64,000 nucleotides of DNA from Vulcanimicrobiota bacterium (GTDB lineage Bacteria; Vulcanimicrobiota; Vulcanimicrobiia; Vulcanimicrobiales; Vulcanimicrobiaceae): NCBI GenBank assembly GCA_027306785.1, contig DAHUZB010000007.1, positions 1-64,000 on the forward strand. The letters are read 5' to 3'. The notes beneath the pieces were generated by a model. That model was given only the letters and a program-made list of their open reading frames with translations. It ran no database searches and had not been told where the DNA came from. Shown piece after piece: positions 1 to 64,000 of the stretch. How positions within the stretch are numbered: position 1 is the stretch's first letter; every line of letters starts with the position of its first letter. The position numbers and the translations under genes were made by a program.

Positions 1-1
1 C

Positions 2-937
2 CTACGCCTGACGGCGGGTCTCGCGACCGCGCTCCTCGCCGCATCGCTCACCGCGTGCGCGAGCAGCGGTGCGGTTGCGACCGTCAACGGCACGCCGATC
101 AGCAAGGCCGCGTTCGACAGCAAGCTCGAATCGAGCCCCGCCGCGCTCGGAACCCTGCAGCAGATGGTTCGCGAAGAGCTGCTCAACCAGTATGCCAAGC
201 AGAACAACATCACCATCAGCGATGCCGACATTCAAAAAGCCGAAGATCAGCTGAAGGCGAACTTTCCGGCGGGATCCTGGGATCAAATGCTCCAGGCGCG
301 CGGTCTGACCGAAGCCGACGTGCACAACGCGCTGCGCGAGAAGCTCATCATCGACAAGGCCGTCGGTTCGGGCATCAAAGTCTCCGACGCGCAGATCAAG
401 CAGTACTTCGATAAGAACCACGCCGCGTTCGACAAGCCCGAGCAGGTTCGCGCGCGCCACATCCTCGTTGCCGATCTCAAGACGGCGCAGAAGGTCGAAG
501 CCGACCTGAAGGCCGGCAAACACTTTGCGGCCGAAGCCGAAAAGTATTCGATCGATCCGGGCAGCAAGGACAAGGGCGGCGAGCTCGGCTGGTTCCGTCG
601 CGGACAGATGGTTCCGGCGTTCGACAAGGCGGCCTTCTCGCTGCCGATCAAGCAGATCAGCGCGCCGGTGAAGTCGCCGTTCGGCTACCACATCATCGAA
701 GTCGAAGCGCGCCAGCCGGGCGTGAAGGCGACGCTCGCCAACACGCACGACCGCATCGAAGACATGCTGCGCCAGCAGCAGGAAGCGCCGCTGATTCAGC
801 CGTTCCTGATGGGCCTCCAGCAGAAGGCGAACATCCAAGTGACCGATCCGCGCTTCCAGGCCGCGTTCCCGACGCCGGTTCCGGCGCCGTCGGCCGCCGC
901 GACCGCCGCCGCTCCGGCCGCGTCGTCGTCGCCGTAG
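2..937 (+). CDS. PrsA/SurA-like peptidyl-prolyl isomerase lipoprotein (5' end cut by window)
   Basis: Extracytoplasmic protein foldase of the parvulin class. The frame is open from base 2, so the true start lies just outside the window. The visible N-terminus is a hydrophobic signal sequence ending in a lipobox (LTAC, Cys at about visible residue 19), so the mature protein is probably lipid-anchored. Next comes a SurA_N/PrsA-like helical region, then a parvulin domain with the family signatures RARHILV and GGELGWF...MVPAF and a closing FGYHIIEV, then a Pro/Ala-rich tail. The organisation (lipoprotein, N-domain, one rotamase domain) is that of PrsA rather than of two-domain SurA. It precedes mazG on the same strand, but a strong hairpin separates them. 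The family call is firm; substrates are unknown. Confidence 0.9.
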   Translation, partial: LRLTAGLATALLAASLTACASSGAVATVNGTPISKAAFDSKLESSPAALGTLQQMVREELLNQYAKQNNITISDADIQKAEDQLKANFPAGSWDQMLQARGLTEADVHNALREKLIIDKAVGSGIKVSDAQIKQYFDKNHAAFDKPEQVRARHILVADLKTAQKVEADLKAGKHFAAEAEKYSIDPGSKDKGGELGWFRRGQMVPAFDKAAFSLPIKQISAPVKSPFGYHIIEVEARQPGVKATLANTHDRIEDMLRQQQEAPLIQPFLMGLQQKANIQVTDPRFQAAFPTPVPAPSAAATAAAPAASSSP

Positions 938-938
938 T

Positions 939-1019
939 GGATTCGCCTCCGGCGAATCCGTCGCGCTCGGCGCTTCGCGCCGATCCGCACCAGGTGAGGG
1001 AGCCCGAATGGGCTCCCTC
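939..1019 (+). terminator. Hairpin cluster between prsA-like gene and mazG, last one terminator-like
   Basis: Three hairpins follow the foldase stop. GGATTCGCC pairs with GGCGAATCC (939-959), TCGGCGC pairs with GCGCCGA, and GAGGGAGCCC pairs with GGGCTCCCTC around a GAAT loop (996-1019). The last is followed by GTCGTTTC, a weak T-tract. An in-frame ATG at 1008 lies inside the last stem, which argues against it being the mazG start. Confidence 0.55.
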
Positions 1020-1046
1020 GTCGTTTCTCGAAGAGAGCGCGCTACG

Positions 1047-2240
1047 ATGCTGATTCGAATCGTCGGCTTGGGGCCGGGTGATCCCGGCTTTCTCACGCTC
1101 GGGAGCCTCGACGCCCTGCGCGCGTCGAAACGCGCGGTCGCGCTGCTCGCGCCGCCCGACCTCGTGAGAGCGCTTGCCGACGCGGGCGTGGAGGTGCTGC
1201 GCGAACTCGTTCCCGACGCGACGATGCTCGTGCGCGGCGGCAACGACGCGATCGCGCACTTCGTCGCGGCACTCGCGGAGCTCGAAGGCGAGGAACTCGG
1301 CGTCGGCGTGCTCGGAAATCCGCTCTCCGACGTTCCCGGCCTGCCGCCGCTGCTGCGCGCGCTCGAAGCGGCCGGTCACCGCACGCGCCTCGTGCCGGGC
1401 ATGCCCAACGCCACGCTCTCCGCATCGGTCGCCATGCCGCTCGTGCCGCTGCCGCCGCAATCGGCACACTATTCGTGGGACGATCTCGTCGAAGTGATGG
1501 CGCGTCTGCGCGCGGGCTGCCCGTGGGATCGCGAGCAGACGCACCGCACGCTCGTTCCCTATTTGATCGAAGAGACGTACGAGGTCGTCGAAGCGATCGA
1601 AGGCGACGATCCCGACGCGCTCTGCGAAGAGCTCGGCGATCTGCTGCTGCAAATCGTCTTTCACGCGCAGCTCGGCACCGAGATCGGCGCGTTTACCGTC
1701 GCCGACGTGATCGATGCGCTCGCCAACAAGATGGTGCGCCGTCATCCGCACGTCTTCGGCGACGCGGTGATCGAAGACGTCGACTCGCAGTGGCGCAATT
1801 GGGAGAAACTCAAGGCGCAAGAGAAGACCGGGCTCGCGCGCAAGAGCCGTCTCGACGGCATTCCCAAGCATCTCGGCGCGCTGCAGCGCGGCCAGCGCAT
1901 GCAGGAGAAAGCGGCGCGCGTGGGCTTCGACTGGCCCTCGACCGAGGGCGTGCTCGACAAACTGCACGAAGAGCTGGGCGAGCTCGCCGAAGCGCGCCGC
2001 GAGAAGCAGGACGACCCGCACGTACGCGAAGAGCTCGGCGACGTCTTCTTCACGCTCGTGAATCTCTCGCGTGCGCTCGGCATCGACGCCGAAACCGCGA
2101 TGCGCGAGGCGAACGAAAAATTCTACCGGCGCTTCTCGTTCATGGAAGAACGCGCGGCGGCCGACGGCAAAACCCTCTCCGATCTCTCGCTTGACGAACT
2201 CGAGGAACTGTGGCAACTGGCGAAAACGCAGGCAGCGTGA
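1047..2240 (+). CDS. mazG: MazG-family nucleoside triphosphate pyrophosphohydrolase with a half-length tetrapyrrole-methylase-like N-domain (YabN-like)
   Basis: House-cleaning all-alpha NTP pyrophosphohydrolase. The C-terminal part shows the MazG signature [16 protein letters not shown] followed by the metal-binding [11 protein letters not shown] and EELGDLL motifs. A second EELGEL...EELGDVFF set indicates the usual tandem MazG repeat. The first 140 or so residues begin [15 protein letters not shown], the start of a tetrapyrrole (SAM-dependent) methylase fold as in YabN. That domain is only about half its usual 220 residues and runs straight into MazG, so it is probably catalytically dead. 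The start at 1047 is preferred because it begins exactly at the methylase motif; an upstream ATG at 1008 sits in a hairpin. The stop overlaps the next gene's GTG. Confidence 0.93.
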
Positions 2241-2617
2241 CGAGCCTGATCCGCTTGCGGATGAGCGCGCACGACGCACACTACGGCGGCAATCTCGTCG
2301 ACGGGGCGCGCATGCTCGCGCTCTTCGGCGACGTGGCGACCGAACTGCTCATCAAGCTCGACGGCGACGAGGGCCTTTTCGTCGCCTACGACAAGGTGGA
2401 GTTTCTCGCGCCCGCCTTCGCGGGCGACTATATCGAGGCCGAAGGCCGCATCACGCGCATCGGCAACACCTCGCGCGCGATGGAGTTCGAGGCGCGCAAG
2501 GTGATCGTCGCGCGCACCGACGTGAGCGAGAGCGCCGCCGATTTCCTCGCCGAACCGATCGTCGTCTGCCGCGCGAGCGGAACATGCGTCACGCCGAAGG
2601 ACAAGAAGCGCATCTGA
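2237..2617 (+). CDS. 3-aminobutyryl-CoA ammonia-lyase-like hotdog protein
   Basis: A single hotdog-fold protein of about 126 residues. It closely resembles Kal, the 3-aminobutyryl-CoA ammonia lyase of lysine fermentation, through blocks such as [50 protein letters not shown] and EEPIVVC-like and GTCV.PKDKKR near the C-terminus. In Kal the enzyme removes ammonia from 3-aminobutyryl-CoA to give crotonyl-CoA. No other lysine-fermentation genes (kamA, kdd, kce) are visible, so the physiological substrate is open. Start GTG 2237 overlaps the mazG stop (GTGA), implying translational coupling. Longer in-frame starts exist but would lie inside mazG. Confidence 0.8.
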
Positions 2618-2698
2618 TCGCGGGTTAGCAGGCGAGGGCGCGCCCGCCAGGCACGTGCGCCCGCGTTGCGAACGTCGAAGGCTCCGGAGGTATCGCGT

Positions 2699-3001
2699 AT
2701 GACCGCAATCACGGTAGCCTATCGCAGCGACGCGAAGATGAATACGGATTACTACTACAGCGCGCACGTGCCGCTGGTGGAGGAGCGCCTCACCTCGCGC
2801 GGGCTGCGCGCGACCGAGGTTCGCAAGATCGTCGGCACGCCGACGGGCGCCGCGGCTCCCTACCAGATCATCACCACGCTCTACTTCGAGAACGCGCTCG
2901 CCTTCAACGATGCGATGGCGACCGACGACGGGCGGGCCGTCCTCGCCGACATTCACAATTTCTACGACGGTATGCCCGACATCATGATCGGCGAGATCTG
3001 A
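2699..3001 (+). CDS. EthD-family (dimeric alpha/beta barrel) protein
   Basis: A small protein of 100 residues with the EthD layout: an N-terminal strand (TAITVAYRSD), the typical YYYSAHVPLVEE segment where the family has its F/Y-x-x-x-H-x-P signature, and a C-terminal strand and helix around the ALAFNDAMA segment. EthD members are small ferredoxin-like dimers, originally found beside the ethyl tert-butyl ether cytochrome P450 system; most have no proven reaction. The ATG at 2699 follows a good ribosome binding site (GGAGG about 8 bases upstream), which decides the start over an upstream ATG at 2666. It lies 81 bases after the Kal-like gene on the same strand. Function is not further assignable. 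Confidence 0.8.
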   Translation: MTAITVAYRSDAKMNTDYYYSAHVPLVEERLTSRGLRATEVRKIVGTPTGAAAPYQIITTLYFENALAFNDAMATDDGRAVLADIHNFYDGMPDIMIGEI

Positions 3002-3010
3002 CGCGCGCGT

Positions 3011-3508
3011 TCAGGTAAGCGCGTCGATCAGTTCGGCGACCGACGGAAAGCGCGAGCGTAACTCTTCGCGCGCACCCATCTCGAAATCCGCGAAGTCGAA
3101 GCCCGGTGCGACGGTCGCTCCGACGAGACCGAAGCGTCCGCCGGGTTGCACCCGTACGCCCTGCCACACGCCGCGCGGCACCACGACCTGCGGCCGTTCA
3201 CCCTTCGCGATGCGCGTTCCGAGCGCGATGCGCTCGCCGCGGCCGTCCGGATGCAATTGCAGCATCTCGAGCGGGTCGCCCGCATAGACGTGCCAGATCT
3301 CGTCGCTGCGGACGCGATGTACACGCGACGGGCTCTCCGCGGTGACCATGAAGTAGATCGCCGTCGAGACCGTGCGCTCGGCGCCGTAGCGATCGATTGC
3401 GATGCGCTCGTCGCTGCGATAGGTCTCGGCGAAGAACCCGCCTTCGGGATGCGGTTGCAGCCCGAGCGCCGCGACGATCGCGGCGATCTCGTCAGGCGAG
3501 CCGCTCAT
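3011..3508 (-). CDS. Cupin_5 (DUF985) family protein
   Basis: A 165-residue cupin of the DUF985 class. Family blocks seen are LQPHPEGGFFAETYRS near the N-terminus, STAIYFMVTAESPSRVHRVRSDEIWHVYAGDPLEM in pieces across the middle, and VVVPRGVWQG later. The final GATVAPGFDFADFEM segment is typical of the family. Cupins bind metal or small sugars; this group is often compared to sugar epimerases, but no activity is established. Its start overlaps the 3' end of the MATE gene by 17 bases, so the two are probably one transcript. Confidence 0.85.
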   Translation of the reverse strand: MSGSPDEIAAIVAALGLQPHPEGGFFAETYRSDERIAIDRYGAERTVSTAIYFMVTAESPSRVHRVRSDEIWHVYAGDPLEMLQLHPDGRGERIALGTRIAKGERPQVVVPRGVWQGVRVQPGGRFGLVGATVAPGFDFADFEMGAREELRSRFPSVAELIDALT

Positions 3509-4877
3509 GCGTCTTCTTCTTCCAGAAGAATTCGTAGTAGCAGAACTGCGCGCAGAGCACGACCATATACGAGATCGGATAGCCCATCCACACGCCCGCG
3601 AGCCCGTACACGTGCATCAGGATGTAAGCGGCCGGAACTTCGACGGCCCAGATCGCGAGGATCGCGTTGATCGTCGGCCAGATCACGTCGCCGCTGCTGC
3701 GCACGACGCCCGAGATGACCGCGCTGTTGCCGTAGAGCAGATATCCCCAGAGCGTGATCATCAGCAACTCGTGCGCGATCTGCAACGTCTGCGCGTCGGT
3801 GATGAACCAGCCGAGGATCGGATAGGCGAAGGCATAGCACGCGCCGATCAGGATGCCGCCGATCGCGTAGCTCAGCCCGACGGCCGAACGGATGACCGCG
3901 CCGAGTTTGTCTTCGCGGCGTGCACCGATGCACTGCGCGCCGAAGATGGAGGCGGCGATGCTCACCGAGATCGCCGGGAACTGCACGTAGCTGACGACCT
4001 GATTGACCGCGCCGTAGGCGGCGGTCGCCCGCGGTCCGTAATGATTGACGAAGCTGATCACCGCGATCTCCGCGAGCGAGACCATGATCGTCTGCAAGCC
4101 GGTCGGAATGCCGATGCGCAGCACGAGCGAGATGATCTTCGGATCGACGAGCATATCGCGCGCCATCTCCGCGTCGAATTTGAGCGGATGATCCTTTGCG
4201 CGCAGGTAGACGAGCAACGCGATGAAGGCGAGCCCGTTGGCGAGAAGACCCGATACGGCGGCGCTCACCACACCGAGACGCGGCAGGCCGAACCATCCCG
4301 CGATCAACATCGGCGTGAAGATCAGGATCAAGATCGTCGAGAAGACCAAGAAGCGCAGCGGCGTCTGCGAGTCGCCCGTTCCGCGCAGAAACGTCGTGTA
4401 GCTGATGTAGGGGAAGATCACCGGAAAGGTGAGGAACACGACGCGCGTGTACGCATCGGAGAGCGGCAGTACCGAGGCGGGCGTGCCGAGCGCCTGCAGC
4501 ATCATCGGCGAGAAGACGAGTCCGATCGCGCCGACCAGAATCGCGAAGATCATCGTCGCGCCGAGCACCGTGCCCGCCACCTTCTTCACGCGGTGCATGT
4601 CGCCCGCGCCGTAGGCCTGGCCGATGAGCACGGTGCTTCCGCTCGCGATCCCGATCAAAAACGAAAAGAGCAGAAAGATCACGGGAAAGACGGCGGAGAC
4701 GGCGGCGAGCGCGTCGACGCCGATCATGCGTCCGAGAAAAACGTAGGTGAAGGTCTGCGACGCGGACTGCAAGATATTGGCGATCATCAGCGGGATCAAA
4801 AAGATCAGCAGAATTCGCCACATCGGCCGCGATTCGTCGAAGACGTTGACGTTGGGACGCCGTGCTGCCTGTGCCAC
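3492..4877 (-). CDS. MATE-family multidrug/sodium antiporter
   Basis: A 461-residue integral membrane protein with about 12 predicted helices in two homologous halves, the standard size for MATE exporters. The first helix segment (ILLIFLIPLMIANILQS) and family-type segments such as VFLGRMIGVDALAAVSAVFP, GSTVLIGQAYGAGD and YISYTTFLRGTGDSQTP support the call. MATE pumps expel cationic drugs or metabolites in exchange for Na+ or H+. The start is GTG at 4877; an internal ATG some 19 codons later is an alternative. Upstream it faces rqcP, and the two promoters must overlap in about 35 bases. The downstream cupin overlaps it. Confidence 0.93.
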   Translation of the reverse strand: MAQAARRPNVNVFDESRPMWRILLIFLIPLMIANILQSASQTFTYVFLGRMIGVDALAAVSAVFPVIFLLFSFLIGIASGSTVLIGQAYGAGDMHRVKKVAGTVLGATMIFAILVGAIGLVFSPMMLQALGTPASVLPLSDAYTRVVFLTFPVIFPYISYTTFLRGTGDSQTPLRFLVFSTILILIFTPMLIAGWFGLPRLGVVSAAVSGLLANGLAFIALLVYLRAKDHPLKFDAEMARDMLVDPKIISLVLRIGIPTGLQTIMVSLAEIAVISFVNHYGPRATAAYGAVNQVVSYVQFPAISVSIAASIFGAQCIGARREDKLGAVIRSAVGLSYAIGGILIGACYAFAYPILGWFITDAQTLQIAHELLMITLWGYLLYGNSAVISGVVRSSGDVIWPTINAILAIWAVEVPAAYILMHVYGLAGVWMGYPISYMVVLCAQFCYYEFFWKKKTHERLA

Positions 4878-4897
4878 CGCCGGTGGTTCCCGCAGCG

Positions 4898-4912
4898 TGG
4901 TATGCTCTCCCG
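4898..4912 (+). promoter_or_regulatory. Extended -10 promoter directly before rqcP (leaderless arrangement)
   Basis: TGG followed by TATGCT at 4901-4906 looks like an extended -10 box. Only six bases (CTCCCG) separate it from the GTG start of rqcP, so transcription would begin at or next to the start codon. There is no Shine-Dalgarno sequence. The same spacing recurs before the phosphoketolase, TetR and NHL-lipoprotein genes. Confidence 0.5.
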
Positions 4913-5188
4913 GTGAGGCTCGACAAATTCATGAAGGTGGCTCGCCTCTCGAAGCGGCGCACCGAGGCGCACGAGGCGCTCGAACACGGCCGGATCACCA
5001 AAGACGACAAGCCGCTCAAGCCGGCGTATCAGGTGAAGCCCGGCGACATCCTCGTGATTCATTACGCGACGCGCTACGTGACCGTGCGCGTGCGCGAGGT
5101 GCCGTTGCGCATGACGCCGGGCGTGAAAGCCGCCGACCTCTACGAGATCATCGAGACGCGGCGCGACGATCCCGCGGAGTGGGTGTAG
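4913..5188 (+). CDS. rqcP: RqcP/HslR-type S4 RNA-binding protein
   Basis: A 91-residue S4-domain protein starting MRLDKFMKVARLSKRRTEA, which matches the RqcP (YabO) signature. RqcP binds 50S subunits blocked by peptidyl-tRNA and works with RqcH to add alanine tails during ribosome quality control. The start is set at GTG 4913, where homology begins; the upstream in-frame residues look like non-coding sequence rich in prolines. The S4 core covers residues 1-60, with a basic strand (VIHYATRYVTVRVREV) after it. whiA follows 13 bases after its stop. Confidence 0.88.
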   Translation: MRLDKFMKVARLSKRRTEAHEALEHGRITKDDKPLKPAYQVKPGDILVIHYATRYVTVRVREVPLRMTPGVKAADLYEIIETRRDDPAEWV

Positions 5189-5201
5189 CAGCGCCGTCAT
5201 C

Positions 5202-6086
5202 ATGGCATCCTCGATCTCCGCCGATACGAAGGACGCGCTGACGCGCGAATCGCCGCAAACCCCGCACTGCCGCGCCGCGTTGCTGGGCGGGCTCGCGCTC
5301 TACGGCGCAAGCGGCGAGCACGCAAACTTCATCACGCACCGCAACTCGATCGCGCGCCTCTTCTGGTCGCTGCTCGACGATCGCAAGCAGCATCCGATCC
5401 AGACCCGCGCCGCGACGCGGCTCGCGCATCTGCCCACCTTCGCGATCGAGATTCCCGCCGCGCTCCGCGGCCTGCCCCCCAAGCCCGCCCACAAGTGCGA
5501 CCGACTGATGGAGATCCGCGCCGCGTTCTTGGCCTGCGGTTCGCTCGCGGCCGGGGCCCACGGCTACCACTTGGAGTTCGTGGTGCCCGACGAAGCGCTC
5601 GCCGAGCGCCTGACCTGGATGCTGCGCAGCACCGGGCGCTCGCCCAAGCGCACGATGCGCAAGAAGCGCCACGTACTCTACTACAAGGACTTCGAGGCGA
5701 TCGTCGACGTGCTCACCGTCATCGGCGCCTTCGGCGCGGTGCTCCACCTCGAAGACGTGCGGGCGTTGCGGGAGACCAAGAACCGCATCCATCGCCTGGT
5801 CAACACCGAGGCGGCCAACCTGGAGCGCGCGGCGGCCGCCGCCGCGGCCCAGCGGGGCGTGATCGAGTACCTGGAGAGCGCCTACGGCCTGGCCCAGCTC
5901 ACGCCCGCGCTCCGCGAGATCGCCGAGCTGCGCCTGGCCCACCCCGACGAGTCGCTCGCCGAGCTCGGCGCTCGCTGCAGCCCCCCGATCTCGAAGCCCA
6001 CCGCCTCGAGCCGCCTGAGCGCCTTGGCTCGCTTGGCCGGTCAGCTGCGCTCGGGAAGGGGCTCGGGCAAGGTGCCCGGTACCTAA
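5202..6086 (+). CDS. whiA: WhiA-family DNA-binding regulator
   Basis: A 294-residue protein with the WhiA architecture: an N-terminal LAGLIDADG-like half (CRAALLGGLALYGASGE, a family start), a middle segment CNRxxNxxxAN-like (TKNRIHRLVNTEAANLERA) and a C-terminal helix-turn-helix (LREIAELRLAHPDESLAELG). In Actinobacteria WhiA drives sporulation septation; in Firmicutes it affects division and chromosome segregation. The last helix reads SPPISKPTASSRLSAL where the family usually has SxLSKSGVNHRLRKL, so the recognition helix is divergent. It follows rqcP closely and precedes gap; the usual partners rapZ and yvcK are not in the window. Confidence 0.9.
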   Translation: MASSISADTKDALTRESPQTPHCRAALLGGLALYGASGEHANFITHRNSIARLFWSLLDDRKQHPIQTRAATRLAHLPTFAIEIPAALRGLPPKPAHKCDRLMEIRAAFLACGSLAAGAHGYHLEFVVPDEALAERLTWMLRSTGRSPKRTMRKKRHVLYYKDFEAIVDVLTVIGAFGAVLHLEDVRALRETKNRIHRLVNTEAANLERAAAAAAAQRGVIEYLESAYGLAQLTPALREIAELRLAHPDESLAELGARCSPPISKPTASSRLSALARLAGQLRSGRGSGKVPGT

Positions 6087-6123
6087 ACCACTTCGCACCC
6101 ACCCCACCCTCTCGGAGAGCACC

Positions 6124-7137
6124 ATGCGGATCGGGATCAACGGCTTCGGCCGAATCGGACGGAACTTCGCGAAAGCGCTGATCGAGCGCCATCCGAATGT
6201 CGAGATCGTGGCCGTCAACGATCTCACGAGTGCCGCGGAATGCGCGCACCTCTTCAAGTACGACAGCAACTACGGTCCCTATTCGGGCAGCGTCTCGGCG
6301 GACGGCGACACGATCGTCGTCGATAAGCGCCGCATCAAGGTGCTGGCCGAACGCGACCCGGCGAAGCTGCCGTGGAAAGACCTCGGCGTCGATGTCGTGA
6401 TCGAATCGACCGGCCTCTTCACCGACGCCGCGAAGGCGCGCGCCCACGTCGACGGCGGCGGCGCGAAGAAAGTCATCATCTCGGCGCCGGCCAAAGGCGA
6501 AGACGTGACCGTGGTGCTCGGCGTCAACGAGAACGCCTACGATCCCGAGAAGCACACGATCATCTCGAACGCGTCGTGCACGACCAACTGTCTTGCGACC
6601 GCGGTGAAGCCGATCGTCGATCATCTCGGCTGGGTCAAGGGCTTCATGACCACGATCCACTCGTACACGAACGATCAGAACATCCTCGACGCGCCGCACA
6701 AAGACATCCGCCGCGCGCGCAACGCCGCGACCAACATCGTTCCCACCAGCTCCGGCGCCGCGAAAGCGCTCTACCTCACGATCCCCGAGGTGAAGGGCAA
6801 CTTCGACGGCTTCGCGCTGCGCGTGCCGACGCCGACCGTCTCGATGGTCTACCTGGTCGCGCAAGTCAAACGCGAGACGACGCGCGACGAAGTCAACGCC
6901 TTCCTGCGCAAGGAAGCCGACGGCGCGCTCAAGCCCTACGTGCAGTACACCGAGGAGGAGCTGGTCTCGAGCGACTTCAAGCGCTCGCCCTTCAGCTCGA
7001 TCATCGACGCGAAGCTCACCCAGGTCAACGGCGATCTCGTGCAGATCTGCGCGTGGTACGACAACGAGTGGGGCTACTCGTGCCGCCTTGCCGATCTGAC
7101 CGCCATGGTGCTGGACAAGATTCCGGCCAAGGCCTGA
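6124..7137 (+). CDS. gap: Glyceraldehyde-3-phosphate dehydrogenase
   Basis: A 337-residue type I phosphorylating GAPDH: glyceraldehyde 3-phosphate plus NAD+ and phosphate to 1,3-bisphosphoglycerate. The Rossmann start is INGFGRIGRNF, the dinucleotide-selecting Asp follows in VAVNDLT, and the active-site motif is SNASCTTNC with the nucleophilic Cys at residue 152. The terminal WYDNEWGYSCR block is canonical. A good ribosome binding site (GGAGAG) precedes ATG 6124. It heads a glycolytic run gap-pgk-tpiA-gpmI, but a strong terminator separates it from pgk, which would make gap levels higher than those of the genes behind it. Confidence 0.98.
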   Translation: MRIGINGFGRIGRNFAKALIERHPNVEIVAVNDLTSAAECAHLFKYDSNYGPYSGSVSADGDTIVVDKRRIKVLAERDPAKLPWKDLGVDVVIESTGLFTDAAKARAHVDGGGAKKVIISAPAKGEDVTVVLGVNENAYDPEKHTIISNASCTTNCLATAVKPIVDHLGWVKGFMTTIHSYTNDQNILDAPHKDIRRARNAATNIVPTSSGAAKALYLTIPEVKGNFDGFALRVPTPTVSMVYLVAQVKRETTRDEVNAFLRKEADGALKPYVQYTEEELVSSDFKRSPFSSIIDAKLTQVNGDLVQICAWYDNEWGYSCRLADLTAMVLDKIPAKA

Positions 7138-7160
7138 TCCTTCGCATTCACTCACCCCTG

Positions 7161-7191
7161 CGCCGAGCGGCACGACCGCTCGGCGCTTTTT
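7161..7191 (+). terminator. Rho-independent terminator between gap and pgk
   Basis: A perfect 10-bp stem, CGCCGAGCGG with CCGCTCGGCG, around a CACGA loop is followed directly by CTTTTT. It lies 24 bases after the gap stop and 15 before pgk. It probably ends most gap transcripts and lets some read through. Confidence 0.9.
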
Positions 7192-7205
7192 ACGGATAGC
7201 GCAGC

Positions 7206-8387
7206 ATGCAGTTTCGAACCATCGACGATCTCGACGTCCGCGGCAAACGCATCCTCGTCCGCGAAGACCTCAACGTTCCCATGAAGGACGGCGCCATTGC
7301 CGATTACACGCGGGTGGATGCGGCGATTCCCACGCTGCGCCGTTTGATCGAGCGCGGAGCGAAGGTGATCGTGATGTCGCATCTCGGTCGCCCCGACGGC
7401 AGCGTGAACCCGAAGTACTCGCTGCGTCCGCTCGTCGCGGCGCTGGCCGAACGCCTGCACGTACCGGTCGCGTTCGCGCACGACTGCATCGGCGCACCCG
7501 CGCGCGAAGCGGCCGCCGCCCTGCGCGACGGCGAGGTGCTGCTGCTCGAAAACGTGCGCTTCCACAAAGAAGAGGAAGCGAACGATCCGACGTTCGCGCG
7601 CGAACTCGCCGCGCTCGGCGATCTCTACGTGAACGACGCCTTCGGCACCGCGCACCGCGCGCACGCTTCGACCGAGGGCGTGGCGCATCTGCTGCCGAGC
7701 GCCGCGGGGCTGCTGATGCAGGCCGAGCTCTCCGCGCTCGCCGCACTCACCGTCGCGCCCGCACATCCGTACGTGTGCGTGATCGGCGGCGCCAAGGTCA
7801 AAGACAAAGTCGGCGTCTTCTTCAATCTCATGGAACGCGTCGATGCGTTCTGCATCGGCGGCGGCATGGCCAACACGTTTCTCGCCGCGCAAGGCGTGAA
7901 CGTCGGCGCGTCGCTACGCGACGACGATCTCGGCCCGGCGCGCGATATTCTCACCCGCGCCGCCGAGAAGGGCGTCACGCTGCATCTTCCGGTCGATGCC
8001 GTCGTCTCGACCGCGTTCGACAACGATGCGGGCGCGCACGTCGTCGCGATCGCACGGATCGGCGATGAGATGATCCTCGACATCGGTCCCGCGACCGCGC
8101 AGACCTACGCGCAGGCGATCGAGGCGGCGAAGACCGTCGTCTTCAACGGACCGATGGGCGTCTATGAAAAGCCCGCGTATCAGGGCGGCACCAAGGTCGT
8201 CGGCGAAGCGATCGCGCGCGCAACGGCGCACGGCGCGACGAGCGTGGTCGGCGGCGGCGACGCGGCGGCAGCGGCGCACATGCTCGGCTTTGCCGCGCAG
8301 ATGACGCACGTCTCGACCGGCGGCGGCGCCACGCTCGAATTTTTGGAAGGCAAGACGCTACCCGGCGTCGCCGCGCTCGCACGCTAG
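7206..8387 (+). CDS. pgk: Phosphoglycerate kinase
   Basis: A 393-residue two-domain kinase transferring phosphate from 1,3-bisphosphoglycerate to ADP. Seen: the N-terminal substrate block (RVDLNVP-like [11 protein letters not shown]), HLGRPDG, the hinge and ADP region [22 protein letters not shown] and the final GGGDAAAA...[13 protein letters not shown] motif. Length matches the family. It sits 14 bases downstream of the gap terminator and 17 bases before tpiA, so pgk-tpiA-gpmI-punA form one tight unit. Confidence 0.98.
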
Positions 8388-8404
8388 AAGCGGAGGCTCC
8401 ATCG

Positions 8405-9154
8405 ATGCCGCGCACCGTCATCGCCGGAAATTGGAAGATGCACAAGACCGCCGCGGAGACGCGCGCGTTCATCGAGGCGTTCGTGCCGCTCGTCGCCGAC
8501 GTATCGCCGGAGATCGAGATCGCGATCGCTCCGCCGTTCACCGCGCTCGCGGCCGCGCGCGAGGCGCTCGCCGCCGATACGCGCGTGCGGCTCGGCGCGC
8601 AGAACGTGCACTGGGAGCCGCAAGGCGCCTACACCGGCGAGATCAGCATCTCCATGCTGCAGGAACACGGCGTGAGCCACGTGATCGTGGGGCACTCCGA
8701 GCGACGCGCGTACTGCAACGAACTCGATAGCACCGTCAACTTGAAGGTACGTGCCTTGCTCGCGCACGGGCTCACGCCGATCGTCGCGGTTGGTGAGACG
8801 CTCGACGAACGCAACGCGGGCGAGACCGATGCGCGCGTCACCGCGCAGACGCGCGCCGCGCTCGACGGACTCGACGATGCGCAGATCGCGCGTCTCGTGC
8901 TCGCATACGAGCCGATCTGGGCGATCGGCACGGGGCACAATTGCGATCCCGCCGAGGCGGGGCGCGTGATGGAGGCGATCCGCGGCTGCAGCCCCGCGCT
9001 CGCCGATGTGCCGCTGCTCTACGGCGGCAGTATGAAAGCGGAGAACGTCGCCGCCTACATGGCGCACGCACACATCAACGGCGGACTCGTCGGCGGCGCG
9101 TCGCTCGATCCCGCCGCATTCGCCACGCTGGTTAGGAACGCAACGACACGATGA
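8405..9154 (+). CDS. tpiA: Triosephosphate isomerase
   Basis: A 249-residue TIM barrel interconverting dihydroxyacetone phosphate and glyceraldehyde 3-phosphate. Visible motifs are AGNWKMHKT (catalytic Lys), VGHSERR (catalytic His), AYEPIWAIGTG (catalytic Glu) and LYGGSM plus GGLVGGASLDP for phosphate binding. A GGAGG-like site (CGGAGG) precedes the ATG at 8405. Its stop overlaps the gpmI start by four bases (ATGA), so translation is coupled. Confidence 0.98.
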   Translation: MPRTVIAGNWKMHKTAAETRAFIEAFVPLVADVSPEIEIAIAPPFTALAAAREALAADTRVRLGAQNVHWEPQGAYTGEISISMLQEHGVSHVIVGHSERRAYCNELDSTVNLKVRALLAHGLTPIVAVGETLDERNAGETDARVTAQTRAALDGLDDAQIARLVLAYEPIWAIGTGHNCDPAEAGRVMEAIRGCSPALADVPLLYGGSMKAENVAAYMAHAHINGGLVGGASLDPAAFATLVRNATTR

Positions 9155-10698
9155 TCAAACCGGTTGTCCTCGCCGTGCTCGACGGATGGGGCTGCAGCAG
9201 CTCCACCCACGGCAACGCCATCGCCGCCGCCGATCTGCCGCACTGGCGCGCGTTCTTCGACCGCTACCCGTGGACGACGCTCGAAGCCTCCGGCGAATTC
9301 GTCGGACTGCCCAAAGGCATCATGGGCAATAGCGAGGTCGGCCACATGAACCTGGGCAGCGGACGCGTGGTGCCGCAAGGCGTGGTGGTGATCGACAACG
9401 ACGTCGCCTCGGGCGCCTTCGCCCGCAACGAAACCCTCCAGCGCGCCCTTCGACAAAATCAGGGTGACACCCAAAAAGCTCAGGGTGACACGATGCTCCA
9501 TCTGATGGGGCTGCTTTCGGATGGACAGGTGCATAGTTCGATCGTGCACCTCTTCGCGCTGATCGACGCGGCGGTCGCCGCGAACGTGCCGTTTGCGGTG
9601 CATGCGTTTCTCGACGGGCGCGATACGCCGCCGCGATCGGCGCAGAACTACATCGCGCAGCTGGAAGAGAAGCTTGCCGCGGTCGGACGCAGCGGCGCGA
9701 TCGCATCGGTCGTGGGGCGCTTCTATGCGATGGATCGCGACAAGCGTTGGGAGCGCACGCAAGCCGCGTACGATATGCTCGCTCGCGGGAACGCGCCGTT
9801 TCACGCCTCGACCGCCCGCGAGGCGGTGGACGCGGCGTACGCACGCGGCGAGAGCGACGAATTCGTCCAAGCGACGATCGTCGGCGAAACGCGCGCCGTG
9901 CACGACGGCGACGCGTGCATCTTCTTCAACTTCCGTCCGGACCGCGCGCGCCAGCTCACGCTCGCGTTCAACGGCGACGATACGGTTCCGTTCGCCAAGC
10001 ACACATACGCGAAGCTCCTCTTCGCGACGATGACGAAGTACGACGAGAGCTATCCCAATCCGGTGCTCTTCGGACCGCGCCCGCAGTACGACACCTTCGG
10101 CGAGATCGTCTCGCGCGCCGGGCTCACGCAGCTGCGTCTTGCCGAAACCGAAAAATACGCGCACGTAACCTACTTTTTCAACGGCGGCCGCGAGGATGTG
10201 TTCGCCGGTGAGGATCGCGAGCTGATCGCATCGGATCGTAGCGTGGCGACCTACGATCTCGCACCCGCGATGCGCGCTCCGGAGATCACCGATGCGGCGG
10301 TCGCCGATCTGCAGGCTCGTACGCACGACGTGATCATCATGAACTACGCGAACGCCGACATGGTGGGTCACACCGGCAAGTGGGATCCGACCATCGCATC
10401 GGTCGAGGTGCTCGACGCCTGCTTGCAGCGTCTCGCGCAGGCGGTGCTCGATGCGGGCGGCGTGCTCGCCGTCACCGCCGATCACGGCAACGCGGAAGAG
10501 AAGCTCGACGCCGAGGGCAATCCGCTCACCGCCCACACGACCAATCCGGTGCCGTTCATTCTGATCGGCAAGGGGCTGCGAGGCGCCTTCGCCGCGGGCG
10601 GCAAGCTGGGCGACGTCGCACCGACGCTGCTCGCGCTGATGGGGCTACCCGTTCCCTCCGCCATGACGGGGAAGAACCTCTTCACGCCCGAAGCGTGA
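9151..10698 (+). CDS. gpmI: Cofactor-independent (2,3-bisphosphoglycerate-independent) phosphoglycerate mutase with a repeat-derived insert
   Basis: A 515-residue Mn-dependent phosphoglycerate mutase converting 3- to 2-phosphoglycerate. Motifs: VLDGWG at the N-terminus, GIMGNSEVGHMNLG with the phosphorylated Ser at residue 61, GRFYAMDRDKRW and the metal site TADHGNAE near the C-terminus. Residues about 99-114 (ALRQNQGDTQKAQGDT) are encoded by two partial copies of the dispersed repeat and fall between the helix NETLQ and HLMGLLSDGQVHS, where a short linker is normal. The enzyme is otherwise complete, so the insert is probably tolerated on the surface. punA follows. Confidence 0.97.
   Translation: MIKPVVLAVLDGWGCSSSTHGNAIAAADLPHWRAFFDRYPWTTLEASGEFVGLPKGIMGNSEVGHMNLGSGRVVPQGVVVIDNDVASGAFARNETLQRALRQNQGDTQKAQGDTMLHLMGLLSDGQVHSSIVHLFALIDAAVAANVPFAVHAFLDGRDTPPRSAQNYIAQLEEKLAAVGRSGAIASVVGRFYAMDRDKRWERTQAAYDMLARGNAPFHASTAREAVDAAYARGESDEFVQATIVGETRAVHDGDACIFFNFRPDRARQLTLAFNGDDTVPFAKHTYAKLLFATMTKYDESYPNPVLFGPRPQYDTFGEIVSRAGLTQLRLAETEKYAHVTYFFNGGREDVFAGEDRELIASDRSVATYDLAPAMRAPEITDAAVADLQARTHDVIIMNYANADMVGHTGKWDPTIASVEVLDACLQRLAQAVLDAGGVLAVTADHGNAEEKLDAEGNPLTAHTTNPVPFILIGKGLRGAFAAGGKLGDVAPTLLALMGLPVPSAMTGKNLFTPEA
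9446..9491 (+). repeat. Dispersed repeat inserted in frame inside gpmI
   Basis: CCCTTCGACAAAATCAGG plus GTGACAC (9446-9470) and a second partial unit AGCTCAGGGTGACAC (9477-9491) match the repeats seen in the arrays at 11.5 and 15.4 kb and in ileS. The 46 bases keep the gpmI frame open. Confidence 0.85.
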
Positions 10699-10702
10699 GT
10701 GC

Positions 10703-11515
10703 ATGATCGATCGCCGCTCGCCGAACGACAAACTCCTCGCGCACGACGCCTCGCGTCTCGAAGAGACCGCGGGCGGCCCGATCGATCTCGCGATCGTGCT
10801 CGGCAGCGGCCTGAGCTCGGTGCTGCGCGATCGCTTCACGCACGTCTCGATTCCCTACGACTCGCTCTTGGGAATGCCGGTCGCATCGCTGCGCGGTCAC
10901 GCGGGTGAGGCGCTGGTCGGTACGTGGCACGGCAAGCGCGTCGCGGTCTTCGCCGGGCGCGTGCATCTCTATCAGGGTTTTTCGCCGCTGCAAGTGACGG
11001 TCAACGTGCGCCTCGCGCACGCGGCCGGTGCGAAGATGGCGATCCTCACGAACGCCGCGGGCGGTCTGCGCGAGGAGATGCAGCCGGGCGATCTGATGCT
11101 GATCGCCGATCACCTCAACCTTACCGGACGCAATCCGCTGGTCGGCTATCCGCACGAAAATCCGTTCGTCGACATGAACGACGCCTACTCGGCTCGCCTA
11201 CGCGCGATCGTGAAGAGCATCGCCGCGCCGGAGACGCGTCTGCTTGAGGGCGTGTACGCCGGGCTACTCGGACCGAATTACGAGACCGCCGCCGAGATGC
11301 GCTATCTGCGCACGATCGGCGCCGACGCGGTCGGCATGTCGACCGTGCTCGAGACGATCTTCGCGCGCTTCCTCGGCATGGGCGTGCTCGGAATCAGCAT
11401 GATCACCAACATCGTCGGCGCGCCGGAGACCTCGCACGCCGACGTCACCGCCCAAGGCGCCGCCGCCGGCCCGAAACTCGCCGACCTCCTCGGCACCCTC
11501 ATCGCCAAACTCTAA
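10703..11515 (+). CDS. punA: Purine nucleoside phosphorylase
   Basis: A 270-residue trimeric-type PNP cleaving inosine or guanosine with phosphate. Seen: GSGLSSV (phosphate loop), the FAGRVHLYQGFSP block with the active His, ILTNAAGGL, and PNYETAAEMRYLRTIGADAVGMSTV with the Glu and Asn/Met of the purine site. Length is standard. It starts four bases after the gpmI stop and likely ends the glycolytic operon. Ribose 1-phosphate from it can feed, after conversion, the pentose phosphates that the phosphoketolase just downstream uses, though that link is inference. Confidence 0.95.
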   Translation: MIDRRSPNDKLLAHDASRLEETAGGPIDLAIVLGSGLSSVLRDRFTHVSIPYDSLLGMPVASLRGHAGEALVGTWHGKRVAVFAGRVHLYQGFSPLQVTVNVRLAHAAGAKMAILTNAAGGLREEMQPGDLMLIADHLNLTGRNPLVGYPHENPFVDMNDAYSARLRAIVKSIAAPETRLLEGVYAGLLGPNYETAAEMRYLRTIGADAVGMSTVLETIFARFLGMGVLGISMITNIVGAPETSHADVTAQGAAAGPKLADLLGTLIAKL

Positions 11516-11523
11516 CGCCCCCG

Positions 11524-11628
11524 CACGTGTCACCCTGAGCCCGTCGAAGGGCGACATGCACGTGTCACCCTGAGCCCGTCGAAGGGCGACGAGCTCATCC
11601 TTCGACGAGCTCAGGATGACACGTGGGG
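11524..11628. repeat. Intergenic array of the dispersed repeat (two direct, one inverted copy)
   Basis: Two near-identical units of about 36 bases, beginning CACGTGTCACCCTGAGCC and continuing CGTCGAAGGGCGAC, run head to tail from 11524 and 11560. An inverted copy (CATCCTTCGACGAGCTCAGG, then ATGACACGTG) ends near 11625. The two opposed arms can fold into a long hairpin between punA and the phosphoketolase and may act as a transcription terminator or mRNA end. Confidence 0.85.
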
Positions 11629-11680
11629 TGAGGCGTAGGTGCTTCACGGGTCTTTCCCGAGGTTGCCGGAGCGGGGCGGG

Positions 11681-11692
11681 TATACTCTCGGC
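11681..11692 (+). promoter_or_regulatory. -10 box directly before the phosphoketolase start (leaderless arrangement)
   Basis: TATACT at 11681-11686 is followed by six bases (CTCGGC) and the ATG at 11693. There is no Shine-Dalgarno sequence in between, so the transcript would start on or beside the ATG. A convincing -35 box at normal spacing is not seen. Confidence 0.5.
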
Positions 11693-14056
11693 ATGGATGC
11701 GTCTGAACTGCGTGCGCTCGACGGGTATTGGCGCGCGGCAAACTATCTCTCGGTCGGACAGATCTATCTGCTGGACAATCCGCTCTTGCGCGAACCGCTG
11801 CGGCCCGAGCACATCAAGCCTCGCCTGCTCGGTCACTGGGGCACCACGCCCGGCCTCAACTTCATCTACGCGCACCTCAGTCGCCTGATACGGCAGCGCG
11901 ATCTCGACGCGATCTTCATCGCCGGGCCGGGACACGGCGGGCCCGCGGTGCTCGCGAACGCATACCTGGAGGGAACGTACAGCGAGCGCTATCCGCACAT
12001 AAGCCGCGATCTCGACGGCATGCGTCGTCTCTTCAAGCAGTTCTCGTTTCCCGGCGGCGTGCCGAGTCACGCATCGCCCGAATCACCGGGCTCGATCAAC
12101 GAAGGCGGCGAGCTCGGCTATTCGCTCGCCCATGCGTACGGAGCGGTCTTCGATAATCCCGAGCTGCTCGCGTGCTGCGTGGTCGGCGACGGCGAAGCCG
12201 AAACGGGCGCGCTTGCGACGAGTTGGCATTCGAACAAATTCCTCAACCCGGCGCGCGACGGCGCGGTGCTGCCGATCCTGCACCTCAACGGCTACAAGAT
12301 CGCGGGACCGACGGTGCTCGCGCGCATTCCCGACGACGAACTGATCGCGCTCTTCACCGGTTACGGCTACGAACCGTTCATCGTGGCGGGCGACGATCCG
12401 CACGCGATGCACGCCGCGATGGCGCAGACGCTGGAGACGATGCTCGATCGCATCGCCGCGATCCGGTGCGATGCGCGCGCGCACGGGTTCCGCGTGCGCC
12501 CGCGCTGGCCGATGCTCATCCTGCGCTCGCCGAAAGGCTGGACCGGCCCCAAACGCGTCGACGGCGTCGCGATCGAAGGCACGTTCCGCGCGCATCAGGT
12601 TCCGCTCGGCGGCGTGCGCGAAAATCCCGCGCATCTCGCGCAATTGGAAGCGTGGATGCGCTCGTATCACCCGGAAGAACTCTTCGACGAACGCGGGCGC
12701 GTGCGCGATGAATGGCTGCGCTTCGTTCCCGACGGCACGCGCCGCATGAGCGCGAATCCGCACGCCAACGGCGGCGAGTTGCTCGAACCGCTGAACATCC
12801 CGGACTACTCCGACTACGCGATCGCTGTTCCCGCACCCGGCGCCGTGCGTGCCGAAGGCACGCGCCCACTCGGGAGCTTGCTGCGCGATATCCTCGTTGC
12901 CAATCCGTCGAACTTCCGCGTGCTCGCACCGGACGAAACGAATTCGAATCGCCTCAACGCCGTCTTCGAGGTGACCGCTCGCGAATCGACCGCGATCGTG
13001 GAGCCCTACGACGACCACGTCGCGGCGGACGGACGCGTGATGGAGGTGTTGAGCGAGCATCTCTGCCAGGGTTGGCTCGAAGGCTATCTGCTCACGGGGC
13101 GGCACGGATTCTTCTCGTGCTACGAGGCCTTCATCCACATCGTCGATTCGATGTTCAATCAGCACGCAAAGTGGCTGAAGGTCACCCGTGAGATCCCGTG
13201 GCGTCGTCCGATCGCATCGTTGAACTACCTGCTCACCTCGCACGTGTGGCGCCAGGATCACAACGGGTTCAGCCATCAAGATCCCGGCTTCATCGATCAC
13301 GTGGCGAACAAGAAGGCCGACGTGGTTCGCGTCTATCTTCCGCCCGACGCGAACACGCTGCTCAGCGTAGCCGATCACTGCCTGCGCAGCCGTAACTACG
13401 TGAACGTCATCGTCGCCGGGAAGCAGGCGGAATGGCAATGGCTCGACATGGAGCGCGCGCGCGCGCATTGCGCGCAAGGGATCGGCATCTGGGAATGGGC
13501 GAGCAGTGACGGCGACCGCGCGCCCGACGTGATCATGGCCTGCGCGGGCGACGTGCCGACGCTCGAAACGATCGCCGCGGTGGATCTGCTGCGCGAGCAT
13601 CTGCCCGAGCTCGCCGTTCGCGTGGTCAACGTGGTCGATCTCATGGCGCTGCAGACGCGCGCCGAGCACCCGCACGGCCTCGATGATGCGCGCTACGATG
13701 CTATCTTCCCGGCGGGTATTCCCGTGATCTTCGCCTATCACGGCTATCCCGTGCTCGTGCATCGCCTCACCTACAAGCGTTCCAATCACGACGATCTGCA
13801 CGTGCACGGCTATCGTGAGGAAGGTTCGACTACGACGCCGTTCGACATGACGGTCCGCAACGCACTCTCGCGCTTCCACCTGGCACTCGATGCGATCGCA
13901 CGCACCACGCGTCTGCACGGACGCGTCGGCGCGCTGTGTCAGCACATCGAGGATCTGCTTGCAGAGCACACGCGCTACATCGCCGAATACGGCGAAGATA
14001 TGCCGATGATTCGCGACTGGCAGTGGAGCGGTGCTCGATGCGTATCCTCACCCTGA
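11693..14056 (+). CDS. xfp: Xylulose-5-phosphate/fructose-6-phosphate phosphoketolase
   Basis: A 787-residue thiamine-diphosphate enzyme, full length for the family, splitting xylulose 5-phosphate (and often fructose 6-phosphate) with phosphate into acetyl phosphate and an aldose phosphate. Seen: YLSVGQIYL near the N-terminus, [36 protein letters not shown] and the cofactor motif [10 protein letters not shown]; the second half has the conserved [14 protein letters not shown] block. Start 11693 fits where homology begins and the promoter position; an ATG-free extension upstream would overlap the promoter. The 3' end overlaps ackA by 19 bases, so acetyl phosphate production and use are translationally linked. 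Confidence 0.97.
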
Positions 14057-15144
14057 ACGCAGGCTCCTCGTCGCTGAAATACGCGGTGTACGAAATCGAC
14101 GAGCACGGCGAACGGCGTCTGTTCGCCGAGAATCTGCGTGCGCGCAATCGCTCCGACGCCGCGTCGATGGCGCGCGAAGCGACCGCGGCCGCGCTCGCGC
14201 GCACCACGCTCGACGGCGCCGCCCATCGCATCGTGTTCGGCGGGCCGCGCCACGTCGGCCCCGCCATCGTCGATCCGGCGCTGCTCGCCGACCTCCGCGC
14301 GCTCGCCGAGTACGATCCGCTGCATCTCCCCGCCGAACTCGACGCGATCGACGCGGTCGCAGCGATCGCACCCGGGCTCGCGCAGACGCTCTCGTTCGAT
14401 ACGGCCTTTCACCGCACGCTGCCCGCCGTGGCGCGCGCGCTCCCGCTGCCGCACGGAACCGACCCGATGGTGCAGCGCTACGGCTTTCACGGCCTCTCCT
14501 ACGAGTACATCGTCGCGACGCTCGGCGAAGGCGCGCGCGGGCGCACGATCGTGGCGCACCTTGGCAGCGGCGCGAGCATGGCGGCGCTGCGCGACGGAGC
14601 GCCGGTCGATACGACGATGGGCTTCACGCCGCTCGGCGGATTGATGATGGGCACGCGTCCGGGCGATCTCGATCCCGGCGTCGTCCTACGGCTGCTGCAC
14701 GCGTGCGACGACGATGCGCGGCGGCTCTCCGATGCGCTCTTTTATCACTCCGGCCTGCTCGGCGTCTCGGGCAGCACCAGCGAGATGCAGGCGTTGACGA
14801 CGGCAATGGATCGCGAGACGGCGGCGGCGCAGGCGGTCGGCCTCTTCGTCTTCATCGCGCGCAAGTCGATCGGTGCCCTTGCGGCCGCACTCGACGGGGT
14901 GGATCGGCTCGTCTTCACCGGCGGCATCGGCGAGCATAGTGCGAGCGTGCGCGCGCTGATCTGCCTCGGCCTCACGCACCTCGGCATCGCCCTCGACGTA
15001 TCCGCGAATATCCGGAACGACGAGCGCATCTCCGCGCACACCTCGCACGTGGTGGTTAACGTGATACCCACGAATGAGGAGCTGATGCTCGCGCGGCACG
15101 CCCACCGCGTGCTCTCATCGCATTCTCATCCGATTTCCGGCTAG
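14038..15144 (+). CDS. ackA: Acetate kinase
   Basis: A 368-residue ASKHA-fold kinase, somewhat shorter than the usual 395-400, turning acetyl phosphate plus ADP into acetate plus ATP. Motifs: [12 protein letters not shown] at the start, [53 protein letters not shown] in two pieces, and FTGGIGEHS near the end. ATG 14038 is chosen because homology starts there; it lies within the last codons of xfp. The pair forms a short bypass that makes ATP from pentose phosphates. Confidence 0.95.
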
Positions 15145-15174
15145 CGCTCAGGTCGGCGCGGCATACTCTTGCGC

Positions 15175-15183
15175 AGAGGAGGG
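15175..15183 (+). promoter_or_regulatory. Strong Shine-Dalgarno site deciding a small ORF
   Basis: AGAGGAGGG ends seven bases before ATG 15191, with a CATACT -10-like box at 15162-15167. A perfect ribosome site here supports translation of the short ORF that follows. Confidence 0.6.
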
Positions 15184-15190
15184 ACGACCG

Positions 15191-15307
15191 ATGCGTAAAC
15201 CGATCATCGCCCATGCCGACGAGATGCTGCTCGCTCACGCGCTCGCGTACGCGGCGCTCCTCGGCTCGCTCGCCGTGGCCGCCACCATCGCGGCGCACCT
15301 GATGTAA
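15191..15307 (+). CDS. Small predicted single-pass membrane protein (38 residues)
   Basis: An ORF too short for usual gene finders: 38 residues starting MRKPIIAHADEMLLAHALAY with one hydrophobic helix (AALLGSLAVAATIAAHLM) at the C-terminus. It has a strong Shine-Dalgarno site and a -10-like box of its own about 20 bases before the ATG. Basic residues at the N-terminus and the helix at the C-terminus suggest an Nin-Cout mini-protein of the inner membrane. It lies 46 bases after ackA and before a repeat array. No family is recognised. The ribosome site, start, stop and amphiphilic layout support a real gene, but this rests on sequence features only. Confidence 0.55.
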   Translation: MRKPIIAHADEMLLAHALAYAALLGSLAVAATIAAHLM

Positions 15308-15360
15308 TCGCCTGCCGTTCGGTGGGTCATGACCGGCCCCGGTGTCATGCTGACCGCCCC

Positions 15361-15480
15361 GTGTCATCCTGAGCCTGTCGAAGGACGCGCATAGCCTCCC
15401 TGTGTCATCCTGAGCTTGTCGAAGGACGCGCTCATCCTTCGACAAGCTCAGGATGACACGGGGCGCTTAGGATGACACGG
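15361..15480. repeat. Intergenic array of the dispersed repeat (two direct, one to two inverted copies)
   Basis: GTGTCATCCTGAGCCTGTCG plus AAGGAC at 15361, a second direct copy near 15401, an inverted copy CATCCTTCGACAAGCTCAGG near 15433 and a truncated inverted copy (TTAGGATGACACGGGG) at 15468-15482. The opposed arms fold into a hairpin between the small ORF and the convergent PMT-type gene, so it may end transcription from both sides. Confidence 0.88.
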
Positions 15481-15492
15481 GGAGGGGGCTTC

Positions 15493-16998
15493 TTAGGGCC
15501 AGCTCTTTAGCCACATGCGCTGCATCCAGGCGGATTGCGGAATCTGAAGGCCCGCGAGGATGGGATAGAAGTAGGCGAACGTCGCGATTTCGACGCCGAG
15601 ATAACCACCCACGATCCAAAGCGCGGCGGTGCGATTCGACGGCGAGAGACGTTCCCAACAGATGTGGGCGACGGCGGCCGTACAGATCGCGATCAGCGGG
15701 ATATCCACGTAAAAGTGATACGCGAAAGCGATCCGAGGCGAGAACATCCACGGCAGCCACTGCAGCAAATAGGCGACGATCACGACGGCGTAGGCGCGAT
15801 TGCGCTCGCGCCACGCCAGCCATCCGACGAAGGGAACCGTGACGAGCCCGGGCCAGAGCAGCAACGGGTTCGGGAGCGTGTAGATCATCTCGGCCGTCGG
15901 AATCTTGCCGAGGTTGCCGTACTGCGCGTAATAGAGAATCGGGCGCAGATCAAGCGGCCACTGCCACCACACCGACGAGTACGGATGCGTCGCCTTCAGG
16001 TGATCGTGGTAGAGAAACGCGTTGACCTGCATCGTGATGATGTCGCTCACCGTGTAGGGTCGGGGCGGCAAGTTCGGCAAATCGCGCAAGCCGATGAAAT
16101 GCGGGATGTACGCGAGCGCGTACACGATACCGATCGTCGCCACGATGACCGCCACGAACGCGTCGAGCGGAATCGGGCTACGCTCGCCGCGCCGCCATGC
16201 TCGAATCGCCACGTAACTTGCAACAACCGCCGCAACGCCGTACGTCATCACGCCGTACCACTTGCTCGTCACGAGCAACGCCGCACACACGCCGAAGGCG
16301 AGCAGCCACCCCGCACCAAGCGGACGCGCACGCCAGTAGCGATACACACCGAACGCCACGGCCGCCGAGACGACGATCAGCACGATCTTCGCGGGCAGCG
16401 TCTCGTGGGGGAAACGCAGCAGCGTGAAGCCGATCGCGAGCACGAACGCGACGACGACTTCCGCAATCCGCTGCAGCGGCGCATCCTCGGCCGTCGCGGC
16501 ATGCAGGATCGCGTGTGCGATCGCATCCCAGTAGCGCAGCAACGCATAGAGCGTGGCGAGCGAAAAGCAGACGACGAAACTTTCAGGCGTCGCAATCCGC
16601 GACTGCACGAAATGCATGCCGTCGAAGCCGAAGAGCACGGCGGCGTAGGCGCCAAAGAGACGCGAACCGGTCACGCGTTTCGCGAGCACGTACGTCAATA
16701 CGACCGCGACGGCACCGGCGACGACGTCAAGAAAGCGCCAACCGTATGCGTTGTCGCCGCGCGGCAGCCCGCCAAAGAGCATCGTCGAGAGCGTGATCAG
16801 CAGCTTGGTGACCGGCGGATGCGTGTTTTCGTAAATGTAGCGCCGCTGCAGATACTCCTCGGCCGCACGCGCGAAATACACCTCGTCGAAGATCTTCTCG
16901 TTCGGAATCGAGTAGCGAATCGCGAGCAGGATGAACGAGGCGATGCCGAGCCCGAGCGAGATCGCGGCATCGGTATATCTCTTGAGAACGGGCATCAT
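15493..16998 (-). CDS. PMT-family (dolichyl-phosphate-mannose-type) protein glycosyltransferase
   Basis: A 501-residue GT-C membrane protein with about ten helices. Diagnostic pieces are KIFDEVYFARAAEEYLQ (the DE motif of the first loop), ENTHPPVTKLLI, NAYGWRFLDVVAGA and, late, LRPILYYAQ with a C-terminal four-helix module. Bacterial PMT homologues transfer a sugar from a polyprenyl-phosphate donor to exported proteins. The start is ATG 16998, with a second ATG next to it. It is convergent with the small ORF and divergent from the DUF5996 gene. The family call is sure; acceptors are not known. Confidence 0.92.
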   Translation of the reverse strand: MMPVLKRYTDAAISLGLGIASFILLAIRYSIPNEKIFDEVYFARAAEEYLQRRYIYENTHPPVTKLLITLSTMLFGGLPRGDNAYGWRFLDVVAGAVAVVLTYVLAKRVTGSRLFGAYAAVLFGFDGMHFVQSRIATPESFVVCFSLATLYALLRYWDAIAHAILHAATAEDAPLQRIAEVVVAFVLAIGFTLLRFPHETLPAKIVLIVVSAAVAFGVYRYWRARPLGAGWLLAFGVCAALLVTSKWYGVMTYGVAAVVASYVAIRAWRRGERSPIPLDAFVAVIVATIGIVYALAYIPHFIGLRDLPNLPPRPYTVSDIITMQVNAFLYHDHLKATHPYSSVWWQWPLDLRPILYYAQYGNLGKIPTAEMIYTLPNPLLLWPGLVTVPFVGWLAWRERNRAYAVVIVAYLLQWLPWMFSPRIAFAYHFYVDIPLIAICTAAVAHICWERLSPSNRTAALWIVGGYLGVEIATFAYFYPILAGLQIPQSAWMQRMWLKSWP

Positions 16999-17102
16999 CA
17001 GGTCGATTGCGACTCCGGTGCGGGCATGGGTGAGGCGGCGACGAACTGCGTTTGGGCGCGCCGCGCGCGGGTTCCCGCCCGCGGCGGCTGGGAGGGACCA
17101 TC

Positions 17103-18014
17103 ATGACGCAGCCCACTCGATGGCCGGAGCTTCGGCACGAGGACTGGAGCCCGACGCAGCAGACGCTGCATCTCTGGACACAAGTAGTCGGCAAGATCCG
17201 CTTGCGGCAAGAGCCGCTCGTCAACCACTGGTGGAACGTGACGCTCTATGTGACGCCGCGGGGCCTGACCACGTCGGCGATGCCCCACGCCTCCGGGCGC
17301 ACCTTCGCCATCGACTTCGATTTCGTCGCGCGCGAGCTCGTCATCCAAGACTGCGACGGCGCGCGGCGCAGCTTTGCGCTCGAATCGATGACCGTGGCCG
17401 CATTCTACGAGCGCGTGATGCGCGAGCTCGAGGATCTCGGGCTGCACGTGGCGATCGATCCGCGGCCAAACGAGATCCCCGACGCGATCCCGCTCGACCG
17501 TGACACGCTCCACCATACCTACGATGCCGATGCAGCCGAACGTTTTTGGCGAGTGCTGCTGCAGGCCGACCGTCTGTGCCGCATCTTCCGTGCACGTTTC
17601 CTCGGAAAGGTGAGCCCGGTCCATTTTTTCTGGGGCAGTTTTGATCTCGCCGTCACGCGTTTTTCCGGCCGCATCGCACCTCCGCACCCCGGTGGCATTC
17701 CGAATCTCCCCGATTGGGTAACGCGCGAAGCCTACTCGCACGAGGTGCAGAGCGTCGGCTTCTGGCCCGGAGGCTATGGCATGGACGCACTCTTCTACAG
17801 TTACGCCTATCCCGTACCGAACGGCTTCGAGGCCGCGCGCGTGCGACCGGCGTCGGCGGCATGGAACGCGCAACTCCGCGAATTCGTGCTTCCGTATGAA
17901 GCGGTGCGCCGCTCCTCCGATCCCGATGCGGAGGTGCTCGCCTTCTTCGACTCCACCTACGAGGCGGCGGCCGATCTCGCCGCTTGGGATCGCAGTACAC
18001 TCGAACGCCGTTGA
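17103..18014 (+). CDS. DUF5996 family protein
   Basis: A 303-residue soluble protein of the DUF5996 family (uncharacterised). Family segments seen include WTQVVGKIRLRQEPLVNHWWN near residue 25-45 in pieces, TFAIDFDFV, SPVHFFWGSFDLAVTRFSGR, HPGGIPNLPDWVTREAYSHE and SVGFWPGG. The conserved His, Trp and Arg pattern suggests a binding or catalytic site, but none has been demonstrated. ATG 17103 follows a strong ribosome site (GGGAGGGACC). It stands alone between a divergent PMT gene and a convergent exported protein. Confidence 0.85.
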   Translation: MTQPTRWPELRHEDWSPTQQTLHLWTQVVGKIRLRQEPLVNHWWNVTLYVTPRGLTTSAMPHASGRTFAIDFDFVARELVIQDCDGARRSFALESMTVAAFYERVMRELEDLGLHVAIDPRPNEIPDAIPLDRDTLHHTYDADAAERFWRVLLQADRLCRIFRARFLGKVSPVHFFWGSFDLAVTRFSGRIAPPHPGGIPNLPDWVTREAYSHEVQSVGFWPGGYGMDALFYSYAYPVPNGFEAARVRPASAAWNAQLREFVLPYEAVRRSSDPDAEVLAFFDSTYEAAADLAAWDRSTLERR

Positions 18015-18057
18015 ACGGCGGGCAACGTGTTCGTCACCGAGCTCGTGCCTGCACGCA

Positions 18058-18855
18058 TCACCGCGGGATCGGCTGCCAGCGCAGCTCCACTCCGAGCGAG
18101 CGGTGGTAGAGGTGCTCGTAGGAAAACGTGCCGAGCGGTTCGGTGTATGATGCGCTGAGATTCCATGCGCGTCGTACGATGCCGAGCCGAGCGGTCGCGG
18201 TGTAACTCGTGTAGCGCTCGTCGCCGGTCACGCGAGCGCCGTCGCCCTCGATCGCCGCGTAGATGCCGTATCGCTGTGAAAGATCGACGATCGCGCGCGG
18301 AATCACGTCGAGTTGCTGCGTGCGCGGCGAGAACGGAAGCCTCGTGCCCTTCGAGTCGAAGCCGTAGCTGCCGAGTAGCACCAGATGCACGCGATCTCCG
18401 AGCGCGTACGAGAACGCATACGACGGCGCGATGCGCGTACGGCCGCTCGAGAACGCATCGGAACCGGTCGGCAGCGCGAGCGCGATACCCGCGGTCTGCG
18501 CGAGGCGCCCGTGACGCACGAGCACGCGACGATAGCCAAGCCGCGCATCGCCCGCGCCGCTCGCGCTCCCTTCGCCGTCGATGGTCAGGCGATTCGCGAT
18601 CGGCAGCACGAGATCGAACTCTTCGCGCCCGCGTCGCGCGAGGCGCCCGTCGAGCGCGATGCCGTGCTGCGTCGCATGCGCGGTGAGCGGCGTATCCGTC
18701 GCCGTCACGCCGATCGCGGTGATCGGACACGCGGGATCGAGTCCGATTGCCAGGCCGCACGCCGCGTGCGACGCGGCCTGCGCGCGCGCCGACGCGGCGT
18801 ATGCAAATGCCGCGAACAGGGCGATCGCGGCGATGCGCCGCGTTGAGATCGTCAT
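18058..18855 (-). CDS. Exported beta-strand-rich protein, likely outer-membrane-type barrel
   Basis: A 265-residue protein with a signal peptide (basic start, hydrophobic stretch, cleavage near ASARAQA). The mature part is a series of alternating amphipathic strands, for example LGYRRVLVRHGRLAQTAGIA, IAPSYAFSYALGDRVHLVLL and GVELRWQPIPR at the end, in the manner of outer-membrane transporter-like barrels. Two Cys follow the signal region and may form a disulfide. No named family is recognised. It is followed (upstream in reading order) by a lipoprotein gene with the same strand and a 21-base gap, so they may be cotranscribed. A barrel would imply a second membrane. Confidence 0.6.
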   Translation of the reverse strand: MTISTRRIAAIALFAAFAYAASARAQAASHAACGLAIGLDPACPITAIGVTATDTPLTAHATQHGIALDGRLARRGREEFDLVLPIANRLTIDGEGSASGAGDARLGYRRVLVRHGRLAQTAGIALALPTGSDAFSSGRTRIAPSYAFSYALGDRVHLVLLGSYGFDSKGTRLPFSPRTQQLDVIPRAIVDLSQRYGIYAAIEGDGARVTGDERYTSYTATARLGIVRRAWNLSASYTEPLGTFSYEHLYHRSLGVELRWQPIPR

Positions 18856-18876
18856 GGCTTCGTATCGCTCCGTTCG

Positions 18877-20421
18877 TTACGTCGAGTACGGGAGGGTGGT
18901 GCCCGAACAACCGGGACACGGAAACGAGATGTCGTTGGCTCCCGCTTGCAACTGGAACGTCAGTACCACGCCCGCGCGACCGGCGGGCGTGACCCCGCTA
19001 CCGCTCATCCGAAGCACGGCGGGATTCGACCAGAGCGCAACGCCGTAGCGCAATGCGACCGGTGCGTCGAAATGGAACGTGATCGCGCCGTTCTGCACGG
19101 CGACGCTCGTGAGCTGCGGTGTCTCTGCGGCGGCGAGCGGAGCGAACGGCACGTTGTACTGCGAGAGCGGATCGCTCGCGTACTCGAAGACGCGCGTCGG
19201 CACGGTATGCCCGGCCAGGAACGTCATGCCGACCGCCGCATCGTGATAATCGATCGTCGCCGGATAGAGCGTACCGCCGTTGAGTTCATCGGAGGGCAGA
19301 TAGAGGCCGCCCGCGATGAACGGAAACGCCACGGCGCGCGGTTGCGCCGAGAACGCGCGAGCATCGGTGTTCGCTTGCGCCAGCGTCTCGGTTTTCATGC
19401 CGTCATGTACCGCGCGCGCATAGAGCGCGGCCATGATCTGCTCGTCGCCCGGATTGAGATCCTCGGCGCTCTCCTGTTGCGACATCATCACGAGCGGCTG
19501 CGTCTCACCCGCCGCCGCATAGGCGTCGGCGACCGCTTGAATGTATGCGATCGCTCCGCCGGTCGAAAAGCCGGCGCGCTGCTGGAGATCGTCGGGATCG
19601 GTCGAGTAGAACTCGGTGTGGCCGCTCAGATAACCGCGCGTGAGATCGCGCGCCGTCCACTCGAACGCGAGGAGCGGACACGTACCGTCGGGCATCGGGC
19701 GCTTGTAGGAACTCGGATCGGCGCAGTAGCTTCCCCACGGCGCGCCGACGTCGTAATCCCCGTCGGTCCCGCGCGAATCCCAGGTAATACCCCAAAAACC
19801 GGTCTCGCCGAGCGCCGTCAGGCCCGCGATGTTGCGTTCGTGACCGCCGCCTTCGACGCTGACGCTCGGCGTGTACCACGGGAACGCGGCCCGCATCTGC
19901 GCAACGAGCTGCGCTTCATCGCCCGCTTCGACATCGTCGCCGTTGTCGGCATGGTAGCTCTGGTAGAGCGCGGTGTTCTGCAAATAGGCGAAGTTGTCGA
20001 TCATCCACGTCATCGGCACATGGCTCGCCGCGGCCGCGGTCTCGAGCGACTGCATCCCCGCAACCGAATAGGCCTGCTGCAGCGATGTCGCGACGAAGAT
20101 CGCCTGCGTCGGCCCGTCGGGAATCGCCCACGCCGGAAGCGGTGGATTGGGATTGCGGTCGAGCCCGGCGCCGCAATTTGCGGAGCGGATGTCGATCGGC
20201 GAGAATGCGCCCGCCGGCACCGTGTACGAGAGCATGCCGTCGTAGGAGACGACGCAACCGTCGGCGCTTGCGTCGACGACGCCGACGCCCGGCAACGACG
20301 GCGCGGGCGGCGGAACCGTCGGCAGCGCCGACCCACCGCCGCCGCAGGCCGCGAGGCCCAATGCGGCAACGGCCGCAACGGCCGCGATCCAAGCCCGGGA
20401 TAAGCGAGCGCTTCTTTCCAT
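18877..20421 (-). CDS. Exported lipoprotein, possibly carbohydrate-active
   Basis: A 514-residue lipoprotein: a signal peptide ends with GLAACGGGGS, a lipobox followed by a flexible Gly/Pro linker. The mature region has a TIM-like or NodB-like flavour (TWMIDNFAYLQN, a helix-rich middle with many Asp/Glu, VSVEGGGHERNIAGL, FPFIAGGLYLPS) and a C-terminal beta-sandwich of about 90 residues (TSVAVQNGAITFHFDAPV) ending with a disulfide-like CPGC pair. I do not recognise a family with confidence; a polysaccharide deacetylase or glycosidase fold is a guess. It precedes the barrel-like gene on the same strand. Confidence 0.6.
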   Translation of the reverse strand: MERSARLSRAWIAAVAAVAALGLAACGGGGSALPTVPPPAPSLPGVGVVDASADGCVVSYDGMLSYTVPAGAFSPIDIRSANCGAGLDRNPNPPLPAWAIPDGPTQAIFVATSLQQAYSVAGMQSLETAAAASHVPMTWMIDNFAYLQNTALYQSYHADNGDDVEAGDEAQLVAQMRAAFPWYTPSVSVEGGGHERNIAGLTALGETGFWGITWDSRGTDGDYDVGAPWGSYCADPSSYKRPMPDGTCPLLAFEWTARDLTRGYLSGHTEFYSTDPDDLQQRAGFSTGGAIAYIQAVADAYAAAGETQPLVMMSQQESAEDLNPGDEQIMAALYARAVHDGMKTETLAQANTDARAFSAQPRAVAFPFIAGGLYLPSDELNGGTLYPATIDYHDAAVGMTFLAGHTVPTRVFEYASDPLSQYNVPFAPLAAAETPQLTSVAVQNGAITFHFDAPVALRYGVALWSNPAVLRMSGSGVTPAGRAGVVLTFQLQAGANDISFPCPGCSGTTLPYST

Positions 20422-20467
20422 CGAGCGCGAGCTTTCGCTGCGCCGCGGCGATTCTCTGCCGAGCGCG

Positions 20468-20773
20468 TTACTCCGCGCGATAGCTACCGCTCGGATCGAT
20501 CGAGATGCGGGCGCCCCCGACGACGGCGCTGCGGAAGCGATGATCCCAAAAACTCAGCACCCGTACGATCGCGGGCCGTAGGCGTGCGATGAGTTCTCGC
20601 GCACGCTGCGAGACCGAGAGCGCGTCTTTGACCCACGGTGGATGATCGCGTGGGAGCAGCGAGCCGTCGAACTCACTCTCGGCGATAGCGGCGACGACCG
20701 GCTGATTCTCTCGCAGACCGAGGAGTTCACCGAGCGAAGGCCGCCGCTCGTCACCCTCAACGCGGCGCAGCAT
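20468..20773 (-). CDS. Hypothetical protein following the FliA-like sigma
   Basis: A 101-residue ORF overlapping the end of the sigma gene by 17 bases and reading in the same direction. It is soluble, rich in Arg and Leu, with no signal or membrane segment; the central part (WVKDALSVSQRARELIARL) is helical. No family is recognised. Tight overlap with sigma and matching GC-rich codon use support a real gene in the same transcript, perhaps a flagellar accessory or regulator. The call is based only on context. Confidence 0.45.
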   Translation of the reverse strand: MLRRVEGDERRPSLGELLGLRENQPVVAAIAESEFDGSLLPRDHPPWVKDALSVSQRARELIARLRPAIVRVLSFWDHRFRSAVVGGARISIDPSGSYRAE

Positions 20774-21434
20774 GAACCGCTCTCCGTAGTCTCGTCATCG
20801 CCGCGATGTGCAATTGCGATGCACGCTGCGCCGAGACGCCCATGCGCGCACCGACCTCGCGTAACGAGCGTTCGTCGAAATAGTGTTCGCGAATCAGGCG
20901 ACGTTGGCGCTCCGGCAGCGCGTCGACGAGCGCATGCAGGGCGGCGCGCCGGCTCCGTGCCGCCACGATGGCGGCCGGGTCTTCGTGTCGATGCAGCACG
21001 AGTCGTTCGTTTTCCGGAAGCGACGCATCGAGCGAGAGCGGCGTATGCCGATAGGCCGCGGAAAGCGCGCGTAGATAGCCCGGACGAATGCGATCCATCT
21101 CCTGCAGCGACGGAACGTATCCGCGCTCGGCCGCCAGACGATAGCGTTCGTTCTCGCCGTCGCGCACCGCGCGGCGTGCGCGTTCCGAGACAGGGTCCAT
21201 GCGGCGAATGCCGTTGAGCATGGCTCCGGCGATCAAGCGGCTCGCATAGTGTTCGAGCGAAGGCCCGCGCGCGGGATCGAAATTGTCGACCGCGCGCAGC
21301 AGACCGATCGCTCCATCGCCGATCAGATCGTCGATGTCCACGCCTGCGACCATACGCCGCACGCGCCGCGCGATCTGACGCACCAGCGGGAAGAGCGCGC
21401 GCACCGTCGCTTCGCGCGCGTCATTCGCGTGCAT
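20757..21434 (-). CDS. fliA: FliA/WhiG-type flagellar sigma factor
   Basis: A 225-residue sigma-70 relative of the flagellar class. Region 2 reads VDIDDLIGDGAIGLLRAVDNFDP with the following YASRLIAGAMLNGIRRMD; a region 3-like stretch and a region 4 helix-turn-helix (LPERQRRLIREHYFDERSL) follow. FliA-type sigmas transcribe late flagellar genes. Here it lies directly behind an FlgJ-like gene and flgG/flgF on the same strand. It overlaps its upstream neighbour by 14 bases and the downstream hypothetical by 17. The sigma family is clear; assignment to FliA rather than a general-stress sigma rests on region 2 and on the neighbours. Confidence 0.85.
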   Translation of the reverse strand: MHANDAREATVRALFPLVRQIARRVRRMVAGVDIDDLIGDGAIGLLRAVDNFDPARGPSLEHYASRLIAGAMLNGIRRMDPVSERARRAVRDGENERYRLAAERGYVPSLQEMDRIRPGYLRALSAAYRHTPLSLDASLPENERLVLHRHEDPAAIVAARSRRAALHALVDALPERQRRLIREHYFDERSLREVGARMGVSAQRASQLHIAAMTRLRRAVHAAPR

Positions 21435-21618
21435 GCGCCATCTCCGCGGCGATCAACGCCGCGAACCCGTCGTCGTCGTGTTCGGCGATCCCGCGCGCGA
21501 TCGACCCGATGCCGTAGGTTCCGAGCGCTCCGCATCCGCGCGCGAGCGGGCGCAACGCCTGTTCGAGCAGGAGCGCCTCGAACGTGACGCCTACCTGCCG
21601 TGCCGCTGCCGTATCCAT
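21421..21618 (-). CDS. Minimal rod-binding protein (FlgJ N-terminal domain-like)
   Basis: A 65-residue protein that resembles the rod-binding part of FlgJ: the helix AARQVGVTFEALLLEQALRPL matches the family's FEA-L-L-x-Q-x-L pattern in its middle, followed by a short Gly-rich turn and a closing helix (GFAALIAAEMAHA) like the GLA-x-x-I/L-A-x-x-L tail. FlgJ caps the growing rod in the periplasm. This version lacks the usual 90-100-residue length and any peptidoglycan hydrolase domain. It overlaps the sigma start by 14 bases and lies downstream of flgF-flgG, as FlgJ does elsewhere. Position plus the motif make the call plausible. Confidence 0.6.
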   Translation of the reverse strand: MDTAAARQVGVTFEALLLEQALRPLARGCGALGTYGIGSIARGIAEHDDDGFAALIAAEMAHARE

Positions 21619-21755
21619 GACGGATACGGTAGCGTCGAGATGTTGCCGCTACGTGGCGGCAGAGCTACCGCGATGCAACGGACTCATGTGTCGGACGATG
21701 ACTCCGGGGCCGAACGCGCACCACGAATCACGGCCAAACGCGAAGACAGCGCCAG

Positions 21756-22331
21756 CTACGTCAATGGCGTTCCGGTCATGAGGTCCAATCGCTTGAGCGT
21801 CGGTGTATTTTCGGGATCTACCCCGTGCTTTTGAGCCGTAAGCAACAGTACATCGCCGGCGACTTCAAGCTGCGGATCGTCGCAGCAAAAGAGATCTTCC
21901 TGTTGCCAGCGCATCCCCTCGCCGTCATAGCAATAGATTCCACAGCAGTGACCGACAAGTACCAGGCTTCGCTCGGCCAAAGGGACCACATAGTGAACCG
22001 TATGTCCGTCAAAGCCCGGCAGTTGCTCCGCCTTCGTCGGTTCCGTCGCGTCGAAAAGCCAGCCGCCAGGGCGCACTAAGAAACGGTTGGGGTCCGGCCA
22101 GGTCGCGATCCGGAATCCGCCGATCTCCCCCGAAACAATGACAAGGTACTTTTGGCCGATGCCATTCGTTACGCGCAAGATCGGGCCGCCGCTCTCTTGA
22201 CCCCGCGGAAGATAATATCGTGGAAACGATGGAGAGTTTGGCAAATCCGCCAGCCATTCGAGCGTATAGGTTCGCTCGAACGTCTCATCAATCGGCACGT
22301 CACGATCATAGATCACACGTGCGCGTTCCAC
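21756..22331 (-). CDS. Hypothetical protein, AT-richer than its neighbours
   Basis: A 191-residue soluble ORF of unknown function with beta-strand alternation (YLVIVSGEIGGFRIATW, LAERSLVLVGHCCGIYCY) and five Cys in HCCGIYC and FCCDD. No signal peptide or membrane segment is seen. Its base composition is noticeably less GC-rich than the flagellar genes around it and its codon use differs. It sits between a degenerate flgG end and the FlgJ-like gene, so it is likely acquired. The start ATG at 22331 lies just before a second-type repeat. No family is recognised. Confidence 0.5.
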   Translation of the reverse strand: MERARVIYDRDVPIDETFERTYTLEWLADLPNSPSFPRYYLPRGQESGGPILRVTNGIGQKYLVIVSGEIGGFRIATWPDPNRFLVRPGGWLFDATEPTKAEQLPGFDGHTVHYVVPLAERSLVLVGHCCGIYCYDGEGMRWQQEDLFCCDDPQLEVAGDVLLLTAQKHGVDPENTPTLKRLDLMTGTPLT

Positions 22332-22339
22332 GATTTTGG

Positions 22340-22373
22340 CAGCGGTCCTTCGGGATTCCGCTCAGAATGACAG
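22340..22373. repeat. Second-type short repeat (CCTTCGGGATTCCGCTCAG type)
   Basis: GGTCCTTCGGGATTCCGCTC followed by AGAATGACAGG is a relative of the main repeat with a different centre (GGGATTCCG instead of GACAAG). It lies immediately beside the degenerate flgG end. Confidence 0.6.
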
Positions 22374-22374
22374 G

Positions 22375-22449
22375 TTAACCTCGCTGCAGATTGTTTGCAC
22401 TACGCAGCTTCTCATCGGCGGCTTGCACGCCCTTAGCGGCTGCATACAA
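22375..22449 (-). pseudogene. Degenerate second copy of the flgG 3' end
   Basis: Read on the minus strand this encodes LYAAAKGVQAADEKLRSANN followed by LQRG and a stop, nearly identical to the C-terminus of the intact FlgG (AKGVQAADEMLRIANNLQRG). The DNA agrees at about three in four positions over about 65 bases, then homology stops. No start or upstream part exists. Together with the intact flgG end (22889-) it forms a direct repeat around a small membrane-protein gene. Confidence 0.75.
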
Positions 22450-22494
22450 ATTGCAGAAGGGGGTCCGAAAGGTACCTAAACGGAGACCCCGCAC

Positions 22495-22836
22495 TCAGCT
22501 AATCGGGCACCAATTGCCGGAGCTGCGTGGCACGAACCAAAATACCGCTAAGGCGCCGACCGCTGAAATGAGTAGGCACAGCACAAGGGCGATAGTATCC
22601 GCTCTCTTGGGGTTCTTACATGTGAGCTTTAGTCCACAAAGCAGCGCGATCATTACTGGCGGAACGGTTGCAGGCCACCAAACGACCGACAAAACAGCTG
22701 CCAAGACGACACCCCACAAAGCGTCGCTGCACTGCTTCGCTCCATGGGCAAAAAAAAGCGCTTCCTCGATGATCAGTGCGCCAACTGCCCACAGTATACC
22801 GCGGTGGAGGCGTGTCCAATGCTTGCTGCTCCCCAT
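22495..22836 (-). CDS. Hypothetical four-helix membrane protein
   Basis: A 113-residue protein with about four hydrophobic helices: GILWAVGALIIEEALFFA, ALWGVVLAAVLSVVWWP, VMIALLCGLKLTC and TIALVLCLLISAVGALAVFW. A longer in-frame start at 22914 would overlap the flgG end and is less likely. It is AT-richer than surrounding genes and lies between the two copies of the flgG 3' end, so it is probably a cargo gene brought in with the duplication. No family is recognised. Confidence 0.5.
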   Translation of the reverse strand: MGSSKHWTRLHRGILWAVGALIIEEALFFAHGAKQCSDALWGVVLAAVLSVVWWPATVPPVMIALLCGLKLTCKNPKRADTIALVLCLLISAVGALAVFWFVPRSSGNWCPIS

Positions 22837-22888
22837 CTTATGACCATCGGCGTCAGTTTCGTCTGATCTTAAGAATCGGCGAGCGACG

Positions 22889-23614
22889 TTAACCGCGTTG
22901 CAAATTGTTCGCAATCCGTAGCATCTCGTCTGCTGCCTGGACGCCTTTGGCGTTGGCTTCGTAGGCGCGTTGAGCGGTGAGGATTTGCATCATTGCGTCG
23001 ATGATCGAGACGTTCGAGCGTTCGAGCATGCCGAAGCGTAGGCGGGGGCCGTGTTGGCCGCCCGGTGGCGCGATGCGCGGATGACCAGATGCGCGCGTTT
23101 CGCGAAAGAGCGTGCCGTCGAGGCTGCGTAGATGTTCGGGTGCGGGGAAGTGCGCGAGCGAGATCCGCGCGATCTCGCGGGTTCCGCCTTTGCTCGTCAC
23201 CTGTATGCGACCATCGCCGGTGACGCGAACACGCAGTGCGTCGGCCGGGATGCGAACGCCGCGCAGACGCCAGCCGGCTCCGTTTCGCAACGTGCCGTCG
23301 GCGCTGCGCGAAAACTCGCCGTCGCGCGTGTAAGCGAACTCGCGCCCGCGCCGCAGCACGAAAAAGCCGTCGCCGTCGATCGCCACGTCGAACGCACCGT
23401 TGCTGCGCTCCAGTTTCCCCTGGGTGAACACGGCATGCGCGCCGAGCGCCACCGTACCGACGCCGGGTTCACCGGGCGCGGCAAGCACTGCGAACGTCTC
23501 CGACCGGCCCTTGAATCCGGCGACGTCGGCGTTCGCGAGATTGTTGGAGATGACGTCGAGGTTTCGCTGTTGAGCCGCCATTCCGGTCGCCGCGGCGAAG
23601 AGCGCGCGGTCCAT
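22889..23614 (-). CDS. flgG: Flagellar distal rod / hook-basal body protein (FlgG-like)
   Basis: A 241-residue rod protein of the FlgF/G/E group. The N-terminal disordered-to-coiled domain shows MAAQQRNLDVISNNLANADV followed by GFKG, the middle has the FDVAIDGDGFFVLRR and the YTRDGEFSRSADGTL blocks, and the C-terminus is DAMMQILTAQRAYEANAKGV and the NNLQRG end. FlgG forms the distal rod through the periplasm and outer ring. Slightly shorter than the usual 260. Its start directly adjoins the flgF-like stop. The usual flgA, flgH and flgI are not behind it; instead come two foreign-looking ORFs. Confidence 0.9.
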   Translation of the reverse strand: MDRALFAAATGMAAQQRNLDVISNNLANADVAGFKGRSETFAVLAAPGEPGVGTVALGAHAVFTQGKLERSNGAFDVAIDGDGFFVLRRGREFAYTRDGEFSRSADGTLRNGAGWRLRGVRIPADALRVRVTGDGRIQVTSKGGTREIARISLAHFPAPEHLRSLDGTLFRETRASGHPRIAPPGGQHGPRLRFGMLERSNVSIIDAMMQILTAQRAYEANAKGVQAADEMLRIANNLQRG

Positions 23615-24220
23615 CTACTTCAGCCTCGCGACGTCATTGCTCGCCTTTTGGCGCGTACCGTCGATGGCGCTCACGACTTTTTCCGCACTCTCGAACGAAC
23701 GCTGCGCGGCAAGCACGCTCACCATCTCGCCGATTGCGTTGACGTTCGGCGTCTCGATGAAGCCGCTGCGGACCGCGGCATTCCCGCCGCTCACCAGCAC
23801 GCGGTCGATCCGCTTGCCCGCGAGAAGTACGCGCCCGCGTTCATCGATTCGTGCGCCGTCAGGCACGCGCAGCGGGCCGTGCAATCCAAGGAGCGCGCGC
23901 CCCGCGTCGTCCTGCAGCACGCCGAAGCGGTCGCGCGAAAATTGCCCGTTTCGAGTAGCCGTGATGCGCCCGTCATCCGCCCGCACGCGAAATGTCCCGT
24001 CACCGACAAGCGCGAGGTCGTACGGTCTCCCTGTAAAGCGCAGCGCACCATGCCCACGATCGGCAACGGGTACGATCTCCACGCCGTTCGCCGTCAGCGC
24101 GCCGCGCGCGAGTTCGGCGTGAAAGCCGTCGGTCGAGACGTTGGCGAGATTATCGGTCGCAATCTCAAGCCGCGTGCGGGCGGCGATCATCGCGCTCGAA
24201 GCCCAGGCGATACCATCCAT
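23615..24220 (-). CDS. Flagellar rod protein (FlgF-like)
   Basis: A 201-residue flagellar basal-body rod protein. It begins MDGIAWASSAMIAARTRLEI followed by ATDNLANVSTDGF, the NNLAN-type signature of rod/hook proteins, has LALVGDGTFRVR and ATRNGQFSRDRFGVL in the middle and ends with the MVSVLAAQRSFESAEKV helix. It is shorter than standard FlgF (about 250), so the middle beta domain is reduced. It heads the flagellar transcript and is followed without a gap by flgG. FlgF is chosen by order and by lower similarity to FlgG. Confidence 0.8.
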   Translation of the reverse strand: MDGIAWASSAMIAARTRLEIATDNLANVSTDGFHAELARGALTANGVEIVPVADRGHGALRFTGRPYDLALVGDGTFRVRADDGRITATRNGQFSRDRFGVLQDDAGRALLGLHGPLRVPDGARIDERGRVLLAGKRIDRVLVSGGNAAVRSGFIETPNVNAIGEMVSVLAAQRSFESAEKVVSAIDGTRQKASNDVARLK

Positions 24221-24336
24221 ACGAACGACGCTACGCTCCGAACGTTGCCGATCCGTTTCCGTACGATGATCGCTATGCGATCGTCCGTGTCATCTGCCTT
24301 TTCTTCGGGGGATCCGGGCTCCCCACGATGAGAATC

Positions 24337-24363
24337 GATCGCGCGGCTTAAAGCCGCGCGATC
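24337..24363 (-). terminator. Palindrome over the leuB stop codon
   Basis: GATCGCGCGGCTT pairs with AAGCCGCGCGATC around one base; the leuB stop (TAA) lies in its centre. A second imperfect inverted repeat sits at about 24262-24290. There is no T-tract on the minus strand, so termination is possible but not certain. Confidence 0.4.
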
Positions 24364-25421
24364 ACCGCGTCGGTGAAGGCTTGCGTTGAGAGCGGCGCGC
24401 CGTCGCGGGCGACATCGGCGGTACGCGCGCCGTCGGCGTAGGCGCGCTCCACCGCGCGTTCGATGCGGGCGGCGTTCGCGTCGTCGGCGAGGCTGTACCG
24501 CAGCAGCAGCGCGGCCGAGAGCATCGCGGCGGTCGGATTCGCGATGCCCTTGCCCGCGATATCGGGCGCGGTTCCGCCGATCGGTTCGTATAATCCGAAC
24601 TGCCGTCCGGGAGTGCCGCGCGTGCCGAGGCTCGCGCTCGGCAGCGTGCCGATCGAGCCGGTCAGAATCGCCGCTTCGTCGGAGAGGATGTCGCCGAACA
24701 TATTCTCGGTCACGATCACGTCGAAGTCGCCGGGACGCCGTACGAGCTGCATCGCGGCGTTGTCCACCAGCAGATGCTCGAGCTTCACGTCGGGGTAGTC
24801 GGGCGCGATGCGCTCGGTCACGCGACGCCACAGGCGCGAGGTCTCCAAGATGTTCTGCTTGTCGACCGAGGTGAGATGCTTGCGCCGTCCGCGGGCGAGT
24901 TCGAAACCGGTGCGCACGATGCGCTCGATCTCCGGGGCGCGGTAGATCATCGTATCGACCGCCGCCTCCACGCCGTCTTCGGTGCGCTGCTCCTTCGGCT
25001 TGCCGTAGTAGATGCCGCCGGTCAGTTCGCGCACGACCACGAGATCGAGCCCGCGCACGAGCTCGGGCTTGAGCGACGAGGCGTCTTCGAGTCCCGGAAA
25101 TACGCGCACCGGGCGGATGTTCGCATAGAGTTCGTAATCGCGGCGCAGCACGAAGAGCGCGTACTCCGGGCGTTCCGCGAGCGGCTTGGCATCGTACTCG
25201 GGCAATCCCACGCTACCGAAGAGAATCGCGTCGCTGCGCTCGCAGGTCGCGCGCGCGTCGTCGGGGAGCGCGGGCAGGCCGCGTTTGAGCGCGGCGCCGC
25301 CGATCTCGTGCTCGATGCACGCGATGTCGGGGCGCACGGCACGCAGCACCGCGACCGCGGCATGCGTGACTTCAGGTCCGATCCCGTCGCCGGGAAGAAC
25401 CGCGATCGTGGGAGCCGACAC
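24348..25421 (-). CDS. leuB: 3-isopropylmalate dehydrogenase
   Basis: A 357-residue NAD-dependent beta-decarboxylating dehydrogenase of leucine synthesis. Seen: VLPGDGIGPEV at the start, IRPVRVFPGL and LVVVRELTGGIYYG with substrate Arg and Tyr residues, SVDKQNILETSRLWR, and the metal/NAD blocks VTENMFGDILSDEA and EPIGGTAPDIAGKGIANP in two parts. Length is typical. It lies three bases downstream of a divIVA-type gene on the same strand, an unusual neighbour; leuC/leuD are not in the window. Confidence 0.97.
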   Translation of the reverse strand: MSAPTIAVLPGDGIGPEVTHAAVAVLRAVRPDIACIEHEIGGAALKRGLPALPDDARATCERSDAILFGSVGLPEYDAKPLAERPEYALFVLRRDYELYANIRPVRVFPGLEDASSLKPELVRGLDLVVVRELTGGIYYGKPKEQRTEDGVEAAVDTMIYRAPEIERIVRTGFELARGRRKHLTSVDKQNILETSRLWRRVTERIAPDYPDVKLEHLLVDNAAMQLVRRPGDFDVIVTENMFGDILSDEAAILTGSIGTLPSASLGTRGTPGRQFGLYEPIGGTAPDIAGKGIANPTAAMLSAALLLRYSLADDANAARIERAVERAYADGARTADVARDGAPLSTQAFTDAVIARL

Positions 25422-25424
25422 GCG

Positions 25425-25967
25425 CTACTCGACCGTCAGATGCGTCGGCGCCGGAGCGTCGGTTGCGGGTGCGGATGCGGCCGCGACTTGGCCGTTCGTC
25501 GAGAACGGCGTCGGCGTCGTCGCGTGCGCGCCGTCGAGCAGCGAGAGATGCGTCATCAGCAGGCCGCGCAGTTCGCTCTTCACCTTATCCACCGCTTCGA
25601 TCGTGCGTTGATGCTCGCGACGCGTCTCGGCGATCGCATCATTGTAGCTTGCGATCTCGCGCTCCGCGGCCAGGCGCGCCTGCTCGCGAATCAAGTCGGC
25701 CTCTTTGTGCGCCGACGCCTTTACTTCGTCGGCGGTGCGCTGCGCGAGCACGAGCGTGTTCTGCAGCGACTCTTCCATCGCTTTGAAGTGGCTGATGCGT
25801 TCCTTGAGGTCGGCGATTTCGGCCTGCAGCGCGGCGCGGTGCTGCGCGTCGTCTTCGAGCGTTTCGATCACTTCGTCGAGAAACTGATCGACCTCGGCGC
25901 GATCGTAGCCTTGCAGCGCCTTCTTGAAGCTCTTGTGCTGAATGTCGATCGGGGTGATTCGTTCCAC
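25425..25967 (-). CDS. divIVA: DivIVA-domain cell-division protein
   Basis: A 180-residue protein. The N-terminal DivIVA domain reads ITPIDIQHKSFKKALQGYDR followed by AEVDQFLDEVIETLE, then a long coiled coil rich in Glu, Arg, Lys and Ala to about residue 135 and a low-complexity Ala/Thr/Pro tail. DivIVA proteins bind curved membrane at poles or septa and recruit growth or division machinery. It starts four bases after sepF, consistent with the yggS-sepF-divIVA order of many monoderms and some diderms. leuB follows at once. Confidence 0.92.
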   Translation of the reverse strand: MERITPIDIQHKSFKKALQGYDRAEVDQFLDEVIETLEDDAQHRAALQAEIADLKERISHFKAMEESLQNTLVLAQRTADEVKASAHKEADLIREQARLAAEREIASYNDAIAETRREHQRTIEAVDKVKSELRGLLMTHLSLLDGAHATTPTPFSTNGQVAAASAPATDAPAPTHLTVE

Positions 25968-25971
25968 GCGT

Positions 25972-26391
25972 CTAGCCTCGGTTGGACATGAAGTCGAGCG
26001 TACCGTCGGACATCATCGTATCACGCAACCCCGCCGCGTTCACCACGACTCCGGCCGGAACGATCAGGTAGATCGATTCCGCGAGCTTTTGTATCTTGCC
26101 GTCGATCGTGTACGCCACGCCCGACGTAAAATCGACCACGCGCTGCAGCAGCGTGCGATCCGCGTTCTGCAGGTTCACGATCACGACCTGACGGCTGCGC
26201 AACGCGTCGGCGATCTCGACGACGTCTTGGAACGATCGCGGTGAATAGACGCTCACTTCGGTGCCCGGGCGACGCCCGGCATTGGTAAGCGGCACGACGC
26301 GACCGCCGGCGGTCACCGGCTCGTCGTCGTAGAGTTCGTCGTCTTCGTCGCGAATCGAGAAGAACGATCCGATCTTGCTGAACATGCTCAT
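25972..26391 (-). CDS. sepF: Cell-division protein SepF
   Basis: A 139-residue FtsZ-membrane tether. The conserved core is VSVYSPRSFQDVVEIADALR, QVVIVNLQNADRTLLQRVVD and FTSGVAYTIDGKIQKLAES, followed by IYLIVPAGVVVNA. SepF polymerises into rings and anchors FtsZ through an amphipathic N-terminus; here the N-terminus (MSMFSKIGSFFSI) fits such a helix. It lies between yggS and divIVA, all on the minus strand. Confidence 0.95.
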   Translation of the reverse strand: MSMFSKIGSFFSIRDEDDELYDDEPVTAGGRVVPLTNAGRRPGTEVSVYSPRSFQDVVEIADALRSRQVVIVNLQNADRTLLQRVVDFTSGVAYTIDGKIQKLAESIYLIVPAGVVVNAAGLRDTMMSDGTLDFMSNRG

Positions 26392-26418
26392 CTCGCGGGA
26401 GGCCTCCCGTCCTTTTCG

Positions 26419-27084
26419 TTAGTCGTACCGACGTTCGCCGAAGAGCGCGGTACCGATGCGCACCATCGTGGAGCCGGCCCGAACCGCTTCGCGCCAATCC
26501 CCCGACATGCCGATTGAGAGCGTACTTCCACCCACACGCGCAAACGTCTTGGCGGCCAAGGCAAACGCGGCCTCGATCTCGCCTCGATCTTCGGTGATCG
26601 GGCCGATCGCCATCACCCCATCCAGGCGCAGGGCGGGGAGCGCGCGGATCACCTCGGCCAGCGCTTCGGCCTCGGCGGGCGGACAGCCGAAGCGCTCGCT
26701 CGGCGAGATATTCAGCTGGATCAGCACGCGCAGCTCGCGTCCGGCGCGGGCCGCCGCGTTGCCGAGAGCCGTCGCCGCCTCGGGGCGATCCACGCTCTGC
26801 ACCACGTCGAAGGCCTGCACGAGCGCCTTGGCCTTGTTGGTCTGGAAGTGCCCGATGAAGTGCTTCTCCACCGGCGGCAGGCCGACGAACTTCTCGAGCG
26901 CCTCCTGCACGTAGTTTTCGCCGATGGCGTCGAGCCCGGCACCGACCGCCTCGACGATCGCCGACGCGGGCTGACGCTTGCTCACGCCGAGGATGCGCAC
27001 GCTGCCCGCGGCCCGGCCGCAGGCCCGAACCTCGCCCTCGATCTCGGCGCGCAGCGCCGCGAGTCGCTCGGCGATGCCGGTCAT
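26419..27084 (-). CDS. yggS: Pyridoxal-phosphate homeostasis protein (YggS family)
   Basis: A 221-residue single-domain fold-type III PLP protein. The PLP lysine lies in ILGVSKRQPASAIVEA; other family blocks are AIGENYVQEALEK, HFIGHFQTNKAKAL and LSIGMSGDWREAVRAGSTMV followed by RIGTALFG. It controls PLP and amino acid balance without a known enzymatic reaction. Its start overlaps the lgt stop by four bases. In many bacteria it sits before sepF as here. Confidence 0.95.
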   Translation of the reverse strand: MTGIAERLAALRAEIEGEVRACGRAAGSVRILGVSKRQPASAIVEAVGAGLDAIGENYVQEALEKFVGLPPVEKHFIGHFQTNKAKALVQAFDVVQSVDRPEAATALGNAAARAGRELRVLIQLNISPSERFGCPPAEAEALAEVIRALPALRLDGVMAIGPITEDRGEIEAAFALAAKTFARVGGSTLSIGMSGDWREAVRAGSTMVRIGTALFGERRYD

Positions 27085-27938
27085 GACTTCGCGGGCGCGG
27101 CGCTCTCCGTCACCTCGGTGCGCCGGTCACGGCGCAGGCAGTACACGATCGCGAAGATGCCGATCGGAATCATCGGCAACGCGTAGAGTTGGCCGCCGGT
27201 GATCGGGCCCAAGTGGAAATCGGCGTGGCGCCAGATCTCCGCGATGCTGCGCGTGATCCCGTAGAGCGTAAACCAGGTCCAGGCCACCACCCCGTCGGGC
27301 GGACGGCGCTTGTAGACGTAGAGCAGGATCGGCAGCGTGAGGATGTCGAGCACCGCTTCGTAGAGCTGCGCGGGGTGCCGGTAGTAGAGGCCCCACACCT
27401 GCGCGTCGCCCGGACGGTTCGGCAGCATGCACCAGGGGCGGTCGGGACGGCAGATGTCGCCCCAGAGCTCGTCGTTGATGAAGTTGACGATTCGGGTGAG
27501 GGTGATGCCGATCGGCAGCATGGGCACCACCTCGTCGCCCAGCACCGTGTACTTCAGCGCCGGATGCTTGCGCACGAAGAGCCAGATGGCGATCATCACG
27601 CCGACCATCCCGCCGTGGAAGGCCATGCCGCCGTTCCACACCGCGATCACGTTGAGCGGGTTGCTCGTGTAAAAACTCAGGTCGTGCTTGGAGATGATGT
27701 CGTTGATGACGAAGAAGGTTCGGCCCCCGAGCAAAACACCGACCAGCGCGTAGAACAGGAAGTCCTGGATCTGCTCGCGGGTCAAACCCAGGCGGCGGCG
27801 CCCGTTCGAACGGCTCATCCACAGGTAGACGCAGATGAAGCCGACCAGATAGGCAATGCCGTACCAGTGAACCTTCAGCGGTCCGAGGTGAATCGCGATG
27901 GGGTCGACATTTGTCGGATAGTTAAACCAATGCTGCAT
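27081..27938 (-). CDS. lgt: Prolipoprotein diacylglyceryl transferase
   Basis: A 285-residue polytopic enzyme that transfers diacylglycerol from phosphatidylglycerol to the lipobox cysteine. The HWYGIAYLVGF N-terminal block and the loop ITLTRIVNFINDELWGD match the family; the central signature usually reads GRIGNFINxE, so Gly is replaced here by Thr-Arg-Ile-Val while Arg, Asn and Glu are kept. ATG 27938 is preferred (MQHWFNYP); longer starts would run into the divergent ccdA. With lspA across the divergent promoter it supplies lipoprotein maturation for the many lipoproteins in the window. Confidence 0.95.
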   Translation of the reverse strand: MQHWFNYPTNVDPIAIHLGPLKVHWYGIAYLVGFICVYLWMSRSNGRRRLGLTREQIQDFLFYALVGVLLGGRTFFVINDIISKHDLSFYTSNPLNVIAVWNGGMAFHGGMVGVMIAIWLFVRKHPALKYTVLGDEVVPMLPIGITLTRIVNFINDELWGDICRPDRPWCMLPNRPGDAQVWGLYYRHPAQLYEAVLDILTLPILLYVYKRRPPDGVVAWTWFTLYGITRSIAEIWRHADFHLGPITGGQLYALPMIPIGIFAIVYCLRRDRRTEVTESAAPAKS

Positions 27939-27957
27939 CGAGAAGGTCTCTCGTATC

Positions 27958-28689
27958 GTGAGTAGCACGCATATCACTATTGGGATCGCGTTCCTAGCGG
28001 GGCTCGTTTCCTTCGTCTCTCCATGCGTCCTCCCGCTGGTTCCGGCATATTTGTCGCTGCTGACGGGACGAAGTCTGGAAACGCTCTCCGCAGGAGACTC
28101 GGGAGCGGAACTGCGCGGTCTCGCCGTCGGTCACGCGCTCGCGTTCATCGCCGGCTTCACCGTGGTCTTCGTGGCGCTCGGCCTTACCGCGAGCGCCTTC
28201 GGCGCGGCGCTCAACGCGCATCGCGTGCTGATCGCGCAAATCGGCGGCACGATCGTCGTGATCCTCGGCCTGCAGATGATGGGGATGCTGCGCATCCCGT
28301 TCCTGATGCGCGATACGCGCGTCCACGTGCAGCGCGAAAACCGCAGCTTTTGGAGCTCGGGGGTGGTGGGGATCGCCTTCGCCGCCGGTTGGTCGCCCTG
28401 CATCGGGCCGATTCTGGCGGGAATTCTGGCGATTGCGTCGCAGCAGCACAACGCCGAGGCGGCGCTGCTGCTCTTGGTCTACTCCCTGGGACTGGCCGTG
28501 CCGTTTCTGCTGACCGCACTCGCGATCGGGGCGGTGCTGCCGGTGCTCAACCGCATCAAGCGCTTCCTGCCGGCGATCGAGTTCGTCGCGGGACTCTTCC
28601 TGGTCGCGGTCGGGCTCGTGCTCGTCAACAACGCGTTTCTCACCGTCGCAGGATGGTTCTATCAATTTGTCCCGACTCCGAACCTTTAA
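27958..28689 (+). CDS. ccdA: CcdA/DsbD-type transmembrane thiol-disulfide carrier
   Basis: A 243-residue six-helix protein that passes electrons from cytoplasmic thioredoxin across the membrane. Both redox Cys are present in the expected motifs: VSFVSPCVLPLVPAYLS in helix 1 and AAGWSPCIGPILAGILA in helix 4. It typically serves cytochrome c maturation. GTG 27958 is the start; the 19-base gap to the divergent lgt start must hold both promoters. Its end overlaps lspA. Confidence 0.93.
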   Translation: MSSTHITIGIAFLAGLVSFVSPCVLPLVPAYLSLLTGRSLETLSAGDSGAELRGLAVGHALAFIAGFTVVFVALGLTASAFGAALNAHRVLIAQIGGTIVVILGLQMMGMLRIPFLMRDTRVHVQRENRSFWSSGVVGIAFAAGWSPCIGPILAGILAIASQQHNAEAALLLLVYSLGLAVPFLLTALAIGAVLPVLNRIKRFLPAIEFVAGLFLVAVGLVLVNNAFLTVAGWFYQFVPTPNL

Positions 28690-29120
28690 CCCGAGCGTCC
28701 TGATCGCCGTCGTCGCGATCGTCGCGTTCGCGCTCGATCAGTACACGAAGCACCTCGTGGTCTCGTCGTTCTTGCCCGGCGAGAGCCGCATCGTCATTCC
28801 GCGTCTGCTGAAGTGGACGTACGAACGCAATATCCACGGCGCGTTCGGCCTCTTCGGAAGCAACGGCGTGCTGCTGATCGTGATGGCGATCGCGGTGCTC
28901 GTCGTATTTTGGCTCAGCTTTCGCGATGCCGCCGCGCGCTCGCGCCTGGTCTGCGTCGCGTTCGGACTCATCGTCGGCGGCGCGATCGGCAATATCGTCG
29001 ATCGCGTGCACTTCGGCTATGTGGTCGACTTCGTCGACTTCTACCGGATTTGGCCCGACATCTTCAACATCGGCGACACCTGCATCTCCGTCGGCGTCGC
29101 TCTGCTGCTGCTCTCGAGCC

Positions 29121-29146
<26 letters not shown>
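28667..29146 (+). CDS. lspA: Lipoprotein signal peptidase (signal peptidase II)
   Basis: A 159-residue aspartic protease with four helices. Catalytic Asp residues sit in IGNIVDRVHFG and VVDFVDFYRIWPD, and ALDQYTKHLV with NIHGAFGLF are family blocks. It removes signal peptides from lipoproteins after Lgt acts. The start is a TTG at 28667 inside the last codons of ccdA; no ATG or GTG is better placed. The end overlaps rluD, so ccdA-lspA-rluD-tgt is one tightly overlapping unit. Confidence 0.95.
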
Positions 29147-31092
<1,946 letters not shown>

Positions 31093-31153
31093 TGCGTTTC
31101 GCCGCGTGAACGAGCGCAAAAGCGGGAATGAGATCGGCATCGGAGGATTCACG

Positions 31154-31822
31154 ATGCCGAAGATTTTGATCGTCGTTACCGGCCACGGGCAACTCGACGC
31201 CGAGCACAGAACGGGTCTGTGGCTGGACGAATACGCGATCCCGCGACGCGCGTTTCGCGAGGCGGGATTCGAGGTTGTGACCGCAAGCCCGCACGGCGGC
31301 CAAGCACCGATCGATCCGCGCAGCCTGGAGGGCACCTCACCCGATCCCGATGCGATCGCCGCGCTGCGCGAGACGCTGACCATCGCGCAAGCGGGCGATG
31401 CCTCCGCCTACGACGCGATCTTCTTTCCCGGCGGACACGGCACGATGTTCGATCTTGCGACGAACGAGCCGGTGAAGGCGCTGCTCTCGGAGTTCGACGC
31501 GCAGGACAAGATCGTCGCCGCGGTCTGTCACGGACCGGCGGCATTCGTCGATGCAATCAGCGCCGTCGATCCCACCCGCCTGCTCGTGCGCGGGCGACGC
31601 ATCACCGCCTTCACCGATAGCGAAGAGCGCGCGGTGAAGCTCGATCGCGTCGTGCCGTTCTTACTCGCATCGAAACTCCGCGAGCAAGGCGCGACCGTGA
31701 TCGAGCGGAGCGATTGGGTCGATCACGTGGAGATCGACGGCACGTGGATCACCGGGCAAAACCCACAGTCGAGCGCAAGCACCGCGAAAGCCGTCATCGA
31801 ACTCCTCGCAGCCCGCGTCTAA
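31154..31822 (+). CDS. DJ-1/PfpI-family protein (Hsp31-like)
   Basis: A 222-residue protein of the class I glutaminase-like superfamily. The nucleophile elbow is VAAVCHGPAAFVDA (Cys then His), and the DAIFFPGGHGTMFDL block and the YAIPRRAFREAGFEV segment are those of Hsp31/YajL-type members that act as glyoxalase III or deglycase-like chaperones. ATG 31154 has a ribosome site (CGGAGGA). It lies 61 bases after tgt with its own -10-like element, and two bases before a Uma2 gene, so it starts a two-gene unit. Confidence 0.9.
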   Translation: MPKILIVVTGHGQLDAEHRTGLWLDEYAIPRRAFREAGFEVVTASPHGGQAPIDPRSLEGTSPDPDAIAALRETLTIAQAGDASAYDAIFFPGGHGTMFDLATNEPVKALLSEFDAQDKIVAAVCHGPAAFVDAISAVDPTRLLVRGRRITAFTDSEERAVKLDRVVPFLLASKLREQGATVIERSDWVDHVEIDGTWITGQNPQSSASTAKAVIELLAARV

Positions 31823-31824
31823 CC

Positions 31825-32352
31825 ATGAACGGCATCGACGAAAAGCCTTACCTCGAATGGTTCGACGGCGCGGAGTGCGTCGCCGTGAGCCCGAATCCGC
31901 CGCACGGCATCGTCGCGATGGAGCTCGGCACGATCATGAACCGCCTGGGAAGCGCCTTCGGTACGGCGGCGGTCGAGGTTCACCTTCGCCTCACCGATGG
32001 AGCCGAGCGCCGCACGGTACTCTTGCCGGACGTCGTGTTCTACCGAAATGACACGCTGCTGAGCATCCCGGCACGGGACCGTATGCTGCCGAACGTTCCA
32101 CCCGACGTCATCGTCGAAGTTCGCTCGCCGAACGATCGCCCGGGGTTCCGCGAAGCGAAGATCGCGCGATACGTCGCGTGGGGCTGCCCCCTCGTCCTCG
32201 ACGTCTCGCTCGAGCCGCGCGCGATCGTGTCGCACGCAAGCGATGGTATCCGCACGTTTCATCCAGGTGATCGCTTCGAACACCCCGCCGCACCCTGGCT
32301 GCAATTCCGCGTCGACGAGGTGTTCGCGAAGCTCGATCTCTTCGGATTCTAG
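31825..32352 (+). CDS. Uma2-family (DUF820) restriction-endonuclease-like protein
   Basis: A 175-residue PD-(D/E)xK-fold protein. The pattern is complete: the metal-site Asp in LLPDVVFYR, Glu in VIVEVRSPND and Lys in REAKIARYVAWG. Uma2 proteins are very common in cyanobacteria, Chloroflexi and similar phyla, where they spread as families of unknown role; nuclease activity is inferred from fold. It follows the PfpI-like gene by two bases and is convergent with the NHL lipoprotein gene four bases away. Confidence 0.85.
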   Translation: MNGIDEKPYLEWFDGAECVAVSPNPPHGIVAMELGTIMNRLGSAFGTAAVEVHLRLTDGAERRTVLLPDVVFYRNDTLLSIPARDRMLPNVPPDVIVEVRSPNDRPGFREAKIARYVAWGCPLVLDVSLEPRAIVSHASDGIRTFHPGDRFEHPAAPWLQFRVDEVFAKLDLFGF

Positions 32353-32356
32353 CGAA

Positions 32357-33358
32357 TCACGGCGTGACGGCGATACCCGTTGGGCTATTGAAGATTCCGC
32401 CGAGCAGTTCGGCGGGGGCAACGCCGCCCGCGGTACCCGGTGGATAGACTTTGACGCGGCCGTTCGGCCCTTCATCGCCGACGTAGACATATCCGAGCGC
32501 GTCGAGTGCAATGCCGTAGGGCGTGCCGACGTACTGCGCCGACGTATACTGACCGATCGGTGCCGCATTGCCCGTCGCGTTCGGGGCATAGATATTCACC
32601 GTACCGTCGCTCGGCGGCATGACGTTCGCGACATAGAGATTTCCGGCGCGATCGAACGCCAGGGCGTTCGGCTTCGTCAGTTGCGCGGCTGCGCCGCTGA
32701 TAACGGCGATCGGCGCCGCATTCCCGGATGCACCCGCGGCGAATTCTTCGATGCTCGGCACATCGGTATCGGCTACCCACAGATTTCCGGCAGCATCGAA
32801 GGCGATGCCGTGCGGATGCATGAGCCCGGTCTGCGAGCCCTGGATCACCGCAACCGGAACCGCGGTGCCGGTCGTTCCCGGCGCGAATTTCTCGATGGCG
32901 TTGTTGGTGACGTCGCTGACGTACAGCGCGCCCGACGCATCGAACGCGAGGCCGTACGGCGTGCCGACGGCAGCCGATGACAGCGTGGCGGAGGGCGGCA
33001 CGTTGCCGTTCGCGTTTGCGGCAAAGCGTAAGATATTCGGTTGCGTTGCCGAAGCGTTCGCGACCCAGAGCGAACCCGAGGTATCGACGGCGAGCGCGAT
33101 CGGCGCGTTCAGGAGCGTCGCGGTGCCCGCGATCGTCGCCGTCGGCAGCGTGCCCGCGCTCGCCGAAGCAGGAAGTGCGAAGATCGAGTCGGCGCCGTTA
33201 TTCGCGACGTAGAGCGTCGTCGCGCCGACCGGAGCGGGCGTAGTCGGAGGAAGCGTGGGGATGCTCGTCGGCATCGGGCCGGGACCGGACGACGTGCCGC
33301 CGCCGCCGCAACCCGAGATCAGCGCGCACAGCGCGAGAGATGCAATCGTACGTTTCAT
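32357..33358 (-). CDS. NHL/SMP-30-type beta-propeller lipoprotein
   Basis: A 333-residue lipoprotein with signal peptide and lipobox (LISGCGGGG). The mature part consists of about six NHL-like blades, each with the pattern P-x-G-I-A-D-x-A-G-N-L-W/Y-V-A-D, for instance PHGIAFDAAGNLWVADTDVP and PYGLAFDASGALYVSDVTNN. Such propellers bind proteins or act as lactonases; here there is no catalytic signature. The start ATG 33358 lies six bases after a TACGCT box. Lipobox plus GGGG spacer recur in two other genes of this window. Confidence 0.85.
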   Translation of the reverse strand: MKRTIASLALCALISGCGGGGTSSGPGPMPTSIPTLPPTTPAPVGATTLYVANNGADSIFALPASASAGTLPTATIAGTATLLNAPIALAVDTSGSLWVANASATQPNILRFAANANGNVPPSATLSSAAVGTPYGLAFDASGALYVSDVTNNAIEKFAPGTTGTAVPVAVIQGSQTGLMHPHGIAFDAAGNLWVADTDVPSIEEFAAGASGNAAPIAVISGAAAQLTKPNALAFDRAGNLYVANVMPPSDGTVNIYAPNATGNAAPIGQYTSAQYVGTPYGIALDALGYVYVGDEGPNGRVKVYPPGTAGGVAPAELLGGIFNSPTGIAVTP

Positions 33359-33370
33359 GCACGCAGCGTA
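33359..33370 (-). promoter_or_regulatory. TAnnnT box six bases before the NHL-lipoprotein start
   Basis: On the minus strand TACGCT (33370-33365) is followed by GCGTGC and the ATG at 33358, the same six-base spacing as before xfp, rqcP and tetR. The box is less AT-rich than the others, so this case is weaker. Confidence 0.35.
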
Positions 33371-33430
33371 CGAAGCACATCTCCCGCGCGTGTGAACGCG
33401 CGATGAAGCTCTACGACCGTTGCGCGCGAA

Positions 33431-36279
<2,849 letters not shown>

Positions 36280-36283
<4 letters not shown>

Positions 36284-37362
36284 GGCTCGCCGAGCAGTTC
36301 GCCAAGCACCTCGAAATTTCGTGCCGCCGCCGCGCGGACGCCCGCAACCCGCTCGTGCAGGTGCGCCGCGAGCACGTCGTGCTGCGACATCAGTCGGTCC
36401 ACGAGTGCATCGGTCTGCGCCGCCTCCGGTGCGGGACGCCCGGGCGTCCAGAGCGGGTCGAGCGGGTAGGCGAGATCCTCGCAGAGCGAGGCGACCTTGG
36501 GATCGTAGGGGATCGCCGCAAACGGCACGCCGAAGCGCGCCGCAAAGATCAGCGCGTGCAGCCGCATGCCGATCACCGCATGCGCGCCGCGGATCACCGC
36601 GGCGGCCCGCTCGAGCGTGCACTCGGGCAGCAGCATCGGCGCGCTCGCGCAGGCGCGAATGATCGTGGTCGAAACCTCCGCATCGCCCGCGCCGCCGATC
36701 GGCAGAAAGGCCGCGCGCACGCCGTGCTGCTCGGCCAGTCGGTCGACCGCGCGTGCGATCGCCTTCACGCCGTCTTTGAGCGGACCGATCTTGCGCACGC
36801 TGACGATCGCATAGGGTTCGGGACCGAGTCCCTCACGCGCGAGATCGGCATCGGCGACCGGAAGATCGTAGAGAAACACGGGGTCGGCGGTCTGTTCCAC
36901 GGGTGTACCCGGTAAGAGTGCGTGCAAGAGCGCGCGCGAACGCGCGTCGCGAACGGTGGCGCGGTCGACGCCGCGACAGAATGATTGTACGACGAATCGC
37001 CCGAGCATATCGAGCGGGCCGATCGATTGCGCGAAGATCATCGTCTTGCGGCGCGCGCGCACCGCTTCGCGCAGGATGCCCGCGTAGTAGAGCACGCTGC
37101 GAATGCTCGTCGCGCTCTGCAGCAGGCCGCCGCCGCCCGAGACGAGCACGTCGGCGCGCTCGATCGCATCGCGAACGCGCCGCATGTTCCAACGCGGCAC
37201 GGCCTCGACGTCCAGATGCGCGGCGGTCGCCTCGGGGGTGGCCGAAAGCACCTCGATCCGCACGCGCGGGAAGCGCGCGCGGATCTGTGCGACGATCACC
37301 TCGAGCAGCGCCTCGTCGCCGAGGTTACCGAACCCGTAGTAGCCCGAGAGCAATACACGCAC
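36280..37362 (-). CDS. csaB: Polysaccharide pyruvyl transferase CsaB
   Basis: A 360-residue transferase adding pyruvate ketals to secondary cell-wall polymer, the group that S-layer-homology (SLH) domains bind. Seen: LLSGYYGFGNLGDEALL at the N-terminus, VLVSGGGGLLQSATS, MIFAQSIGPL and the C-terminal GMRLHALIFAARFGVPFAAI block typical of the family. It overlaps both DUF5693 (38 bases) and ileS (4 bases). Its presence predicts SLH-anchored surface proteins elsewhere in the genome. Confidence 0.92.
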
Positions 37363-39355
37363 GGCGATAGATCCAGATGAGCACGAGACCGATGAGCGCG
37401 CCGAGCACGAGGCCGTTGGCCACGCGCAAGAGCGAGATCAGAATCGGCGTGTGGAGATGGGAGAACGTGTCGATCACGTCGCCGATGCCGACGCCGATAC
37501 CGAGCGCGAGCAGCGAGCCGACGGCGCGCCGATGCGCTACGCTCAGCGCCGGGAGCAGCATCAGCAGCGGAAAGCCGAGCACGAACTCCTTGAAGCGCGG
37601 GCGCACGCTCAGCGCGTCGGTCAGGCCGTGACGAAGCATCAATTCGAAATGCGACGGCGCGATCTCGCTTTGGTTGCCGCTGCGCATGAGCAGCAGCGCG
37701 CCCGCCGCGATCACGACGACGCCCGCGAGCAATTGATACGCCTGCACCGGCGCCATCAGCACGTCGCGCGGACGCTCGACGCCGGAGTTGTAGCGACCGC
37801 TGAAGAGGTAGAGCACCAGCGCGATGATCGGCGGCGTCAAAAGCACCGCCTTCACGCCGCGGAAGCGTTCGATCTCCTCCATCGTCAACGGCGAGCTCAT
37901 GATGCCGATGACGACGAGCGCTCCCAGCAGCGCGACCGCCGTCGCGATCAGCGTCCAGCCGAAACTGCGCACCACTTGATCGCCGAATTTTTCGGCCGGC
38001 TCGCGCGCGAAGGCCGGGGCGATCGCGAGCAGCGCCGCGGTTTCGAAGAGCAGCGCCCCGAGCAACGCGAGCAGCGAACGCGCGAGCATCTCGTGATGCG
38101 TGAGCGTGCCGCCGACGAAGATGAGGATCGAGAGGAGGTATGCGGCCACGGCGTACGACGGGCGATACCAGCCGAAGAAACCGAGCAGCAGCACGAAGAG
38201 CGAGGGAACGGCGAGCGCTGCGATGCCGACCAGGATGCGGTTGTTGCCGCGGTACTCCGGAATCGGCGTCGCGCGCCCGAGTTTGAAGCCGCGCGATTTC
38301 AGCTCATCGGCGAGTTGCTTGACCAATTCGACGTTGGTCGCTTCGATCGAGAGATCGCCGTCCTGATGCCCCCACGGGCGCAGATAGACGACGCGAATGT
38401 TGCGCTCGCGCACGCCGAGCGCGAAGCGCGCGACCACTTGTTCCAGCTTCAACTTGTCGAGTTCGGGTTTGGCGATCGCCTGCACGCGCACGGTCTGTCC
38501 GGGGATGAGGCGCGCGAGGGTATCGTTGCCCTTCTGGATCTGGCTATTATCGTACGTCTCGATCGTGCCGAAATTGAACGGACGCGCCGACGCGGCGTCG
38601 TGCTCGCGAAAGACCGCGGCGGCTTCCGGCAGGTGATCCGGGTAGCCGAAGACCTGATTGCGCAGACCGAAGAAGATGACGGTCGAGATCAGTCGATCCT
38701 GCTTGAGCAGATCGTCGAAGACGGACTGCATTTGCGCCTGCGTGAAGCGCTCGTCGTTCTGCAGGCGTGGAATCACGAGCAGATGCAGACGCTTCGCAAG
38801 CGCGATCTCGTCGCTCGGGATGCCGAGCGCCGTGTTATTGAAGTAATCGATCTGCGTGCGAACTTCGATGATCCACGGCTTGCTCGCGCGCAGCACGCGA
38901 ATCGTCTTGGGCTCGAAGTGCAGCGCCAACTGCGTGCGGAACCGCGCGTACGTCTGCGCGTCGTAGACGATCAGGTAGACGGCGTCGCGGTCGATCTTGT
39001 TCGTTCGCGCGAGCGCGGCGAGCGTGGGATCGGCGAGCGGCGTCAGTCGTGCCTGGTTGAGCAGCGCGGCCCCCGTGGTCGCGTAGGCGTGGCCGTCGTC
39101 ACCGACGTTCCCGCCGAGTTCCTCGCTGAGTGCGAGCGAGGTGAGGCCCGCACGCCGCAGCGCGATCAAAAAGGCGGCCGGGTTGTAGTTGTACGAGCGC
39201 GCCGTTTGGATGAAGTCGCTGTAGTCCATCGCGATCTCGACGCGACGCGTCTGATTCTCGGTTCGAATCCGGAACGCGGCCACGGCGAGCGAGGCGAACA
39301 GGGCAACAAGCAAGATCAACGCGGCAAAGCGCGTGCGAGCATTCAGAGCAGTCAC
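37325..39355 (-). CDS. DUF5693 family membrane protein
   Basis: About 676 residues: one N-terminal helix (FAALILLVALFASLAVAAFR), an exported alpha/beta domain of about 380 residues (includes RRVEIAMDYSDFIQTARSYN and LTSLALSEELGGNV), then about seven C-terminal helices. DUF5693 proteins are found next to csaB in many Firmicutes and related phyla and are thought to take part in envelope polymer assembly, but no activity is proven. GTG 39355 is the best start; longer in-frame starts lie in a structured leader. It heads the operon with csaB and ileS. Confidence 0.88.
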   Translation of the reverse strand: MTALNARTRFAALILLVALFASLAVAAFRIRTENQTRRVEIAMDYSDFIQTARSYNYNPAAFLIALRRAGLTSLALSEELGGNVGDDGHAYATTGAALLNQARLTPLADPTLAALARTNKIDRDAVYLIVYDAQTYARFRTQLALHFEPKTIRVLRASKPWIIEVRTQIDYFNNTALGIPSDEIALAKRLHLLVIPRLQNDERFTQAQMQSVFDDLLKQDRLISTVIFFGLRNQVFGYPDHLPEAAAVFREHDAASARPFNFGTIETYDNSQIQKGNDTLARLIPGQTVRVQAIAKPELDKLKLEQVVARFALGVRERNIRVVYLRPWGHQDGDLSIEATNVELVKQLADELKSRGFKLGRATPIPEYRGNNRILVGIAALAVPSLFVLLLGFFGWYRPSYAVAAYLLSILIFVGGTLTHHEMLARSLLALLGALLFETAALLAIAPAFAREPAEKFGDQVVRSFGWTLIATAVALLGALVVIGIMSSPLTMEEIERFRGVKAVLLTPPIIALVLYLFSGRYNSGVERPRDVLMAPVQAYQLLAGVVVIAAGALLLMRSGNQSEIAPSHFELMLRHGLTDALSVRPRFKEFVLGFPLLMLLPALSVAHRRAVGSLLALGIGVGIGDVIDTFSHLHTPILISLLRVANGLVLGALIGLVLIWIYRRACIALGLLRVR

Positions 39356-39373
39356 GGATGAGGGGCTTTCGCG

Positions 39374-39500
39374 GAGAAAACAAACGGACCCGCCGTAGGC
39401 GAGTCCGTTTGCCGTCGCGTATGCGGTTGCCCGCATACCGGGTGTGGGCGACGTCTTTGATACCTCACCGGCGAGCGCCCACGATCTCAAGCTCGGCGAT
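39374..39500 (-). promoter_or_regulatory. Structured mRNA leader before DUF5693-csaB-ileS, possibly a riboswitch or attenuator
   Basis: On the minus strand, CGTCGC (39453-39448) pairs with GCGACG (39418-39413) and encloses an 8-bp hairpin GTATGCGG-GCAA-CCGCATAC (39438-39419) with a GNRA loop. A second, stable hairpin, AAACGGACTCGCC with GGCGGGTCCGTTT (39410-39382), is followed by GTTTTC as in an intrinsic terminator and ends about 19 bases before the coding start. An aptamer-plus-terminator layout is suggested. It does not clearly match a class I know; a c-di-AMP-type motif was considered and is unconvincing. Confidence 0.5.
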
Positions 39501-39577
39501 GTTGCTGATAATTCTATCTTAACAGGTCGGAACCTCTTCGAAAAGCACCCCGGCCGAGTTTTTACACGATCTCGACG

Positions 39578-40363
39578 TTACGGCTCCCACCGTGGGGCGC
39601 GCTTGTCGATGAAGGCGCAGATGCCTTCCTGTGCGTCGGCGGCCTGCGCGTTGGCGATCATCACGTCCTTGGTGAAGGCGTACGCATCGGGTTGACCGAG
39701 ATCGATCTGACGGTAGAACGCCGCCTTCCCCAACGCGACCGTTTGGCGCGCGGCCTCCGCGACTTTTCTCGCAAGCTCGAGCGAGGCCGCACGAAGATCC
39801 TCCGCCGGGACGACCCGGTTGACCAGTCCCCACGCAAGCGCGGTCGGCGCGTCGATCATCTCACCGGTCAACAGCATCTCCATCGCACGCTTGCGCCCGA
39901 TCGAACGCGTGAGCGCAACCATCGGCGTGCTGCAGAATAATCCGATGCGCACACCCGGCGTCGCGAAGCGCGCGCGTTCCGATGCGACGGCGAGATCGCA
40001 GGTAGCGACCAGTTGGCATCCGGCTGCGGTCGCGACGGTTGCCACCTCCGCGATCACCGGCTGCGGGATCGCCTGGATGCGCTCCATCAACAGCACGCAC
40101 TGATCGAAGATCTCGCGGTAGACGTCCGGCTCGCGCCCCTGCAACTCGCGCAGATCGTGCCCCGCCGAGAAGGCAGCCCCTTCTCCGGCCAACACGATCG
40201 CGCGCACGTCACGTTCGGCACCGAGCGCGGCAAAGGCGCGCTCGAGCGCGCGCATCATCGCGAGCGAAAGTGCATTTCGCCGTTTGGCATTCCGCATCGT
40301 GATCACGGCGACGTTCCCGTCGCGCTCGATGCTCAGATACTCGCGAATCGCTGTCTCGGTCAT
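39578..40363 (-). CDS. Enoyl-CoA hydratase/isomerase-family protein
   Basis: A 261-residue crotonase-fold protein. The oxyanion-hole segments are AFSAGHDLRELQ and ATAAGCQLVATCDLAVAS; the neighbouring FATPGVRIGLFCSTPMVALT is characteristic of the ECHDC3-type subgroup, in which the two hydratase glutamates are not both conserved. So it may be a hydratase of limited activity, an isomerase or a hydrolase. It stands alone downstream (in its own direction) of the tRNA-Val region and ends before the structured leader of the csaB operon. Confidence 0.85.
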   Translation of the reverse strand: MTETAIREYLSIERDGNVAVITMRNAKRRNALSLAMMRALERAFAALGAERDVRAIVLAGEGAAFSAGHDLRELQGREPDVYREIFDQCVLLMERIQAIPQPVIAEVATVATAAGCQLVATCDLAVASERARFATPGVRIGLFCSTPMVALTRSIGRKRAMEMLLTGEMIDAPTALAWGLVNRVVPAEDLRAASLELARKVAEAARQTVALGKAAFYRQIDLGQPDAYAFTKDVMIANAQAADAQEGICAFIDKRAPRWEP

Positions 40364-40378
40364 ACTCTTTTAAAAACT

Positions 40379-40397
40379 TGGGCGATGACGGGCTCGA
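40379..40397 (-). repeat. Duplicated 3' end of tRNA-Val
   Basis: TGGGCGATGACGGGCTCGA is identical to the last 19 bases of tRNA-Val (40513-40531). Homology ends there, so this is a 3' fragment as left at site-specific integration or deletion sites, about 115 bases downstream of the intact gene. Confidence 0.75.
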
Positions 40398-40399
40398 TT

Positions 40400-40489
40400 C
40401 CCCAACGTGCATTCGCACGTTGGGGACCCCTTGGGTTAACATGGCACTCCGGTGCATTCGCACCTGCGCGCCCCCCCGCTTGCGCGGGG
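40400..40489. repeat. Three palindromes between the tRNA-Val gene and its 3' fragment
   Basis: CCCCAACGTGC-ATTC-GCACGTTGGGG (40400-40425, perfect 11-bp stem), GGTGC-ATTC-GCACC (40451-40464) and CCCCGC-TTGC-GCGGGG (40474-40489). The first two share an ATTC loop. They resemble a small REP-like cluster and may act as terminators for tRNA-Val. Confidence 0.7.
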
Positions 40490-40512
40490 CCCCCTCGTTG
40501 CTTGCAAAGATA

Positions 40513-40585
40513 TGGGCGATGACGGGCTCGAACCGCCGACATCCTCCTTGTAAGGGAGGCGCTCTCCCAGCTGAGCTAATCGCCC
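40513..40585 (-). tRNA. tRNA-Val (anticodon UAC)
   Basis: A 73-base cloverleaf on the minus strand: acceptor GGGCGAT pairs with ATCGCCC, the D arm is AGCTCAGCTGGGAGAGC, the anticodon stem-loop is CTCCC-TTACAA-GGAG with anticodon TAC at the expected place, and the T arm is GGCGGTTCGAGCCCG. The discriminator is A. CCA is not encoded. Confidence 0.95.
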
Positions 40586-40648
40586 GTGCCGTTTCCTGCG
40601 CTCATGCTTTGTCCGCGGGCCGGCACTTCGCCTCCAGCCGGCTCACCT

Positions 40649-43249
40649 TCAAAATTTAAAGTAGACGAAGGGCGTGACGTCGGGCTGCACCGCGAAGAAC
40701 TGAAAGACGAAGAGCAGCGAGCCGAGCACGGCGACCTGAAGGCCGGGCGCAAGCCCGCTCCAGCGCGGTTCGAGCCGCCGCTGCTTCACGACGAAGAGGC
40801 CGATCGCGATGACGGCGAGGGCGATGGTAAGGACCGACGGCCAATCGGAAAAGAGCGGCGCCCCCGCTTTCGCGGAGAAGAGCGCGCCGTAGATCCCGAC
40901 GACTTCGCCGAAGCTCCGCGCTCGGAAGAGCGCCCAGCCGAGCATCGCGAGCACGAAGGTGATCGCAACGCGCAGGGCGTTGACCGCGCTCGAGCGCGTC
41001 TGCACGCGCCCGAGCCCCGTGACCCGTTCGATGCACAAAAGGACGCCGTGGTAGCCTCCCCACGCGACGAACGTCCAACTCGCGCCGTGCCACAAACCGC
41101 CGAGCAGCATGGTCAGCATCAAATTGCGCAGCGTCGCGCGCGTGCCGTCGCGATTCCCGCCGAGCGGAATGTAGAGATAGTCGCGCAGCCATTGCGAGAG
41201 CGTGATGTGCCAACGATGCCAGAACTCGGTGATGCTCGCCGAGAGATACGGCCGATCGAAGTTCTTCGGAAAGACGAACCCGAGCAGCCGCGCGCACCCG
41301 ATCGCAATATCGCTGTAGCCGGAGAAATCGAAATAGATCTGCATCGTGAACGCAAAGAGCCCCGCCCACGCATCGAGCGCTCCCGGATAGAGCGCCGGGT
41401 GGGCAAAATAGCGATCCGAGATCGGAGCGAACTGATCGGCGACCGCGATCTTCTTCACGAGTCCGACGATCGCGCGCATCGCGCCGTAGCTCAGATCCTC
41501 CGCGTTCGGAGCACGCCACGCCACGTACTCCGCGAAGAACGTTTCGGCGCGCACGATCGGCCCCGCGAGCAGCTGCGGAAAGAACGCGAGGTAGAGTGCG
41601 TAATCGAAGAGACGCGTCATCGCGCGCATCTTGCCGCGATACACGTCGACCAGATACGAGATACTTTGAAAGGTGTGAAAGCTGATACCGATCGGGACGA
41701 TCAGATGCACGAGCCACGGATCGCCGTGCCTGCCCAAGAGCGCCGCGATCGTGCCCGTCGCGAAATTCATGTATTTGAAGGTGCCGAGAAACGCGAGGTT
41801 TGCGGCGACGCCGAGCGTGAGGAACGTGCGGCGTCCGCGCCGCGCGCGTTCGATCGCGAGCGCGAACGCATAATCGCTCACCGTCAGTGCGAGCAGGAAG
41901 ATCACGTACCAGCGATTCCAGCTCGCGTAGAAGACGTAGCTCGCGACGAGCAGCACGACCCACTTCATCCGTCGCGGCACCGCGTAGAACAGCGCCGCGA
42001 CGATCAGGAAAAAGAGCCAAAACACCGGCGACTGGAAGCGCATCTGCAGATCGATCGTGCCGAAGACGCTCGGGCTCGACGGTTGCACGACCGCGGGCGC
42101 TGCCGAATGCTGCGCCCGCGGCGCGACGCTCGCGATCGCTCGCGCCGCGGCGGGCAGCGGCGTGCCGCCGTTCGCGATCGCTCGCGCGACCGCCGCGCCG
42201 AGCAATTCGCTGAAACGCACGCTCCCCGCCGCGTTGAGGTGATCGTGATCGGCGAAGAACGCGGGGCGTTCGAGCGCGAGGAAGCGCCGCTGCGGTAAGA
42301 GCCACGCGCCGTCGTCGCGTGCGAAGGCGAGCAGTGTGCCGCTCGGCGGCGCGGGCGGATAGATGTGCAGCGGGCGCGTCGGGATGCGAACGAAGATTAC
42401 CGGCACACCGGCGGCACGATACCGTTGGACGATCGGACCGAGCCACTCTCGCCGATACGCCGCGTACGACGGGCTCGACCGCGGACGGCGCAGGATCTGC
42501 GTCCGCAACGCGGCGCGCTCCGCGGCGGAGACGAATGCGGGTATCACGAGCGTGCCCGTGCGCGGATCGAAGCGCAAGCCGGTCAGCACCTCGGTCCGTC
42601 GGTGGCGGACGAGCGGATCGTAGGCACCCACCGCGCGCGCCGCACGGATCGCGTTCAACCGAGCGAGCGGATTGACGAGTAGATCCCGTACGTCGGCCGC
42701 GACGAGCGGGTAGCGAAAAATGACCGAAAACGCGGTCTCGGCGGCCTGCGTGAGGTTGTTGAAGCTCGATGCCACGCGCAGCGCCGCGGACGGGCCGATG
42801 CGAAACGCGAGGTAATGGAGATCGGTATCCCGGTCGTTGCCGTCGAGCGCGCCGATCGCGCTGTCGTCGTCGGCATAGGTATCGACCGGAATCACGAGCG
42901 CGCGAAAGCGCGTCGCATGCGGATCGACCGCGCGAAGGTAGTAGTACCAGCAGCGCGGGGTCGTCCCGGGAACGCCCGCGTTCAGAAAACGCAGACCGTG
43001 TGAGGCTCGCGCGGCGACCGCCGGATCGAGTCCCGAATAGATTCGCGAATCGCCGACCACCAAAACGTCGCGCGACGCCTCGGCCGGAAAGCGGCGAACG
43101 GCCGCGAGCGAGCTTTCCAAGCTGCCCGCGCTCGAGAACGGATCGAGGAGACGTCGATAGAGGCCCGTCTGAAAGACGAGCAGATCGAGCGCGGCGCAAA
43201 GCAGCAGCGCGAGCGCTCCGACGGCGACGACGCGACGGGCCTCCTTCAC
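40649..43249 (-). CDS. Fusion of an SGNH-hydrolase-like domain with an AlgI-type MBOAT O-acyltransferase
   Basis: An 866-residue protein. Residues 60-360 are an SGNH/AlgJ-like domain after one N-terminal helix: block I is VLVVGDSRIYSGLDP (GDSR at 66-69) and the late catalytic pair lies in FFADHDHLNAAG (334-337). From about residue 400 follows a full MBOAT domain with about ten helices, including SYVFYASWNRWYV, PIGISFHTFQSISYLVDVYRG, FDFSGYSDIAIG, FWHRWHITLSQWLRDYLYIP and GLWHGASWTF with the catalytic His. MBOAT moves an acyl group across the membrane and the SGNH partner attaches it to exported polysaccharide; they are usually separate proteins. GTG 43249 is the start. Confidence 0.88.
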   Translation of the reverse strand: MKEARRVVAVGALALLLCAALDLLVFQTGLYRRLLDPFSSAGSLESSLAAVRRFPAEASRDVLVVGDSRIYSGLDPAVAARASHGLRFLNAGVPGTTPRCWYYYLRAVDPHATRFRALVIPVDTYADDDSAIGALDGNDRDTDLHYLAFRIGPSAALRVASSFNNLTQAAETAFSVIFRYPLVAADVRDLLVNPLARLNAIRAARAVGAYDPLVRHRRTEVLTGLRFDPRTGTLVIPAFVSAAERAALRTQILRRPRSSPSYAAYRREWLGPIVQRYRAAGVPVIFVRIPTRPLHIYPPAPPSGTLLAFARDDGAWLLPQRRFLALERPAFFADHDHLNAAGSVRFSELLGAAVARAIANGGTPLPAAARAIASVAPRAQHSAAPAVVQPSSPSVFGTIDLQMRFQSPVFWLFFLIVAALFYAVPRRMKWVVLLVASYVFYASWNRWYVIFLLALTVSDYAFALAIERARRGRRTFLTLGVAANLAFLGTFKYMNFATGTIAALLGRHGDPWLVHLIVPIGISFHTFQSISYLVDVYRGKMRAMTRLFDYALYLAFFPQLLAGPIVRAETFFAEYVAWRAPNAEDLSYGAMRAIVGLVKKIAVADQFAPISDRYFAHPALYPGALDAWAGLFAFTMQIYFDFSGYSDIAIGCARLLGFVFPKNFDRPYLSASITEFWHRWHITLSQWLRDYLYIPLGGNRDGTRATLRNLMLTMLLGGLWHGASWTFVAWGGYHGVLLCIERVTGLGRVQTRSSAVNALRVAITFVLAMLGWALFRARSFGEVVGIYGALFSAKAGAPLFSDWPSVLTIALAVIAIGLFVVKQRRLEPRWSGLAPGLQVAVLGSLLFVFQFFAVQPDVTPFVYFKF

Positions 43250-43326
43250 GTCATGGCCTATGCGCTGCGCGAGTGTGGGGTATCCTTCTCGCGCTCGTTA
43301 GGCGGCGCATCTCCGCGGGTAAGGTA

Positions 43327-43743
43327 GTGGCAACCGTGATACCGAGTTATCGGGCCGCGTTCAGCGGCGATCCGCGTAACGTCCCGCTCGCGCGCAATGC
43401 GATCGCGAGTTTTGCGCGCATCTGCGGTTTTTCGGCGGAGGAAGTCGACGATATTCGGCTCGCCGCGGGCGAAGCGCTCAACAACGCGGTCGAGCACGGC
43501 GGAACGCTGCGTTCGAGCGGCTTCTCCGTGCGCTGTGCGTTCGAAGAGGGCGAACTGCAGATCGAGATCCGCGACAACGGGGCGGGATTCCCGTTCGAGC
43601 AGGTGGGCGCGAGCCCGCCCGGCGAGGAAGCGGCGCGCGGCTACGGCATCTTCCTCATGCGCCGCCTGATGGACGACGTGCGCTACGACCAGCGCGGCAC
43701 GCGCGTGCGGCTGCGACGCCGCCAAGTCGCGGGCGACGCTTAG
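43327..43743 (+). CDS. RsbW-type ATP-binding (HATPase_c_2) regulatory protein
   Basis: A 138-residue single GHKL domain. The N box is IRLAAGEALNNAVEHG, the G1 box is IRDNGAGFPF and the G2-like glycine loop is ARGYGIFLMRRLMDDVRY. These are the features of anti-sigma serine kinases (RsbW/SpoIIAB) and related switch kinases. The start is uncertain: GTG 43327 or 43336; a -10-like TATCCT at 43281 suggests a leader of 35-40 bases. No anti-anti-sigma or PP2C phosphatase gene is adjacent, so its partner lies elsewhere. It is convergent with the S41 protease, overlapping by four bases. Confidence 0.8.
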   Translation: MATVIPSYRAAFSGDPRNVPLARNAIASFARICGFSAEEVDDIRLAAGEALNNAVEHGGTLRSSGFSVRCAFEEGELQIEIRDNGAGFPFEQVGASPPGEEAARGYGIFLMRRLMDDVRYDQRGTRVRLRRRQVAGDA

Positions 43744-45080
43744 GGTTTGCTCACCGCGAGCTTCTTCTGCAGATACGCAAGCGCCGCGCGCAGCTGCGCG
43801 TCCTTCGACGCATCACCGTAACGCGCGCCGCGATTCTCGGTTACGCGCACGTCGGGCTCGATGCCCTTCAGGTTGATGTCGCGATTGGCGGGCGTCAGGT
43901 AATGCGCGGTCGTGATCTTGATCGCCGAGCCGTCGGGCAGCGGGGTGAGCGTCTGCATCACACCCTTCCCGAACGTCTTGGTGCCGATCAGCGATGCGAC
44001 GCCGTCGTCCTGCAGCGCGCCCGCGGTAATCTCCGATGCCGACGCCGTGTTGCCGTTGACGAGAATCGTCATCGGCAGCGCGACGACGGAATCGTCGGGT
44101 GCATCGTACGTGGAGGGCGCCTGGCCGCGCTCTTTGACGGTGACGACCGCTTTCTGCGAAACGAATCGCGAGACGATGCGTAGCGCCGACTCGACGTAGC
44201 CGCCGCCGTCATCGCGCAGATCGAGTACGAGCGCTTTGGCTCCCTGGGACTGCAGCCGATCGAGCGCGAGGTTGAATTCCTCGGGCGTGTCCTTGCCGAA
44301 CGCGAGGACATAGATGTACCCGATGGTGTTCGGGAGCATTTTATAGATCACGGTCGGCGGCTGGATCTCGGCACGCGTGATCGCGACGTCATCGGTCGCC
44401 GTCGAATCGGCGCGGCGCACCTCGACGTGCACGGCCGTGCCCGGCTTTCCGCGCAGCAGCTTGCGAACGCCCGCGGGCGACATCCCCTTGGTCGACGTGC
44501 CGTCCACCGCGGCGATCACGTCGCCCGCGTGCAATCCGGCACGCTCCGCCGGCGTCTGCGGCACGACGTACAGGATCGACACGCCGCCCTTGCCGTCGGC
44601 ATCGATCAGCACGCCGATCCCCGAGACACGCGCGGGATCGAGGGCGTCGTTGAACTGTTTGAACTCCTCCGGCGTCATGAACGTCGTCCACCGGTCGTCG
44701 AGCGCGCGCGCCATCGCGCCGATCGCCGCATAGGCGACCGTCGTGCTCGGCAGATGCGCCGATTCGGCCGCATCGGCGATCGCTTGATCGAGCGTGGTGA
44801 GCGTTCCGTCGCTATCCGGGCCCGCGTGAATGGGCTCGACAGCGAGTCTCACGCCGTGCTTCTTGGCCGCGTCCGCAATCGCGTTCCGCGCCGCATCGAC
44901 GAGCGTTTGTCCGTCGACCGTGTGATAGAACGTCTGCGTGAGGAGGCGGTAGCTTTCGTTGACGTCGGCGGCGAGCGCGGGCGGAAGGCTCGCGGCGGCA
45001 CGCGCGGGCGCGATGAGCGACAGCGAAAGCAGCGCCGCGGAGAACGCGGCGGCGAGGCGGGTGAGATGGGTCGATTGCAT
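43740..45080 (-). CDS. S41-family C-terminal processing protease (CtpA-like)
   Basis: A 446-residue exported protease with a signal peptide (LAAAFSAALLSLSLIAPARA). A PDZ domain (about residues 145-235, VSILYVVPQTPAERAGLHAGD) precedes the protease core with the catalytic Ser in NGNTASASEITAGALQD and Lys in IGTKTFGKGVMQT. CtpA-type proteases trim or destroy exported proteins, for example peptidoglycan hydrolases. The start ATG 45080 has an AAGG ribosome site. Nothing suggests it is cotranscribed with neighbours. Confidence 0.93.
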   Translation of the reverse strand: MQSTHLTRLAAAFSAALLSLSLIAPARAAASLPPALAADVNESYRLLTQTFYHTVDGQTLVDAARNAIADAAKKHGVRLAVEPIHAGPDSDGTLTTLDQAIADAAESAHLPSTTVAYAAIGAMARALDDRWTTFMTPEEFKQFNDALDPARVSGIGVLIDADGKGGVSILYVVPQTPAERAGLHAGDVIAAVDGTSTKGMSPAGVRKLLRGKPGTAVHVEVRRADSTATDDVAITRAEIQPPTVIYKMLPNTIGYIYVLAFGKDTPEEFNLALDRLQSQGAKALVLDLRDDGGGYVESALRIVSRFVSQKAVVTVKERGQAPSTYDAPDDSVVALPMTILVNGNTASASEITAGALQDDGVASLIGTKTFGKGVMQTLTPLPDGSAIKITTAHYLTPANRDINLKGIEPDVRVTENRGARYGDASKDAQLRAALAYLQKKLAVSKP

Positions 45081-45227
45081 GCTGCCTTAGTCTTTCGGAA
45101 ATCGCTCGGACTTCCCTGAGAGCGAAGCGCTTGCTTTGCCGGAGTCACACCGATTATTAACTCTGCCATGCAAAGCGAAGGGTTCTGCAACTCGCCCGGG
45201 TTATGAAGTACGGACCTGGAGGAATCG

Positions 45228-45431
45228 ATGAACGAACAGACTTTTACCGTCAGCGGCATGACCTGCGGCAACTGCGTGCGCCACGTGACCGAGGCGCTGC
45301 GCGAGATCCCCGGCGTGCACGACGTCACCGTCACGCTCGAGGACGGCCGCGCGGTCGTGCACGCCGAGCGAGCCCTCGCCGACGCCGAGGTGCGTTCCGC
45401 GCTCGACGAGGCCGGCTACAGCCTGGCATGA
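45228..45431 (+). CDS. copZ: Copper chaperone (CopZ, HMA domain)
   Basis: A 67-residue ferredoxin-like heavy-metal-associated domain with the copper site GMTCGNC. CopZ carries Cu(I) to CopA and to a copper-responsive repressor. The ATG follows a strong ribosome site (GGAGGAATCG). Its stop overlaps the copA start (ATGA), so the pair is coupled. A 147-base gap separates it from the S41 gene; a clear CsoR or CueR operator is not recognised there. Confidence 0.93.
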   Translation: MNEQTFTVSGMTCGNCVRHVTEALREIPGVHDVTVTLEDGRAVVHAERALADAEVRSALDEAGYSLA

Positions 45432-47527
45432 CGCTCACCGAACTCGGCGTGCGCGGTATGACGTGCGCGTCGTGCGTCGCGCACGTGACGCGTGCAATCA
45501 AGCGCGTGCCGGGCGTGGACGATGCCGCGGTCAATCTCGCGACCGAGCGCGCGACCGTGATGCACGACGAATCCGTCTCGCCGCAGCGTTTGATCGAAGC
45601 GATCGAACGCGCGGGCTACGGCGCGACCGACGAGATCGACGCCGACCGCGAAGCGCGCGAGCGTGAGACCGAACTGCGCCGCAAACGGCGACTGCTCGTC
45701 TTCGCGGTCGCGCTCGCGGCGCCCACGATGCTTCTCGCGATGTTCGCGCCCGAGTTCCCCGGCAAAGCGTGGCTGCTCGGCGCACTTACGCTCCCGGTGT
45801 GGAGCGTGGTGGGCTGGGAGTTTCACCGCGGCGCGATCGCCGCGCTGCGCGAGCGCACGGCGACGATGGACACGCTCGTCTCACTCGGGTCGAGCGCCGC
45901 ATTCGCGCTGAGCGTCTACGACGCGGCGACGGGGCGCATGACGTACTTCGAGAGCGCGAGCGCGATCGTCACGTTGGTCTTCGTCGGGAAATATCTCGAA
46001 GCGTCGGCGCGTACGCGCAGCGGAGACGCACTACGCGCGCTTCTCGCGCTCCGGCCCGAACGCGCACATCGCCGCGGCGCCGACGGCGCGCTGCACGATG
46101 TTCCGGGCGAACTCGTGCACGTCGGCGACGAACTCGTGGTACCGCCCGGCGAACGCGTTCCCGTCGACGGGATCGTGCTCGACGGGCGCAGCGCCATCGA
46201 TCGATCGCTGCTCACGGGCGAATCGCTCCCGATCGAGGTCGAACCCGGCTCGCGCCTCGAACAAGGCACGCTCAACGCGGACGGCGCGCTCGTCATGCGC
46301 GCAACCGCGGTCGGCGCGGGCACCGAACTCGCGCGCATCGTCGAGATCGTGCGCAAAGCGCAGGGCACGACGCCGCCGGTACAGCGGCTCGCGGATCGTA
46401 TCGCGAGCATCTTCGTGCCGATCGTTCTCGGGATCGCGCTCGTCACGTTCGCCGGATGGCTGCTCGCGCATCACGGCTGGAGCGACGCGCTCATCGCGGC
46501 CGTCGCGGTGCTCGTCGTCGCCTGCCCCTGCGCGCTCGGACTCGCCACACCGACCGCGATCATCGCGGGCGTCGGTGTGGCGGCACGCCACGGCCTGCTC
46601 TTCAAAGACGCGAGCGTGATCGAACGCCTGGCGCAAACGAGCGTCGCGACGTTCGACAAAACGGGGACGCTCACCAAGGGTGCCTTCGCCGTGCTCGACG
46701 CCTCTTCGGACGACGCGCTCGCCGTGGCCGCCGCGCTCGAATCGTCATCCACGCACCCGCTCGCGCGCGCGATCGTCACCGCCGCACGCGAGCGCGGCCT
46801 CGCTATTCCCGCTGCCGGCGATGTCAACGCGGTGCGCGGTCTCGGCATCACCGGTATGCTCGGCGAGGCGCGCGTCGCGGTGGGAAGCGCGGCGTTTCTC
46901 GCGACGCACGGCGCGAGCGTCGACGAACCGCGGGATGCGCGCACGTACGTGTTCGTCGCGCGCAACGGCACGCCGATCGGGCGGATCGCCCTGGGCGACG
47001 CGCTGCGCGACGATGCGGCGCGTACGATCGAATCGCTGCGCCGGCGAAACGTCACGCCGATTCTCGTGAGCGGCGATGCCGACGCTCCCGTCGCCGCGGC
47101 GGCGAAAGAGGCCGGCATCGAGCGCTGGTACGCGCGCACGTCGCCCGAGCGCAAGGCCGAGATCGTGCGCGAACTGCGCGACGGCGGTGCCCGCGTGGCG
47201 TTCGTCGGCGACGGCATCAACGACGCGCCGGCCCTCGCGGTCGCCGACGTGGGCCTCGCGATGGGCGGCGGCACCGCGGTCGCGCTCGAAACTGCGGGCG
47301 CCGCGATTCTCTCGAACGATCCCGCCGCGATCGTCGATGCGATCGATATTTCGCGCGCGACGATGCGCACGATCGCACAGAATCTCTTCTGGGCCTTCGC
47401 CTACAACGTGGTGCTCGTGCCGCTCGCGGCGTTCGGGATCGTGCGCCCGGTCTTTGCCGCCGCCGCGATGGGGCTCTCGAGTCTCTTCGTGGTCGGCAAC
47501 TCGCTGCGCCTCGGACGCAGACGCTGA
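45428..47527 (+). CDS. copA: Copper-exporting P1B-type ATPase
   Basis: A 699-residue P1B-1 ATPase expelling Cu(I). In order: one HMA domain with GMTCASC (residues 10-16), two extra N-terminal helices, the actuator LTGES, the transmembrane CPC (366-368), the phosphorylated Asp in DKTGT (410), the GDGINDAPALAVADVG hinge and two closing helices. Start ATG 45428 was chosen at the copZ overlap; longer starts run through copZ in another frame. It has one HMA domain rather than two. Confidence 0.97.
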   Translation: MTLTELGVRGMTCASCVAHVTRAIKRVPGVDDAAVNLATERATVMHDESVSPQRLIEAIERAGYGATDEIDADREARERETELRRKRRLLVFAVALAAPTMLLAMFAPEFPGKAWLLGALTLPVWSVVGWEFHRGAIAALRERTATMDTLVSLGSSAAFALSVYDAATGRMTYFESASAIVTLVFVGKYLEASARTRSGDALRALLALRPERAHRRGADGALHDVPGELVHVGDELVVPPGERVPVDGIVLDGRSAIDRSLLTGESLPIEVEPGSRLEQGTLNADGALVMRATAVGAGTELARIVEIVRKAQGTTPPVQRLADRIASIFVPIVLGIALVTFAGWLLAHHGWSDALIAAVAVLVVACPCALGLATPTAIIAGVGVAARHGLLFKDASVIERLAQTSVATFDKTGTLTKGAFAVLDASSDDALAVAAALESSSTHPLARAIVTAARERGLAIPAAGDVNAVRGLGITGMLGEARVAVGSAAFLATHGASVDEPRDARTYVFVARNGTPIGRIALGDALRDDAARTIESLRRRNVTPILVSGDADAPVAAAAKEAGIERWYARTSPERKAEIVRELRDGGARVAFVGDGINDAPALAVADVGLAMGGGTAVALETAGAAILSNDPAAIVDAIDISRATMRTIAQNLFWAFAYNVVLVPLAAFGIVRPVFAAAAMGLSSLFVVGNSLRLGRRR

Positions 47528-47533
47528 AGGACG

Positions 47534-48415
47534 TTACGCTTCGGCGCGCCGATCCGCGATCGTGAGCGCGATGAGCCCCGCGACGATCAGGATCATCCCG
47601 AGCATCGAGAGCGGAGACGGCGCTTCACCTAACTGCACCCATGCCGCGAGCACGCCGACGACCGGGTTGGCGAGCGTTCCCATACTGGCATCACGCGCGG
47701 GAAGCGCGTCGAGAATGAAGATCCACAGCACGTACGCAAGCGCAGTCGAGAGCAGAATGTTATAGCCGACCGCCAACACGTACGGCGCGTCCCACACCGT
47801 CGCATGGGCGGGAACGACGAACGCGACGAGCGCGAGGATTGCGCCGCCGAAGAGCATCTGCCACATCGTGAGACCGTAGAGATCGAGCGAGCCCGCGCGC
47901 GCCAGGCGTTTGGTCATCACGATGCCGATCGCCCACGCAAGCCCGGCACAGACCGCAAGCACGTCGGCCGGACCGATGCCGCGCAGCGGACCGATCATGC
48001 ACGCCACGCCCGCAAAGGCGATTGCGATCGCGATCGCCTGCGGCCCGCGGATACGCTCGCCGAGCGCGGGCCACGCGATGAGACTCACCCAGAGCGGCAT
48101 CGTATAGGCGAGCATCGCGACTTGACCCGCGCCCGCGGTAACGACCGCGAGCGTCACCAGCCCCACGAAGCACGCGGTTTGGAAGAGGCCGATCCAAAAG
48201 AATGCCGCCGGATGCTGCGGGCGCAGCGGCTTGCGCAACACGAGCGCAACGAGTGCGAGCGCGATGCCGCCGCCGAGCGTACGCCACGCCGCGAATTGGA
48301 AGGGCGGCGCGCTTTGCACCGCCACCTTCATGACGACCCAATTGTAGCCCCAGATCAGCGCGAGCACGACGAGCGCGATCAGAGCGTTGCGGCGACGGTT
48401 ATCGATGGCTTGCAC
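47534..48415 (-). CDS. EamA-family transporter (DMT superfamily)
   Basis: A 293-residue ten-helix exporter in two EamA repeats. Seen: LIWGYNWVVMKVA in helix 1 (the WG-x-N-x-x-x-x-K pattern), then FAAWRTLGGGIAL and PLWVSLIAWPALGERI in the first half, and a matching LANPVVGVLAAWVQLGE in the second half. Such carriers export amino acids, nucleosides or drugs. GTG 48415 is taken as the start and overlaps the end of the tsaC gene. It is convergent with copA. Confidence 0.9.
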   Translation of the reverse strand: MQAIDNRRRNALIALVVLALIWGYNWVVMKVAVQSAPPFQFAAWRTLGGGIALALVALVLRKPLRPQHPAAFFWIGLFQTACFVGLVTLAVVTAGAGQVAMLAYTMPLWVSLIAWPALGERIRGPQAIAIAIAFAGVACMIGPLRGIGPADVLAVCAGLAWAIGIVMTKRLARAGSLDLYGLTMWQMLFGGAILALVAFVVPAHATVWDAPYVLAVGYNILLSTALAYVLWIFILDALPARDASMGTLANPVVGVLAAWVQLGEAPSPLSMLGMILIVAGLIALTIADRRAEA

Positions 48416-49352
48416 GGCGCAAGCGATCCATGATCGCGATGCCGATTCCCTCCAACGGCACCGGCTGCGCGTCGATGCGCGCGGCACCGCACGCGTCGAG
48501 CTCGTGGAGATACAAAAAGAGCCGCGCCGCCGCTTCGCGCAGATCGCCGCTCGGGCTCAACACGCGCGCATCGCGATAGCCGGCCGCCGCCTCGCGAAAC
48601 GCAAGCAGCACGGCGTCGGCGCGCTCGGGCGGCGCTACCGCTTCGGGTTCGACCAAACGAATCGGCGTACGCGGCGCGTAGTGTTGCGGCAGGCGGCCGG
48701 GTGCGAGCGGCTTCGCGCGATCGGAGAGCTCGCGCGCGAGCGGCCCGATCGCCGCCTCGATCGCGTCGACCGGGATCGCGCCGTGGCGCAGCAGCGTCGG
48801 CTCCGGCTCGACCATCACGATCGTGGACTCCACGCCGTGCTCGGTGGGGCCGCCGTCGACGATGAGATCGACGCGATCGCCGAGCATGCGGGCCACGTGC
48901 TCCGCGCGCGTGGGGCTCAAATAGCCGAACGGATTCGCGCTCGGTGCCGCGAGAGGGATTCCGGCGCGCTCGATGATCGCACGCGCGACCGGATGCGCGG
49001 GCATTCGCACGGCGACGCTCTCGAGGCCCGAGGTCACGAGCGACGGCACCGCATCGGTCTTGCGCAGCACGAGCGTGAGCGGACCGGGCCAAAAGCGGTC
49101 GATCAGCGTGCGCGCGATCGGCGGCACGTTCGCCGCCACGCGGCGCAGCATCGCTTCGTCGGCGACGTGGACGATCAGCGGATCGAAGCTGGGCCGCGCC
49201 TTGATCTCGAAGATGCGCGCGACGGCGCGCGCATCGAGGGCGTTCGCCGCGAGACCGTACACGGTTTCGGTCGGAAGTGCGACGACCGCGCCCTCGCGCA
49301 GGAGCGCGGCGGCACGGTCGATCGTGGAAGGAGCGGCGGGCAGAACGGTCAT
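48399..49352 (-). CDS. tsaC: L-threonylcarbamoyladenylate synthase (Sua5/YwlC-type)
   Basis: A 317-residue YrdC-fold enzyme with the extra Sua5 C-terminal domain. It makes threonylcarbamoyl-AMP for the universal t6A37 tRNA modification. Seen: VVALPTETVYGLAANA, the KxR catalytic pair in IFEIKARPSFDPLIVHV, PIARTLIDRFWPGPLTLVL, AAPSANPFGYLSPT and a Sua5-type linker (APGRLPQHYAPRTPI). The partners tsaB, tsaD and tsaE are not in the window. It lies upstream of the EamA gene and overlaps it. Confidence 0.95.
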   Translation of the reverse strand: MTVLPAAPSTIDRAAALLREGAVVALPTETVYGLAANALDARAVARIFEIKARPSFDPLIVHVADEAMLRRVAANVPPIARTLIDRFWPGPLTLVLRKTDAVPSLVTSGLESVAVRMPAHPVARAIIERAGIPLAAPSANPFGYLSPTRAEHVARMLGDRVDLIVDGGPTEHGVESTIVMVEPEPTLLRHGAIPVDAIEAAIGPLARELSDRAKPLAPGRLPQHYAPRTPIRLVEPEAVAPPERADAVLLAFREAAAGYRDARVLSPSGDLREAAARLFLYLHELDACGAARIDAQPVPLEGIGIAIMDRLRRASHR

Positions 49353-49397
49353 GGCGTTAGCCCGAGAGGTTCGCCCGCCGCGCGCTACGTCATGCCG

Positions 49398-50399
49398 TTA
49401 CGGCGTGTACGAGCAATCGCTGATGTTGTTGTCGTACTCCATCTGGATCTCCCAGGTGTCGGCGCCGAGCGTCACGTTGCCCGTCGGCACGCCGGCCGCC
49501 GGAGCGCAGAGATCGCCGATTTCGCCGCCGTTCTGGTTGTACCAGGCGACGTTGTTCGGCACGTCGGGATCGGTGATCGTCTCGAACGTCTCGTGCGAGA
49601 GCGTCGAGGCGGTCGAATCGGCGAGCACGCCGTTGGGCGAGGGCTGGTTCGAGACCTGGCAGCCCGGAATGTTCTGGTAGGGCTCGACGGTGTAGAGCAC
49701 GTGGCCGACATCCGAGAAATCGGTGTTGCCGTGATACGCGCAGTACTGCTGCGCGTAGCATCCGCCCGCCGACTGGCTGCACTGCTGCACGCCGTTTTGC
49801 AGGAAGACGTTGTAGACCGCGTTGTAGCCGCCGCCGTACGTCTGCGCGACCTGATGGACGATGTTGTAGATATCCTGATCGGCGAGCTGCGACGAGGTAT
49901 TGTACGTCACGGTGACGTCGCCGCCGTTGCTGAACGCGCCGGTCGCGCTCTGACCGATGTACTGATCGAGAATGTTGATCATACCGCTTCCGAACAGATC
50001 GTTCTCGAACTGCGAGATCTGACCGCCCCACGACGATTCGTCCGAACCGTTCACGAGGATGTTGTACACGGTTGCTCCGGTGACGACGGGACCGCCGTTA
50101 TTGGTGAGATCGTTGCCGGCCGCGGACGTCATCGCGCGGATGTGGCGAATGCTTCCGCCTTTGATCGGCGATGCGTACGCCGCCGTCGAACGAACGAGCG
50201 ACGCGACTTTGGCCGCGTTCGCACGCGAGATGTCCATATGCGCGAGCATATGCGCGGCGGGATGATTGCTTTGGGGAACGGCGGGCACCGACGGCGCGCT
50301 CGAGCCGCCGCCTCCGCATGCGGCGAGCGCGCTGCCGATCAGCACGAACGCCGTCGCGACCGCACCCGAGCGGATCCGCGACATGAGACGTGTATTCAC
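49398..50399 (-). CDS. Lipoprotein with an HExxE-like metallo-site (phosphate-induced-protein/EXORDIUM-like)
   Basis: A 333-residue lipoprotein (GSALAACGGGGS lipobox). The mature domain contains STLSHETFETITDPD followed later by WYNQNGGEIGDLCAP, a pattern of a zinc-type helix (HExxE) and a Gly-Glu-Ile-x-D-x-C block, seen in secreted proteins related to plant phosphate-induced protein 1/EXORDIUM. It also has six or so Cys that could pair. The likely role is an envelope metalloprotease or carbohydrate-wall protein; catalysis is not established. The GTG start has an AGGAG site. Confidence 0.7.
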   Translation of the reverse strand: MNTRLMSRIRSGAVATAFVLIGSALAACGGGGSSAPSVPAVPQSNHPAAHMLAHMDISRANAAKVASLVRSTAAYASPIKGGSIRHIRAMTSAAGNDLTNNGGPVVTGATVYNILVNGSDESSWGGQISQFENDLFGSGMINILDQYIGQSATGAFSNGGDVTVTYNTSSQLADQDIYNIVHQVAQTYGGGYNAVYNVFLQNGVQQCSQSAGGCYAQQYCAYHGNTDFSDVGHVLYTVEPYQNIPGCQVSNQPSPNGVLADSTASTLSHETFETITDPDVPNNVAWYNQNGGEIGDLCAPAAGVPTGNVTLGADTWEIQMEYDNNISDCSYTP

Positions 50400-50534
50400 G
50401 TGTGACTCCTAACAAGTAGCGTAGTAATGCGTGCAAGCATCGCCGACAAGCGGCGATGTATGCGGTGAATACGCGATCGACGGCATTGCGTTCCCGTGTG
50501 CAGTTTCCATATAGGTGCGCGGCGCGAAAGACGG

Positions 50535-50565
50535 CGAGGCCCGCGGCGTTGCGCCGCGAGCCTCG
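50535..50565. terminator. Strong inverted repeat between two exported-protein genes
   Basis: CGAGGC-CCGCGGCG pairs with CGCCGCG-AGCCTCG around a TTG centre. No long T-tract follows on either strand. It lies in the 217-base gap between the metallo-site lipoprotein and the Gly-zipper gene, in which I see no gene. A further AGGAGT ribosome site for the lipoprotein gene lies at about 50407. Confidence 0.5.
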
Positions 50566-50616
50566 TGACGTGTGAAACGATCACTTTTCGAGATCGCTTC
50601 GATTCAAAAATGGAGA

Positions 50617-51177
50617 TCAGTACGATTGACGACGCGTGATCGAGTCGACGTGCACCTGAACGATCGTGCCGCCCGGGACGGTGACGTCTTCTCGATTGTT
50701 CTTCGCGAGCAGGAAGCCGCCGATCGCGCCCACCACGCCGCCGCCGCTCAGATGAAAGAGCGTCTTGCCGAGCATGTTGCCGACCAACATGCCAGCGAGC
50801 GCGCCGCCCGCTTCTTTGAGCGTGTTATTTTTGGTATTGGCCTTCATCTTCGTCACGTTCGTGTTGACGGCGTAGACGGCGCCGCTCGACGTGACGAGCT
50901 TCGTGAACGCGAAGGCGATTTTACCCGGGCGGCCCTGGCTTGCTTTCTGCACCGCGGTTACGGTGCCGTAGAGGCGCCCGCCGACGACCGAGCCGCTGCC
51001 GTCGTCGTTGGTGACGTTGGTGAGTTCGACCGGCTCGCCGACATAAGCCGATTTGCTCGTGTAGCTCTTGGTGATCGTACCGTTCAGAAGCGTACCCGTG
51101 CCGAGCGCCGCCTGCGCCGCGATCGCGGTGGCGGCGACGAGTGCTGCGAACGTTCCGGTGGCGATGCGAAGCCGCAT
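50617..51177 (-). CDS. Exported protein with glycine-zipper segment
   Basis: A 186-residue protein with a signal peptide (LVAATAIAAQAA). The N-terminal half is beta-rich (YTSKSAYVGEPVELTNVTND) and the middle to C-terminal half holds a glycine zipper (GGALAGMLVGNMLG...GGGVVGAIGGFLLAKNN), which in other proteins inserts into membranes or oligomerises. It ends with strands (TVPGGTIVQVHVDS). It resembles small envelope proteins with a DUF-type beta domain plus zipper, but no family is certain. A GGAGAGGA site precedes the ATG. Confidence 0.6.
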   Translation of the reverse strand: MRLRIATGTFAALVAATAIAAQAALGTGTLLNGTITKSYTSKSAYVGEPVELTNVTNDDGSGSVVGGRLYGTVTAVQKASQGRPGKIAFAFTKLVTSSGAVYAVNTNVTKMKANTKNNTLKEAGGALAGMLVGNMLGKTLFHLSGGGVVGAIGGFLLAKNNREDVTVPGGTIVQVHVDSITRRQSY

Positions 51178-51199
51178 GTCGTGATCCTCTCCGTTCGAG

Positions 51200-51231
51200 A
51201 AAAGAAAAAGGGATTCGTATAAATCCCCTTT
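51200..51231 (-). terminator. Rho-independent terminator for the 91-residue gene
   Basis: On the minus strand AAAGGGGATT and AATCCCTTTT pair with a short loop (TATACG), and the stem is followed by TTCTTTTC. It lies directly after the stop of the gene at 51253-51528. Confidence 0.75.
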
Positions 51232-51252
51232 ACCCGGCTTTCGTACGGATGC

Positions 51253-51528
51253 CTACTGAACGGCGTAAACCGGAACTTTGCCCTTGATGAGCGAGACTTT
51301 GAGCGTCTCGTTCGACTTCACCGACGCGAAGTTGACCGAACCGGTCGCGACGAGCGTCGTCTCGACGCCGTTATTCATCATCACGAGCGCGTGCTGCGCA
51401 TCCTGAACTTTTTCGACCTTGACGACATACGTGCCGTCGGGAACGAGCGACGGATCGATCGGCGCGGCCGAAGCGGCCACCGGCGCGATCGCCGCCGCGA
51501 GCAACATGCCCGCCAGAATCTTACCCAC
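51253..51528 (-). CDS. Small exported protein, unknown
   Basis: A 91-residue secreted protein. A signal peptide (ILAGMLLAAAIAPVAASA) leaves about 68 mature residues of mainly beta structure (GTYVVKVEKVQDAQHALVMM), resembling a single OB- or SH3-like barrel. No family is recognised. It has a ribosome site (GGGAGAGG) before its GTG start and a strong terminator behind it, so it forms its own transcription unit. Its AT content is near that of its neighbours. Confidence 0.6.
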   Translation of the reverse strand: MGKILAGMLLAAAIAPVAASAAPIDPSLVPDGTYVVKVEKVQDAQHALVMMNNGVETTLVATGSVNFASVKSNETLKVSLIKGKVPVYAVQ

Positions 51529-51640
51529 GGAACCTCTCCCTGCTTGAATTGCTTGGAAATTTGACGCGGCTTAGCATCTCCCGAGGGCCGGGCAGGAAAC
51601 TACGACAGAGATGGCAGTGGGGCCCGAGTATGGGGAATCT

Positions 51641-52390
51641 TTACAGATTCTCCCTTGTGACCGCCACGTTTCCACGTTCGGTGAGGATGAAGACCAGCGC
51701 CCCGTGCGGATCGCTCGGAAGCGGGTTGCTCACCGCGCCGTTCCCCGACGACAGATCGTAGTGCCCGCGGAAGCCCGGCGGCACGGCGAGGCTCACGTTG
51801 CCGTTCGAGGACTCGAGCCGCACCTCGCGACCGCGCCATCCGCGCTCGAGCACCACGCGCAGATCGCCGGTCCCGGTGGTCGCGGAGATCGGCGCCCGAA
51901 CGCCGGTCGCACGAATGCTGCCGTTATCGGCTTCGACCGTAACGCTGCCCGCCGCATCCGCGATCGCGATCGGACCGTTCGCGTTGTAGATGACGATCGG
52001 CGCGCGGCTGTGCGCGATCGTCACACCGCCCGCGAACTCGCGCACATCGATGCGCAGGCCCGCGGGATAGGTGAGCCGATAGCTATGACCGCTCGCGGTG
52101 AAGGGCAGCGGCGAACGCGCGGGGCCCGAGAGCGCGACGTTGAGCCGACGCCCCGTGCGCGTCGATTCCACGCGCAGCGGCGGGGAGCCGACCGGCGCCG
52201 ATCCGACGATGAGAATATCGCTCGCGTTCGCATCGGGAACGAGCGTGAGATCACCGCTGACGTTCACGCGCAGCAGGTTCGCGTTGCCGAGGGCGATGTG
52301 TCGCGTCGCCGTCTGTTGCGCCGCCGCGGGATGGAGAGCCGCCGGCACCGCGATGAGGCAAGCAAGCACCCCGAGTTGGAATCGTCTCAT
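51641..52390 (-). CDS. Exported DUF4097-like beta-helix/adhesin-type protein
   Basis: A 249-residue exported protein (signal LACLIAVPAALHPAAAQQ) whose mature part is a run of short beta-strand repeats of the DUF4097 type: LRVNVSGDLTLVPDANASDI, SVTVEADNGSIRATGVRAPI, TGTGDLRVVLERG and SSNGNVSLAVPPG. The pattern x-x-G-D/N-x-x-V-x-x-x-x-G-x-x describes the turns of a right-handed beta structure. Homologues are common and uncharacterised. The start ATG has an AGGCGG site. Confidence 0.75.
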   Translation of the reverse strand: MRRFQLGVLACLIAVPAALHPAAAQQTATRHIALGNANLLRVNVSGDLTLVPDANASDILIVGSAPVGSPPLRVESTRTGRRLNVALSGPARSPLPFTASGHSYRLTYPAGLRIDVREFAGGVTIAHSRAPIVIYNANGPIAIADAAGSVTVEADNGSIRATGVRAPISATTGTGDLRVVLERGWRGREVRLESSNGNVSLAVPPGFRGHYDLSSGNGAVSNPLPSDPHGALVFILTERGNVAVTRENL

Positions 52391-52518
52391 AAACCGCCTA
52401 TCGAAAAATGACTTCGCGCACCTTTATGCGGAGGATTGATAGAACCGGGTCCTTTGGATCATGCGCCTTTGCAGCCCATGTGTGAATTAATGTCTACAAA
52501 GGACTGCTTCCCCACGCT

Positions 52519-53454
52519 ATGCACGACGACCGCCGACGCGCCGCGCAATTCTGCGAGAACGCAAGGTATTTCCTTGCGCTCGGGACCGAGCGTGCCTTGC
52601 AGTCGGCGCTCTACTTCTTCGATCAGGCCTTGGCGGTCGATGCGCGCTGCGCGGCCGCCTTCGCGGGCAAGGCTCGCTGCTATGCGGAGATCGGCGACGG
52701 CGGCGCCATCGCTCCGCCGATCCCGCAACTGCGCGCCCTGGATTTTTCCGCACGCGCGCTCGCAATCGAACCTCTGGCGGAGGCCGCAGCCATACACGCC
52801 AAGGCGCTCGTGGAGCTCTCGTACGACTGGGACGCCGCCGACGCGCACTTGCTGCGCGCCGCGGAGCACGGCGAGACCCGCGCGGCGCGCGCGTTGCTCG
52901 CGGCGCTGCGCGGCCGCTGTGAGGAAGCGTTGATGCATACGAGCGCCGTGCTGCCGCGGGCAATCGCGCTGCTCTACGCGCGCCGCATCCCCGAGGCGCT
53001 CGCGCTGCTCGATCTCGCCGGCGATCTCGGCACGCGCCTCTGGCACGTCCCCACGCTGCGCGGCCTCGCGCACTACCTCGAGGGCCGCATCGATCTCGCG
53101 ATCGTCGCCTGGGAGCGGTCGCGGCGCGAACACGAGGCCGCCGCCTGGTATCTGCTCCACGCCTACGCCGCCTGCGGGCGCGGCGAGGACTACCACGCGT
53201 TGCGCTCCGAGCTCGACGATCGCCCCGCGACCGGGCAGCGATCGCCGTTCTGGGAAGCGCTCGCCGCCGCCGGCGCCGGAGAGGCCGAGGCCGCGATCGC
53301 CGCGCTCGAGCGGGGGCTCGCCGGGCGCGACCCGTGGATGACGCGCACCCTCGTCGAGCCGATGCTCGACCCGCTGCGGGGTGAGCCCGCCTTCGAGCGC
53401 ATCGCCGCTTGCGTTCGCGACGGCACGGAACTCCCGGCTCGGCCTGGAACATAA
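52519..53454 (+). CDS. TPR-like helical repeat protein
   Basis: A 311-residue soluble all-helical protein with about seven TPR-like units, for example ALYFFDQALAVDARCAAAFA, AHYLEGRIDLAIVAWERSRR and EAAIAALERGLAG. The closing VEPMLDPLRGEPAFERI is the standard end of TPR blocks in bacterial regulators and adenylate-cyclase-like proteins, so this may be a free TPR module. No catalytic or DNA-binding domain is present. The next gene begins eight bases after the stop. Confidence 0.75.
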   Translation: MHDDRRRAAQFCENARYFLALGTERALQSALYFFDQALAVDARCAAAFAGKARCYAEIGDGGAIAPPIPQLRALDFSARALAIEPLAEAAAIHAKALVELSYDWDAADAHLLRAAEHGETRAARALLAALRGRCEEALMHTSAVLPRAIALLYARRIPEALALLDLAGDLGTRLWHVPTLRGLAHYLEGRIDLAIVAWERSRREHEAAAWYLLHAYAACGRGEDYHALRSELDDRPATGQRSPFWEALAAAGAGEAEAAIAALERGLAGRDPWMTRTLVEPMLDPLRGEPAFERIAACVRDGTELPARPGT

Positions 53455-53461
53455 CCGGGCT

Positions 53462-55300
53462 TTGGAACTGCTGCGCTTCTCCGATCTCGAGTGCCATTAC
53501 GGCGCGCGCGAGATCTTCGCTCATCTCGACGGCGTGCTGCGCGAGGGCGAACGCGTCGGCCTCGTCGGCCCGAACGGCGCCGGAAAATCCTCGCTGCTCC
53601 GCCTGCTCGCGGGCGTGGATCAGCCGTTCGGCGGCTCGGTGGTGCGCGCGCGCGATGCGCGGCTCGGCTATCTCGCGCAGGGCGTCGCCGACGAGACGGA
53701 GGCCACGTTGCAGCAGTTGGTCGACGCCGCGATGGAGCGCGCGCCCGACGACGCGGCACGCCTACGCGCGAAATCGCTGCGCATCATGCTCGAGGAATTC
53801 GGCTTCGGCGAGCACGATCTCGCGCGCCCGTTGCGCGAGTTCTCGGGCGGACAGCGCGCGAAGGCCGCGCTCGCGCATCTGCTGATCGACGATCCCGACT
53901 ACTTCATCCTCGACGAGCCGACCAACCATCTCGATATCGCGACCGTGCGCCGCTTGGAGAACACGATCGCCGCGGATCGACGCGGCTATCTGATCGTCTC
54001 GCACGACCGTTATTTTCTGGATCGCGTCGCCACGCGCATCTGGGAGCTCGATCGCGGCACGCTCGAGGTCTACGCGACGGCGTCACACGCCTACACCGCC
54101 TTTCTCGCCGAACGCGAAATACGACGCGAAGAGGCGCGCCGCGAGTACGAACGCTTCGTCGCCGAACGCGATAAGCGCCGCGCCACCATCGACGGCCTGC
54201 GATCCACGCTCACCTCTTCCAACTACAGCCGCGTGCGCAGCCGCGAGAAGCAGCTCGATCGCATCGAGGCCGAAAGCGCGATCGACGCACCGCGCGCGCC
54301 GCGCGCCGCGATCAGCGTGCGCCTCGATGCCGCGCGACGCCGCGGAAACGGTTTCGCCTTCGAAACCCGCGGCCTCGCCAAAGCCTACGGCGAGCGGCGC
54401 CTCTTTACCGATCTGACGATCGAGATCGAGCGCGGCGAACGCGTCGCGGTGGTCGGGCCGAACGGCGCGGGCAAATCGACGCTGCTGAAGATCCTCAACG
54501 GCGACCTCGCCGCCGACGCGGGAACGGTGCGGTACAATCCCGCCGCACGCGTGGCGTACTTCGCGCAGAATTCGCACGAGCAGATCGATCCCGCGCTGCG
54601 CGCCGTGGACGCGGTGATGACGATCGGCGGCGTCTCCAACGAGCGCGCGCGCAACCTGCTCGGACGCATGCTGCTCGGCGGCGACGCGGCGGAGAAGCCG
54701 GTGCACGCGTTTTCGGGCGGCGAACGACGGCGCATCATGCTCGCCTGCCTGATGGCACGCGAAGCCGACGTACTGCTGCTCGACGAGCCGACCAACGATC
54801 TCGACATCGAGAGCCGCGACGCGCTCGAATCGGTGCTCGATGAGTACGAGGGCACCATCGTCGTCGTCTCGCACGACCGGTACCTGCTCTCGCGCCTGTG
54901 CGAGCGCGTGCTCTGGATCGAACACGGCGTCTGGGGCGCGCTCGAGGGCGGATACGAAGCCTACGAGTCGCAGCAGCGCGAACGCGAACGCGCGCGCACG
55001 ACGCAGGCGACGCGCGCCGAAGGCGAACGTGCGAAGAGCTCGCGACAGACGCCCCTCAAGCTGCGCTCGCAGTTCGAGAGCAAAATTGCGCGCGTGGAGC
55101 GCGAGATTGCCGCGAACGATGCGCGTCGCGCCGAGATCGACGCGCGCTTCGCCGAGCCGGAGCTCTACGAAGATCGCGCCGAAGTCGCGCGGCTCGACGC
55201 CGAGCGTACCGCGCTCGCGGCGCGCGGCGACGAACTCGTGGCGTCGTGGGAGGCGCTGCTCACCGAGTACGAGACGCTCGAGGTCGGCGTCGGAGCATGA
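53462..55300 (+). CDS. ABC-F family ATPase
   Basis: About 612 residues with two ABC cassettes and no membrane helices. The first Walker A (GPNGAGKSS) is at residues 36-44 with signature FSGGQRAKA; the second cassette has GPNGAGKST and FSGGERRRI, with LLLDEPTNDLDIES Walker B. The linker between them is a charged helix pair and a short coiled-coil lies at the C-terminus, as in Uup-type members. ABC-F proteins act on ribosomes to rescue or remodel translation, or give antibiotic resistance. The start is a TTG at 53462 just after the TPR gene; the stop overlaps the next start (ATGA). Confidence 0.93.
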   Translation: MELLRFSDLECHYGAREIFAHLDGVLREGERVGLVGPNGAGKSSLLRLLAGVDQPFGGSVVRARDARLGYLAQGVADETEATLQQLVDAAMERAPDDAARLRAKSLRIMLEEFGFGEHDLARPLREFSGGQRAKAALAHLLIDDPDYFILDEPTNHLDIATVRRLENTIAADRRGYLIVSHDRYFLDRVATRIWELDRGTLEVYATASHAYTAFLAEREIRREEARREYERFVAERDKRRATIDGLRSTLTSSNYSRVRSREKQLDRIEAESAIDAPRAPRAAISVRLDAARRRGNGFAFETRGLAKAYGERRLFTDLTIEIERGERVAVVGPNGAGKSTLLKILNGDLAADAGTVRYNPAARVAYFAQNSHEQIDPALRAVDAVMTIGGVSNERARNLLGRMLLGGDAAEKPVHAFSGGERRRIMLACLMAREADVLLLDEPTNDLDIESRDALESVLDEYEGTIVVVSHDRYLLSRLCERVLWIEHGVWGALEGGYEAYESQQRERERARTTQATRAEGERAKSSRQTPLKLRSQFESKIARVEREIAANDARRAEIDARFAEPELYEDRAEVARLDAERTALAARGDELVASWEALLTEYETLEVGVGA

Positions 55301-56445
55301 ACGCGCGGCGCGCGGTCAGCATCGCCGATCTGCGCGAACTCGCGCGGCGGCGCGTGCCGCGTGCGGTCTTCGATTACATCGACGGCGGTGCCGACGCGGA
55401 GATCACGCTGCGCGCAAACGAGCGCGCGTTCGAGCGCATGCGTTTCCGTCCGCGTTCGGCGGTCGCGAGCGCGCCGTGCTCGCTCGACGTCACCGTCCTC
55501 GGCACGCGTTTCGCACTGCCGTTTCTGCTCGCACCGGTCGGCAGCAGCCGTCTCTTCTTCCCGCGCGGCGAATGCGCGGCCGCGCGCGCGGCGGGCGCGG
55601 CGGGCACCGGATACATTCTCTCCACGCTGAGCGGATGCCGCATGGAAGAGGTCAAAGCCGCCACCGGCGGCACCGCGTGGTATCAGCTCTACATCATCGG
55701 CGGACGCGAGGTCGCCTGCCGCGCGATCGATCGCGCCAAAGCCGCGGGCTACAGCGCGCTCGTCGTGACGATCGACACCTCGGTCGCGGGGATGCGCGAG
55801 CGCGACGTGCGGAACGGCGCGAAGGAGCTCGTCGGCGGCAATCCGCTCGCGATGCTGCCGTATCTCGGCAGCGTGCTCGCGCGGCCGCATTGGCTCGTCG
55901 ACTTTCTCCGCGACGGCGGATTGATGCGCTTTCCGAACGTGGAACTCGAGAGCGGCCCGATGCCGTATCTCGACGCGGGCAGTGCGCTCGGCGAATCGAG
56001 CGTCGATTGGCGCGATCTTTCCTGGATCGCGGAGCGCTGGGGCGGACCGATCGTCGTCAAGGGCGTGCACACCGCCGACGACGCGCGCCGCGCGGTGGAT
56101 GCGGGCGCGCGAGCGATCGTCGTCTCGAATCACGGCGGGCGTCAACTCGACGGCGTCGCCGCGACGCTCGACGTACTGCCCGAGGTCGTCGCCGCCGTGG
56201 GCGATCGCGTCGACGTGCTGATCGACGGCGGCATTCGACGCGGCGGAGACGTCGTGAAGGCGCTCTGCCTCGGCGCACGGGCGGTGTTGATCGGACGCGC
56301 GTATGCGTACGGACTCGCCGCCGCGGGTGAGATCGGGGTGACGCGCGCGATCGAGATCCTGCGCGCCGACCTCGTGCGCACGTTGAATCTGCTCGGCGTG
56401 CACGACGTGCGCGCGCTCGACGCGTCGTACACGGACGCGGGCTAA
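55297..56445 (+). CDS. FMN-dependent alpha-hydroxy-acid oxidase/dehydrogenase (LldD/MftD-like)
   Basis: A 382-residue TIM-barrel flavoenzyme. Motifs: RRVPRAVFDYIDGGADAE, FLLAPVGSSRLFFPRGE, TIDTSVAGMRERDVRNG, GPIVVKGVHT (catalytic Lys region) and VSNHGGRQLDGVAATL with the catalytic His. These fit L-lactate dehydrogenase-type enzymes and also MftD, which matures mycofactocin; the blocks VVKALCLGARAVLIGRAYAYGL and the close ARAIEILRADLVRTLNLLG are shared by both. No mft genes are nearby, so I favour a lactate/2-hydroxyacid oxidase. It is translationally coupled to the ABC-F gene. Confidence 0.88.
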   Translation: MNARRAVSIADLRELARRRVPRAVFDYIDGGADAEITLRANERAFERMRFRPRSAVASAPCSLDVTVLGTRFALPFLLAPVGSSRLFFPRGECAAARAAGAAGTGYILSTLSGCRMEEVKAATGGTAWYQLYIIGGREVACRAIDRAKAAGYSALVVTIDTSVAGMRERDVRNGAKELVGGNPLAMLPYLGSVLARPHWLVDFLRDGGLMRFPNVELESGPMPYLDAGSALGESSVDWRDLSWIAERWGGPIVVKGVHTADDARRAVDAGARAIVVSNHGGRQLDGVAATLDVLPEVVAAVGDRVDVLIDGGIRRGGDVVKALCLGARAVLIGRAYAYGLAAAGEIGVTRAIEILRADLVRTLNLLGVHDVRALDASYTDAG

Positions 56446-56449
56446 GAAA

Positions 56450-58306
56450 TCAACGCGAAGCTCGTCTCGGTGTCGTCTTCGTAGGCACCGGCTGCGGCAC
56501 GATGCTCGGCGCGTAGATCACGTCGGCGATCGCCTTGCCCGTGCGCGGATCCGGCGCCTGCATCGTGTAGGTGATCGTCATCGTATCGTGCGTCCATTGC
56601 GGATCGTACGCCGTCGGCGACGGGGCGGTGAATGCCCACGAACCGTCTGCATTCCGACTCCCGTTTGCAAAGGTGATGGCGGTGCCGTTTAACGTGACGC
56701 GATCGATGTACTTGAGATTCTCGCCGCGCAGAATCAGCCGTCCTTCGGGAAGATAGGCCATCGCGCTCGACACCGTCGGCAGCGCGGGATAGATGGGAAA
56801 CGCGACCGGTGCCGAGACGATGCCGCCCGGCTGGTGCACCAGCGCCGTCCCCGCGGCGCCGCCCGCCTGCGATGCATCGAACGTGACGGTGACCGCGTTT
56901 GCGCCGCGCTCGATCGACGTGACGGGAAGCGTGTGGCCGAGCGCATCGGTGAGATCGACCGACGAGACGCACGTGCCGATGCCGGCGCGCTCGTCGCTGA
57001 ATCGGAGCGTTGCCTTTTTCGCCCCGGCAACGACCGGAACGGCGACCGGATTTGCGAGCAGCCAACTCGCCGCGCGCGGACGCACGAGCGGCATCGCGCG
57101 CGAAACGATGCGATCGAATCCCCACGTGCTGCGCACCGTCACCTCGGCTCCCGCGCTCGGCGTGCTGCTCGGAAGATCGGCGCTGAAGCCCTCCAACGGA
57201 TCGTAGGTAAGCGCGATGCGGCGTGCGCCGGCGGACGAGTGCAGCAGCAATGCCTGCGAGCGAAAATAGACCGGAGATGCATCGAAGGGCAGCGTGAACG
57301 CAAGCGAGGAACCGTCCGCGCAGAGCGGGAGCACGGCAGGCGCGCCGTACGAAGGCGGACGCTCGGACGCCCCCTTATCGCCGACCGAGAAATAGACGAT
57401 CGTCGACGGATTCGCGCTGCTCGCATCGTAGCTCGGTTGCTGATCGACGTAGACATCGGTGTTCTTGCCGCCCGGCCGAATCACGCCGGGGACGAACGTG
57501 TAGTGCGCGGCGACGCGCCGCTTGGCGAGCAGTTCGTAGAGCGTGCCCATCAGCATACCGTACGTCGCCGTGTTCACGGCGAGCTGGCTCGTGACCGCGC
57601 TCGTCACGTCGACATGCCCGCCCGCATCGTAACTGCTCGCGATCGCCTGCGCCGCGCACGCCACTTGGGTGCTCTGCGCGCGCGACGGATCGAAGCAGGC
57701 CGACTGCGAGAGATCGGCGCCGAAGAGCGCCTTCGAGGCGGCCGCGATGCGTGCGTGCGCATCGGGTAGCCGGCTCGGCTGCACGTTTGCAAGCGAGGCG
57801 AGAAAGCGATCCATGGTGGAGCGCTTCACCGCCGCATTCTGCGAGAGCGTGGCGGTGCGAAGGAGCAGCGAGCGATTCTCCAGCCGATCGATCGCGGCAC
57901 GCGCATCGGGGATGCCGCGCCCGCGGCGACTGCCGTCTTCGGGAACGAGAAACATGATAGGCGTCGCTTTGCCGGTGTAACGCACGCGCCACACGTGACC
58001 CGCGGGCGCGGCGCTCAGATCGGCGTCGGCGATCGGAAAGGTGGGCCGCTGCTTCAGGTAATCGTCGTACAGATCGGCGACGACCAGATGCCAGCGCGGC
58101 GAACTGCTGAACTGCACGCCGCGCGGAAACGAGAGATCGATCACGTCGCCGGGTCGCAGCGCGGGCACGAGCGTGGCGGGCAGCGTGCGTGCGCCGCGCG
58201 TCACCCGAACGTCGATGCTCGCGCCGAGAATAGCGAACCGCTTGTGCGGGTCGCCCGCGGCGACGAGAACCGTCGCCGCGAGCGCAAGTGCGAGGATACG
58301 CCGCAC
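56450..58306 (-). CDS. Large exported protein of unknown function with an IPT/TIG-like end
   Basis: A 618-residue protein with a signal peptide (ILALALAATVLVAAGDP). The first half is a beta/alpha domain beginning with FAILGASIDVRVTRGARTLP; residues 230-330 include a predicted helical segment rich in Ser/Ala; the last 150 residues read like one or two immunoglobulin-type (IPT/TIG) strands (AMAYLPEGRLILRGENLKYI). No enzyme signature was found. It starts a GTG codon ten bases after the BNR gene's stop, so the two are cotranscribed, and both products are exported. Confidence 0.6.
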   Translation of the reverse strand: MRRILALALAATVLVAAGDPHKRFAILGASIDVRVTRGARTLPATLVPALRPGDVIDLSFPRGVQFSSSPRWHLVVADLYDDYLKQRPTFPIADADLSAAPAGHVWRVRYTGKATPIMFLVPEDGSRRGRGIPDARAAIDRLENRSLLLRTATLSQNAAVKRSTMDRFLASLANVQPSRLPDAHARIAAASKALFGADLSQSACFDPSRAQSTQVACAAQAIASSYDAGGHVDVTSAVTSQLAVNTATYGMLMGTLYELLAKRRVAAHYTFVPGVIRPGGKNTDVYVDQQPSYDASSANPSTIVYFSVGDKGASERPPSYGAPAVLPLCADGSSLAFTLPFDASPVYFRSQALLLHSSAGARRIALTYDPLEGFSADLPSSTPSAGAEVTVRSTWGFDRIVSRAMPLVRPRAASWLLANPVAVPVVAGAKKATLRFSDERAGIGTCVSSVDLTDALGHTLPVTSIERGANAVTVTFDASQAGGAAGTALVHQPGGIVSAPVAFPIYPALPTVSSAMAYLPEGRLILRGENLKYIDRVTLNGTAITFANGSRNADGSWAFTAPSPTAYDPQWTHDTMTITYTMQAPDPRTGKAIADVIYAPSIVPQPVPTKTTPRRASR

Positions 58307-58315
58307 GCCGCCGAC

Positions 58316-61300
58316 CTACCGTTGCGGACGAATCACGGGGAGCGCCCGCAGACCGCTGCGTTCGAAGAGCGCGTTTGTCTGCGGCAGCGACGCCGCGTAG
58401 CGGTTGTAGGCCGCGCGCGCCGCGCCGTATTCGGCGGCAATGCGCGCGTAGAACTGCGCCGCGGCGGGCGTGATGATGCCCTGCACCGGGAAGGACTGAA
58501 GCGAAGTCAGCGCCCCGTCGAGATTCTCGCGCAGCGAACCCGGGCGCGAGACCGAGTCCTCACCGTTGGTGTAGGCCGCCGTGAGCTTCGCCATCACCGC
58601 GGCCCGCGCCGTGCGCGCGCGAGCGAGCGCGGCGCTCGCCGCCGGATTCAACGCGGCGGGCTGCGCCGCGAGCGCCTTGCCGACCGCATCGAGGTTGTTG
58701 AGCATCACGTCGACCTTCGAGTAGAGTGCGTTCAGCTTCGCGAACGCGTCGTAGCTCTGCCGCATCTGCGCGAGGGTGAGCGTCGCCTTCGGATCGGGCT
58801 TCACGAGGAACGAACGGCTGAAGGTGCGACCGCCGAGCGTGATGCGCGCGGTGTACCGCCCCGGTACGACCATCGGGCCGTCGTCGGGTCCCTGAAACGC
58901 CGGATTGAGCGCGCCGTTCCATTTCACCGGCGGAGCCGCCGTGAAGTTCCAGACGATGCGATTGAGACCCGCGGCATTGGGTGCGGTGAGATCGCGCACG
59001 AGACTGCCGTGCGCATCCAGAATCGCGACCGTGGGCGCGTGCGCCTGCGGCGTTGCTTGGTAGTACGAGATCGGCACACCGTAGGGCGGATTCTCGGCCG
59101 CGTAGTTGGTGTAGAGCCCTTCGGTGTTGTTGGTCAGGTTGTATTCGTACGACGTGCGCGGCGTGAAGAGCATCGCGCCCGCCGCAACCGCCTTGGGCAG
59201 CTCTTGGAGCGGACGAATATCGTCCATCACCCAGATCGAGCGACCGTGCGTCGCGAGCACCAGGTCGTCGAATTGCGGCTGAATGCGAATATCGTGAACC
59301 GCGACGGCCGGCATGTTGTTGCGCAGGCTCTGCCACTGCGCGCCGCGATCGTAGGAGATCCACACGCCCTCTTCGGTGCCGAGATAGACGAGCGAGGGAT
59401 CGTGAATGTCGGGACGGATCGCGCGCGTCCAGAGATGCCGCGGCAACCCGTTCACGATCGAACGCCAATGCGCGCCGTAATCGGTGGTGATCCAGACGTG
59501 CGGCGCCGCATTCCCCATCAGGTGCGCATCTTCCACCGCGTACGCCGTGCCGCGCACGAGCGGCGAAGGAGCGACGGTTTCGAAGCGGCCGTTCGCGATC
59601 GCGCCGGGCGGCGTGACGTTCTTCCAATGCGCGCCGCCGTCGCGCGTCATCTGCACGAGGCCGTCATCGGTGCCCACCCAGATCTCGCCGCGCGAAACCG
59701 GCGAGCCTTCGATATCGAGAATCGTATCGGTGTATTCGGCGCCGGTCACGTCGTGCGTGATCGGACCGCCCGCGGGCTGCTGATGCGCTTTGTCGTTGCG
59801 CGTGAGATCGGGGCTGATCGGCTTCCAGTGCACGCCGCCGTCACTCGATTGAAAAACGACGTTGCCGCCGAACCACGCGATGCGTCCGTCCCACGGCGCA
59901 AAGCCGATCGGCGACTCCCAGTTGAAGCGATACGGGCTCGTCGCGATGTCGTAATCCTGCTGCACGCTCGTGAAGTACGGCTGTGCGAAGAGATATTCGC
60001 GCGAAGTGCGGTTGAAGACGAAGAGCGCGCCGTCTTGGCCGTCGGACCAGATGAAATTCGCGTTGCGCGGATCGGGAATCGCCCACTGACCGTCGTCATC
60101 TTGCACGACCGCGTACCACGACGCGTTGGCGTTGCCCGCTTGGTCGAGCGAGTTCGAGGGACCGCAGTACGAATTGTTGTCCTGCAGGCCGCCGCAGATC
60201 GTGTACGGATTGTCGTTCCCCAGGCCGACGCGATAGAACTGGCCGATCGGCAGATTCGCCCAGAATGCCCAGGTCTTGCCGCCGTCGACGGTGAGCGCAT
60301 AGCCGCCGTCTTCGCCGACGATGATGCGGCGCGGATTATCGGGCGCGATCCAGATGGCATGGTAGTCGCCGTGCACGTCGCGCGCGATCGCTTTGAAGTG
60401 CTTGCCGCCGTCGGTGCTCTCGGCGAGCGAGGTGGAGGCGGTGATCACGTGATCGGGATCGTTCGGATCGACCGAGATGTGCGAGAAGTAGAACGGACGC
60501 TGATCGACGAGCGTGTTCGAGCTGACGAGCGTCCACGTGGTGCCGCCGTCGTCGGAGCGCCACAGGATACCGTGTTTGGATTCGATCAGCGCGTAGATCC
60601 GATTGGGATCGCTCGGGGCAACCGCGAGACCGATGCGTCCGGTAATGCCGCTCGGCAAGCCGCCGCCGGTGAGACGCGTCCACGTCTTGCCGCCGTCGGT
60701 CGAACGGTAGAGCCCGTCTTTGCGGCCGCCGCTATGAAACGTCCACGGCCGACGCTGGAACTCCCAGATTCCCGCGTAGATCACGTTCGGCGCTTTCGGA
60801 CTCATCGCGAGATCCGAGACGCCGCTCTGCGGCCCGACCGCGAGGGTCTTGCTCCAGGTTTTGCCGCCGTCGTAGGTGACGTAGACGCCGCGCGCGGACG
60901 AATTCGCGAACACATCGCCGAGCGCACCGACGATCACGTGCTGCGGATCGCTCGGATCGATGAGAATGCGCGAGATGTAGCGGGTGTCGCGCAGTCCCAC
61001 GTTCGTCCATGTTTTGCCGCCGTCGGTCGTTTTGTAGACGCCGTCGCCGTAACTCACGTCGTTGCGCGGATTCGATTCGCCGGTGCCGACCCAGACGGTG
61101 CGATCGTTCGTCGGATCGATCGCGACCGCGCCGATGGCGCCGACCGGTTCCTTATCGAAGACCGGCTTCCACTTCGCGCCGCCGTCGCTGCTCTTCCACA
61201 CGCCGCCGCCTGCGGCGCCGATGTAGTAGAGGTTGGGATCGTGTGCCGAACCGGCGACACTCGTGACGCGCCCGCCCGCAATCGCGGGGCCGGTGGAGCG

Positions 61301-61393
61301 CCACTGCATGCCGGCGGTGGGAAGCTGCGCGGCACCCGCAGCGGGAACGGCAAGCGCGGCGAACGCCGCGACGGCGAGAAGCGATCGAATCAT
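58316..61393 (-). CDS. Secreted BNR/VPS10-type repeat protein (11 Asp-box repeats)
   Basis: A 1025-residue exported protein (signal LLAVAAFAALAVPAAGAAQ). It carries about 11 BNR/Asp-box repeats of type S/T-x-D-G-G-x-x-W, among them KSSDGGAKWKP, KTTDGGKTWTN, RSDDGGTTWTL, QSSDGGVHWKP, ISYDRGAQWQS, forming two beta-propellers as in sortilin-like or glycosidase-related proteins. The C-terminal 250 residues form a beta-sandwich (SFLVKPDPKATLTLAQM) and a helical tail. Such proteins bind carbohydrate or peptides, some are neuraminidase-like; no catalytic set is evident. It probably ends in the same transcript as the unknown exported gene. Confidence 0.85.
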   Translation of the reverse strand: MIRSLLAVAAFAALAVPAAGAAQLPTAGMQWRSTGPAIAGGRVTSVAGSAHDPNLYYIGAAGGGVWKSSDGGAKWKPVFDKEPVGAIGAVAIDPTNDRTVWVGTGESNPRNDVSYGDGVYKTTDGGKTWTNVGLRDTRYISRILIDPSDPQHVIVGALGDVFANSSARGVYVTYDGGKTWSKTLAVGPQSGVSDLAMSPKAPNVIYAGIWEFQRRPWTFHSGGRKDGLYRSTDGGKTWTRLTGGGLPSGITGRIGLAVAPSDPNRIYALIESKHGILWRSDDGGTTWTLVSSNTLVDQRPFYFSHISVDPNDPDHVITASTSLAESTDGGKHFKAIARDVHGDYHAIWIAPDNPRRIIVGEDGGYALTVDGGKTWAFWANLPIGQFYRVGLGNDNPYTICGGLQDNNSYCGPSNSLDQAGNANASWYAVVQDDDGQWAIPDPRNANFIWSDGQDGALFVFNRTSREYLFAQPYFTSVQQDYDIATSPYRFNWESPIGFAPWDGRIAWFGGNVVFQSSDGGVHWKPISPDLTRNDKAHQQPAGGPITHDVTGAEYTDTILDIEGSPVSRGEIWVGTDDGLVQMTRDGGAHWKNVTPPGAIANGRFETVAPSPLVRGTAYAVEDAHLMGNAAPHVWITTDYGAHWRSIVNGLPRHLWTRAIRPDIHDPSLVYLGTEEGVWISYDRGAQWQSLRNNMPAVAVHDIRIQPQFDDLVLATHGRSIWVMDDIRPLQELPKAVAAGAMLFTPRTSYEYNLTNNTEGLYTNYAAENPPYGVPISYYQATPQAHAPTVAILDAHGSLVRDLTAPNAAGLNRIVWNFTAAPPVKWNGALNPAFQGPDDGPMVVPGRYTARITLGGRTFSRSFLVKPDPKATLTLAQMRQSYDAFAKLNALYSKVDVMLNNLDAVGKALAAQPAALNPAASAALARARTARAAVMAKLTAAYTNGEDSVSRPGSLRENLDGALTSLQSFPVQGIITPAAAQFYARIAAEYGAARAAYNRYAASLPQTNALFERSGLRALPVIRPQR

Positions 61394-61403
61394 GGTACGG
61401 GCA

Positions 61404-62066
61404 TTACCGTACGTGCTCGACCAGCTCCTCGACCGCTCGGCGGATCGGCGTGAGATCGAACGACGGCGAGAGCCCGCGCTCGTCGAATTTTTCGAGCGTC
61501 GCCTCGACGCCGAAGAGCGTCTGCATGAAGCGCGGATAGAGCAACCGGCCCATCAGCCGCCGTGCGTCGTCGTCGCTCTGTTCGCGCGAGCGGCCGAACG
61601 CGGCGGCGATGTACGCGGCGAGTTTGGTTTCGATGCTCGCGAAGATCGCATAGCAATACTGTGCGGCGTCACCGCGAAAGCGACCCGCTTCGGATGCGCA
61701 GACGCGCGCCATATGCACCGCGTCTTCCCAGAGCAGCGTTTCCATAAAGCGCCCGCAGAAGTGCACCAGCGCCTCGCGCGGCTCTTGCGCAAAGGCCTCG
61801 GGTGAGGCGAGCCGCTCGAGAAAAATGCCGCGCAGCATCTCGAAGGTGGCGACGAAGAGCGCCTCTTTGTTTTCGAAGTGCGCGTAGACGGTGCGCTTGG
61901 TCGTGCCCGCTCGGCTCGCCACCGCATCCATCGAGGCGCGCTCGAAGCCGGACTCGAGAAAGACTTCGCGCGCGGACCATAGGATGCGCTGCCGCAGATC
62001 CTCACCGCGCTTCGCGCGGCTCGCCGAGACGCTCACGCCGCCCCCTTTCGCTGGACAAACACCCAT
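61404..62066 (-). CDS. TetR-family transcriptional repressor
   Basis: A 220-residue TetR regulator. The helix-turn-helix lies at about residues 40-65 (ASMDAVASRAGTTKRTVYAH followed by FENKEALF), with an all-helical ligand-binding domain behind it. The ATG at 62066 lies six bases after a TATACT box; GTG ten codons later is an alternative. It is divergent from an epimerase gene and the perfect palindrome between them is its likely binding site, so it should repress both itself and the epimerase. The C-terminal domain resembles the TetR_C type with a conserved Cys and His near the middle (AVHMARVCASEA). Confidence 0.92.
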   Translation of the reverse strand: MGVCPAKGGGVSVSASRAKRGEDLRQRILWSAREVFLESGFERASMDAVASRAGTTKRTVYAHFENKEALFVATFEMLRGIFLERLASPEAFAQEPREALVHFCGRFMETLLWEDAVHMARVCASEAGRFRGDAAQYCYAIFASIETKLAAYIAAAFGRSREQSDDDARRLMGRLLYPRFMQTLFGVEATLEKFDERGLSPSFDLTPIRRAVEELVEHVR

Positions 62067-62069
62067 CGC

Positions 62070-62100
62070 TTAAGTATACTATACCGTATAGTATACTTAA
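62070..62100. promoter_or_regulatory. Perfect 31-bp palindromic operator between tetR and the epimerase
   Basis: Half-site TTAAGTATACTATAC, a single C at the centre (62085), then GTATAGTATACTTAA. All 15 positions match, and the sequence is strikingly AT-rich in a GC-rich genome. It overlaps the -10 boxes of both divergent promoters (TATACT for tetR at 62078-62073, TATACT for the epimerase at 62092-62097), so binding would block both. Confidence 0.88.
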
Positions 62101-62119
62101 TGGAAAGGCCAGGGGACAT

Positions 62120-63094
62120 ATGCGGGTTTTTGTGACCGGAGCGACGGGGTTCATCGGCTCGGCGGTCGTGCGGGAGCTGATCGACGGGGGACATGAGGTG
62201 CTGGGGCTCACCCGCTCCGAGGAGGGCGCGGCGCGGCTGCGGGCCGCGGGCGCGACGCCGCACCTCGGGCGCCTCGAGGACATCGAGAGCTTGCGGCGCG
62301 GCGCGCAGGCGGCGGATGGGGTGATTCACTTGGCGTTCATGCATGCGTTCACGGATGCGCCGCTCGGGACGCGGATCGGCGCCATCGCGCGCGGGCTGCT
62401 GGGTCAGAGCGTTGCTTCGAACTTTCTCTCCGCGATCTTGCGCGTGGACCGCGAAGCGATCGATGCGATGGGCAAGGCACTCGAACGCAACGGGGGGCCG
62501 CTGGTCGTGACGGTCGGTACGCTCGGGCTTCCGCACGGGCACGTGGTGAGCGAGTTCGACGAACCGAGTGTGGACGGGACGTTCGCCATGCGCAACGCCG
62601 CGGCGGAGTCGGCGGTGCGCCGCTTCGCCGAGCGCGGCGTGCGCGGCGCGATCGTCCGCCTGCCGCCGACCGTGCACGGCGAGGGCGACGGCGGGTTCAT
62701 ACCGCGCCTGATCGCGACCGCGCGCAAACGCGGTGTTTCGGCGTACGTCGGAGACGGCGAGAACCATTGGCCCGCCGTCCACCGGCTCGATGTCGCGCGC
62801 CTCTATCGGCGCGTGCTCGAAGACGCAGCGCCGGGCGAACGCGCGCACGGCGTCGCCGAGGAAGGCGTGCCGTTTCGCGAGATCGCCGAGCTGATCGGTC
62901 GACGCCTAGGCGTGCCGGCGGTGTCCAAAACGCGTCGTGAAGCGGAGCAGCACTTCGGCTGGTTCGCGCCGATCGTCGCCGCCGATAATCCCGCGACGAG
63001 CAACGCGACCCGCGAGCGCTTTCACTGGGCGCCGCGCGAAGCCGCACTGCTCGCCGATATCGATCGTCCCGCGTACTTCGGAGTCAGCGAATGA
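62120..63094 (+). CDS. NAD(P)-dependent epimerase/oxidoreductase (extended SDR)
   Basis: A 324-residue Rossmann protein starting MRVFVTGATGFIGSAVVREL, the GxxGxxG dinucleotide site. It lacks the strict YxxxK of classical extended SDRs in the usual place; HGHVVSEFDEPS and the RLPPTVHGEGDGGFIPRL block are typical of the atypical NmrA- or epimerase-like group, and the C-terminus has VGDGENHWPAVHRLDVARLY. It may reduce a xenobiotic or quinone-like compound, in keeping with TetR control, but the substrate is unknown. An AGGGG site precedes ATG 62120. It ends convergent with the multicopper oxidase. Confidence 0.85.
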   Translation: MRVFVTGATGFIGSAVVRELIDGGHEVLGLTRSEEGAARLRAAGATPHLGRLEDIESLRRGAQAADGVIHLAFMHAFTDAPLGTRIGAIARGLLGQSVASNFLSAILRVDREAIDAMGKALERNGGPLVVTVGTLGLPHGHVVSEFDEPSVDGTFAMRNAAAESAVRRFAERGVRGAIVRLPPTVHGEGDGGFIPRLIATARKRGVSAYVGDGENHWPAVHRLDVARLYRRVLEDAAPGERAHGVAEEGVPFREIAELIGRRLGVPAVSKTRREAEQHFGWFAPIVAADNPATSNATRERFHWAPREAALLADIDRPAYFGVSE

Positions 63095-64000
63095 CGCGGA
63101 TGATGCCCATCATGCCGCGATCTTCGTGCGCGAGCATGTGGCAGTGGAAGACGAACGTGCCGGGATGCATGTGCCGTAGGTCGAGCAGAATCGTCACGCG
63201 GCCCGGCTTCTCGTAGGGATACGTCCACGGATCGGGCATGCCGCGATTGGGAGCGAACGTGCCGGGATGCACGGCGACCGTGTCGAGCTCGAGTTGCGAG
63301 AGCGGATTATGCGGATCGAGCACGGTGAAGACCATCTGGTGGATGTGGAACGCGTGCGTCTCGGCGGTCGCGTTGAAGAGCGTCCATTCTTCCACCGTTC
63401 CGGAGCGCACGGTGATATCGGGATTGTTCGGCACCCGTTCGTTCCCGGCGAACGTCGGATCGAACGGATGCTCGGTGAAGCCCGGCTTCGAGGTCTCGGT
63501 GATGAAGAACAGAAACGCGTTCTTATCGTTCTTGCGGTAGAGATACTGCGTGAACGTGATCGCTCGCCGCACGACATCCTCGGGATGCGCGTGCATCCAT
63601 GCGACCAGATCGCCCGCGCGCGTCTGCGACGTTTTCGCGACGGCGGTCTTCACGTTCGGCGCAGCCATGCGTATCCCGCGTAGCGTCGGGCGGATTTGCA
63701 CCAGATTGCGCGGCGGTTCGTAGGTGCCGTCCGGCCCGGTGCACGGCGTATTCATGAAGACCGTGAGCGGCTTTGTGCTCGTGGGGCGCACGATGAACTC
63801 CACGCGACCGCCCGGCGGCAATTCCACGCTGCGCATCGGCACGGCGAGCGCGTAGGGATCGGCGTTATTCGGTGAGACGGGCGTGCCGTCGCGCGCGACG
63901 ACCTGCATAAGTTGCGCCTGTCCCGCACTATCGCGCAGTTCGATATCGGCGTAGGAGTTTGCGGTGCCGTTCAGGATGCGCCAGAGTTGCGGGCGACCCA
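63084..64000 (-). CDS. Multicopper oxidase (C-terminal part; cut by window end)
   Basis: The last 300 or so residues of a multicopper oxidase; the reading frame continues past base 64000. The visible end starts PQLWRILNGTANSYADIEL and holds copper-ligand blocks: ETHAFHIHQMVF for the type 1/3 sites and the classic C-terminal FVFHCHMLAHEDRGMMGIIR with His-Cys-His-x3-His-x4-Met. Such enzymes oxidise Cu(I), Mn(II) or phenols. Copper export genes (copZ, copA) are 15 kb away. It is convergent with the epimerase (11-base overlap). Confidence 0.92.
   Translation of the reverse strand, partial: GRPQLWRILNGTANSYADIELRDSAGQAQLMQVVARDGTPVSPNNADPYALAVPMRSVELPPGGRVEFIVRPTSTKPLTVFMNTPCTGPDGTYEPPRNLVQIRPTLRGIRMAAPNVKTAVAKTSQTRAGDLVAWMHAHPEDVVRRAITFTQYLYRKNDKNAFLFFITETSKPGFTEHPFDPTFAGNERVPNNPDITVRSGTVEEWTLFNATAETHAFHIHQMVFTVLDPHNPLSQLELDTVAVHPGTFAPNRGMPDPWTYPYEKPGRVTILLDLRHMHPGTFVFHCHMLAHEDRGMMGIIRVIR

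Follow-up and report, generated by a model that had tools for sequence, protein, structure and literature searches.

The 3′ end of a flgG-like gene in the 64,000-nt stretch of DNA analysed here (hereafter the window; part of contig C25 of a 3.1-Mb genome) probably carries a stranded array of cassettes, inserted by a serine recombinase and each bringing a replacement tail for the gene. The compact sites of relatives, a fixed break point, a motif (hereafter P) in front of the displaced flgG tails and, in one relative, a large serine recombinase encoded beside P give good support for an integration of DNA into the 3′ end of flgG that left the gene whole.

On the minus strand, the locus reads flgF-like gene, flgG-like gene, 113-aa protein gene, second flgG tail, REP-like repeat, 191-aa protein gene, flgJ-like gene and fliA-like gene (Table 1); the name flgJ-like rests on position and likeness to relatives, the gene being matched by no family model. 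The preliminary description of this DNA took the insert to interrupt the order of flgA, flgH and flgI. Those genes lie intact behind the canonical flgG that this genome has on its contig C7, which contradicts that claim and implies that the window carries a second rod gene of FlgF/FlgG type; the insert parts this gene from the flgJ-like/fliA-like pair.

Table 1 Features of the flgG-like locus in the window.
Feature	Position	Strand	Basis
flgF-like gene	23615-24220	-	locus read
flgG-like rod gene, FlgF/FlgG type, 241 aa; target	22889..23614	-	ORF list and family models
Attached tail of the flgG-like gene, last 20 codons; read as imported	22889-22951	-	break point
Likely crossover AA in the flgG-like gene	22947-22948	-	break point comparison and G098 attP symmetry
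Cassette 1 cargo, 113-aa membrane protein gene (start 22836, stop 22495)	22495..22836	-	ORF
Inverted repeat directly behind the 113-aa gene, possible terminator	22459..22490	.	by eye
Relic of recombinase half-site P, one base extra	22435..22458	-	leave-one-out matrix
Displaced second flgG tail, 20 codons and stop, 63 bp (AA at 22433-22434)	22375..22437	-	tail scan
REP-like repeat, TGTCATTCTGAGCG-type, directly behind the displaced tail	22339..22373	.	sequence reading
191-aa protein gene, probably cargo from an older insertion	21756..22331	-	ORF
flgJ-like gene, abuts flgG in most relatives	21421..21618	-	locus comparison
fliA-like sigma factor gene, next in the old order	20757..21434	-	family models and locus comparison

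The degenerate copy of the flgG end, complete with stop codon, that had been described behind the gene is real but spans 20 codons (22375-22437), the likeness not clearly reaching 22449. The intact gene ends in AKGVQAADEMLRIANNLQRG-stop and the copy reads AKGVQAADEKLRSANNLQRG-stop, 18 of the 20 residues being identical; the BLOSUM score of the copy is 85, against a maximum of 36 among 1,640 shuffled downstream sequences. The DNA of the two tails is 75% identical across 17 codons, and third codon positions hold 11 of the 14 differences found in 19 codons. The 113-aa membrane protein gene between the tails and the 191-aa gene behind them are both there as described, in a dip of G+C to ~0.55-0.60 across 21.6-22.9 kb that the suggested composition profile brings out against flanks of 0.65-0.70. 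Neither protein has a Pfam match over cut-off or any NCBIfam match. A search for them elsewhere had been proposed at the same time; the 113-aa protein, which belongs to no known family, has no match in the other 97 of the 98 relatives searched, and the 191-aa protein has a 48% relative in G017 that is located away from flgG. Repeats similar to the REP-like one of the window also lie behind tails in G001, G053 and G038.

The flgG-flgJ interval was compared, as had been recommended, across 82 family flgG loci (Ca. Eremiobacterota), drawn from the 91 of 99 genomes that gave a match; short downstream sequence did not exclude a locus, and 77 of the 82 have at least 1 kb. The fliA-like gene starts at most 250 bp from flgG in 60 of these loci, lies 491-6,244 bp away, behind inserts, in 16, and was not found in six, for some owing to the contig end. 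The flgG stop codon lies inside GTGGATAR, which is also the flgJ-like start, in 30 of the 82 loci, one of which (G044) has an insert. The closeness of the fliA-like gene and the stop overlap together indicate that the compact order is the common one; in the window, flgG and flgJ are ~1.27 kb apart. The flgG of G002, from the genus of the window genome, runs off its contig end, and this locus was not judged.

Scanning with the 20-residue tail detected 12 extra full tails in nine of the 82 loci, all downstream of flgG and in the same orientation, with one each in G000, G001, G021, G052, G059 and G099 and two each in G044, G053 and G103; partial ones are present in G100 and G052, and G009 has one that has decayed. 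Of the 149 phylum genomes scanned with a tail pattern, 11 had at least two matches, and in nine of these every extra tail lies at the flgG locus. The double matches in G024 and G039 were dropped as whole paralogues on separate contigs, as was a tail-like match at +26 in G031 (score 47), where P is absent. Between flgG-attached tails and the other copies, differences fall at codon positions 1, 2 and 3 in the ratio 12/8/106, and this third-position excess implies that the copies diverged while still coding for a working protein. Every full displaced tail starts at one point, an AAR lysine codon 20 codons from the flgG end. The flgG end is best read as a recurrent, stacked cassette site produced by more than one event; of the earlier proposal that an element integrated at the flgG 3′ end and restored the gene, the integration is well supported and the single event is not.

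Directly before every full-length displaced tail lies a ~23-bp motif that is not part of flgG, with the consensus GTCGGCTTTTCGTATGCACTCCT. The P pattern occurs at 11 places in eight of the 99 family genomes, 10 of them right ends before displaced tails (nine behind flgG, one in G098, whose flgG is on another contig), while the reversed pattern used as a control gives two matches. Among genome contigs, the exact pattern was found in three stretches, all from Eremiobacterota, and among viral contigs neither P nor the tail was matched. The P relic of the window, despite its extra base, ranks first of 128000 positions under a matrix built without it. A comparison of the P arm with the tail, made to look for inverted repeats confined to the distal site as in ECC, was no more than suggestive: the best offset, 4, gives 4.83 of 10 matches, the others reach at most 4.17 and the control at most 4.64. 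The inserts in G102 and G052 include older cassettes without a right end. In G103, G099 and G059 (loci L062, L054 and L064), a short ATG-started frame just before the last tail, with promoter-like sequence ahead of it by eye, reads in frame through P and the tail to the overlapping flgJ start, and may have restored coupled flgJ translation after the operon was split.

On contig C64 of G098, the gene for a 609-aa large serine recombinase starts 50 bp from a P motif and tail. The protein has Resolvase and Recombinase domains over cut-off, finds its best NCBIfam match in CcrB (E 1.5e-27, 96.5 bits against an equivalog cut-off of 900) and counts TP901-1 integrase and YokA among its relatives of solved structure. 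The left junction, on contig C239, has flgG broken at the lysine codon of the cassette break point. Joined, the two ends give GTTGCCTTTTTGTATGCACTCCT-AA-GGGAGTTCACATAAAGAGGCAAC, a 48-bp palindromic candidate attP centred on the AA of the FlgG lysine codon, which is symmetric at 18 of 23 positions (equalled by 0 of 20,000 shuffles) and folds as a single strand with z -5.08. Because the joined ends are symmetric, we infer that the junctions on the two contigs belong to one element; the symmetry also makes the AA the likely crossover and the cassette motif the likely P half-site. Judging from these sequences, the G098 enzyme would recombine this putative attP with attB in flgG. The element leaves flgG unrestored and is the only one at this break point seen with its recombinase, which has no close relative in the other 148 of the 149 phylum genomes, the only match being a partial one at 32% in G073. 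G098 holds seven PF07508 matches, above any of the other 16 genomes searched, and its element beside flgG carries a second serine recombinase and, by eye, methyltransferase-like and Vsr-like frames. A PF07508 recombinase is absent from the window genome, in agreement with the earlier remark that no integrase remains, as well as from most tail-bearing genomes, and none lies in the cassettes; the window array is therefore probably immobile now.

The gene is altered in other genomes as well. In G043, flgG is broken by a phage-like element of ~21 kb that encodes a 494-aa serine recombinase (from position 935 of L140 onward and to 3070 of L141), which uses a neighbouring point, GTGCAGGC, a few bases off the cassette break point. 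Together with the G098-type element, it makes the flgG end a target of two different serine recombinases. A ~43-kb insertion in G129 (L179-L181), which has a short target repeat at both ends, breaks flgG at another point (AQRA) and was set outside the system. In G058 (L146), unrelated AT-rich sequence adjoined by a 1023-aa open frame replaces the flgG end downstream of the usual break point.

Which of the two tails is native was addressed in genus g36 by a small comparison of seven tail-bearing genomes with eight insertion-free relatives. Mean third-position identity to the insertion-free relatives is 0.53 for the attached tails, compared with 0.61 among the insertion-free genomes themselves; four last tails score 0.63-0.70, and two middle tails 0.58 and 0.64. 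Attached tails are thus less like the insertion-free sequences (p 0.016; p 0.005 with the last tails added), a trend to which G099 runs counter. The 12 codons just before the break show no such difference (0.45 vs 0.44, p 0.57), and codons -60 to -48, further upstream, differed too (p 0.028). In G059, G098, G099 and G103, the flgJ start and the displaced tail still overlap. On these codon identities and this overlap, the displaced tail looks native and the flgG-attached tail imported, as if borne by the cassette, which would revise the preliminary view of the displaced tail as a diverged copy left by the element.

The part of the insert ORFs that was scanned for cargo yields a bactofilin (G001), SnoaL or DUF4440 proteins (G037, G044, G052, G103), glyoxalases (G100, G103), a GNAT protein (G014, with a relative in G102), Uma2 (G018), MarR and ABM (G102), RidA (G100), DUF1905 (G044), an alpha/beta hydrolase (G059) and proteins of no known kind. 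Cargo genes frequently run antisense to the array. A HigB/HigA toxin-antitoxin pair lies behind flgG in G021 (L101), where P and a tail come next, and a relative of it in G047 (L122). Cassette-sized blocks are common to genomes of different genera: G044 and G052 have 655 bp in common at 86.7% identity, from the P half-site through the tail into the cargo, and G014 and G102 have 552 bp in common at 81.7%, compared with 67% for the flgG bodies of both pairs. The GNAT gene adjoins flgG in G014 and comes second in G102, behind another insert and a P relic, which is the order that stacking predicts.

In the reading that we favour, a CcrB-related large serine recombinase would cut flgG at the AA of its lysine codon, 20 codons short of the end (attB), and the incoming DNA would be a small circular cassette comprising half-site P (~23 bp), the AA with a complete flgG tail, and cargo. 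Insertion would fuse the host flgG to the cassette tail, leaving the gene whole and the target renewed, and would carry the old tail, now behind P, beyond the cargo; repeated insertion would stack cassettes with the newest adjoining flgG. Two kinds of site would result, B-tail in flgG, empty or occupied, and P-tail at the cassette end and, presumably, in the circle. Cassette 1 of the window would consist of the imported tail, the 113-aa gene and the P relic, and the older tail and 191-aa gene behind it would probably stem from an older insertion. The circle, of which no instance was seen, the recombinase acting in trans and the tail travelling with the cassette are all presumed steps.

An alternative that we rate as unlikely is that a serine-integrase element with two P arms broke flgG and that DNA from a relative later mended the gene by recombination, the donor's other end joining inside the element; P arm and old tail would then be a scar, and the cargo element or donor DNA. 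We keep it as a serious rival because phage serine integrases are reported not to recombine pairings beyond attP × attB without a helper (PMC3783163), whereas the cassette model needs P-tail × B-tail, and because the G098 element leaves flgG unrestored. Serine integrases normally use P-P′ sites (PMC3783163), the disrupted state is visible in G098, and the flgG-like gene is also disrupted in G043 and G129. Yet nothing foreign shows in the codons that immediately precede the break, no donor flgJ start lies behind the attached tails, and an illegitimate joint would be needed each time, although tail-cargo joints are common to different genera.

The stretch from the 191-aa gene to flgJ shows neither a third tail nor a further P motif, and the G017 relative of the 191-aa protein is not at flgG, as would be expected if a serine recombinase had delivered cassette 1 and an unrelated event the 191-aa gene; right ends have been lost from older cassettes elsewhere too (G102, G052), and we consider such a mixed origin quite improbable. 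A simple tandem duplication of flgG, or the decay of a second copy, together with the arrival of unrelated genes in between, would suit the short and degenerate window copy, but copy start and P are constant in nine genomes with different cargo, no longer remnant of a second flgG is seen at the copies and the differences are mostly synonymous; since the break point is fixed and the sites of relatives are compact, we reject this very improbable course. Small single-gene cargo of these kinds is often met in integron cassettes. Stacking and mostly small single-gene cargo notwithstanding, a classical integron-like array, built on a tyrosine recombinase and attC sites that fold, is rejected as having almost no probability, since the IntI model TIGR02249 exceeds its cut-off in none of 17 genomes and the three P-tail sites tried show no folding advantage over shuffles (z 0.35, -1.71 and -0.55), the GTT core being absent at the break and the cargo often antisense.

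Under the stranded-array reading, a mostly uncultured phylum acquires genes in SCC-like fashion at a flagellar gene, and the cargo can be as little as one gene. The reading offers a concrete candidate attP, attB and recombinase for testing, and P followed by a tail may serve as a marker for mobile genes in metagenomes. Among the literature matches listed, a scope mostly outside subscription journals and preprints, there was no account of flgG as an integration site or of such Eremiobacterota cassettes.

On paper, integron cassettes resemble the present ones in having one fixed site, small stacked units and no recombinase inside, and differ in that here no integron integrase exceeds its cut-off, no attC-like folding is seen and the core is different. 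We regard it as possible, rather than probable, that they form a serine-recombinase counterpart of the integron, with tiny recombinase-less cassettes of half-site and spare flgG tail inserted and stacked at a single lysine codon and moved between Eremiobacterota genera in trans by a CcrB-like enzyme, each exchange swapping the last 20 codons; if cassettes truly travel with no recombinase of their own, an integron-like economy is supported by serine recombinases. Phage serine integrases (TP901-1, A118/LI) share with G098 the domain make-up, a symmetric attP of ~50 bp and a two-base crossover (PMC3783163), but their elements break or occupy the target and bring no replacement end, and here only G098 and G043 look so.

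Closer parallels are found in SCCmec and ECC, whose large serine recombinases take the 3′ end of the protein-coding gene rlmH as their insertion site (PMC6222049, PMC13296057). ECC has direct repeats of ~50 bp at both ends, whereas its inverted repeats are confined to attR and the circle (PMC6222049); the direct repeats correspond to the 63-bp tails at both borders in nine of the 82 loci. In contrast to those elements, the target here is flgG-like and never the rlmH 3′ end in the arrays found, the likely crossover lies in a lysine codon 20 codons from the end, the cassettes are without a recombinase, and the G098 enzyme scores far below the CcrB equivalog cut-off. The ssrA islands of Dehalococcoides (DsiB) likewise combine a CcrB-like serine recombinase with islands stacked behind one gene that end in a direct repeat of the target 3′ end; a conserved motif absent from the target precedes each ssrA-end repeat, and the recombinase is missing from many islands, 15 being without an integration module (PMC3146451). 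Their target is a tmRNA and their repeat 20 bp, unlike the protein gene, 63-bp tail and cargo down to one gene seen here. The pattern of extra tails at flgG is real and recurrent, and we place it as a variation on the SCC and ssrA-island kind rather than a new class.
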